A DNA stretch of 44,367 nucleotides from Candidatus Thioglobus autotrophicus (GTDB taxonomy: Bacteria > Pseudomonadota > Gammaproteobacteria > PS1 > Pseudothioglobaceae): assembly GCA_022448455.1 (NCBI GenBank), contig JAKUUR010000013.1, forward strand, positions 1 to 44,367, read 5' to 3'. This document shows positions 1 through 44,367 of the stretch, one piece after another; position 1 is the first letter of the stretch; each line of letters begins with the position of its first letter. Under the pieces are notes generated by a model. It had not been told where the DNA came from. It did not search any database and saw only the letters and a program-made list of their open reading frames with translations. The position numbers were made by a program, and so were the translations under genes.

Positions 1-329
1 AAACAAAGAGGCGAGTCAGAGGAAAAAGAAAGAGAAGCTAAAGAAAAAGAATTAGAAGCTCAAAAGAAAAGAGAAGAGGCAGAGGCTGCAGCACAAGAAG
101 CTTTAGCAAGAGCACAGGAAGCCGATAAACAAAGAGGCGAGTCAGAGGAAAAAGAAAGAGAAGCTAAAGAAAAAGAATTAGAAGCTCAAAAGAAAAGAGA
201 AGAGGCAGAGGCTGCAGCACAAGAAGCTTTAGCAAGAGCACAGGAAGCCGATAAACAAAGAGGCGAGTCAGAGGAAAAAGAAAGAGAAGCTAAAGAAAAA
301 GAATTAGAAGCTCAAAAGAAAAGAGAAGA
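1..329 (+). repeat. 126-bp perfect tandem repeat inside tolA
   Basis: The unit starting KQRGESEEKERE is 126 bp (42 codons). Copy 1 is 1-126 and copy 2 is 127-252, and I find no difference between them. Copy 3 starts at 253 and stays identical to base 329, then diverges at 330. The array is in frame, so gain or loss of a unit changes the length of the periplasmic helix by 42 residues without a frameshift. More copies may lie upstream, because the window begins exactly in phase with the unit. Confidence 0.95.
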
Positions 330-804
330 AGCTGAAGCTGAAGCCAAGGAATTTAAAAAGCGCACTGAAGAAGAACAACAGAAAAAAAATCTGTTAGAAG
401 CTGAAAGAGCTGCAGAAAAAGAGGCTTTTGAAAAAGAGCAATACAATCGACTTCTGACTCAAGAAGTTCAGGCTGAACAAGACCTAGCAAGAACACTCAT
501 CATTGAAGATCAACTAAATACCCTGAAATCTGCCTATGTTAATAATATAGCAGCCAGAGTAAGAACTTACTGGCGTTACCAAGGTTCTAAAGCTGATTGG
601 GGCTGTAATGTCTATGTCCAGCAAGATATTGATGGCAATGTAGAAGCAGTTAATATTCAAAACTGTAATCTTGATAATAGTGAAAAGGCACGTGCATTTA
701 AGAACTCTATAGAAAGAGCAGTTTATAAAGCATCACCACTTCCTGCGGCTCCTGATAACGCTGTATTTGATAGAGAAATACTCTTTTACTTTCGAGTTAA
801 TTAG
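1..804 (+). CDS. tolA: TolA, C-terminal part (5' end outside window)
   Basis: The reading frame is open from base 1 to TAG at 802-804, giving 267 residues without a start. The first ~170 residues are a charged Lys/Glu/Ala/Gln helix like the periplasm-spanning domain II of TolA. The last ~90 residues, from NNIAARVRTYW at about residue 181, form a globular domain with a Cys pair (WGCNV and QNCN) and end in a beta strand (ILFYFRVN), as in TolA domain III. In the family, TolA links the inner-membrane TolQR motor to TolB-Pal and supports outer-membrane constriction at division. The N-terminal membrane anchor must lie upstream. No tolB or pal follows; glyS comes next after 113 bp. The call rests on architecture and the C-terminal domain. 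Confidence 0.85.
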   Translation, partial: KQRGESEEKEREAKEKELEAQKKREEAEAAAQEALARAQEADKQRGESEEKEREAKEKELEAQKKREEAEAAAQEALARAQEADKQRGESEEKEREAKEKELEAQKKREEAEAEAKEFKKRTEEEQQKKNLLEAERAAEKEAFEKEQYNRLLTQEVQAEQDLARTLIIEDQLNTLKSAYVNNIAARVRTYWRYQGSKADWGCNVYVQQDIDGNVEAVNIQNCNLDNSEKARAFKNSIERAVYKASPLPAAPDNAVFDREILFYFRVN

Positions 805-917
805 AGCTGGATTTCCATTACTTTAAGTAAATTTTAGTGCTGTAGAGAGTTACCATTTCTAATTTATAGGCTTATCTAGTCTATTATAAATCTATACAAT
901 AAGCTAAAATATCGAGC

Positions 918-2954
918 ATGAAAACGCATGACTTTTTACTGGAGTTAGGTACTGAGGAATTACCCCAGAAGTTATTAATAAAGCTCTCAAATTCCCTTAG
1001 AGATAATCTTGTTGAGGAGCTTGAGCAATTAGGTATTGCAATAGGCAAGGTAAGCGCTTTTGCCACACCAAGGCGTTTGGCTGTAAGTATTTCTAAACTT
1101 CAGAGTCACCAAGAAGACCAGTTGGTTGAAAGGAAAGGCCCCTCAGCGGGCTCACCAGAAAAAGCAATAGAAGGTTTTGCCAAATCTTGCGGTGTTGATA
1201 TAAATAGCCTAGAAAAACGCTCGCTTGGTGGCAAAGAGTACTATTTTTTTCAAGCCAAGGAAGTGGGTCAAAAAATTAAAGACTTGCTTCCAACTGTCGT
1301 TGATAAAGCAATCAAAAATATTCCAATTACTAGAGCGATGAAATGGGGAAAATTGGATTATTCTTTTGCAAGACCAGTTCATTGGTTGGTAATGTTGTTA
1401 GATGATGAGGTTGTGCCTGCAAATATTATGGGATTGGTGAGTGGAAACACTACAAAAGGTTTAAGGTCTTCAGATAGTTCTTTTTTGGAAATACCTCACG
1501 CAAGCAAATATCAATCATTCATGAGAGAAAAGGCTCAAATTGAGGTTGATTTTAATAAGCGCAAGGAAATTATTCGTGAACAAGTAACATCAGTGGCCAA
1601 AAATAGCAAAGCTCAAGTTGTTATTGATGAATCGTTACTAGACGAGGTTTGCGCATTGGTTGAATATCCAAGAGCTTTTTCTGGAAAATTTGACGAAAAA
1701 TACCTGAACGTACCTGAAGAAGCACTAATATCAGCGATGAAGTCGCATCAAAAATACTTTCATATGGTTGATAGTAAAGGTGTGTTGTTACCATCATTTA
1801 TCTCAGTAGCTAATATTGAATCAACAAATTTGAATTTGATTATTCAAGGTAATGAGCGTGTTATTCGTCCAAGGTTGGCAGATTCTGAGTTTTTTTGGAA
1901 TCAGGATAAGGCAATAAGATTAGATCAAAGGTTTGAAGGGTTGGGTAGTGTTTTATTTATGAAATCTTTGGGATCGATGGCTGACAAAGCAAAGCGAATT
2001 GAAAAGCTAAGCAAACATATTGCTGGTTTGGTTAGTATTGACGCTCAAGCTTGTGCTCGAGCAGGACTCCTATCAAAATCAGATTTGATGAGTGAAATGG
2101 TTGGTGAATTTGCTGATTTACAAGGCATTATGGGTGGCTATTATGCCCTCAATGACGGTGAGTCAAATGTTGTTGCAAATGCTATTAGAGAACACTATAA
2201 GCCAAGATTTGCTGGGGATGACCTTCCATCGACAAATGAAGGTCTTGTAGTGGCAATTGCAGACAAACTAGATACAATTACAGGGGTCTATGGCATAGGT
2301 CAAGCACCTACTGGCTCAAAAGATCCTTACGCACTAAGAAGACTTGCATTGGGCTTGTTGCGAATATTGTTAGAGGCGCAATTAGATATCAATTTAAAAA
2401 AACTGATTGATGTTTCTTTGAATTTGCATTCAAAGGAAGTAGACAGGGAAGCTTCTTCCTCAATATATCAATTTATGATGGAACGACTGAAAGCGTATTA
2501 TAAAGATGTCCATGTTGACGGAAATGTTTTTGAGGCTGTGCTCGCTGTGAGTCCAGATTCTCCACTTGATTTTCATAAAAGGGTTGAAGCACTCAATGAT
2601 TTTATTCAGAAAATCGAATCAAAGAGCTTAATTGAAGCCAATAAAAGGATCGCTAATATACTCAAAGATTTTGACAGTAATGATGTTGAACTAGATTCTA
2701 GATTATTGATAGAAGATTCTGAACAAAAACTTTTTCAGGCAACTGAGTCAATTGCTAAACAACTATCTGAACAAAAAGACTATAAAGCTATCGTGCGATC
2801 TTTACTAGAGTTAAAGGAAGTAATCGATACTTTTTTTGATAAAGTGATGGTCAATGTTGATGATATAGAACTTAGGCAGGCGCGACTAAAGCTTATAAAT
2901 CGCGTTAGGAGTTTATTCCTGTCTGTTGCGGACGTTTCTTACTTGTCGTCATAG
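918..2954 (+). CDS. glyS: glycyl-tRNA synthetase beta subunit
   Basis: The protein has 678 residues, close to the ~690 of the E. coli beta subunit. It opens with the family signature [13 protein letters not shown] and continues with [25 protein letters not shown] and [16 protein letters not shown]. The middle has an HD-like region ([15 protein letters not shown]) and the [10 protein letters not shown] motif. The C-terminal ~100 residues are a helical anticodon-binding region. With GlyQ it forms the alpha2beta2 enzyme that charges tRNA-Gly in the cytoplasm. glyQ is not in view and may lie upstream of tolA or elsewhere. ATG at 918 is placed right at the conserved N-terminus. dtd follows after 4 bp, so the two are almost certainly cotranscribed. 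Confidence 0.96.
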
Positions 2955-2958
2955 TGAC

Positions 2959-3396
2959 ATGAAGGCATTAATACAGCGAGTATCATCCGCTAGCGTAAGG
3001 GTTGAGGGACGAATTGTTGGTCAAATTAAGAAAGGAATACTGGTTTTTATTGGCATTCAAAAACAAGATGAGTTAGAGCATGCTGACAAAATGATTGATA
3101 AAATACTTTCTTACCGAGTTTTTTCTGACAATGAAGGCAAAATGAATTTAAGTGTGAGTGATATAAATGGCGGAGTTTTACTTGTATCCCAATTCACCTT
3201 AGCTGCAGAAACTAATAATGGCACAAGGGCAGGTTTTTCAACAGCCAAGCCGCCATTGGAAGCGGAAAATATTTACAACCATATGGTTGAAAGGGCTAAA
3301 TACTTGAGTTCTAACATTGAAAGCGGTATTTTTGCAGCTGACATGAAGGTTGCACTGGTTAATGATGGACCAGTAACCTTTCTACTGAAATGCTAG
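2959..3396 (+). CDS. dtd: D-aminoacyl-tRNA deacylase
   Basis: Starting at ATG 2959 the product is 145 residues, the same length as E. coli Dtd, and begins MKALIQRVSSASV as the family does. A longer frame open from 2926 adds 11 residues inside glyS with no resemblance to Dtd, so I reject that start. The two active-site motifs are present: SQFTL at residues 77-81 and NDGPVT at 135-140 (the Gly-Pro pair that excludes L-amino acids). It hydrolyses D-aminoacyl-tRNAs and also glycine mischarged on tRNA-Ala, which makes its position 4 bp behind glyS sensible. It acts in the cytoplasm as a homodimer. Confidence 0.96.
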   Translation: MKALIQRVSSASVRVEGRIVGQIKKGILVFIGIQKQDELEHADKMIDKILSYRVFSDNEGKMNLSVSDINGGVLLVSQFTLAAETNNGTRAGFSTAKPPLEAENIYNHMVERAKYLSSNIESGIFAADMKVALVNDGPVTFLLKC

Positions 3397-3403
3397 ATAT
3401 TGT

Positions 3404-3754
3404 ATGAATAAATCTATTAAAGTTTATGGGATTAAAAACTGCGACACAGTCAAGAAGGCAATAGTTTATTTGAATGATTGTGGTATAGATTATCAATTTA
3501 TTGACTTTAGGCGCAATCCTATTTCTCAACAAGTGTTAAAAAAAATGGTTGAGTCTGTTGGATGGGAGTTGTTGATTAACAAGCGTTCAACAACTTATCG
3601 TTCTTTATCTGAAGAAGAAAAAAGTAATATCAACTATGATTTAGTATTAAAGCTTCCTACATTGATAAAGCGTCCAGTACTGATTCATGGTGAGAATATT
3701 ATGGTTGGTTTTAATGAGCAGCAATATAACAAACTGTTTAATGGGGCAATATAG
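3404..3754 (+). CDS. ArsC/Spx-family thioredoxin-fold protein (YffB-like)
   Basis: The product has 116 residues and begins IKVYGIKNCDTVKKA, with a single cysteine (C13) where ArsC/YffB proteins carry theirs. It then follows the family pattern DFRRNP, NKRSTTYRSL and LPTLIKRPVL. Length and motifs fit the YffB branch of the ArsC/Spx family better than true arsenate reductases, and no ars genes are nearby. The biochemical role of YffB-type proteins is poorly defined; glutathione-dependent thiol chemistry has been proposed. The gene lies 7 bp behind dtd and probably belongs to the glyS-dtd transcript. Confidence 0.85.
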   Translation: MNKSIKVYGIKNCDTVKKAIVYLNDCGIDYQFIDFRRNPISQQVLKKMVESVGWELLINKRSTTYRSLSEEEKSNINYDLVLKLPTLIKRPVLIHGENIMVGFNEQQYNKLFNGAI

Positions 3755-3779
3755 AATAATTCATTTAATAGAAGACCAA

Positions 3780-4136
3780 TTACTGATTCTCAAGTTCTTT
3801 TCTAACTTCATCCATGTCAATAGTTTTGGCTTTTTCAAGAAGGTCTTCTAAGTCTTTTCCTGAGAGAGATCCAGGCTGAGTGAAAATACCGATACTTTCA
3901 CGAAAAATCATCAAAGTTGGAATAGAGCGAATTCGAAAATGAGCGCCAAGAGACTGCTCTTGTTCAGTATTAATTTTAGCAAAAGTCACCCCTTCAACTT
4001 TCTCTGAGGTCTCTTTAAAGGTAGGTGCGAATTGCAAGCAAGGTCCACACCATGGTGCCCAAAAATCTATAATAACAATCTCATTGTTGGTGATAGTTTC
4101 ATCAAAATTTGATTGTGTAAGTTCAATAACAGACAT
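3780..4136 (-). CDS. thioredoxin
   Basis: This 118-residue protein has the thioredoxin fold signature FWAPWCGPC, with redox cysteines C30 and C33 and the usual Trp before them. The cis-Pro loop is RSIPTLMIF. There is no signal peptide, so it should act in the cytoplasm. Compared with classical TrxA (about 108 residues) it has a short acidic/charged C-terminal tail (MDEVRKELENQ). A GAGAG ribosome-binding site precedes the ATG. It is transcribed away from ruvC across an 87-bp gap and converges on the arsC-like gene. It could be the main thioredoxin or a secondary one; one gene cannot decide that. Confidence 0.92.
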   Translation of the reverse strand: MSVIELTQSNFDETITNNEIVIIDFWAPWCGPCLQFAPTFKETSEKVEGVTFAKINTEQEQSLGAHFRIRSIPTLMIFRESIGIFTQPGSLSGKDLEDLLEKAKTIDMDEVRKELENQ

Positions 4137-4223
4137 ACATAACTCTCTATAAAAAATAAGACAGCATTATAGCTTTAATACTAAAATATTGGCTTGTTTT
4201 TCCTTAACTGATAGAATACCCTT

Positions 4224-4694
4224 ATGAACATACTTGGCATTGATCCAGGTTCAAGAATTACTGGTTTTGGACTAATTACGGTTAACAAGCTTAAATTTAC
4301 TTATATTAGTAGTGGCTGTATCCGTACACAAGGTAATCTAAATGATCGTGTTGTCACGATTTATTCAGGCATTAAAGAAATTCTTGAAAAACATAAGGTT
4401 GATATTGTTGTTATTGAGAGAGTATTTATGCGTCCTGACAGACCAAATCCAGATGCTGCTATAAAACTTGGCCATGCTAGAGGGGCTGTTATTTCGGCTG
4501 TTGGAGGGCAAAACTTACCTATAGTTGACTATAGCCCAAATCAAATTAAAAAAACAGTAGTCGGCAAGGGGCATGCTAGTAAAGAGCAAGTATCCTTTAT
4601 GGTACAACAATTATTAAAACTAAACAATGCTCCTCAGGCTGATGCTGCTGATGCATTGGCTGGGGCAATCTGTCATGCCTATCATTCTTTATAA
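4224..4694 (+). CDS. ruvC: Holliday junction resolvase RuvC
   Basis: The product has 156 residues, somewhat shorter than E. coli RuvC (173). It has the RNase H-fold catalytic acids: D7 in MNILGIDPGS, E65 in VVIERVF, and D140/D143 in QADAADALA, close to E. coli D7, E66, D138 and D141. RuvC cuts four-way junctions held by RuvAB. In many gammaproteobacteria ruvC sits between yebC and ruvA. Here it stands alone, 8.6 kb from ruvA and 30 kb from yebC, between a thioredoxin gene and a cation transporter. It converges on the transporter gene with a 21-bp gap. Confidence 0.96.
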   Translation: MNILGIDPGSRITGFGLITVNKLKFTYISSGCIRTQGNLNDRVVTIYSGIKEILEKHKVDIVVIERVFMRPDRPNPDAAIKLGHARGAVISAVGGQNLPIVDYSPNQIKKTVVGKGHASKEQVSFMVQQLLKLNNAPQADAADALAGAICHAYHSL

Positions 4695-4715
4695 GTTTTT
4701 TGCTTATTATGGTTT

Positions 4716-5852
4716 TCAGCTAAAGTAAACTTTGACCTCGCCAAAACCCGGAAGTTTTGCAACAATATTTGAGAGTTGATTATTGATTTCTATAGCGTTA
4801 TTGTTAGCTAAATAATCAAGTGACAAGAAAAAGTCTACTAAAATTTTGCCTTCTAGATAATGTAATTGAGTTCGCTCAAATTCATAATTACAGTCTTCTA
4901 ACTTTAGTGCTTGTTGCAGGATCTTCAAAGCTTGAGCTCGTTCTGGCAGGTCTTTATAGGGTGCGTCATCTTGTTCCTCATCATTTTCAGGGTCGATATG
5001 TACTGTGACATCATCCAAACCTTCAACACATTCTTTTGCAACACGCTCAACGCTGACACTAATGATATGGCCCTCACTTACCGATAGAAAAGGATTGACT
5101 TGAATATGAACATCAGCTGATTTTTTGTGTCCAACTCTCCTTGTTCTTAGTGTATGGACGCTATTAACTCCTTTGATATCAGTTAATGCTGAATGCAATT
5201 TTTTAATATCTTCATCATCAATAGAAGTATCAACTAGTTCCTTGGTTGCTTCGAATCCAAGTTTCCAGCCGATATAAATAATCATTATGCCAACAATAAT
5301 AGCTGCTGCACTATCAAGATAATAGTAGCCATTGGCAGCACCAACAATACCAATAATAACAACTACCGAAGAAAATGCATCTGACCGATGATGCCAGGCA
5401 TTGGCTTTCAACATTTCAGAATTAATGTTTTTTGCAACTATAATTGTGTACCAGTACAAAGCCTCTTTGCTAGCAATAGACAAGCCTGCAGTTGCGATTA
5501 GCCAACTTTCATGATTCAAAGCACCAGCGTTTGTAAGTCGTCCCATGGCATCAAAAATAATTGCTGTACCAATGATGGCTAGAAATATGCTTAACCCAAG
5601 AGTAGCTACAGTTTCAAAACGTTCATGGCCATAGGGATGCTCCTTATCTGGAGCTTCTCCAGCTTGCTTGGCAGCATACCAAGTAATCCAGTCTGTGAGT
5701 AAATCAGAGAAAGAGTGAACACCGTCAGCAACTAAGGCGCCGGAATTTCCAATAACTCCAACAATGACTTTGAAGACTGACAGTAAGAAATCAACTATAG
5801 CGCCAACGATAGTAACTTTTTGACTTTTTTTGGTACGAGAAATCGAATCCAT
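4716..5852 (-). CDS. cation diffusion facilitator (CDF) metal transporter
   Basis: The product is 378 residues. The N-terminal ~200 form the CDF membrane domain, with metal-site residues D43, H46 and D50 in VADGVHSFSD and H154/D158 in HHRSDAFSS, plus the conserved HPYGHERFE loop (about residues 72-80). A cytoplasmic ferredoxin-like domain follows, with VHIDPE near its end. The last ~80 residues are an extra domain beyond the ~300-residue norm of FieF/ZitB. Family members export Zn, Fe, Mn or Co by proton antiport at the inner membrane; the HxxxD pattern does not fix the ion. It is the last gene of the rlmE-ispB-dinG run, 64 bp after dinG. Confidence 0.9.
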   Translation of the reverse strand: MDSISRTKKSQKVTIVGAIVDFLLSVFKVIVGVIGNSGALVADGVHSFSDLLTDWITWYAAKQAGEAPDKEHPYGHERFETVATLGLSIFLAIIGTAIIFDAMGRLTNAGALNHESWLIATAGLSIASKEALYWYTIIVAKNINSEMLKANAWHHRSDAFSSVVVIIGIVGAANGYYYLDSAAAIIVGIMIIYIGWKLGFEATKELVDTSIDDEDIKKLHSALTDIKGVNSVHTLRTRRVGHKKSADVHIQVNPFLSVSEGHIISVSVERVAKECVEGLDDVTVHIDPENDEEQDDAPYKDLPERAQALKILQQALKLEDCNYEFERTQLHYLEGKILVDFFLSLDYLANNNAIEINNQLSNIVAKLPGFGEVKVYFS

Positions 5853-5916
5853 AGTGACTAGAGTTGTTTTGGTTTTATCCTTATTTTAAGTTATCTGATT
5901 ATCAACGAGCATTAAA

Positions 5917-7986
5917 CTATCTGTTCGTAGTTTCAACCAATATATTGTATCCAGGTAGGGCGTCCAGCAATTGTTTGCCATAGAATTTTGTTCTCAGACG
6001 ATTATCAAAAATTGTAATCTTGCCTGTATCGGTTTCTGTTCTGATAAGTCTACCGCAAGCTTGAATCAGTCTTAATGAAGCATCTGGCAAGGAAATTTCC
6101 ATGAAAGGATTTCGGTTTAAAGATTCAAGGTAGGACTGTGTAGTTTTTTCAATCGGTGAGGTGGGTACACTAAAACGTAATTTTGCAATCATGACATGAT
6201 TTAGATTATCACCCTTAAGGTCAACTCCTTCTGCAAAACTATCTAAGCCAAAGATAACACTACCTTCACCATTCTTGCGTTTTTCAAAGTGCTTTTCAAG
6301 AATACGTTTTTTACTATATTCACCTTGAACCAACAACTCACACTCTATTGTTTTCTCAACTAAGTCAGCTACCATTTGCATTTGACTGTTGGAGGCAAAT
6401 AATACTAGGGTTGCGGCCTCTTTATTTATGCGTTTTTTAAGCTCCCTGGCAAGTTCTTGGGTGTGTTCAAATACCTCAGAAGGGCTTGCTTTAATGTTGG
6501 CAACTATAAAGTCAACTGATTTATAATTAAAAGGTGAAGCCAGGCGTAGATATCGGTTTTCTTTTTCTTTTAAGCCTAACTGTTGATTCATTCTATCGAA
6601 ACTACCAAGTGAAGTAAGGGTGGCAGATGTAAAAATTACACCCGCTGCTTTGGACCATATCAGACTCTGAAGATGATTTGAGACATCAATTTTTGCTGTA
6701 TTGAGGTGATAATTTATTTTCTTATTTGGTAGTTTTGACTTCACAATCCAATTACTGGTAGGAGGGGTGTCAGTATGAGTATTTTGCGTGAAAGCATTTA
6801 AAAGAGAAACGATAGAAGAAAGATTTTGGTCGTTTTGACCTATTATATTATTGAGATTGTCCATTATTATTTGTTTGACGGTATTCCTTTTGCAATAATC
6901 CTGCCAGTTATCTTTCTGATCTAAGAAATTACCAAATGCGGTATTAAAAATACTTAATAAGTTCTTACCTAAATTAGCAACATCACTTGAAACCCCAGAC
7001 ATATCAAATAAATAAACATCATCTAAATACTCAAAATTAGTAATAACTTCAATGAGTTCGCCAATAGCCTCATCTACCTTCTTAATGTGACTCTCAGATG
7101 TCTTTTGATTTGTAATTTTTGAAATCTGATCGATTGCACTCTGAGATTGACGAATTGACGTTTTCATAAATTCAGTACTGGCATTTATTGAAAAGTGAGA
7201 CAGCGCTTTTTGAGCAAAATGATGGGCCTCATCAAAAACGAAAATACAGTCATTTACGTCAGGTAGAATGTTATTTCCATTAATGATGTCAGCCAAAACT
7301 AGATCATGATTGGCAATAATTACGTCGGCTTGAGAAGCTTTTTTTCGTGCTTTAAAAAAAGAACAGTCATTATAAAACTCACAATTTTTGGCAGTACAAG
7401 TAAATCGGTTGCAAGCAACTTTTTGCCAAAGTGAAAATTCTGGCGGACTTTCAAGATCATCAATTTCTCCACTCCAGCGAGTTGAGGAATAGTTATCGGT
7501 CATTTCACTTAGCTTGTTGATTTGGTTTTGGCTTGGCGGTTCGTCCCAAAGTAGGGCGTCTTCAAATAGCGTTTGAGTATTTGAAGTTTCCTCGGTAAGG
7601 TTGATTAAATTTCGAATACAAACATAACGGGATCGACCTTTAGCTAGGGCATATTCAAATTCTACAGAAGAGTATTTTTTTGCTTCAACGATGTCTTTAT
7701 ATAGAATCTGCTCTTGAAGAGCTACATTAGCACATGCAATGATCAGCTTTTTCTTATTAGCTTTGGCAATTGGAAGACAACTAATCAGATAGGCCATTGT
7801 TTTGCCAATGCCAGTGGGGGCTTCAACACAAAGAATTGGGTTCGATTTTGGATATTCGCCAGACAGTGTTTTTGATATCTCAGCAATCATTATATTTTGC
7901 GAAGAACGATTACTAAAATTAGGTAGTTGTATTTTCGCCGCTTCAAATGAGGATCGAATCTGTTTTTTAATTGCTGAAGTTAGCAT
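5917..7986 (-). CDS. dinG: DinG/YoaA-type ATP-dependent DNA helicase (Fe-S, XPD-like)
   Basis: This 689-residue superfamily 2 helicase has Walker A EAPTGIGKT (K62) and a DEAH box (DEAHH at 252-256). Four cysteines, C123, C197, C202 and C208, match the spacing of the 4Fe-4S ligands of E. coli DinG (C120, C194, C199, C205). The C-terminal half has the QACGRLIR motif VI. The family unwinds 5'-to-3' and deals with R-loops and stalled forks. Length is nearer DinG (716) than YoaA (636), but the two paralogues cannot be told apart with certainty here. It starts 9 bp after ispB, so it is cotranscribed with it. Confidence 0.9.
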   Translation of the reverse strand: MLTSAIKKQIRSSFEAAKIQLPNFSNRSSQNIMIAEISKTLSGEYPKSNPILCVEAPTGIGKTMAYLISCLPIAKANKKKLIIACANVALQEQILYKDIVEAKKYSSVEFEYALAKGRSRYVCIRNLINLTEETSNTQTLFEDALLWDEPPSQNQINKLSEMTDNYSSTRWSGEIDDLESPPEFSLWQKVACNRFTCTAKNCEFYNDCSFFKARKKASQADVIIANHDLVLADIINGNNILPDVNDCIFVFDEAHHFAQKALSHFSINASTEFMKTSIRQSQSAIDQISKITNQKTSESHIKKVDEAIGELIEVITNFEYLDDVYLFDMSGVSSDVANLGKNLLSIFNTAFGNFLDQKDNWQDYCKRNTVKQIIMDNLNNIIGQNDQNLSSIVSLLNAFTQNTHTDTPPTSNWIVKSKLPNKKINYHLNTAKIDVSNHLQSLIWSKAAGVIFTSATLTSLGSFDRMNQQLGLKEKENRYLRLASPFNYKSVDFIVANIKASPSEVFEHTQELARELKKRINKEAATLVLFASNSQMQMVADLVEKTIECELLVQGEYSKKRILEKHFEKRKNGEGSVIFGLDSFAEGVDLKGDNLNHVMIAKLRFSVPTSPIEKTTQSYLESLNRNPFMEISLPDASLRLIQACGRLIRTETDTGKITIFDNRLRTKFYGKQLLDALPGYNILVETTNR

Positions 7987-7995
7987 TAAATGAAA

Positions 7996-8967
7996 CTAAG
8001 ATGTTCGATTCTGTGACAATTCACAAAGTAGCTTGAGGGCTGATCGATATTCAGAATCTGGAATATTTTTTAACGACTTTAGTGCTTTTTGTGATTCATT
8101 CTCTGCAATTTTTCGAGTAAATTCAAAAGCATTAACACTACAAAGAATATTGATAATCTTATCAATATTTGAAGCGTCTGCCGTTTTAATAGCATCTCTA
8201 AGAATTTTGTTTTCAGAACCAGAAGTTTTTTCGAGAGCATAAATCATGGGCAAAGTAATCTTTCCTTCTGATAAGTCATCACCCACCTCTTTTCCCATTG
8301 TTGTTGAGTTTGATTCATAGTCAAGGGCATCATCAATAATTTGAAAGGCTATACCTAAATGCAATCCAAAATCACCTAGTGAATTAATCGTCTTTTCTGA
8401 AGAATCAGATAAAAGTGCACCTATTTTGCAAGCTGCTTCAAATAGGCGAGCAGTTTTTTGTTCAATAACATTAAAGTACTTAGTCTGAGAAACGTTAGCA
8501 TTCCTGATATTTAATAACTGTAGGACTTCTCCTTCTGCAATCTGGTTTGTTGCTTTTGAAAGGATTCTCATTATTGACATGGAATTAGGTTCTACCAAGA
8601 TTTCAAATGCCCTCGAGTAAAGAAAGTCGCCTACCAATACGCTGGCTGCGTTGCCCCATAACTCATTGGCTGTATCTTGGTTACGACGAGTCGTTGATTC
8701 ATCTACCACGTCATCATGAAGAAGTGTTGCAGTATGGATAAGCTCGATCACAACAGCCATTGCGTGGTGTTCTGTACCACCATAGTTTGTAGCTCTTGCA
8801 CACAAAAGTAATAGTAGTGGTCTTATGCGTTTCCCACCCGAGGCAATAATGTAATGACTCATTTGATTAATGAGATCAACATTTGAATTCAAACGGTCGA
8901 TTAGGATATTATCCGTCTTCTCCATATCGCTCTTCATCAGGGAATGAATTTCGCTAAAATTTTTCAT
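7996..8967 (-). CDS. ispB: long-chain polyprenyl diphosphate synthase (octaprenyl-type)
   Basis: The 323-residue product matches trans-prenyltransferases, with the first Asp-rich motif LHDDVVDES (D85, D86, D89) and the second QIIDDALDY (D212, D213, D216). SGGKRIRP near residue 43 binds isopentenyl diphosphate. IspB elongates farnesyl diphosphate to the C40-type side chain of ubiquinone or menaquinone. Length and the Ala/Thr residues before the first motif fit IspB rather than IspA (about 300). The chain length made is not readable from sequence alone. It lies 6 bp after rlmE and 9 bp before dinG on the same strand. Isoprenoid precursors would come from dxs and ispG, also in this window. Confidence 0.93.
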   Translation of the reverse strand: MKNFSEIHSLMKSDMEKTDNILIDRLNSNVDLINQMSHYIIASGGKRIRPLLLLLCARATNYGGTEHHAMAVVIELIHTATLLHDDVVDESTTRRNQDTANELWGNAASVLVGDFLYSRAFEILVEPNSMSIMRILSKATNQIAEGEVLQLLNIRNANVSQTKYFNVIEQKTARLFEAACKIGALLSDSSEKTINSLGDFGLHLGIAFQIIDDALDYESNSTTMGKEVGDDLSEGKITLPMIYALEKTSGSENKILRDAIKTADASNIDKIINILCSVNAFEFTRKIAENESQKALKSLKNIPDSEYRSALKLLCELSQNRTS

Positions 8968-8973
8968 TGAAAG

Positions 8974-9591
8974 TTATTTTAACTGACTTGCCAGTAGATA
9001 AACTTCTTTAGATCTAGCGCGAGAAGCCTTGGGTTTTTTGATTGCTACTCTCTTAAAAGTTTGTCGTGCAATTTGAACGTAAGCGTCAAAACCGTCTCCT
9101 TGGAAAGCTTTAACTAAAAAGTGGCCGTTTGGTGTTAGTGTTTTAATTGCCATATCTAAAGCTAATTCTGCCAGATACATAGATTTTGGTTGATCAACTG
9201 ATAGTTGACCACTCATGTTAGGTGCCATATCAGATAAAACCGTATTCATTTTTTGATCTTTAGTTAAACTTAGAAGAGCCTTATAGACAGACATCTCGGT
9301 GAAATCACCTTGTAGAAAGTCAACTCCAGTGATTTCTTCTATAGGTAAAATATCGCTAGCTATTATTTGACCAGTTTTTCCTACTATTTTCGCAGCGACT
9401 TGGGACCATCCCCCTGGTGCTGCACCAAGGTCAAGGATTCTATCACCCTTTGTGATAATTTGATTTTTATCAATGATTTCGATTAATTTGTATACTGCCC
9501 TGCACCGATAACCTTCTTTTTGTGCTTTTTTAACGTATTCATCATTTAAGTGTTCATTCATCCAGCGACGAGAGCTGCTTTTTTTTGCCAC
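8974..9591 (-). CDS. rlmE: 23S rRNA 2'-O-ribose methyltransferase RlmE (FtsJ/RrmJ)
   Basis: The 205-residue protein carries the SAM-binding motif [14 protein letters not shown] and the catalytic tetrad K35, D121, K161, E196, which lines up with E. coli K38-D124-K164-E199. It methylates U2552 of 23S rRNA late in 50S assembly. The start codon is GTG at 9591, preceded by an AGGTG ribosome-binding sequence. In many gammaproteobacteria rlmE sits before ftsH; here it leads an rlmE-ispB-dinG-CDF run and no ftsH is present. It diverges from the RND gene over a ~160-bp intergenic region. Confidence 0.95.
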
Positions 9592-9683
9592 AATTACGCA
9601 CCTATATGTCTGATAACTTTATTTTATAAGACTAGACCCACTTTCAAAGAGCTAAAAACACGTAAAAATTCTAAGAAATGTCC

Positions 9684-9712
9684 TAGAAATAGCAAATTTT
9701 TGTCTATATAAT
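9684..9712 (+). promoter_or_regulatory. sigma70-like promoter of the RND gene
   Basis: A perfect -10 box TATAAT lies at 9707-9712, with TAGAAA at 9684-9689 (4 of 6 matches to TTGACA) and a 17-bp spacer. The -10 overlaps an upstream ATG at 9711, so a transcript from here would begin near 9719. That rules out the longer RND start and supports ATG 9753. Confidence 0.55.
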
Positions 9713-9752
9713 GCGGATAAGTGGACAATTTGATTTATATTTTGGGTGTACT

Positions 9753-12700
9753 ATGGATGCTTTTTTAGACTTTTTAGTACGGCAAAAAAAGTTCGCGGTT
9801 GTTTTTTCCCTTGGTTTCATTGCTGTAGGTATTTTATCTTTTCAACAGATGCAACGAGACCAATTTCCTTCGGTTGATTTCGAAATTCTAGCTGTAACGA
9901 CGGCCTACCCTGGAGCTTCACCTGAAGACGTAGAACAGGGTGTTACCAAAGTTATTGAAAGGGAGCTGTTAAACGTTGGCGGTATAAAAAACATTACTTC
10001 AACTTCTCGAGAAGGCCTTTCCAGTATTATTGTGACTCTTGAGTCAAATGTGAAAGATGTTGTGACAGTCAAGAATGATATTCGTAATGCAGTCAATCGA
10101 GTTGGAAATTTGCCTGAAGAGGTTGTCGATCTTCCAAGCGTTCTTGACTTTAATATCATGGAAATTCCAATTATAAATATCAACATTGATGGTTCCGGTT
10201 TTGATTATGCAGAGGCTAGACAGATCACCGATGATATGGAGAAAGCCCTTTCAATGGTCAAGGGCGTTTCTAGAATTAATAAGAATGGTTATTTAGAGAG
10301 TGAAATACAAATCAAAGTCGACCCTGACAAACTCAGTAAATATAACATTTCAATCAACGAAGTTATAGCTGTTATTTCAAGTCGAAATGCGCGCTTTACT
10401 TTGGGTGACAATAATCAACCAGACCTTAAGAAAAATATCGTTATATTGTCAGAATATGAAAATATAGAAGATATTAAAAATGTTGTAATCATATCGAGCT
10501 TTGATGGCCCTGTTATTAGGCTTAGAGATATTTCTCAAGTTTTCCGAGGAGAAGAAGAAGAAACTTCAATTACCAGAGTTAATGGCACCAAAGGCTTTAT
10601 TTTAGAGATTCTAAAACAAGAACAATCAGACATCATAAGGACGGTTGCAAGGGTTAGGGAAAGGGTATTAGAGTTACAGGAAAATTACCCTGATGATTTG
10701 CGAATTTTTTACACCCAAGACCGCTCAATATCTGTTGAAAACCGATTAGACATTATTGTCAAGAATGGCTATATTGGCTTAACCTTAGTTCTAGTCGTTC
10801 TAGGGATTTTTCTGTCTCTCAAGACGGCCTTCTGGGTAGCTGTCAGTTTACCGGTAACGTTGTTGGGGACGGTTGCTGGATTGGGATTGACAGGTGATAC
10901 CATTAACCTGATTTCACTTTCTGGCTTTATTTTAGTTTTAGGAATCGTTGTTGATGATAGTATTATCATTGCTGAAAGCATACACCACTATAAAAGTCGT
11001 GAAGGTAATCTATACGACAACGTAGTCAAGGGCTTTAAAAGGGTAATTCTGCCCGTTATTACTACCATATTAACCACCATACTAGTCATGTCATCAATGT
11101 TTTTGATGACCGGTATTATGGGAAAGTTTATTTACGTTTTACCGGTTGTGGTTATTTTTGCACTCACCATATCCTTTTTAGAGATTACCTTTGCCTTGCC
11201 AGCCCACCTTGCCAACAAAAAAACTGATAAGCAAAGAACCTGGTTTATCCCAGTAGAAAACTGGTTCAATAAGGTGATAGCAAGATTATTGCGCTGGCGC
11301 TATCTTATTGTTCCATTATTTATTGCTCTTTTTGCCTACTCTATATATTTTGCAATAACCGAGATGCCATTAACTTTATTTCCTTCAAGAGGGGCTGACC
11401 AGATGTATGCGAGAGTTGAAGCTCCTAATGGTAGTTCTGCTGCTTATACCGAGAAACTGGTCATCGAGGTTGAAAAGATCATTATGGAGGAAACAGGTGA
11501 AAACCTTGAATCAGTGACAAGCAATATTGGCAGTTACTTTACGAACGAAGCATACATATCAATAGCACTAACACCGACCAGTGAAAGAGAGATTGGCGCA
11601 GAAGAGATTATGGAAAAAATCAAAGAAAGGTCAGCTGTCATCCAGGGTGCTGAAGAAATTAATTTTTCGGTACAAAGACCAGGACCGCCAGCAGGCGAAG
11701 ATATTGAAATAAATTTGGTGAGTGATAATGATGAACAAAGAATAGCAGCAGCAAACTTTTTGGAAGAAATTTTATCCACTATGGACGGAGTCGACAATAT
11801 TGATCGTGATGATGAGATCGGTAAGCCACGCATTGAAACCGTACTAAATTTTGACGAAATGGCGCGTTTAGGGGTTGAATATCAGCAAGTCTATCGGCAC
11901 TTAAGAACGGCATTTTCGGGTTCCTATGTAACCGATGTCCGTATTGGTGGTAAAGACGAAGACGTAAGGGTTTATATTGGCAACAATGACTATTCTGAAA
12001 ACTTCATAATGAATACCAAGGTAAAGAATCGTCAAGGCAACTTGATACCGATGAGTCAATTCTCAACTATTAGAGAAATTCAAGGCGAACCTGACTTTAA
12101 TCACTATGACGGTGAGCGGTCTGTATCAATATCAGCAAGCGTAGATGACAAGGTAACAACTTCACAAGCTGCAATGGCCTCAGTTCTAAAGGAACTAAAT
12201 GCTGGTGTGAATTTTCCACAAGTAGCAGTAATTAGTGAAGGTGGTGCCCAAGATGTTCTTGAGTCAATGGAGAGCTTCCAAAATGCCTTTATCGTATCCG
12301 TTTTAGGGGTATATCTTATTTTAGCTATGTTGTTTAATTCTTATTCTCAACCATTGCTGGTTTTGGCTGCTGTGCCGTTTGCTTTAATTGGCGTTATTTG
12401 GGCATTTTATTTCCACAAAGAACCCCTAAGCTTCTTTGCTTTAATGGGCTCCTTAGCCTTGATTGGTGTTGTTGTAAATGACTCGTTGGTGATGGTCAGT
12501 CATCTGAACTACATAAAACATAAAAGAGTCCAGATAGAAGACAAAATAACTTGGATTGCAAAGGGAGCTAGGGATCGTCTTAGGGCTGTGGTACTGACTA
12601 CCTTAACTACACTGGCTGGAGTGTTACCACTTGCCTATGGACTTGGAGGTACCGATTACTTTTTGCAACCCATGGTTTTGGCTCTAGGTTATGGTTTGAT

Positions 12701-12815
12701 TTTCGGTACTGTGATGACTTTAATCTTGCTTCCTTGTATGTATTTAATGAATTACGATTTTATCAACTGGTTAGGAGTTATCAAAACAAAATTTTCTAGG
12801 AAGAAAGCTTATTAG
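9753..12815 (+). CDS. RND-family efflux permease (AcrB-like), without adjacent adaptor
   Basis: From ATG 9753 the protein has 1,020 residues, beginning MDAFLDFLVRQKKFAV. A longer frame from 9711 is unlikely because the TATAAT box overlaps that ATG. The two-fold RND layout is clear: TM1, a large periplasmic loop, TM2-7, a second loop, then TM8-12. The proton-relay aspartates appear in TM4 as LGIVVDDSIIIAE, and the C-terminal half has the matching GVVVNDSLVM. SLKTAFWVAVSLPVTLLG is also typical. It is probably a tripartite pump subunit exporting hydrophobic or amphiphilic compounds. Its adaptor and TolC-like gene are not in the window: upstream is the opposite-strand rlmE and downstream the convergent ruvA. 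The substrate is unknown. Confidence 0.92.
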   Translation: MDAFLDFLVRQKKFAVVFSLGFIAVGILSFQQMQRDQFPSVDFEILAVTTAYPGASPEDVEQGVTKVIERELLNVGGIKNITSTSREGLSSIIVTLESNVKDVVTVKNDIRNAVNRVGNLPEEVVDLPSVLDFNIMEIPIININIDGSGFDYAEARQITDDMEKALSMVKGVSRINKNGYLESEIQIKVDPDKLSKYNISINEVIAVISSRNARFTLGDNNQPDLKKNIVILSEYENIEDIKNVVIISSFDGPVIRLRDISQVFRGEEEETSITRVNGTKGFILEILKQEQSDIIRTVARVRERVLELQENYPDDLRIFYTQDRSISVENRLDIIVKNGYIGLTLVLVVLGIFLSLKTAFWVAVSLPVTLLGTVAGLGLTGDTINLISLSGFILVLGIVVDDSIIIAESIHHYKSREGNLYDNVVKGFKRVILPVITTILTTILVMSSMFLMTGIMGKFIYVLPVVVIFALTISFLEITFALPAHLANKKTDKQRTWFIPVENWFNKVIARLLRWRYLIVPLFIALFAYSIYFAITEMPLTLFPSRGADQMYARVEAPNGSSAAYTEKLVIEVEKIIMEETGENLESVTSNIGSYFTNEAYISIALTPTSEREIGAEEIMEKIKERSAVIQGAEEINFSVQRPGPPAGEDIEINLVSDNDEQRIAAANFLEEILSTMDGVDNIDRDDEIGKPRIETVLNFDEMARLGVEYQQVYRHLRTAFSGSYVTDVRIGGKDEDVRVYIGNNDYSENFIMNTKVKNRQGNLIPMSQFSTIREIQGEPDFNHYDGERSVSISASVDDKVTTSQAAMASVLKELNAGVNFPQVAVISEGGAQDVLESMESFQNAFIVSVLGVYLILAMLFNSYSQPLLVLAAVPFALIGVIWAFYFHKEPLSFFALMGSLALIGVVVNDSLVMVSHLNYIKHKRVQIEDKITWIAKGARDRLRAVVLTTLTTLAGVLPLAYGLGGTDYFLQPMVLALGYGLIFGTVMTLILLPCMYLMNYDFINWLGVIKTKFSRKKAY

Positions 12816-12817
12816 TG

Positions 12818-13411
12818 CTATTTGTTTTGTAGTGCTAAGCGAATCAGTTGTTCGGTAGAAAGAGTCTGGTCGTCTATTGATGAAACCATTTTATTAGCCT
12901 CTTTCGTCTTAAATCCGAGAGATTGCAGTGCCGCTAAGGCTTGCTTTGCATTTGGATTGTAACTCGTTTTATGCCCCATTGTTGAAGTTGAAGCGTCAAC
13001 CAATTCCACCTTATCAAGCCTATCTTGAAGTTCAACTATCAGTTTCAGTGCTGTCTTTTTTCCAATCCCAGGTGTTTTTGCCAAAAGATCTGCATCTTCC
13101 CTAATAATACAGTCAACAAGGGAGGATACCGAAAGATGCGACAGTATGGCGAGTGCCACCTTGGGGCCAACACCGTTCACTCTTATTAACTCCCTAAACA
13201 TGCTCTTTTCATCCTTTGAGATAAAGCCAAACAATGTGTGTGAGTCCTCTTTAATGCTTAAATGAGTGTAAAGTAAAGTGTCTTCGGATGAATTATCTAG
13301 TTGGTAGAAGGTGGACATAGGGCAAAGCAGTTCGTAACCAATACCACCAACCTCTAAAAGAATTTCTGGAGGATTCTTGCTAATAATTTGACCTTTTAGT
13401 TGACCAATCAT
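12818..13411 (-). CDS. ruvA: Holliday junction branch-migration protein RuvA
   Basis: The product has 197 residues (E. coli 203). Domain I is the OB-fold beginning MIGQLKGQI. Domain II has two helix-hairpin-helix motifs, [16 protein letters not shown] and [14 protein letters not shown]. The C-terminal ~50 residues form domain III, which contacts RuvB. RuvA tetramers grip the four-way junction and load the RuvB motor. Its ATG overlaps the leuD stop by 4 bp (ATGA), so it is translationally coupled to leucine biosynthesis genes rather than to ruvB or ruvC. It converges on the RND gene with a 2-bp gap. Confidence 0.96.
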
Positions 13412-14022
13412 AACCAGGGATATTTTTTAAAATGCTCTACCTCAAATGAACGGATCTGATCCTCATACTGCAAAGTTAAACCAATATCATCTAGGCCATT
13501 AATAAGTCTGCGTTTTCGCTCAGCATCAACTTCAAAATTATAGATGTTGTCTTCTGTTTTAACACTTTGCTCTTCTAAATTAATAACAATTTCACCTTGA
13601 TATGCAAATAAAGCATCTACAATTTCGCTACTTAAAACAATTGGTAGAATGCCATTCTTAAAGCAATTATTATAGAAAATATCTGCAAAACTGGGCGCAA
13701 TAATAGCGCGAAATCCGAAATCTTCCAACGCCCAGGGAGCATGCTCTCTAGACGACCCACAACCAAAGTTCCTTCTCGTTAAGAGAATTTGAGCACCCTC
13801 ATATTGTGGATCATTTAAAACAAAGTCAGGGTTGATTGGGCGTTTAGAGTTATCCATGCCGACTTCACCATGATCTAGGTAACGCCACTCATCAAACAAG
13901 TTGGGCCCAAAACCGCTACGCTTTATTGACTTTAAAAATTGTTTTGGAATAATCGCATCTGTGTCAATGTTGGCTCGGTCAAGTGGCATAGTGATGGAAG
14001 TCAGAGAGGTAAATCTTCTCAT
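13408..14022 (-). CDS. leuD: 3-isopropylmalate dehydratase small subunit
   Basis: The protein has 204 residues with the LeuD landmarks [17 protein letters not shown], the [13 protein letters not shown] substrate loop and [11 protein letters not shown]. It pairs with LeuC to isomerise 2-isopropylmalate to 3-isopropylmalate in leucine synthesis. It follows leuC after 2 bp and overlaps ruvA by 4 bp. leuA and leuB are not in the window, so the leu genes are split in this genome. Confidence 0.96.
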
Positions 14023-14024
14023 AA

Positions 14025-15422
14025 CTAAACCTCTGAAAGGTGTCCTGCGATAGCACTTGCCGCGGCAATTGCCGGGCTAACTAAATGGGTAAAAGATCCC
14101 TGGCCTTGTCTACCTTCAAAGTTTCTATTTGAGGTGCTTGCACATCTTTCACCTACCTCAAGCCTATCAGCATTCATTGCTAGACACATTGAACAGCCCG
14201 GTTCACGCCACTCAAAACCAGCATCGGTAAAAATTTGATCAAGTCCCTCAGCTTCAGCCTGTTGCTTTACAAGGCCAGACCCGGGAACAACCAGTGCAAG
14301 TTTTATAGTGTTTGCAATTTTCTTGCCTTTGGCAACCGCAGCAGCTACACGCAAATCTTCAATTCGTGAGTTTGTACAAGAGCCAATAAAAACTTTATCA
14401 ATAGCAATAGAGCTGATCGAAGTATTAGGCTTCAAATGAATATAATTTAGAGCAATTCGAATACTTTCAGCTTTGACAGGATCATCTTCCTTTTCTGGAT
14501 CAGGTGTTTCACCATTAATGTCGACTACCATTTCTGGTGATGTCCCCCAAGTTACTTGTGGCTTAATAAGAGTAGCATCTATTAATATTTTTTCATCAAA
14601 ATAAGCACCCTCGTCACTGTGTAGAGTTTTCCAATAAGTAACAGCTAAATCCCAATTTTTACCTGTAGGTGTAAATGGCCTTCCTCTAACATATTCAATG
14701 GTCTTGTCATCAACAGCAACCATGCCAACCTTTGCGCCAGCTTCGATTGACATATTGCACAATGTCATTCTACCTTCGATACTCATATTCTCAATTGCTG
14801 TGCCACAAAATTCAATAGCATAACCGGTAGCACCAGCTGTGCCAATTTCACCAATCATATAAAGTGCAATATCTTTAGCGCTGATATGTTTTCCTAAATC
14901 TCCATTCACTTCAATTTTCAGATTTTTAGCTTTGCTTTGCCAAAGACAACCTGTGGTAAGTACATGCTCAACCTCTGAAGTGCCGATACCAAAGGCAAGT
15001 GCACCTAATGCCCCATGAGTTGTGGTATGCGAATCACCACACACAATACTCATACCAGGCAGGGTTACGCCCTGTTCTGGACCGATAACATGGACGATTC
15101 CTTGACGGACATCATTCATTTGAATTTGATTGATTTCGAAGGTTTCACAATTTTTGTCTAAGGTCTCAACTTGCAATCTGGAAACTGGATCGCTAATACT
15201 GCTAACACCATTTGATCTTTCAGTTGTTGGGACATTGTGATCGGGCACTGCTAAGTTGGCTTTATTACGCCAAGGCTTTCTTCCTGACATTGTTAGGCCT
15301 TCAAACGCCTGCGGAGAGGTCACTTCGTGGATAAGTTGGCGGTCAATATAAATAAGAGTGGCGCCATCTTGTTCTCGAACCACGTGTGCACCCATTAGTT
15401 TGTCATAGAGTGTTTGAGCCAT
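14025..15422 (-). CDS. leuC: 3-isopropylmalate dehydratase large subunit
   Basis: The 465-residue aconitase-family protein has the three [4Fe-4S] cysteines C349 (SCTNSR), C410 and C413 (GCSMCLAMN), matching E. coli LeuC C347, C407 and C410. [20 protein letters not shown] is the usual active-site stretch. It forms the catalytic core of the LeuCD heterodimer. It is the first gene of leuC-leuD-ruvA and diverges from the amidotransferase gene across 136 bp. I see no clear leader peptide with Leu codons and no convincing attenuator in that gap. Confidence 0.97.
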
Positions 15423-15558
15423 TATTTATAAGCAATACTTGATAAAATGACTATTTTACAGTGCTACTTTAACCCACAATATAGAAATATGGAACAAGTA
15501 TTTATGTTACTAGATAATAGATTTATGCTTTTTTTGAAAACTTAAGGTCCAATATTGT

Positions 15559-17331
15559 ATGTGCGGTATTTGTGGCCAGTTTCGTTTCGACGGAGGAAAC
15601 GTTTCTTCAAAGTCTCTCACTAGTATGATGTCTAAAATTGCTAGAAGAGGTCCAGACTCTAACGGTAAATGGCTTGAGGGTAAGGTTGGTTTCGGCCATC
15701 AACGCTTAAGTATTATTGATTTATCAAGCCATGGCAACCAACCAATGGTGGATGAACTTCTCAAACTAACACTGGTTTTTAATGGAACCATTTATAACTA
15801 TAAATCACTTCGTAGCCAGTTAATCGGCAAAGGTTATTCCTTTTTTTCACATTCTGACACTGAAGTCATTATTAAGGCTTACCATTACTGGGGTGAAGAT
15901 TGTGTCAAGTATTTGGATGGTATGTTTGCCTTCTGTGTGTGGGACAAATCTAATGAAAAGCTGTTTATTGCCCGTGATCGAATAGGCATCAAGCCTCTCT
16001 ACTATAATTTATCCAATAAAGCATTTACTTTTGCTTCCAATTCACAGGCTTTATTAACTCAAGAGCTTGACAAAAGTATTAGCCCTCTCGCCCTGCAGCA
16101 GCAGCTATCACTTCACGGAGTTGTACCAGCTCCAAATACAATTATAAGTGGTATTCGAAAAGTGAAACCGGCAACAGTTATCACAATAAATAAAAAAGGA
16201 TTATTGAAAGAAAAAACCTATTGGCAACCCAGTGCTAGTAGATCTGAAAGAAATCTTTCAGACGAAGACTATGTTGAGAAAGCTCACGAATTATTGACTG
16301 CAGCTGTTACAAAAAGAATGGCTGCGACTGATGTTCCTATTGGAGTTTTGTTGTCTGGTGGCCTAGATTCTTCTCTGCTTGTGGCACTACTTAAAGAAGC
16401 TGGCCATGAAGATATTCGTACCTTTTCTATTGGATTTGAAGATATTGACAATGAAGCTGGGAGTGAGTTTGAGTATTCAGATCAAATCGTTTCAAAGTTT
16501 AAAACCCAGCATCAAAAATATGTTGTTAGCAATGCAGAGGTATTGCCTAGGTTGTCAGAAGCAGTAATGAATATGGCCGAGCCAATGGTAGGTCAAGATG
16601 CCGTCGCTTTTTATTTGCTTTCTGAACAGGTGTCAAAGCATATCAAGGTAGTTTTGTCTGGTCAAGGTGCAGATGAAGCTTTTGCTGGTTATTTTTGGTA
16701 TCCAAGAATGGCAGCTGAGAGGGGTGATGAGGTCGAAAGATTTTCCAAACACTATGTTGACAGGTCTCACGAAGAGTATTTGCAAGCAGTAATGCCAACT
16801 TACCAATGTGAAAACCATACTTACAAATGGCTAAACAAAGAGTTTGCAAAAACGGGTGCTGATTCATTTATTGATAAAGTTTTTCGTACTGATATCACTA
16901 AGTTAATTGTCGATGATCCAGTCAAACGAGTAGATAACATGACAATGGCTTGGGGACTTGAAGCACGTGTACCTTTTTTGGATACTGAGCTGGTTGAGTG
17001 GGCGTTAAAGATGCCAGCAAACTTAAAGATGAAAGAAGAAGGCAAGTATCCACTCAAGAAAATCGCAAGAAAACTTCTTCCCAGTTCAGTAATTGATCGA
17101 AAAAAAGGTTATTTTCCGATGCCAGCTCTGAAGTATGTTCAGGGGGAATTTTTAGAATTTATGTCTGATATACTTACATCAAGTGCTTGCCTTAATCGAG
17201 GAGTATTTGATCAAAATTATGTCAACAAAGTTATTAATTCACCTAGAGACTACATGACTGCTTTAAATGGCTCTAGACTTTGGCATTTGGCATTATTTGA
17301 GTTTTGGATGCAAATTAATGTAGATAGGTAA
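15559..17331 (+). CDS. asparagine-synthetase-family amidotransferase, NAGGN-type
   Basis: The protein has 590 residues. The N-terminal Ntn glutaminase domain starts MCGICG, so Cys2 is the nucleophile, with [15 protein letters not shown] and NGTIYNY. The synthetase domain has the PP-loop SGGLDSS at 266-272. Several stretches, [47 protein letters not shown] and [12 protein letters not shown], resemble what I remember of the N-acetylglutaminylglutamine (NAGGN) amidotransferase branch (osmolyte synthesis) more than of housekeeping AsnB. The partner GNAT-type synthase gene, often adjacent in NAGGN loci, is absent; rnhA follows after 5 bp. It may simply be the cell's asparagine synthetase. The family is certain, the substrate is not. 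Confidence 0.88.
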
Positions 17332-17336
17332 TACTT

Positions 17337-17774
17337 ATGGAAAAAATAGTTATCTATACCGATGGTGGCTGTCGTGGTAATCCAGGCATTGGTGGTTGGG
17401 GTGTTTGGTTGCGCTATAAAGACCATGACAAAAAATTGAAGGGCGCAGAGTTAAATACAACCAACAATAAGATGGAACTCACCGCATCTATAAGAGCATT
17501 GCAAGCTCTTAAATCAAACGACATTACGGTCGACTTGTATACTGACTCCAAGTATGTAATTCAAGGTATTAATGAATGGATTGATGCATGGAAGGCAAAA
17601 GATTGGAAGACTGCCAACAAAAAAACAGTTAAAAATATTGATCTTTGGAAACAGTTAGATACTCTTAATCAAAAATTTTCAGTGAATTGGTATTGGGTTA
17701 AAGGACATAGCGATGACCCTGGTAACGATATAGCTGACCGCTTAGCCAATGAGGCTATGGACGAAATTAGTTAA
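17337..17774 (+). CDS. rnhA: ribonuclease HI
   Basis: The 145-residue protein keeps the full RNase HI active site: D9 ([12 protein letters not shown]), E47 (NNKMELTA), D70 (LYTDSKY), H124 (WVKGHS) and D134. The numbering is nearly identical to E. coli (D10, E48, D70, H124, D134). The basic handle region ([17 protein letters not shown]) that grips the hybrid is present. It removes RNA from RNA-DNA hybrids. It is 5 bp behind the amidotransferase gene, and its 3' end overlaps the convergent DUF455 gene by 8 bp. Confidence 0.97.
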
Positions 17775-18570
17775 GTTTTGTTATTTCAGGGTGTTCAAGG
17801 TAATTTATTTCTGCCTGACTAAAGTCTGATAAAAGCCTCGCTTCAGTATTAAAGGGTCCTCGTAAATTTGAACCGATATGCTTTCTAATAAGTGAGTCAA
17901 ATTTTAATATAGAGTCAAGTTTTCGTTCACTACAAAGATAGTGATACCAATGGTTACCAATCTTGACGTGGCCAATCTCATCACGGTAAATAATATCCAA
18001 GATTTCAACCATTTTATGGAAGTTAGAATCCTTAAATTTAGCTCTAATACTTGGGGTAACATCTAATCCTCGTGCCTCTAAAACTCTTGGTACTAAAGCC
18101 ATCCTAGATAAGACATCGTAATCAGTGTCGACCGTCATTTGCCATAATCCGTTGTGTGCATCAAAGTCGCCATACTGGTAACCAAGTTCTTGAAGATAAT
18201 CACTGAGAAGTGAAAAGTGAGTGGCCTCCTCGTTAGCAACTTTTAGCCAATCAAGGTAATACTGAAGAGGCATTTCTTGAAACCGATAAACAGCATCAAG
18301 TGCTAAATTAATGGCATTGAATTCAATATGGCAGATCGCGTGGATATTTTTTATCATACCTAGATCTGAGCGATCACGTTTAGGCGAAGTTTGAAAATTA
18401 ACCAACTTAGGTTTCAAGGGTCGACCAGGTATCGTAATTTTTTTGACACTTAATTTAGATTTAAGGTTTTGAGATTTAATTTGATGCTTTTTCAGTTTTT
18501 GCGTTAGTGATATTTTTTCACTAACATCATTACACATCAGAGCATCGAAGGCGAGTTTAAAAAGTTGCAT
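17767..18570 (-). CDS. DUF455 ferritin-like protein
   Basis: The 267-residue protein has the DUF455 pattern: an [10 protein letters not shown] segment near residue 47, then a four-helix region with metal-ligand-like residues in [30 protein letters not shown] and [14 protein letters not shown]. The repeated E...ExxH spacing is that of ferritin-like di-iron folds. The function of DUF455 is not established; some relatives are annotated as tRNA-modifying MiaE-like enzymes, but I would not transfer that. It lies downstream of ratA on the same strand (36-bp gap) and overlaps the tail of rnhA. Confidence 0.82.
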
Positions 18571-18606
18571 AAGTTTCTGGAGTAAAGCTTATTGAAGCCA
18601 ATAATT

Positions 18607-19038
18607 TTAGCCATATATTTTTTTAGCTCTTGCCACAAAGGCATCTAGCTGTGAATTGGCAATTTTTGTAAAAATGGGAGAAAGACTCATATCAAGGAGT
18701 TTCGATTTAAATTTAAATTTTAAATCTAAGAAAACTTTTGCAGCATTTTCACCCAATGGTTCGAAACGCCACTCGCCCGAAAGTTGTTTAAAGGGGCCAT
18801 CCAATAACTGCATTTCTATTAATCGAAAAGGCTTCAATGTGTTAAGTGTGCTAAAGGTTTGTTTTAAGCCTCCCTTATTAATCTGAACTGAGGCAGTGAT
18901 TTGATGATCGGATTGATTTAAAATGGAAGCACCTTCGCACCAGTTTAAGAATTGAGGGTAGTCATTGATATTATTGACTAACTCATACATCTGTTGAGGT
19001 GAGAATGGCACAATTGCGCTTTTGGATATATGATGCAT
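18607..19038 (-). CDS. ratA: RatA/Coq10-type START-domain protein
   Basis: With ATG at 19038 the product has 143 residues and begins [20 protein letters not shown], which matches the RatA/Coq10 N-terminus (SxxVPYSxxQMYxLV). A longer frame from 19083 adds 15 residues that overlap smpB and have no homology, so I reject it. [18 protein letters not shown] is the other conserved stretch. The family has a polyketide-cyclase/START fold. Coq10 homologues bind ubiquinone, while E. coli RatA was described as blocking 70S assembly. Either role is possible. The gene is divergent from smpB, as in E. coli, but here the two start codons overlap. Confidence 0.9.
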
Positions 19039-19513
19039 GACAAAAAATAAGAAAGATAATTCAAATACCATTGCTTTAAACAAAAAGGCAAGGCATGACT
19101 ATTTTATCGAACAAAGCTTGGAGGCAGGTCTAAGTTTGCAGGGTTGGGAAGTTAAAAGCCTGAGAGAGAATAAAGTGCAAATAAAGGAAAGCTATGTCAT
19201 TCTAAAAAACAATGAGCTCTATCTTTTTGGTGCTCATATATCACCACTCAATTCAGTTTCAAGTCACGTTGATCCTGACTCGACAAGGACAAGAAAGTTG
19301 CTTTTACATCGACTTGAAATTGATCGATTAAGAGAAAAAATAACACAGAAAGGGTTTACCGTAGTTCCTTTAAAGCTTTACTGGGCCAGAGGAAAAGTGA
19401 AAATAGAAATTGGTCTTGCGAAAGGAAAAAAATCCCATGATAAGCGTCAGGCGATTAAAGACAGGGATTGGAAAAGAGACAAAGAGAGAGTCCAAAAAGA
19501 CATCAATCGGTAA
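19037..19513 (+). CDS. smpB: SsrA-binding protein SmpB
   Basis: The 158-residue protein has the SmpB pattern: [50 protein letters not shown] and [17 protein letters not shown]. The C-terminal basic tail ([16 protein letters not shown]) is the helix that reads the empty mRNA channel. With tmRNA it rescues stalled ribosomes. ATG 19037 aligns with the E. coli start (MTKxK). The codon overlaps the ratA start codon on the other strand, so its promoter must lie inside ratA. No tmRNA gene is seen in the window. Confidence 0.97.
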
Positions 19514-19589
19514 AGTTAAAAAAAATTTTTTGTAATTATTTTCAATTAACTTTATTTTGATAGTACAATGATTTCTTAGATCTAGCGTT

Positions 19590-19622
19590 GGAGGCAGATT
19601 GGTTTTTATGGTTCTTTCCTCC
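19590..19622 (+). promoter_or_regulatory. possible leader structure upstream of HU
   Basis: In the 183-bp gap between smpB and the HU gene, GGAGG (19590-19594) can pair with CCTCC (19618-19622) around a 23-nt loop. GGAGG also looks like a ribosome-binding site for a 17-codon open frame at 19608-19661. A short pairing like this can arise by chance, so it is a weak candidate for leader control of HU. Confidence 0.2.
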
Positions 19623-19696
19623 TTAAATAGGTGCACACATTACCTCTTTCACTATTTCTAATTTTTTTTGTCAAACTTCTTTAGGAGAGAATTAAC

Positions 19697-19969
19697 ATGA
19701 ATAAATCAGAATTAATAGATGCAATTGCTGCAGGTGCTAATTTATCAAAGGCAGATGCTGCGAGAGCTTTGAATGCTACAACTAGCGCAATCACCTCAAC
19801 AATGGCAAATGGTGGTGGTGTTCAATTAACGGGCTTTGGTAGTTTCGTAGTGAGAAGCCGTGCAGCACGTACCGGTCGTAATCCACAAACAGGAGCAACT
19901 ATCCAGATTGCCGCTTCAAACGTGGCTGCATTTAAAGCCGGTAAAGCATTAAAAGAAGCAGTAAATTAA
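19697..19969 (+). CDS. hup: HU-family nucleoid DNA-binding protein
   Basis: The 90-residue protein starts [21 protein letters not shown] and has the HU core [21 protein letters not shown], where the Pro of RNPQTG intercalates at the DNA bend. Length and the absence of an extended tail fit HU rather than IHF. It compacts and bends chromosomal DNA. AGGAGA at 19683-19688 gives a strong ribosome-binding site 8 nt before the ATG. A rho-independent terminator follows at 19992, so it is probably monocistronic. Whether it is the alpha or beta type cannot be told. Confidence 0.95.
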
Positions 19970-19991
19970 GTTATAAAGATAGACAACATTT

Positions 19992-20020
19992 AAGGCGCTT
20001 AAGGGCGCCTTTTTTGTTTT
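19992..20020 (+). terminator. rho-independent terminator of the HU gene
   Basis: AAGGCGC (19992-19998) pairs with GCGCCTT (20005-20011) around a 6-nt loop, followed by a T-rich tract with one G (20010-20020). It lies 23 bp after the HU stop codon. This is one of the clearest terminators in the window. Confidence 0.9.
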
Positions 20021-20111
20021 TGATAGTCAGACAATAGTTCTTTATAGTTGAACTTGAGGTTAATAAAACCTTGTACTGTTTTTTAGACTGTTACAAATAA
20101 TTTTATTAAAA

Positions 20112-21116
20112 ATGAAAAAAACTCGTTTCAAATTTAGTCTAATTATTTTTATATTACTAGCTCTAGTTTTGAGTGCTGCCTATTTCGGCGTTGGTTATTA
20201 CATATACTCAACCCTTGCAAGGGCTGAACCTGGCTGTGGTAATGACTGTGTTAACAACCCAAGTAGTTTTAGAGATAACTCGGAAGAGTCTGATTTTCCG
20301 TTTGACGAATATCAGGTTGACTACTGGGAGTTACATCAATATGCAGGTGGTGATGAAGGCATTATTCTTGACGCATGGTGGCTTCCGTTAAAAGAAAAGG
20401 GAGACAGTAATGCGCCAGTCATTATTGTTGTCCACGGATTAAGAATCAGTAAGTATGATCCGGACATGTTAACTGTCGCTGGAATGTTACATAAGACAGG
20501 CTTTAACGTTCTTTTATTCGATTTGCGTGATCACGGTAAATCCACTATTGAAGATGGCAGGGTAAGTATAGGTACAAAGGAGTACCGTGACGTTATGGCT
20601 AGTGTTGACTGGCTCATAGAAATACAAGACATTGATGCAAAACGTATTGGTATTTATGGTGACTCTATGGGCGCTGCAACTGCAGCTATTGCCTTTGGTA
20701 TGGACGATAGAATTCAATCTTTGGTTTTAGATAACGGTTATCTTGACCTTAATAAAGTGGTGCGAGAAGAGCTGGGAAGGGAAGGTTATCCAACATGGTT
20801 GGCACCCGGAGCGATTTGGGCTGCATTCATATTTGGTGGTGAGACATTTCTAGAGCCTTCCCCTCAATTAGCTTTTATCAATCATCTTGATCGACCTATA
20901 TTTGCAATGCATGGTACAGCTGACATCCGTGTTTTACCTCAACATACTACTGATATGGAAGTTATGGCTCAACAAAAAGGGGTCAATTTAATCACGTGGT
21001 TTGCTGACAATGCAATACACTCTGGAATAAAGTATATGTATCCTGAGGAGTTTTCAAGTCGAGTAAGTGAGTTTTTTGCTCTTAGTCTGTCTGGGATACC
21101 AGAGCCTGTAGAATAA
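20112..21116 (+). CDS. membrane-anchored alpha/beta hydrolase
   Basis: The 334-residue protein has an N-terminal basic stretch and one membrane segment (about residues 8-32), then an alpha/beta hydrolase domain. The oxyanion HG is at 108-109 and the nucleophile elbow GDSMG places Ser185. Asp271 (HGTAD) and His303 (NAIHSG) complete the triad. A Cys pair (GCGNDC) follows the membrane segment. The catalytic domain is probably periplasmic. The substrate is unknown; the fold resembles YqkD/prolyl-oligopeptidase-like esterases. The FAD oxidoreductase gene follows after 34 bp on the same strand, so the two may be cotranscribed. The ribosome-binding site is weak. Confidence 0.82.
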   Translation: MKKTRFKFSLIIFILLALVLSAAYFGVGYYIYSTLARAEPGCGNDCVNNPSSFRDNSEESDFPFDEYQVDYWELHQYAGGDEGIILDAWWLPLKEKGDSNAPVIIVVHGLRISKYDPDMLTVAGMLHKTGFNVLLFDLRDHGKSTIEDGRVSIGTKEYRDVMASVDWLIEIQDIDAKRIGIYGDSMGAATAAIAFGMDDRIQSLVLDNGYLDLNKVVREELGREGYPTWLAPGAIWAAFIFGGETFLEPSPQLAFINHLDRPIFAMHGTADIRVLPQHTTDMEVMAQQKGVNLITWFADNAIHSGIKYMYPEEFSSRVSEFFALSLSGIPEPVE

Positions 21117-21150
21117 TATTATTTCTTCAATCCTTTGATAGTAGATTACT

Positions 21151-22467
21151 ATGACTCAATTCTCACCATATTGGTGGCAAGATCAACCTCAGTATAGCAA
21201 TTCCGATGATGTTCCAAGGAAAGCAGATATAGTTATTGTAGGTGCAGGTTATACTGGCCTGAGTGCTGCACTTACCTTATCTCAGGCAGGTCGTAGTGTA
21301 GTAGTTTTAGATGCAGAAGCGATTGGTTTTGGCGCCAGTACGCTCAATGGAGGTATGTTGGGATCTGGACATAAAATCTCAACAGATCAAGCTATCCGTC
21401 AATATGGTTCAAAAATTGCTGCTCAAATACATGAAGAGGCTAATGCTTCTTTAGCTTTTACTACTAATTTGATTAAAGAAAATAATATTGATTGTGAATT
21501 GCAAATTTGTGGTCGATTACGAACTGCATGGACGCCCCAAGACCAAATTGACATGTCAAAAAATCTAGAAAAATTAAAAGCTATTGAGGATTTTAATTCA
21601 AATATGATAGAGCCTGAGTTGATGCCTAACTCTATAAAAACAGATTTATATTTTGGTGGTCAATTGTATGAAGATCATGGAGCTGTGCATCCACGTAAAT
21701 TTCATTATGGTTTGTTGCAACTTGCTTTAAAGGCTGGAGCAAAAGTTTTAGGAAAATCTCCCGTAAGTAAAGTTAAACCAGTTTCTAAAGATGCTGTTAT
21801 AGGTTTTAAAGTATTCACTTCAAATACGACTATCCAGTGTAACCAAGTTCTCATGGCAACTAATGGATATACCCGACCAAGTCTTTCAAAATACTTATCT
21901 CGACGAATATTGCCAGTGCCAAGTTATATAATAACTACAGAGGATATTGGCGTTGAAAGAGTTCAATCACTTTTGCCTGGTGGTCATTGTATGGTTGAAA
22001 CACGAAAACGTTATTGTTATTACCGTGCAACACCTTGTGGAAGAAGAATCATGATAGGCACCAGGGCAGCTATGCATTCAATAACAGCTGAACAAGCGTT
22101 ACCTACTCTTCGTAAAATGTTAATTGAAATTTTTCCTTCATTAGTTGATGTAGAGATCAGTCATTGTTGGACAGGCTTTACTGGGTTTAGTTTTAGTAAG
22201 TTACCAAGTTTAGGCTATGACCAAGGTATATATTATGCGTTAGGTTATTGTGGGAATGGTGTTGCGATGGCACCTTATTTAGGTCATAAGGCTGCTCTAA
22301 AATTATTACACCCTAGTGAAAATCACAGTGTTTTTGAAAAGACACCTCTTGTCACCCGTCCTTACTATTATGGAAAGCCATGGTTCTTGTCTTTTGTTAG
22401 TGCTATATTCAGGGGGCATGACTTACTTGATGACTATCGCCGCAAGAGATCATTAAAGAAAATATAA
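21151..22467 (+). CDS. FAD-dependent amino acid/amine oxidoreductase (DAO family)
   Basis: The 438-residue protein has an N-terminal Rossmann motif IVIVGAGYTGLSAA (GxGxxG at 31-36), then GFGASTLNGGM, the flavin-contact region of DAO/PuuB-type enzymes. The ~20 residues before the motif include SPYWWQD, as in gamma-glutamylputrescine oxidoreductase relatives. The C-terminal half has GYCGNGVAMAPYLG, the second FAD-binding element. It probably oxidises an amine or amino acid in the cytoplasm; the substrate cannot be read. No polyamine or amino-acid catabolic genes flank it. A 34-bp gap from the hydrolase suggests one transcript. Confidence 0.85.
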   Translation: MTQFSPYWWQDQPQYSNSDDVPRKADIVIVGAGYTGLSAALTLSQAGRSVVVLDAEAIGFGASTLNGGMLGSGHKISTDQAIRQYGSKIAAQIHEEANASLAFTTNLIKENNIDCELQICGRLRTAWTPQDQIDMSKNLEKLKAIEDFNSNMIEPELMPNSIKTDLYFGGQLYEDHGAVHPRKFHYGLLQLALKAGAKVLGKSPVSKVKPVSKDAVIGFKVFTSNTTIQCNQVLMATNGYTRPSLSKYLSRRILPVPSYIITTEDIGVERVQSLLPGGHCMVETRKRYCYYRATPCGRRIMIGTRAAMHSITAEQALPTLRKMLIEIFPSLVDVEISHCWTGFTGFSFSKLPSLGYDQGIYYALGYCGNGVAMAPYLGHKAALKLLHPSENHSVFEKTPLVTRPYYYGKPWFLSFVSAIFRGHDLLDDYRRKRSLKKI

Positions 22468-22582
22468 TTCAGTAATAACAATTTTCTTATAGTGCTTGTC
22501 TTTACCAATTTCACCTCTAAGTATTAGATATTTACTGCAACATGGTAAAATACTGGCTTTTAAAAATAATTGAGGATAGCTC

Positions 22583-23008
22583 ATGGGGCGTACTTTATCA
22601 ATAATTAAACCTGATGCTGTTGCTAAAAATGTGATTGGAGAAATTTACTCTCGTTTTGAGAGTGCAGGTTTTAAAATTGTTGCAGCAAAAATGCTACATT
22701 TAGATGAAATAATAGCAGGAGGTTTTTATGCTATTCATAAAGAGCGGCCTTTTTTTAATGACCTGATTTCTTTTATGACATCCGGCCCTGTAATGGTTCA
22801 AGTGCTTGAATGTGAAAACGCTGTAGCCAAACATCGTGAAATTATGGGTGCTACAAACCCTAAAGAAGCAGCCTCTGGAACTATTCGAGCTGACTTCGCT
22901 GAATCTCTAGATGAGAATGCAGTCCATGGATCGGATTCAATTGAGAATGCTGCGATTGAAATTGCCTATTTTTTCGGTGAAGATGGTGTTTGTCCAAGGA
23001 CAAGATAA
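22583..23008 (+). CDS. ndk: nucleoside diphosphate kinase
   Basis: The 141-residue protein begins [14 protein letters not shown] and carries the phospho-acceptor His115 in NAVHGSDS, with ERPFF and GATNPKEA typical of Ndk. It balances NTP and dNTP pools by transferring the gamma phosphate. GAGGAT precedes the ATG as ribosome-binding site. ndk-rlmN-[rodZ position]-ispG is a common gammaproteobacterial order. A terminator-like hairpin separates it from rlmN. Confidence 0.97.
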
Positions 23009-23029
23009 AGTTAAAACAAAATATTATCT

Positions 23030-23056
23030 AAACAGTCGATTTGAAGGCTGTTTTTT
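23030..23056 (+). terminator. terminator or attenuator hairpin between ndk and rlmN
   Basis: AAACAGTC (23030-23037) pairs with GGCTGTTT (23046-23053), 8 bp with one G-T wobble and an 8-nt loop, and six T's run 23051-23056. The rlmN ATG begins only 4 nt later at 23060. The right arm also contains the only Shine-Dalgarno-like sequence (AAGG, 23044-23047). It may terminate ndk transcripts, or control read-through and translation of rlmN. Confidence 0.7.
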
Positions 23057-23059
23057 CCT

Positions 23060-24142
23060 ATGTTAGAAAAACAAAACTTATTAGGACTTCCTCAAGATAA
23101 ACTCAAAAAGTTTTTTTCTGATCTTGGTGAGAAACCTTTTCGTACCAAACAGATTATGCAATGGATTTACCATCAAGGTGCTACAAGCTTTGGTGATATG
23201 CATAATTTGTCTAAGGACTTAAGGCAAAAGTTACAAGCCATAGCAACAATTGATTTACCAGAAGTAATTACTTTGAACCATTCAAAAGATGGGGTTATCA
23301 AGTGGGTCATTAAGCTTGGAAAAGGAAATCATATCGAAACGGTATACATACCTGAAAAGGAACGAGGGACTTTGTGTATCTCTTCACAGGTTGGTTGTGC
23401 GCTTGCTTGTACTTTTTGTTCTACAGGTGTCCAGGGATTTAATCGAAATCTAAAGAGTCATGAAATCATTGCTCAAGTTTTGATTGCCCAAAACTACCTA
23501 AAGAAAAAAGATAAGCGAATTTCAAATGTAGTATTTATGGGTATGGGTGAGCCTTTGCTTAATGAAAGTGCAGTATATGATGCCTGTGAGCTTTTATTGG
23601 ATGATTGGGCTTTTGGACTATCGAGAAGAAGGGTTACTGTTTCTTCGTCTGGTATTGTCCCCGCGCTGTATAGAATGGCAGACACGATTCCAGTAAGCTT
23701 AGCCATCTCTTTACATGCGCCGAGCGATGAGTTGAGAGATGTACTGGTTCCAATCAATCAAAAATATCCTATTAAGGAGTTGATGAAAGCCTGCCAGTAT
23801 TATTTAAATGCTGGAACGCAAGAGAGACACATATTTTTCGAGTATGTCATGCTTGATGGAGTCAATGATTTGCCTGAGCATGCAAAATCTCTAGCAAGGT
23901 TACTCAAAGGCATTTCTGCTAAAGTAAATTTAATTCCTTTTAATCCATTTCCAAAAACTCAATATCAAACCTCAAAAGAAGTTACAATTAATCAGTTTCA
24001 AAATATTTTATATCGATCAGGCATTCGGACAACAACTAGACGAACAAGGGGTGATGATGTTGACGCTGCTTGTGGGCAACTTGCAGGTAAAGTGCTAGAT
24101 AAGAGTGGAAGAAATGTTAGACGGCATCAAGTATTATCCTAA
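23060..24142 (+). CDS. rlmN: 23S rRNA/tRNA adenine-C2 methyltransferase RlmN
   Basis: The 360-residue radical-SAM enzyme has the CxxxCxxC cluster motif C113, C117, C120 (GCALACTFCSTG) and the methyl-carrying cysteine C338 near the C-terminus (DAACGQLAG). The N-terminal accessory domain (KPFRTKQIMQWIY) contacts RNA. RlmN makes m2A at 23S A2503 and tRNA position 37. ATG 23060 matches the family N-terminus but has no normal ribosome-binding site, since a terminator-like hairpin lies directly in front. Its 3' end overlaps the next small gene by 29 bp. Confidence 0.96.
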   Translation: MLEKQNLLGLPQDKLKKFFSDLGEKPFRTKQIMQWIYHQGATSFGDMHNLSKDLRQKLQAIATIDLPEVITLNHSKDGVIKWVIKLGKGNHIETVYIPEKERGTLCISSQVGCALACTFCSTGVQGFNRNLKSHEIIAQVLIAQNYLKKKDKRISNVVFMGMGEPLLNESAVYDACELLLDDWAFGLSRRRVTVSSSGIVPALYRMADTIPVSLAISLHAPSDELRDVLVPINQKYPIKELMKACQYYLNAGTQERHIFFEYVMLDGVNDLPEHAKSLARLLKGISAKVNLIPFNPFPKTQYQTSKEVTINQFQNILYRSGIRTTTRRTRGDDVDAACGQLAGKVLDKSGRNVRRHQVLS

Positions 24143-24407
24143 AAGAAAAAAACGCTTCAAACTGAAGCTATTTCTGCTTTTATTGTTAATATTAATATTT
24201 TTAGGTATCTGGTATTATTTCGAGGATGTAGAGATTGGTGGTAACCGGTCAACCTCAATTATTATCAGTGAGCCAAGTAATTTTGAGAGCAGTGAAGAGT
24301 CCATTACTGAAAACATAGAAGAGGTCTCATCGACTATAATAATTGACAATATTACTGAGAGTTTAGATGAAGCAATAAAGACTTATGAAGCCAGTACACA
24401 AAATTAA
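24114..24407 (+). CDS. small single-pass membrane protein in the rodZ position
   Basis: From ATG 24114 (GGAAG ribosome-binding site just upstream) the product has 97 residues; a GTG at 24105 would add three. It has a basic N-terminal stretch ([13 protein letters not shown]), one membrane helix (about residues 18-37, [16 protein letters not shown]), and an acidic Ser/Thr-rich tail of ~60 residues, probably periplasmic. I recognise no family. Between rlmN and ispG many gammaproteobacteria carry rodZ, whose product has an N-terminal HTH domain, a basic juxtamembrane segment, one TM helix and a periplasmic part. This protein keeps the last three but has no room for the HTH. The gene overlaps rlmN by 29 bp and ispG by 23 bp, which argues it is real and coupled. 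Confidence 0.75.
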
Positions 24408-25467
24408 AAGAAGAATCTCTAGCCAAATTTTTGTCGGTGATGTTGCCATAGGTGGTGATGCTCCTATCAGTGTTCAGAGTATGACAAACACCAACACTTG
24501 TGATGTTGAGTCTACGGTTCTTCAAATAGAGTCACTCGAAAAAGCAGGTGCCGATCTTGTTAGGGTTTCAATACCAACTATGGATGCAGCTGAGGCCTTT
24601 AAAGAAATCAAGCAACGTGCCAATATTCCGTTGATAACAGATATTCATTTTGATTATAAAATAGCACTCAAGGTGGCTGAATATGGGGCAGATTGTCTTA
24701 GAATTAATCCTGGAAACATTGGTAAAGAAGATCGCGTTAGAGAGGTTGTTGCGTCAGCAAAGGATCACAATATACCGATTCGTATTGGTGTGAATGCTGG
24801 TTCCTTGGAAAAAGATTTACAGAAAAAATATACAGAGCCAACTCCTGAAGCGATGGTGGAGTCGGCATTCAGACACATTGATATTCTAGATAAACTCAGC
24901 TTCAATAATTACAAGGTCTCTCTCAAAGCGTCAGAGGTTTTTATGACTGTATTTGCATATAGACAGCTAGCCTCTCAAATTGACAATCCACTTCATTTGG
25001 GTATTACAGAGGCGGGTTCTTTCAGGTCTGGTGCTGTAAAGTCATCGATTGGTATGGGTTTACTTTTAAGTGAAGGTATAGGTGACACTATTCGCGTATC
25101 TCTTGCTTCAGACCCAGTTGACGAGGTTAAGGTTGGTTTTGATATTTTAAAATCACTTAATCTAAGAAAGAGGGGTGTAAATTTAATTGCCTGTCCTTCA
25201 TGTTCGAGACAAAAATTTGATGTCATTGCAGTTGTTAATGAGCTTGAGTCTCGTATAGAAGATATTACAGAATCAATTGATGTTGCTGTGATTGGCTGTG
25301 TTGTGAATGGACCAGGTGAAGCTAGGGAAGTCAGTGTTGGAGTTACAGGTGGATCTCCAAATTTAATGTATATCAATGGTAAGACTGATAGTAAAGTAGA
25401 TAATGAGTCTCTGGTTGATACCTTAGAGGCTAATATCAGAAAGCGACTCTCTATCTCCAACGTTTAA
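24385..25467 (+). CDS. ispG: 4-hydroxy-3-methylbut-2-enyl diphosphate synthase (flavodoxin-type)
   Basis: The 360-residue protein has [4Fe-4S] ligands C270 and C273 (CPSCSR), C305 and E312 (GCVVNGPGE), the same numbering as E. coli IspG. The N-terminal TIM barrel shows [12 protein letters not shown] and ADLVRVSIP. It performs the seventh step of the MEP isoprenoid route, reducing methylerythritol cyclodiphosphate with electrons from flavodoxin or ferredoxin. Its start overlaps the small membrane-protein gene by 23 bp. Its end overlaps the convergent DUF2062 gene by 17 bp, and dxs, the first MEP gene, lies just beyond on the other strand. Confidence 0.97.
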
Positions 25468-25936
25468 TTCGTTTAAACGCTCTATACTTATAAATCAATA
25501 AAATAGTTATATAGCCTAAGATTGCTGCAATAGGAGAAACAATTAATCCTCCAACACATAGTGCTATAGTGGTTGTGGTCAAATTTTCGAGTATATATTC
25601 CAAAGTAAATACAAAGTTAGGGTCCAATTCCATGCCTAAGATGTAAGAGCCCAGCTTATATGTGTAGTAATAAATTGGCACCATAGTGATTGGGTTATTT
25701 ACCCAAACGAGAGCCATCGAAAGTAAGATATTAGATGAGAAAACAACAGCAAGCGCTGCTGCTAAAAGTGTATGAAGAGGGATTGGCATAAAAGCACAGA
25801 ATAAGCCAACAGCAAAAGCTCTAGAAATGGTACGTTTATTCCACTTCCATAGATACGGGTCATGTAAGTGCTTATTTAACCAGCCTAAATTAACATCTTC
25901 GCGTTTTGGGCTGTAACGTTTTAAAGTTTCTCTCAT
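25451..25936 (-). CDS. DUF2062 membrane protein
   Basis: The 161-residue protein has the DUF2062 hallmarks: a soluble N-terminal ~40 residues ([17 protein letters not shown]), then [21 protein letters not shown] and [20 protein letters not shown], with two to three membrane segments. Function is unknown, although the domain is common in proteobacteria. Its ATG overlaps the dxs stop (ATGA, 4 bp), so it is translationally coupled to dxs. That could hint at an envelope-isoprenoid link, but it may only reflect compaction. Confidence 0.88.
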
Positions 25937-27738
25937 TTGCTAGTTCCTACTTTAATCAAGTTTTTTGCGTTTAGACCATACTCTTCATAAAGCTCTTTTT
26001 GTGAGCCATGTTCAGTAACAATATCTGGTACACCTAAGATGCTGAGAGGTGTTTTTATGTTATTTCGTTGCAATAATTCATTTATTGCGCTGCCACCGCC
26101 TCCAGATGAGACATTATCCTCTATAGAAATTAATTTTTTATTATTTTGTGCAATCTCTGTTATTAGTTTTTCATCTAAAGGTTTAATAAATCTCATATCA
26201 ATAACTGTTGCGTCAATTTCATTACCAGCTTCAATGGCTGGCTCAAGCATATTGCCAAATGCAAAAATTGCAATGTCACGACCTGTTCTAATAATATTTG
26301 CTTTTCCAAGCTCTATTATTTCATCAGTAGTAAACTCTTCAATCTGGGATTTACCTCTTGGGAAGCGAATACAAACAGGTCCATTTAATTTATGAGCAGT
26401 ATTAAGAGCTTTATACATTTCAAGAGAAGAGCTCGGTGCCATTACGACTATATTCGGAATGCATCTTAAAAAACTTAAATCAAAAACACCGGCATGAGTG
26501 GCACCATCTGCTCCAACCAAACCAGCTCGATCAATAGCAAAAACGACGTTTAAATTCTGTAAGGCAATGTCATGTATGAATTGGTCATATCCTCGCTGCA
26601 GAAAGGTGGAATAGATTGCGACAACAGGCTTCAAGCCTTTAGTTGCCATTCCACCAGCTAATGTAATGGAGTGCTGTTCAGCAATCGCTACATCAAAAAA
26701 ACGATCTGGGAAAGTCGTCGAAAATTTAACCATACCTGAGCCTTCAGACATGGCCGGAGTAATGCCAATTAACTTCGAGTCATTTCTAGCGGTATTGCAA
26801 AGCCATTCTCCAAAAACATTGCTATAGCTTGGTAGCTTACTAGTTGAACTTGAGGGTGGTGAAATACCATGAAACTTTAAAGGATTTTTCTCTGCATCCT
26901 CTAGCCCATGTCCTTTTTTTGTAATAATATGGAGAATTCTAGGCTTCTCAAGATTCTTTAAATTTTGTAAAGTTTTAATCATTAATGGTATGTCATGGCC
27001 ATCTATTGGTCCAAAGTAATCTAAACCAAATTCTTCAAATAAAGTTCCTGGCAGTAGCATTCCTTTAAGGTGTTCTTCAGAACGTTTTGCGAATTTTCGT
27101 ATACGGGGCAAACTTTCAAGCAGCTCTAGAGATTTTGATTTCATTGTTGAATATATCTTTCCAGAAATAAGTCGAGTTAGATATTTACTTAAAGCGCCAA
27201 CAGGCTTTGAAATGGACATGTCATTATCATTGAGTATGACCAGAAGGTTAACATCAGAATCTCCTGCATGGTTAAGTGCCTCAAAAGCCATACCACCGGT
27301 TAGGGCGCCGTCTCCTATAACGGCAATTGAGGTATCAATATTTTGCTTTAACTTATTCGCAATCGCTATACCTAGGGCTGCACTTACTGAGGTTGAGGAA
27401 TGACCTGCACCAAAAGCATCATGCTCACTTTCACTTCTTTTTGTAAAACCTGAAATACCACCTTTTTGGCGTAAAGTTGACATTAAATCTTTTCTTCCAG
27501 TGAGTATTTTATGGGTATAGGCTTGATGGCCTACATCCCAAACAAAGGTATCATCAGGAGTATCAAAAACATAATGCATCGCTAAGGTTAGCTCAATAGT
27601 TCCCAAATTCGAACCAAGATGACCACCTGTTTTTTTTATATTTGCAATTAAAAACTCTTTAATTTCGTCTGCAAGAAATTGCAGCTGATCAATGTCAAGC
27701 TTTTTTACGTCGCTGGGATTGTTAATATCTTCAAGCAT
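25933..27738 (-). CDS. dxs: 1-deoxy-D-xylulose-5-phosphate synthase
   Basis: The 601-residue transketolase-like enzyme has the thiamine-diphosphate/Mg motif GDGALTGGMAFEALNHAG, the N-terminal KTGGHLGSNLG and FVWDVGHQAYTHKILTGR, and the second-domain GLKPVVAIYSTFLQRGYDQ. It joins pyruvate and glyceraldehyde-3-phosphate, the entry step of the MEP route and a feeder for thiamine and pyridoxal. It is slightly shorter than E. coli Dxs (620). A perfect TATAAT lies 43 bp upstream on its strand. It is divergent from trhO and upstream of DUF2062. Confidence 0.97.
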   Translation of the reverse strand: MLEDINNPSDVKKLDIDQLQFLADEIKEFLIANIKKTGGHLGSNLGTIELTLAMHYVFDTPDDTFVWDVGHQAYTHKILTGRKDLMSTLRQKGGISGFTKRSESEHDAFGAGHSSTSVSAALGIAIANKLKQNIDTSIAVIGDGALTGGMAFEALNHAGDSDVNLLVILNDNDMSISKPVGALSKYLTRLISGKIYSTMKSKSLELLESLPRIRKFAKRSEEHLKGMLLPGTLFEEFGLDYFGPIDGHDIPLMIKTLQNLKNLEKPRILHIITKKGHGLEDAEKNPLKFHGISPPSSSTSKLPSYSNVFGEWLCNTARNDSKLIGITPAMSEGSGMVKFSTTFPDRFFDVAIAEQHSITLAGGMATKGLKPVVAIYSTFLQRGYDQFIHDIALQNLNVVFAIDRAGLVGADGATHAGVFDLSFLRCIPNIVVMAPSSSLEMYKALNTAHKLNGPVCIRFPRGKSQIEEFTTDEIIELGKANIIRTGRDIAIFAFGNMLEPAIEAGNEIDATVIDMRFIKPLDEKLITEIAQNNKKLISIEDNVSSGGGGSAINELLQRNNIKTPLSILGVPDIVTEHGSQKELYEEYGLNAKNLIKVGTSK

Positions 27739-27780
27739 TAAGAGTATGTTATAGAGCTTATTTTTTTAGGAAAGGTGGAC

Positions 27781-27786
27781 ATTATA
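27781..27786 (-). promoter_or_regulatory. -10 box of the dxs promoter
   Basis: On the minus strand this reads TATAAT, a perfect -10 hexamer, which would start transcription about 35 nt before the dxs ATG. No good -35 is visible at 16-18 bp. The GTGTGG repeat nearest to it (27795-27800) falls in the would-be spacer, so a bound factor there could activate or block the promoter. Confidence 0.5.
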
Positions 27787-27794
27787 CACTTGTC

Positions 27795-27857
27795 GTGTGG
27801 AATTTTACTTAAGCGCTAATGTAGTAATTGTGTGGATTTAATGAAGTAATTGTGTGG
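27795..27857. repeat. short direct repeats in the dxs/trhO divergent region
   Basis: The 13-mer AGTAATTGTGTGG occurs at 27823-27835 and again at 27845-27857, exactly 22 bp apart (about two helical turns). A shorter relative sharing GTGTGG lies at 27795-27800. They sit between the dxs -10 box and the trhO promoter. The spacing suits a dimeric regulator, but a small local duplication would look the same. Confidence 0.45.
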
Positions 27858-27879
27858 TTTTGTTGATAATTCAAAAGAG

Positions 27880-27908
27880 TTGAAATAAGGAAACCTGACT
27901 AGTAAAAT
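27880..27908 (+). promoter_or_regulatory. sigma70-like promoter of trhO
   Basis: TTGAAA (27880-27885) and TAAAAT (27903-27908) are separated by exactly 17 bp, each 5 of 6 matches to consensus. Transcription would begin near 27915, about 20 nt before the trhO ATG at 27935. Confidence 0.6.
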
Positions 27909-27934
27909 TAAATCTTTATTTTTTCAATAGAATT

Positions 27935-28885
27935 ATGTTTACTATTTGCGCTCTATATAAATTTTCTAGGTTGGATGACTTCGACAAAATGCAACGACCT
28001 TTAAGAGATTTTATGGATTCTTTAAACGTCAAAGGAACCTTGTTGCTAGCTAGGGAAGGAATTAATGGTACCATTTCTGGAAGCGATAGTGCAATTAATA
28101 AAATCCTTGATTACCTCAATGCCGACAAGAGATTGAGTGATTTAGAGTATAAGTTCTCTTATAGTGAAACAGTCCCTTTTAAGCGACTTAAAGTTAAACT
28201 CAAAAAAGAAATTGTAACTCTTGGCATAGCAGATGTTGATCCGACCTACTCAGTTGGAACTTATGTTAAAGCCAGAGATTGGAATGAACTAATTAGTGAT
28301 CCTGAGGTGGTTTTAATTGATACCCGCAATAATTATGAATTTGAGATCGGTAGTTTCAAAGGAGCAATCAATCCAAACACAGAAACATTTCGTCAGTTTC
28401 CTAGTTACACTAAAAACAACTTAGAACAGTATCGAAATAAAAAAATAGCCATGTTTTGTACTGGTGGAATCCGTTGTGAAAAGTCCACGGCCTATCTAAA
28501 ATCAGAAGGTTTTGAGAATGTTTACCATTTACAAGGAGGTATCTTAAAATACCTTGAAGAGGTTGAAGAAGAAGAAAGCCAATGGGAGGGAGAATGTTTT
28601 GTTTTTGATGACAGGGTTGCTGTCAAACATAATTTAGAGTTAGGTCAGTATGACCAATGTCATGCGTGTAGATTCCCGATCACAGAGGAAGATAAAATCC
28701 ATCCACATTACGAAAAGGGAGCGTCTTGCCCTCGTTGTTATGGCACCAAAGACGTCATTCAAATAAATCGCTACCGGGAAAGAGAAAAGCAAATTCAACT
28801 TGCAAAAGCTCGTGGTGAAGATCATCTTGGTGACAACGCGAGTAAAATAATTACAAAAAAAATTAAAACAAAAAGTATGAAATAA
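27935..28885 (+). CDS. trhO: tRNA uridine(34) hydroxylase TrhO (rhodanese-like YceA)
   Basis: The 316-residue protein has the TrhO layout: an N-terminal acylphosphatase-like part ([18 protein letters not shown]), a central rhodanese domain with active-site loop [10 protein letters not shown] (C175, C181), and a C-terminal Cys-rich part ([18 protein letters not shown]) that may bind metal. TrhO performs O2-dependent hydroxylation of tRNA U34 (ho5U). Two close cysteines in the loop fit the family. A promoter 20-50 bp upstream is separate from that of divergent dxs. The methyltransferase gene follows after 22 bp. Confidence 0.94.
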
Positions 28886-28907
28886 CTTTTCAATTTATGA
28901 GGCTGTA

Positions 28908-29498
28908 ATGTTTGATCGAAAAGATATTGTTAATCTAAAAAAAGATATAAGGATTGTCGTTAATCTTTTAGATAACGAGCTCACATTGCATACTCGATGG
29001 GGTGTTTTTAGTCCTCGATCAATCGATGAGGGTACTTTGCTACTGATGAAGCATATTGAGGTCGATGTAAATGATGTTTGTCTTGATTTAGGTTGTGGAT
29101 ATGGACCTATCGGTCTTGCGTTAGCAAAACATTGCACAAAAGGTGAAGTGCACATGATTGACAAGGATTTTGTGGCTGTAGAGCTTGCCAATAATAACGC
29201 AAAATTAAATAACTTAAGTAATGCAAAAGCATATTTTTCTGACGCTTTTTTGCAGATTCCTAATGAAGTAAAATTTGATCAAGTTATTTCTAATCTTCCA
29301 GCTAAAGTAGGGCGAGAACAACTCTCAATTATTCTTTATGACGCTTTGGATGCATTAAAACCGGGTGGAAAAATTACCGTGGTTACAATTAACGGGCTAA
29401 AGGACTTTATTAAAAATAACTTTAAGTCAGTATTTGGTAATTACAAAAAATTAAAGCAAGGACAAAAATATATCGTTTCTCAAGCAACAAAGCAGTAA
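28908..29498 (+). CDS. RsmC/YbxB-like class I methyltransferase
   Basis: The 196-residue protein has a SAM motif I LDLGCGYGPIG at 59-69 and an acidic motif II (VHMIDKD). It is close in layout to the small-domain (MTS) methyltransferases such as YbxB and the C-terminal half of RsmC. Motif IV, usually NPP[FY/I], reads SNLPAKVG (N129-L130-P131-A132), so the second residue of the NPP core is changed. NPP-type enzymes methylate base nitrogens, often in rRNA. The actual target is unknown. It probably shares the trhO transcript (22-bp gap). Confidence 0.82.
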   Translation: MFDRKDIVNLKKDIRIVVNLLDNELTLHTRWGVFSPRSIDEGTLLLMKHIEVDVNDVCLDLGCGYGPIGLALAKHCTKGEVHMIDKDFVAVELANNNAKLNNLSNAKAYFSDAFLQIPNEVKFDQVISNLPAKVGREQLSIILYDALDALKPGGKITVVTINGLKDFIKNNFKSVFGNYKKLKQGQKYIVSQATKQ

Positions 29499-29505
29499 TT
29501 AGTGA

Positions 29506-29542
29506 TTGATTCTTTGCATGCGATTCAATATTACACTAAAAT
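29506..29542 (+). promoter_or_regulatory. possible grxD promoter
   Basis: Two overlapping sigma70-like pairs are visible: TTGATT (29506) with TATTAC (29529), 17-bp spacer, and TTGCAT (29514) with TAAAAT (29537), 17-bp spacer. Either would start transcription shortly before the grxD TTG start. Matches are moderate. Confidence 0.35.
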
Positions 29543-29569
29543 GGTAGGAAAATTCTTTGGAGTATTAAA

Positions 29570-29896
29570 TTGGACGTATTAGAGAAAATTCAAAAACAAG
29601 TTGATAGCGCTGCAATTGTGATTTATATGAAGGGAACGCCTCAATTTCCTCAATGTGGTTTTTCTGCTCGCGCCTCTCAAACACTAGCTTCCACAGGAGT
29701 TGAGTTTTCTTACATTAATCTTTTTGAAGAGCCAGAAGTTTTTCAAAGTCTACCTGATTTTGCAGACTGGCCTACCTTTCCTCAAATCTATTTCAACTCA
29801 GAATTGGTAGGTGGTGGTGACATCATTGTCGAAATGGCAGAGCAAGATACATTAAAAGCGGCCATGGAAGAGGCAGTAGAGAAGTATAACGGGTAA
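29570..29896 (+). CDS. grxD: monothiol glutaredoxin GrxD
   Basis: The 108-residue protein has the monothiol CGFS active site (C29, in GTPQFPQCGFSARA) plus WPTFPQIYFNSELVGGGDI, the glutathione-binding loop of Grx4. The family binds a [2Fe-2S] cluster with glutathione and serves Fe-S delivery and iron sensing. The start is a TTG at 29570, supported by TTTGGAGT ending 7 nt upstream; no in-frame ATG precedes it and the next ATG would remove conserved sequence. Many Fe-S enzymes in this window (IspG, RlmN, NadA, DinG, LeuC) would be potential clients in general terms. Confidence 0.94.
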   Translation: MDVLEKIQKQVDSAAIVIYMKGTPQFPQCGFSARASQTLASTGVEFSYINLFEEPEVFQSLPDFADWPTFPQIYFNSELVGGGDIIVEMAEQDTLKAAMEEAVEKYNG

Positions 29897-29910
29897 ATCG
29901 ATTATATCGG

Positions 29911-30576
29911 TTATAAACGTCTTAGCTGGTGACCGTTCTCCTTTAGCCAGTATCTAGCATCTTTATAATTTGGCATTATGGTTTCAACTTTTTGCCAAAA
30001 CTTGGCTGAATGGTTTTTATGGGTAGTGTGCACTAATTCATGCACAATCACATAGTCAATTACTTTCATTGGAGCCATAATTAATAGATAATTTAGGTTT
30101 ATATTGTTTTTACTTGAGCACGACCCCCAAAGAGTTTTTTGTTCCTTCACTCTAACCTGATTAACTTTGAGTTTGTGTTTGTCAGAAAAATAACTTAATC
30201 GAGGCAGTGCAACCTCTATAAATCTCTTTTTATACCAACTCTTGAGAGGCAAGTTTATTGTATCTCTGTTAACATTAGCTATGCTAAACTCGTGACCATC
30301 AAAGGATATTGGCTCAACACTGTTATTGTCTATTTTGAGTGGATAAAGACTACCTAAATAGAGACACTGGAGGCTTATATTCGCATTCACATTATCCTTA
30401 AGCTGAGCTTTAATGAGTCTCTGTTTGTTATCAATCCAAGCAGACTTCTCATAAATAAATTTTTGAATTTCATCATACGATACACGGCGCGGCGCGCGAA
30501 CAACAAGATCAGCATTTTCATTGATTGAGAGACTTAATGTCTTGCGATTGCTGCGAATGATTTGGGGAGATATCAT
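29911..30576 (-). CDS. YgjP-type M48/DUF45 metallopeptidase-like protein
   Basis: The 221-residue protein carries the zinc motif HELVH (H179, E180, H183) followed by HKNHSAKFW with a likely third ligand (H189), after the LWGSCSSKNNINLNY stretch typical of DUF45/YgjP proteins. The N-terminal ~100 residues are a beta-rich domain. It has no signal peptide, so it is probably cytoplasmic. The substrate is unknown; relatives of SprT/WSS1-like folds act on DNA-protein crosslinks, but that transfer is not safe. It is the last gene of the long minus-strand run, 43 bp after purL, and converges on grxD. Confidence 0.86.
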   Translation of the reverse strand: MISPQIIRSNRKTLSLSINENADLVVRAPRRVSYDEIQKFIYEKSAWIDNKQRLIKAQLKDNVNANISLQCLYLGSLYPLKIDNNSVEPISFDGHEFSIANVNRDTINLPLKSWYKKRFIEVALPRLSYFSDKHKLKVNQVRVKEQKTLWGSCSSKNNINLNYLLIMAPMKVIDYVIVHELVHTTHKNHSAKFWQKVETIMPNYKDARYWLKENGHQLRRL

Positions 30577-30619
30577 TTATATAACAATTTTTAAAATGAA
30601 TAGAATACTATTGATGGCA

Positions 30620-33600
30620 TTAGTCAACCCACTTTCTAGCATTTTCAAACATTCTCATCCACGGTGATCTTTCATTCCATTCACTTGGATGCCAAGAATT
30701 TTGCACTGCTCTAAAGACACGTTCAGGATGAGGCATCATAATAGTAACCCTACCTGAGTCATTACAAAGACTGGCTGCTGCAGCTTCAGAGCCATTCGGA
30801 TTGTGAGGATAGGTTTGTGTTGGAATGCCTTGATAATCGACATATTTGATCGCAATATTGTTTTCGTTTTGTAGTGAAGAAAAGTTCGCTCTTCCTTCAC
30901 CGTGAGCAATAGCGATTGGCATTATTGAGCCAGCCATGCCATCAAAAAACAGAGAATCAGAGTTCTGAATTTCAACACTCGTAAAGCGTGCTTCGAATTG
31001 CTCAGAAGTATTGCGTTCAAAAGAAGGCCAATCTTGAGTTCCAGGAATAATCTCTTTGATATTGGAAATCATCTGACAGCCGTTACATACGCCCAATGCA
31101 AAGCTATCACCTCTAGAGAAGAATTGGTGAAATTCTTCTTTGGTTTGGTTGTTATAGAGGATTGAGTTTGCCCAACCGCGTCCAGCACCAAGAACGTCTC
31201 CGTATGAAAATCCCCCACAGGCTGCTATGCCATGAAACTCTGACAGAGAGATTCTGCCAGACAAAATATCACTCATATGGACATCGCTTGCAGCAAATCC
31301 TGCTTGTGTAAAGGCTGCTGCCATTTCAATTTGTCCATTGATTCCTTGTTCCCTCAAAATGGCTATTTTAGGTTTTTTGCCAACATTAATATAGGTCGCA
31401 CTAATGGACACATTGATGTCAAATTTCGGTGAAACCATTAAGCCCTCCGAGGGGATTAATAATTGTTGATTTTCTGATTCAGCACATATAGGGTTGTCTC
31501 TTAATTTAGAGATTTCAAATGAAGTAGAAGACCAATAATTATGAAGATTGACACGTTTTTCATTAAATACTAACTTATCTTGCTGATAAATCGATATATT
31601 GTCAGATTGGTTTATGTTGGCGATATGGTGAGCGCAGTCTTTAAGTCCTACAGTTTCTAGAGCATTAAGAACTTCAGGTTTGTTGGCTTTAGACACTTGG
31701 ATGACGCAACCAAGCTCTTCATTGAATAGTTCAGATAAAGGTTCAGATGACTCGATATCTAGTCCACAATGTGAAGCGAAAGCCATTTCTAGAAGGGTTA
31801 TGATGGCGCCACCGTCAGAACGGTCGTGGTATGCAACAATTAATCCTTCCTTGTTGAGTTGGTTAATAACTGAAAAGAAATTAGCGAAAAGTTTGGGGTC
31901 GTCTAGATCAGGAGTTGAATTTCCAATTTGGTTAAAGACTTGTGCCAGGCAGGAGCCTCCCATTCTATTTTTTCCAAGTCCTAGATCAATCAAAAGTAGC
32001 TCTGACTCAATTTTAGTATTGAGTAGAGGGCTAATCTGAATTCTTGCGTCAGGGGTTTTTGAAAATGCACTTATGATCAGCGAAAGTGGGGCAGTAACCG
32101 ATTTTTCTTTGCCATCCTCTTGCCAAGTGCTTCTCATGGACATCGAATCTTTACCTACTGGGATGGTAAGACCTAAAGCAGGACATAGCTCCATTCCAAT
32201 CGCATTTACGGCTTCATAAAGCTTTGCATCTTCGCCAGCGAAGCCACTAGCACACATCCAGTTAGCTGACAGTTTGATGTGGCTTATATCTTCAATATAG
32301 CCACCCAACAGGTTAGTTAAAGCTTCGCCGACACTCATTCGAGCCGCTGCTGGAGCATTACTTAAGGCTAAAGGTGTTTTTTCACCGATCGACATAACTT
32401 CACCCTGATAGCCAATATAATCAGATAATGAAATCGCACAGTCTGCTAGAGGTACTTGCCATGGACCAATCATTTGATCTCTGGCAACCAGTCCTGTAAC
32501 GGTTCGGTCGCCAATCGTAATTAAAAAATTTTTACTGGCCACTGTCGGTAATCTTAATAGGCGATTAATGGCTTCATCAAGTTTAATTTCTGTGTTGTTG
32601 AATTCTGGCTCATTGTTTACGATAGATTTGACGTCTTTGAGTGTTTTTGGGCTTGATCCAAACAACAAAGACATCTCTATATCAATTGGTTTATTATTGA
32701 AATGAGCGTCTTCCAGACTTAAATGTGGATTCTCAGTCGCTTCACCTAAAATAGAAAATGGCGCCCGCTCTTTTTCACAAATTGCACTAAATAGAGAAAC
32801 ACTTTCCTCCTTAATGGCAAGCACATACCTCTCTTGAGATTCGTTGCACCATATCTCCATTGGTGACATTTTTTTTTCGTCATTTGGAATACTTCTTAGT
32901 TGAAGTTGGGCGCCTTTATTGGAGTCGTTAACGATTTCCGGAATTCCATTTGACAGACCGCCTGCACCAATATCGTGAATTGAAACTATCGGATTGTTGT
33001 CACCTAAATTTACACAAGAATTGATAACTTCTTGGGCACGTCTTTGCATTTCTGGATTGGCACGTTGCACCGAAGCGAAGTCTAGATCTTCGTTTTGTTC
33101 GCCACTTCCAACACTTGAGGCTGCGCTCCCACCAAGTCCAATCAGCATTGCTGGTCCTCCTAAAACAATCAACCTATCGCCATTGGAAATTAAGCCTTTT
33201 TCTATGTGGTTTTCTTTAATGTTGCCGATACCACCAGCTAACATGATTGGTTTGTGATAACCTCTGATTTCATTGTCATGGGTTTGTTGTTCATAGGTTC
33301 TAAAGTAGCCACAAGTATTGGGTCGACCAAACTCATTATTAAATGCAGCTGCGCCTATTGGACCCTCTATCATTATGTCAAGTGCAGAGGCAATCTGCTT
33401 AGGTTTTCCGTAATCTATTTCCCATTCATTTATAGCGTTTGGTATTTTTAGGTTGGAAACAGAAAAGCCACACAGGCCAACCTTTGGTTTTGATCCTCTG
33501 CCAGTTGCGCCTTCATCTCTGATTTCACCACCCGAACCAGTTGCTGCTCCTGGGTGAGGGGCAATTGCTGTTGGATGGTTATGTGTTTCGACCTTCATTA

Positions 33601-34459
33601 ATACAGCTTTATGAGCACTTTCTGATGAGTAGATGCCTTCTTCATTAGGCTCCAAGTAAGTTGATTCGTAGCCAGTCATTACCGCTGAATTGTCACTATA
33701 AACAGACAATAATCCTTGAGGATTTTGTTGATAGGTGTTTTTAATCATTCCAAAAAGTGAAATGGCCTGAACTTCTTCGTCAATTACCCAGTCTGCATTA
33801 AAGATTTTGTGTCTACAATGCTCTGAGTTTACTTGTGCAAACATCATCAGTTCGATGTCTGTTGGATTTCGACCTAGTGAACTAAATTGATCATATAAGT
33901 ACTCTATCTCACCCTCACTTAAAGCTAAACCAAGTTCGATATTCGCTTTTTCAATGGCGGACTTTCCTAAAAGAAGTACATCTATGTTTTGGTACTCTTT
34001 TGGCTCTAACTCATTAAAAAGTAAACCTGCATCTTTTATATTACTGAGATAAGATTCAGTCATCTTGTCCATGATAATATTAAGAACAATATCCAACTCT
34101 TCGGTTTTAAGTTGACAATTAAAGTGATAGTTGATGCCACGTTCTAATCTTCTAATTTGTTTCAGGCCGCAGAGATGAACTATGTCAGTTGCCTTTGACG
34201 ACCATGGTGAAATAGTTCCCTGCCTAGGTGTAACTAAAACGTTATCAATTGAATTGGAAATATTAATCGTTGGGGCGTAATTCAAAAGTTTATCGAGGTG
34301 GGATTTGTCTTCAGAGTTGAGTTTTGTATCGGACTCGATGAAGTGAATGTATTCAGTACACAGCAAGCTCAGGTTAGGCAGTTTTGATTGCAGTTTTTCT
34401 TGAAGAGTTTTAACTTTAAAGTTTCGAAGAGCCTGGATCCCCGAATGAATTGAGATCAT
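30620..34459 (-). CDS. purL: phosphoribosylformylglycinamidine synthase (single-chain)
   Basis: The 1,279-residue protein is the fused large PurL of gammaproteobacteria (E. coli about 1,295). The N-terminal domain and two AIRS-like halves carry [21 protein letters not shown] and [11 protein letters not shown]. The C-terminal glutaminase has the triad C1125 (GVCNGCQM), H1244 and E1246 (PHPERVF). It converts FGAR to FGAM in purine synthesis, using glutamine. Its ATG overlaps the yebC stop by 4 bp, an unusual coupling that I do not recall from model gammaproteobacteria. Confidence 0.98.
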
Positions 34460-35196
34460 AATTGAGCCATTAACTCATCAGAAATATCAGCGTTATGGTA
34501 GACCTCTTGAGTATCATCCAGGTCTTCGAGTTTGTCGATAAGCTTCATGAACTTTTCGGCGTCTTCTAAGTTGAGTTCAATACGGTTGGCAGGTTCCATA
34601 GTTATTTGAGAATGTTCTGGATTCAAGTTGTTGGCGACAAGGGCATCCTTTACACTAAAAAAGTCATCCGGGGCTGTCATCACATCGATGGAACCATCAT
34701 CATTAGTAATGATATCATCAGCGCCAGACTCTATAGCGACTTCCATAATGGTATCTTCATCACCTGAAGCGAAGCTGATAAAGCCTTGTTTTGAAAACAT
34801 ATAGGAAACAGAGCCATCGGTGCCAAGGCTTCCTCCGTGCTTTGAAAAGGCATGACGAACATCAGCAACCGTTCGGTTTCGGTTATCTGTTAAACAGTCA
34901 ACCATAATGGCGGTGCCTCCGAGACCATAACCTTCGTAGCGGACCTCTTCGTAATTATCTCCATCTAATTCACCTGCGCCGCGTTTGATTGCATTGTCTA
35001 TAGTGTCTCGCTTCATGTTGGCGGCAAGTGCTTTATCGATAACAGCACGCAAAGAGGGATTGTTTTCTATAACGCCACCGCCCATTTTTGCGGCAACAAC
35101 TATCTCTTTGATGAGTTTTGTGAAGACTTTTCCGCGCTTTGCATCCTGGGCACCTTTTCTATGTTGAATATTGTGCCACTTACTATGTCCTGCCAT
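34456..35196 (-). CDS. yebC: YebC/TACO1-family protein
   Basis: The 246-residue protein starts [18 protein letters not shown] and contains [21 protein letters not shown] and [16 protein letters not shown], the family signature. It was long annotated as a transcription regulator; recent work on the family points to a role in translation of difficult stretches such as proline runs. In many gammaproteobacteria it lies next to ruvC. Here it is between nadA (27-bp gap) and purL (4-bp overlap), 30 kb from ruvC. Confidence 0.96.
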
Positions 35197-35223
35197 TATT
35201 AATTGGTTATATCCGCGAATATT

Positions 35224-36171
35224 TTATTGAGTGAATTCGAGCAATCGATGGATAGAGTGCTTTGCTTTTTCAATAACTTCATCATTAATTCTTATTTCAT
35301 TTTTACCGGTAGTCAATGTGCTCAAGCATTTTTCAAGGCTATTCATAGCCATCCAGCCACAATGTGCACATGATTCGCAAGTTGCTCCTACGCCCATAGT
35401 CGGGGCTTCAATGAATTTTTTTCCTGGTGCTACTTCATGCATTTTATGAAAAATTCCATTGTCTGTTGCCACAATAAATGTTTTTTCAGGTCTAGTGGCT
35501 GCTGCCTCTATTAACTGAGTCGTTGATCCAACAAAATCAGCAAGAGCAATAACTTCTTTGGGTGACTCTGGATGCACCAAAACTGCTGCATCAGGGTGAT
35601 GCTGCATAAGCCTTTCAAGTCCCTCTGCTTTGAATGCCTCGTGAACAACGCAGGCTCCATCCCATAAAAGCATGTCAGCACCAGTCTCCGTTTGAACGTA
35701 GTGGCCTAGGTGCTTGTCAGGTGCCCAAAGTATTTTTTTACCCTCTTGATGTAATTTCTTAACTATTTTGAGGGCGCTACCAGATGTCACAACCCAGTCA
35801 GCTCTGGCCTTGACTTCGGCTGATGTATTGGCATAAACGACGACGACATGGTCAGGGTTGGCATCACAAAATGCTGAAAAGTCATCGATTGGACAAGAAA
35901 GGTCAAGTGAGCAAGTTGCCTGGTCATCAAGAACCAGCACTCTCTTTTCAGGGGACAGAATTTTGGCAGTTTCGCCCATAAATTTAACACCAGCAACAAC
36001 AATTGTTTCTGCGTCGCAGTTTTGGCCAAATCTTGCCATTTCTAAAGAGTCTGAAACAATACCTCCGGTTTCTTCTGCTAGGGTTTGCAAATCTGCACTG
36101 ACGTAATAGTGGGCTACCAAAGTGGCGTTTTTTTCCAGTAGTGCTTGTTTTATGGAACCTCTAATATTCAT
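35224..36171 (-). CDS. nadA: quinolinate synthase A
   Basis: The 315-residue protein is the NadA triplicated fold with the three [4Fe-4S] ligands C87 ([10 protein letters not shown]), C174 ([10 protein letters not shown]) and C271 ([10 protein letters not shown]). [18 protein letters not shown] and WAPDKHLG form the substrate sites. It condenses iminoaspartate with dihydroxyacetone phosphate in NAD synthesis. It is ~30 residues shorter than E. coli NadA because it lacks the N-terminal leader ahead of the conserved core. nadB and nadC are not in view. It lies 16 bp after aspS. Confidence 0.97.
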
Positions 36172-36187
36172 GGTGGTGATTTTACTA

Positions 36188-37927
36188 CTATATTATCTTT
36201 AATTTTAACTCTCGTAGTTGTGCTTTTGGAATACTTGCTGGAGCATCGGTCAACAAACAGGCTGCTGTTTGTGTTTTTGGAAATGCGATAACTTCTCGAA
36301 TAGAGTCAGTTTCGCAAAGTATCATCACCAGCCTATCTAAACCAAAAGCAATACCGCCATGAGGAGGGCAACCATAGTCGAGAGCGTCGAGAAGGAACCC
36401 AAATTTTTCCCTGGCTTCATCATCATCAATGCCAAGTAATTTTAAGACTGTCTTCTGCATATCACTTTGATGAATACGAATAGAACCTCCGCCGACTTCT
36501 GAACCGTTAATGACAAGGTCATAGGCACGAGAAAGAGATTTTTCTGGCTCCTTTACAAGCGTTTGGCTATCAACACTAGGCGCTGTAAATGGGTGATGAA
36601 TTGCATTTAAGGAACCGTCATCTTCAACATCAAACATTGGAAAATCGAACACCCAAACCGGGGCCCATTCAGAATCGAAGAGGTTTAGGTCACGAGCCAA
36701 TTTCTCTCTCAAATTCCCAAGAGATTCGTTAACAATTTTGGCTGTATCGGCACCAAAAAATATAATATCTCCAGTTGATGCTTTGGTTTCCTCAATCACC
36801 TTGTCAGTAACTTCGTCACCCAAGAATTTAATGATTGGCGAAGAAGGCCCATCCTCGTTAATTTTTATATAAGCCAACCCCTTTGCTCCATAAATACTAA
36901 CGTACTTAGTGTAATCATCTATTTGTTTGCGACTAATCGAAGCGCCACCAGGAACCTTCAATGCAGCCACTCTACCTTTGTCACTGTTTGCTGGGCCTGA
37001 AAAGACTTTAAATTCAACATCTTTCATTGTCTCATTCATGTCAACCATTTGCATTGGAATCCTTAAATCAGGTCGATCAACGCCATATAATTTCATCGCT
37101 TCATGATAGCTAATGGATGAGAATTTTTTAGGAAGGCTTACGCTGAGTATCTCTTGGAACAATCCTCTAATCATTTCCTCCATCAATGAAGTTATCTCGC
37201 TCTCATTCATAAAAGATGTTTCTACATCCAGCTGAGTAAATTCTGGCTGACGGTCTGCCCTTAAATCTTCGTCTCTGAAGCACTTAACTATTTGATAATA
37301 GCGCTCAAAGCCTGACATCATAAGTAACTGCTTGAAAAGCTGTGGGGACTGCGGTAGCGCAAAAAAACTACCCTCGTGAGTTCGGGAAGGTACTAGGTAA
37401 TCTCTGGCTCCTTCCGGCGTAGCCTTTGTCAAAAATGGTGTTTCAATATCGATAAAGTCGTTTTTATCCATAAAGTCACGAATATATTTTGTCACTTTAT
37501 ATCTTATCCGGAGACGCTTTTGCATTTCATCTCGACGCAAATCAAGGTAGCGGTACTTTAGTCTAACTTCTTCAGAAGTGTCTGCAGAGTCAAGCTGAAA
37601 AGGGATAGGTTTTGAAGTATTTAGGATTTCAATATCGTTAGCAAGAACTTCAATCTCCCCTGTTGAGATTTTCTTATTAATCATTTCACTATCTCTCGCT
37701 ATTACCTTTCCTGTGACTTTGAGAACGAATTCATTTCGTATACTTTCAGCCAATTTGAAAGTTTCATTGGTTTCAGGATTGATAACGATTTGTGCAAGGC
37801 CTATTTTATCTCTTAGGTCAAGAAAAATGACCCCACCATGGTCACGCCTTCTGTTTACCCAGCCGCATAAAACAACTTCTTTTTCGAGGAAATTTTTATT
37901 TAATTCTCCACAGAAATGAGTTCTCAT
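36188..37927 (-). CDS. aspS: aspartyl-tRNA synthetase (bacterial type)
   Basis: The 579-residue class II synthetase begins with an anticodon-binding OB domain ([13 protein letters not shown]). Motif 2 is [19 protein letters not shown], and motif 3 is [14 protein letters not shown] near the C-terminus. The ~100-residue bacterial GAD insertion is present between them. It charges tRNA-Asp; whether it also charges tRNA-Asn depends on unresolved residues and on gatCAB and asnS, which are not in the window. Its ATG overlaps the DUF502 stop by 4 bp. Confidence 0.97.
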
Positions 37928-38541
37928 TCCTCATCCTTAATTTTAACCGAGTTAGGCGTCACAACGCCTGCAGAGATGACTAGCTTGAATGCTTCTTCAA
38001 CACTCATATCAAGTTCGAATGCATCTTTTTTCGCCATCATGACAAAAAAACCTGAGGTTGGATTAGGGGTGGTTGGCACAAAAAGATTCATGATTTCTTC
38101 ACCGATAATGGATTCAGCTTCGCCTCTGTAATTACCTGATTGAAATGCAATTACCCAAATTCCCTTGCTTGGATATTGAATTAAAAATGCCTTTCTGAAA
38201 CTTTCAGTTGAAGTATTAAATACAGTATCAGAAACTTTTTTTAATACGTTATATATGTTTCGAAAACCTGGAATTTTATTGAGGACTCTTTCCCATAGAG
38301 CTACTACCTTTCGGCCTAATATATTAGTAACCATTACTCCGGTGATGAGTATGACCAACAGTACCAAGATAATTCCTGAACCTGGAATAGTAGTATCTAA
38401 ATTAAATATAGATTCTGGTAGGTATTTTTGTGGAATAAAACTATCAATAAGCTCTAAGAAGAACTTAATAACGATGACACTTAAAGATAGAGGTATCCAG
38501 AAAAGAAGGCCTGAAATAAAATAATTTCTTAAGCGTTTCAC
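37924..38541 (-). CDS. DUF502 membrane protein
   Basis: The 205-residue protein has two membrane helices (about residues 9-31 and 52-76) and the DUF502 features [34 protein letters not shown] and [17 protein letters not shown]. The soluble C-terminal half probably faces the cytoplasm. Function is unknown. DUF502 genes commonly precede aspS in gammaproteobacteria, and that pairing is preserved here with a 4-bp overlap. Confidence 0.9.
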
Positions 38542-38627
38542 AAGTCAAACAAGTGAGAGTAAAAAATTGTCATTTTAGCACAAGCTGGAATATCAATTAC
38601 TACCTGAAGTATGTAATCTAGGGCATA

Positions 38628-39407
38628 CTAAGAAATTAATTCCTCTTTTCGAAGTGTTAATATTTCGTAACCATTTTCGGTAACCAATATAGTGTGTTCC
38701 CATTGTGCTGAAAGGGAGCGGTCTTTAGTGGTAACTGTCCACCCATCAAGCTTGGAAGTGATTACTTCATAGCTACCTAGATTGATCATCGGTTCAATAG
38801 TAAAAGTCATTCCTTGCTCTAAAATAGGGCTTCGATTGACTTTGCCGTCATCGTAGTGAATGACTTGTGGCATTTCATGAAAACCTAAACCAATTCCATG
38901 ACCACAATAATCACGAACAACTGCACAATTTTTAACTTTTGCATGAGCTCCAATTGCTCTTCCAATCTCACCTAAGTGAATACCTGGCTTGACTTTTTCA
39001 ATCCCAATCAGCAAACATTCGTGTGCAACTGTGCAAATTCTTGTTGCTTTGACACTTGGCTTACCGATAAGAAACATTTTAGAGGTGTCACCATGAAAAC
39101 CGTTTTTGATTACTGTTATATCGATATTGATAATATCACCCTTTTTAAGTTTTTTCTCTCCAGGGATTCCGTGACAAACAACATTATTGATTGAAGTGCA
39201 TATCGATTTAGGGAAGCCGTTATAGTTAAGTGGGGCAGGTATTGCATCCAATTCATTGACAATATAGCTATGACAGAGTTGATCCAGATATCCTGTAGTT
39301 ACACCTGCCTTGACGTGAGGTTCGATCATTTCCAGTACACTTGCAGCCAACTGTCCAGCAATACGCATCTTTTCAATCTGCTCAGCAGTTTTGATAGTTA
39401 TCGCCAT
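38628..39407 (-). CDS. map: methionine aminopeptidase type I
   Basis: The 259-residue pita-bread-fold enzyme has substrate His79 (CHGIPG), metal ligands D96 and D107 (NIDITVIKNGFHGDTS), H170 (CGHGIGLGFHE) and glutamates in FTIEPM and WEHTI. It removes initiator methionine from new proteins. In many gammaproteobacteria map diverges from rpsB; here it sits 8 bp after htpX and 86 bp before DUF502 in a minus-strand run. Confidence 0.97.
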   Translation of the reverse strand: MAITIKTAEQIEKMRIAGQLAASVLEMIEPHVKAGVTTGYLDQLCHSYIVNELDAIPAPLNYNGFPKSICTSINNVVCHGIPGEKKLKKGDIINIDITVIKNGFHGDTSKMFLIGKPSVKATRICTVAHECLLIGIEKVKPGIHLGEIGRAIGAHAKVKNCAVVRDYCGHGIGLGFHEMPQVIHYDDGKVNRSPILEQGMTFTIEPMINLGSYEVITSKLDGWTVTTKDRSLSAQWEHTILVTENGYEILTLRKEELIS

Positions 39408-39415
39408 AAAAAAAA

Positions 39416-40309
39416 TTAATTAGATTGAATTGAGCGAGCTTCAAGCGCCTTAATTCTATTTTCTAGTGGCGGGTGAGATGCCCACAGCTGAGACCAGCCC
39501 GTTTTAGGTTTTTCACCAATCCCGAATGCAGCTAGCTGTTCAGGAAGGGGTTCTGGTTCTTTTTGCGCTAGGCGCTTAAGGGCATTAATCATGTTTTGAT
39601 GGCCTGCTAAGTCAGCGCCACCCGTGTCAGCTATAAATTCTCTTTTTCTAGAGAAATACATTACAACGATACTTGCTAAAATCGAGAGCACTATTTGAGC
39701 AAATATAACTGTTACAAAATATCCAATTCCATGGCCACTTCGATTTTTAAGTATAACTCTATCAACAACATGACCTATAACTCTCGAGAAGAAAATAACA
39801 AAGGTGTTAACAACTCCTTGAATGAGAGTAAGGGTTACCATGTCACCGTTTGCAACGTGACTCATTTCATGACCTACCACAGCCTCAATCTCGCCTTGGC
39901 TCATATTGTCAAGCAAGCCTTGTGATACTGCAACTAGGGCTTTATTTTTACTTGCACCTGTTGCAAATGCATTCATCTGACCAGAAGGGAAAATAGCCAC
40001 TTCAGGCATCTTGATACCAACAATACCGGACTGTTTTTTAACTGTTTCTAATAACCAAGTCTCAACATTATTGGCTGGCTGTTCGATAACTTTAGCACCG
40101 GTCATCCGTTTAGCCATCCATTTTGAAATGGCAAGAGAGATAAAGGCGCCACCGAAACCAAAAATACCTGAAAAAATGATCAAAGCTTGAATGTCTAAAC
40201 TGCTACCATTCTCTTTAAGAAGGTTGTCAACCCCGAGTATTCTTAATGTGATACTCAGAACCACCATGATGGCAATATTCGTAATCAGGAAGAGAGAGAT
40301 TCTTTTCAT
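39416..40309 (-). CDS. htpX: membrane protease HtpX
   Basis: The 297-residue M48B protease has HEMSH (H147, E148, H151) and the third ligand E224 in [14 protein letters not shown]. Four hydrophobic segments lie near residues 5-24, 40-61, 156-178 and 196-219. [11 protein letters not shown] and [14 protein letters not shown] are family-typical. It degrades misfolded inner-membrane proteins from the cytoplasmic side, alongside FtsH. AGGAATAAATAA before the ATG provides a ribosome-binding site. No clear sigma32 promoter is visible upstream. Confidence 0.96.
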
Positions 40310-40394
40310 TTATTTATTCCTATTTAATTGTTAGTTTATAAAAGCTATTTTATAGAAAGACTTGGTTTATTTTTTTTAATATTTCATCATCAAT

Positions 40395-40410
40395 ACCCTT
40401 ATAAAAGGGT
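40395..40410. repeat. small palindrome upstream of htpX
   Basis: ACCCTT-ATAA-AAGGGT is a perfect 6-bp inverted repeat with a 4-bp centre, ~86 bp before the htpX ATG and ~50 bp after the stop of the secreted protein gene. It lacks a T-run directly after it on the minus strand, so it is a poor terminator there. It could be a weak hairpin or an operator. Confidence 0.4.
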
Positions 40411-40460
40411 TTTATAGAAGTATTTGAATCGATTTAAGTTGAACGGAAACAGTCTAGTAT

Positions 40461-40967
40461 TTATCTTCCAGGCCACATCATTCGAGATTCTACCATTGTG
40501 CAGGACTGCTCTCCATTGTTGATGAGTATTAATTGATAGGTGTTATCTTCAGGAGTGATGATAGAGTAATCACCATCTGCATAAACTGTTACCTTTAGTG
40601 TTGAATCTTCTGCAGCTTTTAGAATAGATATATCGTTGCAATTTTGAGTGTTAACTTCTGTTACGTTTACCGTTGAGACGTAACAATATTCGCCATCCGG
40701 TGACAGACTCGCAGAAAAGACAGAACTTCCATTGTTGTATTTTTTATTTGATACGTGCAGAGATGGGTACAAAGAGGGGTCACTGGGATGAGCAAAAGTT
40801 ATATTCAAGCCATTCAAGTCAACAGACTCTTCAAGTTGACCTAAGTAGGACGAACAAGTTGAATTAATACCTCTTTCTTGAGCTTCGCTGCTTAAGGTTG
40901 CTGCAATGACTATGTTAGCAATTAAGCCACCTAAAGTTAAAACAATTAATCTAAACAAGTGATGCAT
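40461..40967 (-). CDS. secreted protein of unknown function
   Basis: The 168-residue product has a clear Sec signal peptide (MHHLFRLIVLTLGGLIANIVIAA, likely cut after AIA or IAA). The mature part is polar and Ser/Asn/Thr-rich, with four cysteines (STCSS, GEYCYV, TQNCND, EQSCTM) that could form two disulfides in the periplasm. The pattern suggests a compact beta-rich domain. I recognise no family. Minus-strand TATAAT at 40997-41002 could be its -10 box. It is divergent from the small lipoprotein gene, 191 bp apart, and upstream of htpX on the same strand. Confidence 0.7.
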   Translation of the reverse strand: MHHLFRLIVLTLGGLIANIVIAATLSSEAQERGINSTCSSYLGQLEESVDLNGLNITFAHPSDPSLYPSLHVSNKKYNNGSSVFSASLSPDGEYCYVSTVNVTEVNTQNCNDISILKAAEDSTLKVTVYADGDYSIITPEDNTYQLILINNGEQSCTMVESRMMWPGR

Positions 40968-41082
40968 TGTGACCCCATAAATAGATAATTGAGGTGATTA
41001 TAACAAAATAGTGATAGTATTTATGTTATGAATTAATTTGAGATTTTTTTTTAAATAAAAGAGTATGTATACCAATATTTGA

Positions 41083-41112
41083 TTGTCAGAGTAATTTAAA
41101 GTACTTTATAAT
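41083..41112 (+). promoter_or_regulatory. strong sigma70-like promoter of the small lipoprotein gene
   Basis: TTGTCA (41083-41088, 5 of 6) and TATAAT (41107-41112, perfect) are separated by 18 bp. Transcription would begin near 41119, giving a ~40-nt leader. This is the best promoter match I found by eye in the window. Confidence 0.7.
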
Positions 41113-41116
41113 CGAG

Positions 41117-41146
41117 TTTCTATTAACAACGATTTTCTATTAACAA
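41117..41146 (+). repeat. 13-bp direct repeat in the lipoprotein leader
   Basis: TTTCTATTAACAA occurs at 41117-41129 and again at 41134-41146, 17 bp apart. The second copy runs straight into the AAGGAG ribosome-binding site (41145-41150). It may be a slippage duplication or a binding site for an RNA or protein regulator. Confidence 0.8.
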
Positions 41147-41158
41147 GGAGAGATAGTA

Positions 41159-41305
41159 ATGAAGTTAAAATTATTTTTTATAGTTCTTTTGGCCTTGTTG
41201 GCAAGTGGCTGTGCGGAAAGTATTATTGCTGTACCTAAAGCAGTACTTACTGGAACAGGGAATGTCATAAGTGCTGTTGTGGACGCATTAATATTCTGGG
41301 ATTAA
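41159..41305 (+). CDS. small lipoprotein, 48 residues
   Basis: An open frame of 48 codons begins MKLKLFFIVLLALLASGC, a lipoprotein signal peptide with lipobox LASGC and lipidated Cys18. The mature 31 residues (CAESIIAVPKAVL onward, ending LIFWD) are mostly hydrophobic/amphipathic with GTGNVISAVVDAL. AAGGAG stands 8 nt before the ATG, and a strong promoter with a perfect TATAAT precedes it. The size and makeup recall entericidin-like and other tiny envelope lipoproteins, but I cannot assign a family. Ala at +2 is not an inner-membrane-retention signal, so outer-membrane sorting is likely. Confidence 0.85.
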   Translation: MKLKLFFIVLLALLASGCAESIIAVPKAVLTGTGNVISAVVDALIFWD

Positions 41306-41332
41306 ATCACTTATATTTATTATTTTAACTTT

Positions 41333-41371
41333 TCCCGCAGGTATAACATAGTTACAGTTATTACTGTGGGA
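41333..41371. repeat. inverted repeat between convergent lipoprotein and fpr genes
   Basis: TCCCGCAG (41333-41340) pairs with CTGTGGGA (41364-41371), 8 bp with one G-T wobble. Inside the loop TAAC-ATA-GTTA (41344-41354) forms a second short hairpin. There is no T-run on either side, so an intrinsic terminator is doubtful. The rest of 41306-41480 holds no gene that I can see. Confidence 0.4.
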
Positions 41372-41480
41372 GGAGTATCTTGTCCATTGTTTCATACAAA
41401 TTGCCAGCACTAACTGAAAATATTATGCTGTTTAGGAAAAAAGCTATATAAGATATGAATGTAGTCTAATAATAAAAATT

Positions 41481-42245
41481 TTATCTTCGTACAAATGCCT
41501 TTTCTACTACAAATTCTCCAGGTGTTTTTGAATTACCTTGTTGCATTCCTATTGATTCGAAATATTCTATTAAATCTGTATTAAGTCCAGTCGATCCACA
41601 TACCATAAATCTATCTAATTTAGGATCAATGCTTTCATTTCCAATTTCTGAAGTTAGTTTTTTATTTTTAATCCAATTTGTAATTCTACCTTCACGTGGC
41701 CATTGTGCTTTGCTCAGTGTATTAAAGTATATAAATCTACCCTGAGTTACTTTTTCCCATTTGACGTTAAATGACTCTAAATCTGATTTGTAAGCAAGTT
41801 CTTCTGGGTATTGAACTGTATGGGTTAATACAACTTTGTCAAAACGTTCATAAGTTTTAGGGTCTTTTATAATACTCATAAAAGGTGCCAAGCCTGTACC
41901 TGTAGAAATAAGATATAAATTGCGTCCTGGCAGAAGGTCATCAATAATTAAAGTGCCTGTCGATTTATCTCTTACAAGTATTTCATCACCAACTTTTATT
42001 TTTTGTAATTTAGAAGTTAGGAGCCCATCTTTAAGTTTAATGGATAAAAACTCTAAATGATCTTCATAATTTGCTGATACAAATGAATAGGCCCTCATGA
42101 GTTTTTTACCTTCATGCTCTATGCCAATCATTGCGAATTCACCATTATTAAATTCATTTAAAAACTTACGGGTAGTTTTAAATGAAAATGTCTTATCAGA
42201 CCAATGATGAATATCAGTAACTTGTTCTATATTTATTGACGTCAT
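41481..42245 (-). CDS. fpr: ferredoxin/flavodoxin-NADP+ reductase
   Basis: The 254-residue protein matches the short bacterial Fpr class: FAD-binding RAYSFVSA at 51-58, NADP-binding STGTGLAPFMSI near 114-125, VCGSTGL, and a C-terminal GEFVVEKAFV tail. It moves electrons between NADPH and ferredoxin or flavodoxin. Possible users in this window include IspG, and more generally Fe-S and stress repair. It is flanked on one side by an empty 175-bp gap and on the other by the terminator of the nucleotidase gene, so it is probably monocistronic. Confidence 0.94.
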   Translation of the reverse strand: MTSINIEQVTDIHHWSDKTFSFKTTRKFLNEFNNGEFAMIGIEHEGKKLMRAYSFVSANYEDHLEFLSIKLKDGLLTSKLQKIKVGDEILVRDKSTGTLIIDDLLPGRNLYLISTGTGLAPFMSIIKDPKTYERFDKVVLTHTVQYPEELAYKSDLESFNVKWEKVTQGRFIYFNTLSKAQWPREGRITNWIKNKKLTSEIGNESIDPKLDRFMVCGSTGLNTDLIEYFESIGMQQGNSKTPGEFVVEKAFVRR

Positions 42246-42311
42246 TTATTTCATTTCGACACGAAGATTGTCAGCATAATACAGAAGCATTGAGCTGTTT
42301 GTTAGAAATAA

Positions 42312-42348
42312 TCAAAGAAAAGTAAGGGCTGACAAATGCCAGCCCTTA
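42312..42348 (-). terminator. rho-independent terminator of the nucleotidase gene
   Basis: TAAGGGCTG (42323-42331) and CAGCCCTTA (42340-42348) form a perfect 9-bp stem with an 8-nt loop. On the minus strand it is followed by CTTTTCTTT. It lies 22 bp after the nucleotidase stop codon. Confidence 0.85.
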
Positions 42349-42370
42349 AATGCTTTAATTTAAGCTTTTA

Positions 42371-44011
42371 TTATTCCTGAGTAATTCGGTTATCGGTGTA
42401 ACCAGAATATCCTGGATTTGCTTTAATATAGTTCGCAACAACATCCGCTAAATCTGGACCAAAGTCATAGATTTCAGATGCAGATCTGAATATTTTGTAT
42501 CCATCTCCACCTCCACGAATAAAGTTATTAGAAACCATACCATACGTTTTATTTAAGTCTAAAGGTTTCCAAGAGCCATCTTCATCAATTTCAATTGAAG
42601 TTACTCTTCCTTCATTGGCAGGTTTGGCTAGATCAAACGTATATCGCATTCCGGAAACTTGAGGAAACCGTCCCGCAACATCTTCAACCTGGCTGACACC
42701 ATTTTCAATCGCTGTAAGAAGCTGCTCACCGGTCACCTTGAAAGTTGACAAAGTGTTTTGAAACGGAAGTATCGTCATGATTTCACCGAGCGTGACCTCA
42801 CCCGAATCAAGTGAAGCACGGATTCCACCTGAGTTCTGTAATGCAATAGTATAGCCTTTGTCAATAACGGCATCTCTCATTGCATCTGCTATCATGTTGC
42901 CCATGTCACACTCTTGAACACGACAAACTGCCCTATCGCCTGTTAGTGAGTTAGAGACAGTTCCAACAATAGTCTCTTTAAGTTCATTGATTGGCTTTTC
43001 TAGTTCATCCAAACGAGCAACTACTTGGCTGTTTTCATTGACCGAACCATCGAGTGTGATTGGTTCACCTGTTGCATAGACGACATTACCCGCTTCATCA
43101 AAGATAACTGAAAGTTCGCCTAAGAATTTACCATACGCATATGCCTGAACGATCTGTGTCCCATTTACCACCGTTGGGTAAGGGCCTTTTGCCCTATCGC
43201 TAATGTTTGATAAATAGGTATTATCATGTCCACCAACAATAACATCTACGCCCGTAGTATTTGCTGCAATCATTTTGTCTATGGCGTATGACGAGTGCGA
43301 CAGAAGTATGATTTTATTTACTCCAGCTTCGGTCAAAAAATCTACCTCAGACTGCACAGCAGCAACAACGTCGGAAAATATAATGTTATCACCCGGACTA
43401 GATATATCTACTACATCCTCAGTAACAACGCCTATCAGTCCAATTTTTTGGTTGTTTTTTAACAAGGTCGTTGATTTATGTAATTTACCTTTAAGCTCTG
43501 GCTCCATATCTACGTTAGCATTTGCCATAAGAACAGGGAAAGTTACTGTATCCATAAATGCTCTAAGAGTTTCAGGCCCATCATCAAACTCATGATTACC
43601 AACTGCCATTCCATCATATTCGAGCTTATTCATCATTTCTGCGGCAACTTTTCCTTTGTATAGATTATAGAAAAGCGTTCCTTGAAATTGATCACCACCG
43701 TCCAAAAGTATCGTATTAGAATGCCTTGTTCGAGCGTCTTCAATTGCTGTAATCAAACGCGCTGTACCACCAAAACACTTTCCCTTAGCATTATTCTCCG
43801 CAGAACAATTATTATCGTATTTACTGATTGGTCTAAAACGAGCGTGAAAATCATTAGTATGAAGTATTGTTATTTCGTAGACTTTATCATGAGCGGCTAT
43901 TGAAGACTGACTAAATAACCCAAATGAAAGAACACAACTCAGAAGTATAGCCACATGAATTGGGACTATTTTTTGCAAACTTAGCGATTGCATTTTATTA
44001 ATTTGTTTCAA
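42371..44011 (-). CDS. exported 5'-nucleotidase (UshA-like)
   Basis: The 546-residue protein has a signal peptide (hydrophobic VAILLSCVLSFGLF, likely cut near SIAA-HDK). The N-terminal metallophosphatase domain has ILHTNDFHARF, DGGDQFQGT, GNHEFDDG, LLSHSSYAIDK and VGGHDNTYL. The C-terminal substrate domain contains NSGGIRASLDSGEVTLGE and NNFIRGGGDGYKIF. It should hydrolyse nucleotides in the periplasm, supplying phosphate and nucleosides. The start is TTG at 44011, set by AAGGAGAG 5 nt upstream; the ATG at 43993 lies too far from that site. It is followed by a strong terminator. Confidence 0.92.
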   Translation of the reverse strand: MKQINKMQSLSLQKIVPIHVAILLSCVLSFGLFSQSSIAAHDKVYEITILHTNDFHARFRPISKYDNNCSAENNAKGKCFGGTARLITAIEDARTRHSNTILLDGGDQFQGTLFYNLYKGKVAAEMMNKLEYDGMAVGNHEFDDGPETLRAFMDTVTFPVLMANANVDMEPELKGKLHKSTTLLKNNQKIGLIGVVTEDVVDISSPGDNIIFSDVVAAVQSEVDFLTEAGVNKIILLSHSSYAIDKMIAANTTGVDVIVGGHDNTYLSNISDRAKGPYPTVVNGTQIVQAYAYGKFLGELSVIFDEAGNVVYATGEPITLDGSVNENSQVVARLDELEKPINELKETIVGTVSNSLTGDRAVCRVQECDMGNMIADAMRDAVIDKGYTIALQNSGGIRASLDSGEVTLGEIMTILPFQNTLSTFKVTGEQLLTAIENGVSQVEDVAGRFPQVSGMRYTFDLAKPANEGRVTSIEIDEDGSWKPLDLNKTYGMVSNNFIRGGGDGYKIFRSASEIYDFGPDLADVVANYIKANPGYSGYTDNRITQE

Positions 44012-44178
44012 AATTACTCTCCTTTATAATTTAAAAAAAATTAAACTAAGAATATAGTTTAGATTTAATTATAAACCTGTTTTCTTATTAAAATATTACT
44101 AGTTATAAATTCTAGTATTTAACTAAAAAAAATTATCAATGTTTTTAAAAGGTTTATTATCTTAGCCGAAACAAGCAT

Positions 44179-44216
44179 AAAAAAAAGCCTTATTTTAGAC
44201 ACCATTGAAAAATAAG
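44179..44216 (-). terminator. terminator downstream of the tRNA-His segment
   Basis: On the minus strand CTTATTTT (44216-44209) pairs with AAAATAAG (44196-44189), then GC and a run of eight T's (44186-44179). It is 25 bp beyond the encoded CCA end, which suggests that the tRNA region is, or was, transcribed from upstream. Confidence 0.7.
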
Positions 44217-44240
44217 AAGGACTTAGTAGTAAGGGACTGG

Positions 44241-44303
44241 TGGGGCGAGAAACGGGGCTCGAACCCGCGACAACCGGAATCACAATCCGGGGCTCTACCA
44301 GCT
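44241..44303 (-). tRNA. tRNA-His (GTG), 3' portion; 5' side missing or interrupted
   Basis: On the minus strand the sequence runs from an intact D loop (AGCTGGTA) and D-stem GAGC through an anticodon arm CCGGA-TTGTGAT-TCCGG with anticodon GTG (44283-44281). Variable loop TTGTC, T arm GCGGG-TTCGAGC-CCCGT, acceptor strand TTCTCGC, discriminator C and an encoded CCA (ending 44241) follow. C73 is the tRNA-His discriminator. The expected 5' strand (GCGAGAA, TA, GCTC) is not found. Instead a hairpin array abuts the D loop at 44304. A degraded candidate 5' part, GTGGGATAGCC, lies at 44356-44346; it pairs with the acceptor at 6 of 7 positions (two wobbles). This may be an interrupted gene, a pseudogene, or an integration remnant. 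Confidence 0.75.
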
Positions 44304-44356
44304 GTTAACTTCGTTAACACCCTTGTTCACTCCGTGAAAAGGGTGGGCTATCCCAC
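44304..44356. repeat. stacked hairpins next to the tRNA-His D loop
   Basis: Three hairpins are packed in 53 bp. A: GTTAAC-TTC-GTTAAC (44304-44318). B: CACCCTT, bulged G, TTCAC-TCC-GTGAA, AAGGGTG (44318-44345), a 12-bp stem. C: GTGGG-CTAT-CCCAC (44343-44356). The cores of A and B are the same 13-mer with a paired A-T to C-G change, a compensatory substitution. B and C share 44343-44345 and so partly exclude each other. Confidence 0.8.
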
Positions 44357-44367
44357 TATAGCAACTA

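Follow-up and report, generated by a model that had tools for sequence, protein, structure and literature searches.

What has become of the tRNA-His gene at the end of this DNA? The window is the whole stretch analysed, 44,367 nucleotides. Since the contig stops at position 44367, it is a complete contig (C5) of a draft genome of 1.7 Mb in 70 contigs. The sequence-only reading described its last bases as a tRNA-His gene, perfect from D loop to CCA, that is interrupted in the D arm by a hairpin cassette. It left four options: an inserted palindromic element, a tRNA processed in an unusual way, a 3′ copy left by integration, or an assembly-end artefact. The features that bear on the question are as follows.

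44241–44304, minus strand: tRNA-His(GTG) from its D loop through CCA, the displaced 3′ portion of the gene, very probably the core of an attR (98% identity over 64 nt to the uninterrupted tRNA-His of relatives)
44281–44283, minus strand: anticodon of the tRNA-His fragment
44304–44318, minus strand: hairpin 2, GTTAAC-GAA-GTTAAC, adjoining the core; element end (from folding; borders by eye)
44318–44345, minus strand: hairpin 1, 28 nt, loop GGA; element end (from folding; borders by eye)
44346–44367, minus strand: leader of the element end, cut at the contig end (89% identity over 76 nt, hairpins included, to the element end in genome G022)
42371–44011, minus strand: 5′-nucleotidase-like gene (PF02872, PF00149), chromosomal side of the attR

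When the minus strand from 44304 to 44241 is aligned with the uninterrupted genes of relatives, the single mismatch lies in the D loop; the span from D loop to CCA is therefore as first described, but the match is not perfect. Two hairpins, which make up the 41-bp stretch 44305–44345, do sit where the 5′ half of the tRNA is expected. The suggestion that the flanks of this stretch join to a nearly normal 5′ half does not hold: GTGGGATAGCC can form four of the seven acceptor pairs, two of them G-U (by eye), and more plausibly belongs to the end of a mobile element. ARAGORN reports no tRNA anywhere in the window, and the Rfam model RF00005 scores the fragment at 25.5 bits, below the cut-off of 29, in an alignment that skips the D arm and places D-loop bases in the position of the acceptor strand. 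Neither program thus yields a cloverleaf with a paired acceptor stem. The 72 nt on the 5′ side of the anticodon arm fold with a z-score of −2.15 against dinucleotide shuffles, a modest value on its own. The hairpins are nevertheless real sequence, because the last 127 bases of the window, hairpins included, recur at 94% identity in G022, one of the 29 genomes of the genus sample (the window's own among them).

In G022 (L065), a stretch of 6.9 kb holds an intact tRNA-His (13778–13853), an integrase ORF of 347 amino acids (12676–13719) that opens 58 bases after the tRNA, other genes, and then the hairpin-bearing copy (6939–7065); the direct repeat at the two ends is 117 bp long and 94% identical. 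Since G022 combines an intact tRNA, an integrase and the same hairpin-bearing far-end copy, we conclude with high confidence that the window copy is the attR of a tRNA-His-targeting integrative element of SUP05-type bacteria, a group of marine sulfur oxidisers. Interruption of a gene is the wrong reading, because an intact tRNA-His accompanies such copies in relatives, and alarm over a broken essential tRNA gene is false. The pairs of intact gene and fragment in relatives support the option of a 3′ copy left by integration. An assembly-end artefact is discounted by the occurrence of the hairpin end inside contigs, in G022 (contig C9) and, in a similar arrangement at tRNA-Lys, in the single-contig genome G028. 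A displaced tRNA fragment in an attR is, as a kind of finding, ordinary.

That hairpins occupy part of the D arm beside a near-perfect 3′ part could also reflect a mobile palindromic repeat inserted into the gene, and repeats of such a kind are known from Rickettsia. The distribution of the sequence makes this highly improbable. A 141-base query from the far end in G022, lying mostly outside the tRNA, gave seven matches at six sites in the 29 genomes, all of them tRNA-His copies, and no copies of leader plus hairpins were found at unrelated sites in these genomes at E ≤ 0.01. We therefore regard the leader and hairpins as element-end sequence and reject a dispersed palindromic element of the G022 type. 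Two further observations argue against such a repeat: the shared sequence extends well upstream of the tRNA, and intact tRNA-His genes adjoin in relatives.

The wider search covered 58 genomes (the window's own included) and returned a match in 50. Within the genus sample, an uninterrupted tRNA-His was read in 18 of 29 genomes; it adjoins tRNA-Arg(TCT) in 17, and in G023 a partial second copy of tRNA-Arg intervenes. Six genomes (G004, G006, G015, G022, G024 and G028) carry a further tRNA-His copy in the same orientation, 2.3–6.8 kb downstream on the same contig. The downstream copy in G028 is 83% identical; that in G006 is full length and so looks like a tandem duplication. A tyrosine integrase lies between intact gene and fragment in G022 and G015, and a truncated one in G004. 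The layout in G015 is that of G022 with a far end of a different class and an end repeat of 89 bp at 92% identity. Besides the window's own genome, ten of the 29 gave no uninterrupted tRNA-His at E ≤ 1e-6, five of which are listed as at least 90% complete; this weighs against the attR reading. Four of the ten were inspected (G019, G005, G026 and G012): two (G019 and G005) have contigs that stop at tRNA-Arg or inside it, and G026 has other sequence after tRNA-Arg. As a separate observation, the tRNA-Arg(TCT) directly upstream of tRNA-His seems also to serve as an integration target (L369 in G026, contig C72; L124 in G023, contig C40). In G021 (L073, 2555–10387), inverted tRNA-His copies flank a block of chromosome, with a NadA reading frame that is seemingly fused (by eye); this arrangement looks like an inversion or a single-cell amplification chimera.

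A count of tRNA-His genes in the window's own genome, proposed as a check on the first reading, did turn up a further copy, which is itself hairpin-bearing; the one other candidate was judged not to belong to the host. The hairpin-bearing copy lies on contig C19 (2162–2231), has its hairpin stretch in the equivalent place and is without one base of the anticodon stem. The other, on contig C22 (16407–16481), was rejected as the host gene. C22 carries tRNA-Pro and tRNA-Arg neighbours and leaves the pattern of the relatives inside tRNA-Arg; its tail of about 320 bases (16392–16716; L084) holds tRNA-His, tRNA-Lys(CTT) and the start of a tRNA-Leu, none with an encoded CCA. Along C22 the G+C fraction runs at 0.33–0.44 and then stands at 0.57 in the tail. 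Beyond the first 62 nt of tRNA-Arg, no whole counterpart occurs in the other 28 genus genomes; the remaining matches to the tail are to Arg-His genes (to position 141, at 75–79%) or to single tRNAs (1–62, 1–74 and 253–334). Because of the rise in G+C, the lack of encoded CCA and the lack of a counterpart, we treat the tail as a chimeric contig end. This is a judgement; the tail looks like an assembly chimera that annotation would call the host's tRNA-His.

No native intact tRNA-His was thus found in the assembly, and the simplest account is an assembly gap in which the native gene would be unassembled. The same absence might be taken to favour a working tRNA-His whose unusual insert is removed or tolerated in processing, as might the D-stem-like GCTC...GAGC that the C19 copy retains around its insert (by eye). 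We consider a working tRNA most improbable: acceptor pairing is mostly lost, ARAGORN and Rfam reject the sequence, the C19 copy is short of an anticodon-stem base, and G022 holds a like copy together with an intact gene, which also tells against the earlier option of a tRNA processed in an unusual way. The own assembly contains no integrase of the G022-type family at E ≤ 1e-20, so the element itself is not seen there. More generally, tRNA-His may appear to be absent from such drafts where repeated att cores break the assembly.

The attR reading implies the following course of events. A tyrosine integrase would recombine the attP of the element with the tRNA-His gene; the element would re-supply the 3′ part of the tRNA at its near end, leaving the gene intact, in this case outside the present contig, and the original 3′ part would be displaced to the far end of the element, where it would form the sequence seen in the window. 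The hairpins would then be the last 60-odd bases of the element, with no insertion into a gene, and the body of the element presumably lies, or once lay, beyond 44367 in the window's own genome.

The chromosomal side of the attR suggests a longer history. The region 41479–43923 of the window is syntenic with sequence beside the tRNA-His of G027, where that gene lies about 1.3 kb from the 5′-nucleotidase gene with another ORF between them. In G017, tRNA-His is close to the equivalent of window position 41376, so 41480–44240 may represent cargo accreted earlier. In G015, between the 5′-nucleotidase gene and that genome's own attR, the decayed remnant of a tRNA-His 3′ end can be made out (by eye); no older att trace was found in the window between 41340 and 41480. 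The locus looks like a hot spot with layered insertions.

The G022 integrase is one of a family whose integration targets in SUP05-type bacteria include tRNA-His, tRNA-Lys and further tRNA genes. It matches PF00589 (4e-32) and a PHROG integrase (2.4e-65). An alignment of eight integrases served as the query against GTDB genomes, from which the best 80 of 137 relatives were taken and 31 examined. Those relatives that carry names put the genus in SUP05/Candidatus Thioglobus, and the integrase of G022 is matched at 100%. Among these 31, relatives at least 57% identical adjoin, wherever a tRNA was identified, tRNA-His, -Lys, -Pro, -Asn or -Phe, and the more distant integrases lie mostly beside tRNA-Lys, with one beside tRNA-Arg. 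In G006, a 57% identical relative lies beside tRNA-Arg. Viral contigs yielded no close integrase, the best among the best 80 of 136 being 32% identical; they also gave no exact match to the tRNA-His stretch and one exact match to the tRNA-Lys stretch, which is a complete tRNA. Among plasmid and phage records, the best integrase matches are at 42% (a 4.9-Mb Aeromonas record) and about 28%. The G022 element also encodes a protein of 414 amino acids (L065, 8088–9332) that matches PHROG 4756, of unknown function, at 1.6e-29. In G004 (L131, 9755–17463), an integrase of the same family lies beside tRNA-Pro in the opposite relative orientation, with two full-length tRNA-Pro at the ends. An att-like copy in G095 (L336, about 410–590), in which an outward TATAAT and arm-like repeats accompany a tRNA-His that is nearly complete, suggests that certain elements may end in an entire tRNA gene.

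In order to judge what the hairpins may do, the far ends can be compared across copies. Upstream of the hairpins, a sigma70-like −10 site faces outward at a near-constant distance from the core within each class. In type-1 His copies it lies at −111 to −114 in six of the seven scored, and the seventh, with a duplication of 21 nt, has it at −135; it lies at −99 or −100 in five of the seven other His copies, and at −96 or −97 in three Lys copies, the best score in G025 being elsewhere. By hand count, 23 of 28 copies score higher in the forward than in the reverse direction (p = 0.0009, from copies that are not independent), and 12 of the 28 sites reach p ≤ 0.05 against shuffles. At the other end of the elements, arm-site-like repeats adjoin the start of the integrase, and three Lys elements have a terminator-like hairpin and T run between CCA and integrase (both by eye).

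The hairpins themselves are shared unevenly. Hairpins also stand 5′ of the anticodon arm in three tRNA-Lys attRs (G028, G025 and G023), and the pair is absent from 11 of 14 Lys copies (by eye). Between the window and G022, hairpin 1 shows a compensatory change (CACCC/GGGTG against CATCC/GGATG), and the homologue of hairpin 2 in G022 (GTGAAC-GAA-GTGAAC) fails to fold by itself. Across five type-1 copies, two of 15 pairs are changed on both sides and 92% of cells are paired, a score that 17 of 500 shuffles reach; covariation support for the stems is thin. Many loops are either GNRA or GNA with a closing C-G pair. This bias was sought after the loops had been seen, and the background (two C-GNA-G among 736 three-base-loop hairpins in 505 kb) includes the att copies, so it is a hint at most. 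An uninterrupted stem of at least eight pairs, one G-U allowed, occurs in four of 29 copies. Mean fold z-scores are −1.3 over 15 His copies and −1.4 over 14 Lys copies, several being near zero; Lys copies without the hairpin pair reach −3.2, and z-scores track hairpins poorly. A universal hairpin rule for att copies is not supported.

In a circularised element, the outward promoter would be aimed across hairpins and core at the integrase. The role for the hairpins that we rank first, and hold tentatively, is as part of a structured leader through which the excised circle would express its integrase, as the orientation of the promoter-like site suggests. Ranked next, and itself doubtful, is a role of the hairpins as DNA, in which the attR assignment stands and they would bind protein or form cruciforms within the attP arm, between the integrase arm sites and the core, and play no part in RNA. 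Consistent with this are the arm-site-like direct repeats beside int in attL, the similar motifs upstream of several attR copies, and a spacing from motif to core of about 70 nt that a hairpin copy shares with L336, where the 5′ half of the tRNA is nearly complete (by eye). Against it, the hairpin sequence varies by class while the fold persists in several, GNA and GNRA loops would also suit RNA, and the promoter-like site upstream faces outward; all of these observations are still compatible with a DNA role. Absence of any function ranks third. It is also conceivable, though improbable, that the far ends encode a transcribed tRNA-like RNA made up of outward promoter, leader, two hairpins, host anticodon arm, T arm and CCA, with the hairpins taking the place of acceptor and D arms. 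Such an RNA would be a structured leader or tRNA mimic controlling integrase expression or tRNA processing, with separate origins for tRNA-His and tRNA-Lys targets. Should the hairpin-plus-promoter end work as proposed for the leader, it would offer a testable case of integrase switch-on after excision in small marine elements.

The displaced-fragment attR is of a known kind. The signature of tRNA-gene islands in the Islander paper (PMC4383910) comprises an intact tRNA, a displaced 3′ fragment in the same orientation and a nearby tyrosine integrase, and the SUP05 elements share the intact gene, the displaced fragment and an integrase near the gene. As in those islands, the crossover in the SUP05 elements would lie near the anticodon, judging from where the repeat starts. 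In contrast to them, the SUP05 fragment is preceded by a hairpin pair in several element classes; the word 'hairpin' is absent from the text of that paper. Among the listed literature titles and openings of abstracts, no description of SUP05 tRNA elements with hairpin ends was found; neither the family nor its hairpin-bearing end was found described there. Tycheposons, as described in PMC10872708, resemble the SUP05 elements in occurring in marine bacteria, with a tRNA border, a tyrosine recombinase and cargo genes. The closest parallel for the far end comes from the work on ICEKp1 (PMC13023037), where a far-end promoter was shown experimentally to drive int across attP after circularisation; its integrase leader contains stem-loops, and termination is relieved by a 15-bp sequence at the far end. 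ICEKp1 differs in being an ICE at tRNA-Asn in Klebsiella. Its stem-loops lie in the 5′-UTR of int, whereas the SUP05 hairpins lie on the other side of the core, and the SUP05 arrangement is read from sequence. Both have int directly downstream of the tRNA in the same direction, stem-loops in the leader (for the SUP05 elements a proposed one), and at the far end a promoter, or in the SUP05 elements a promoter-like site, that faces across attP into int.
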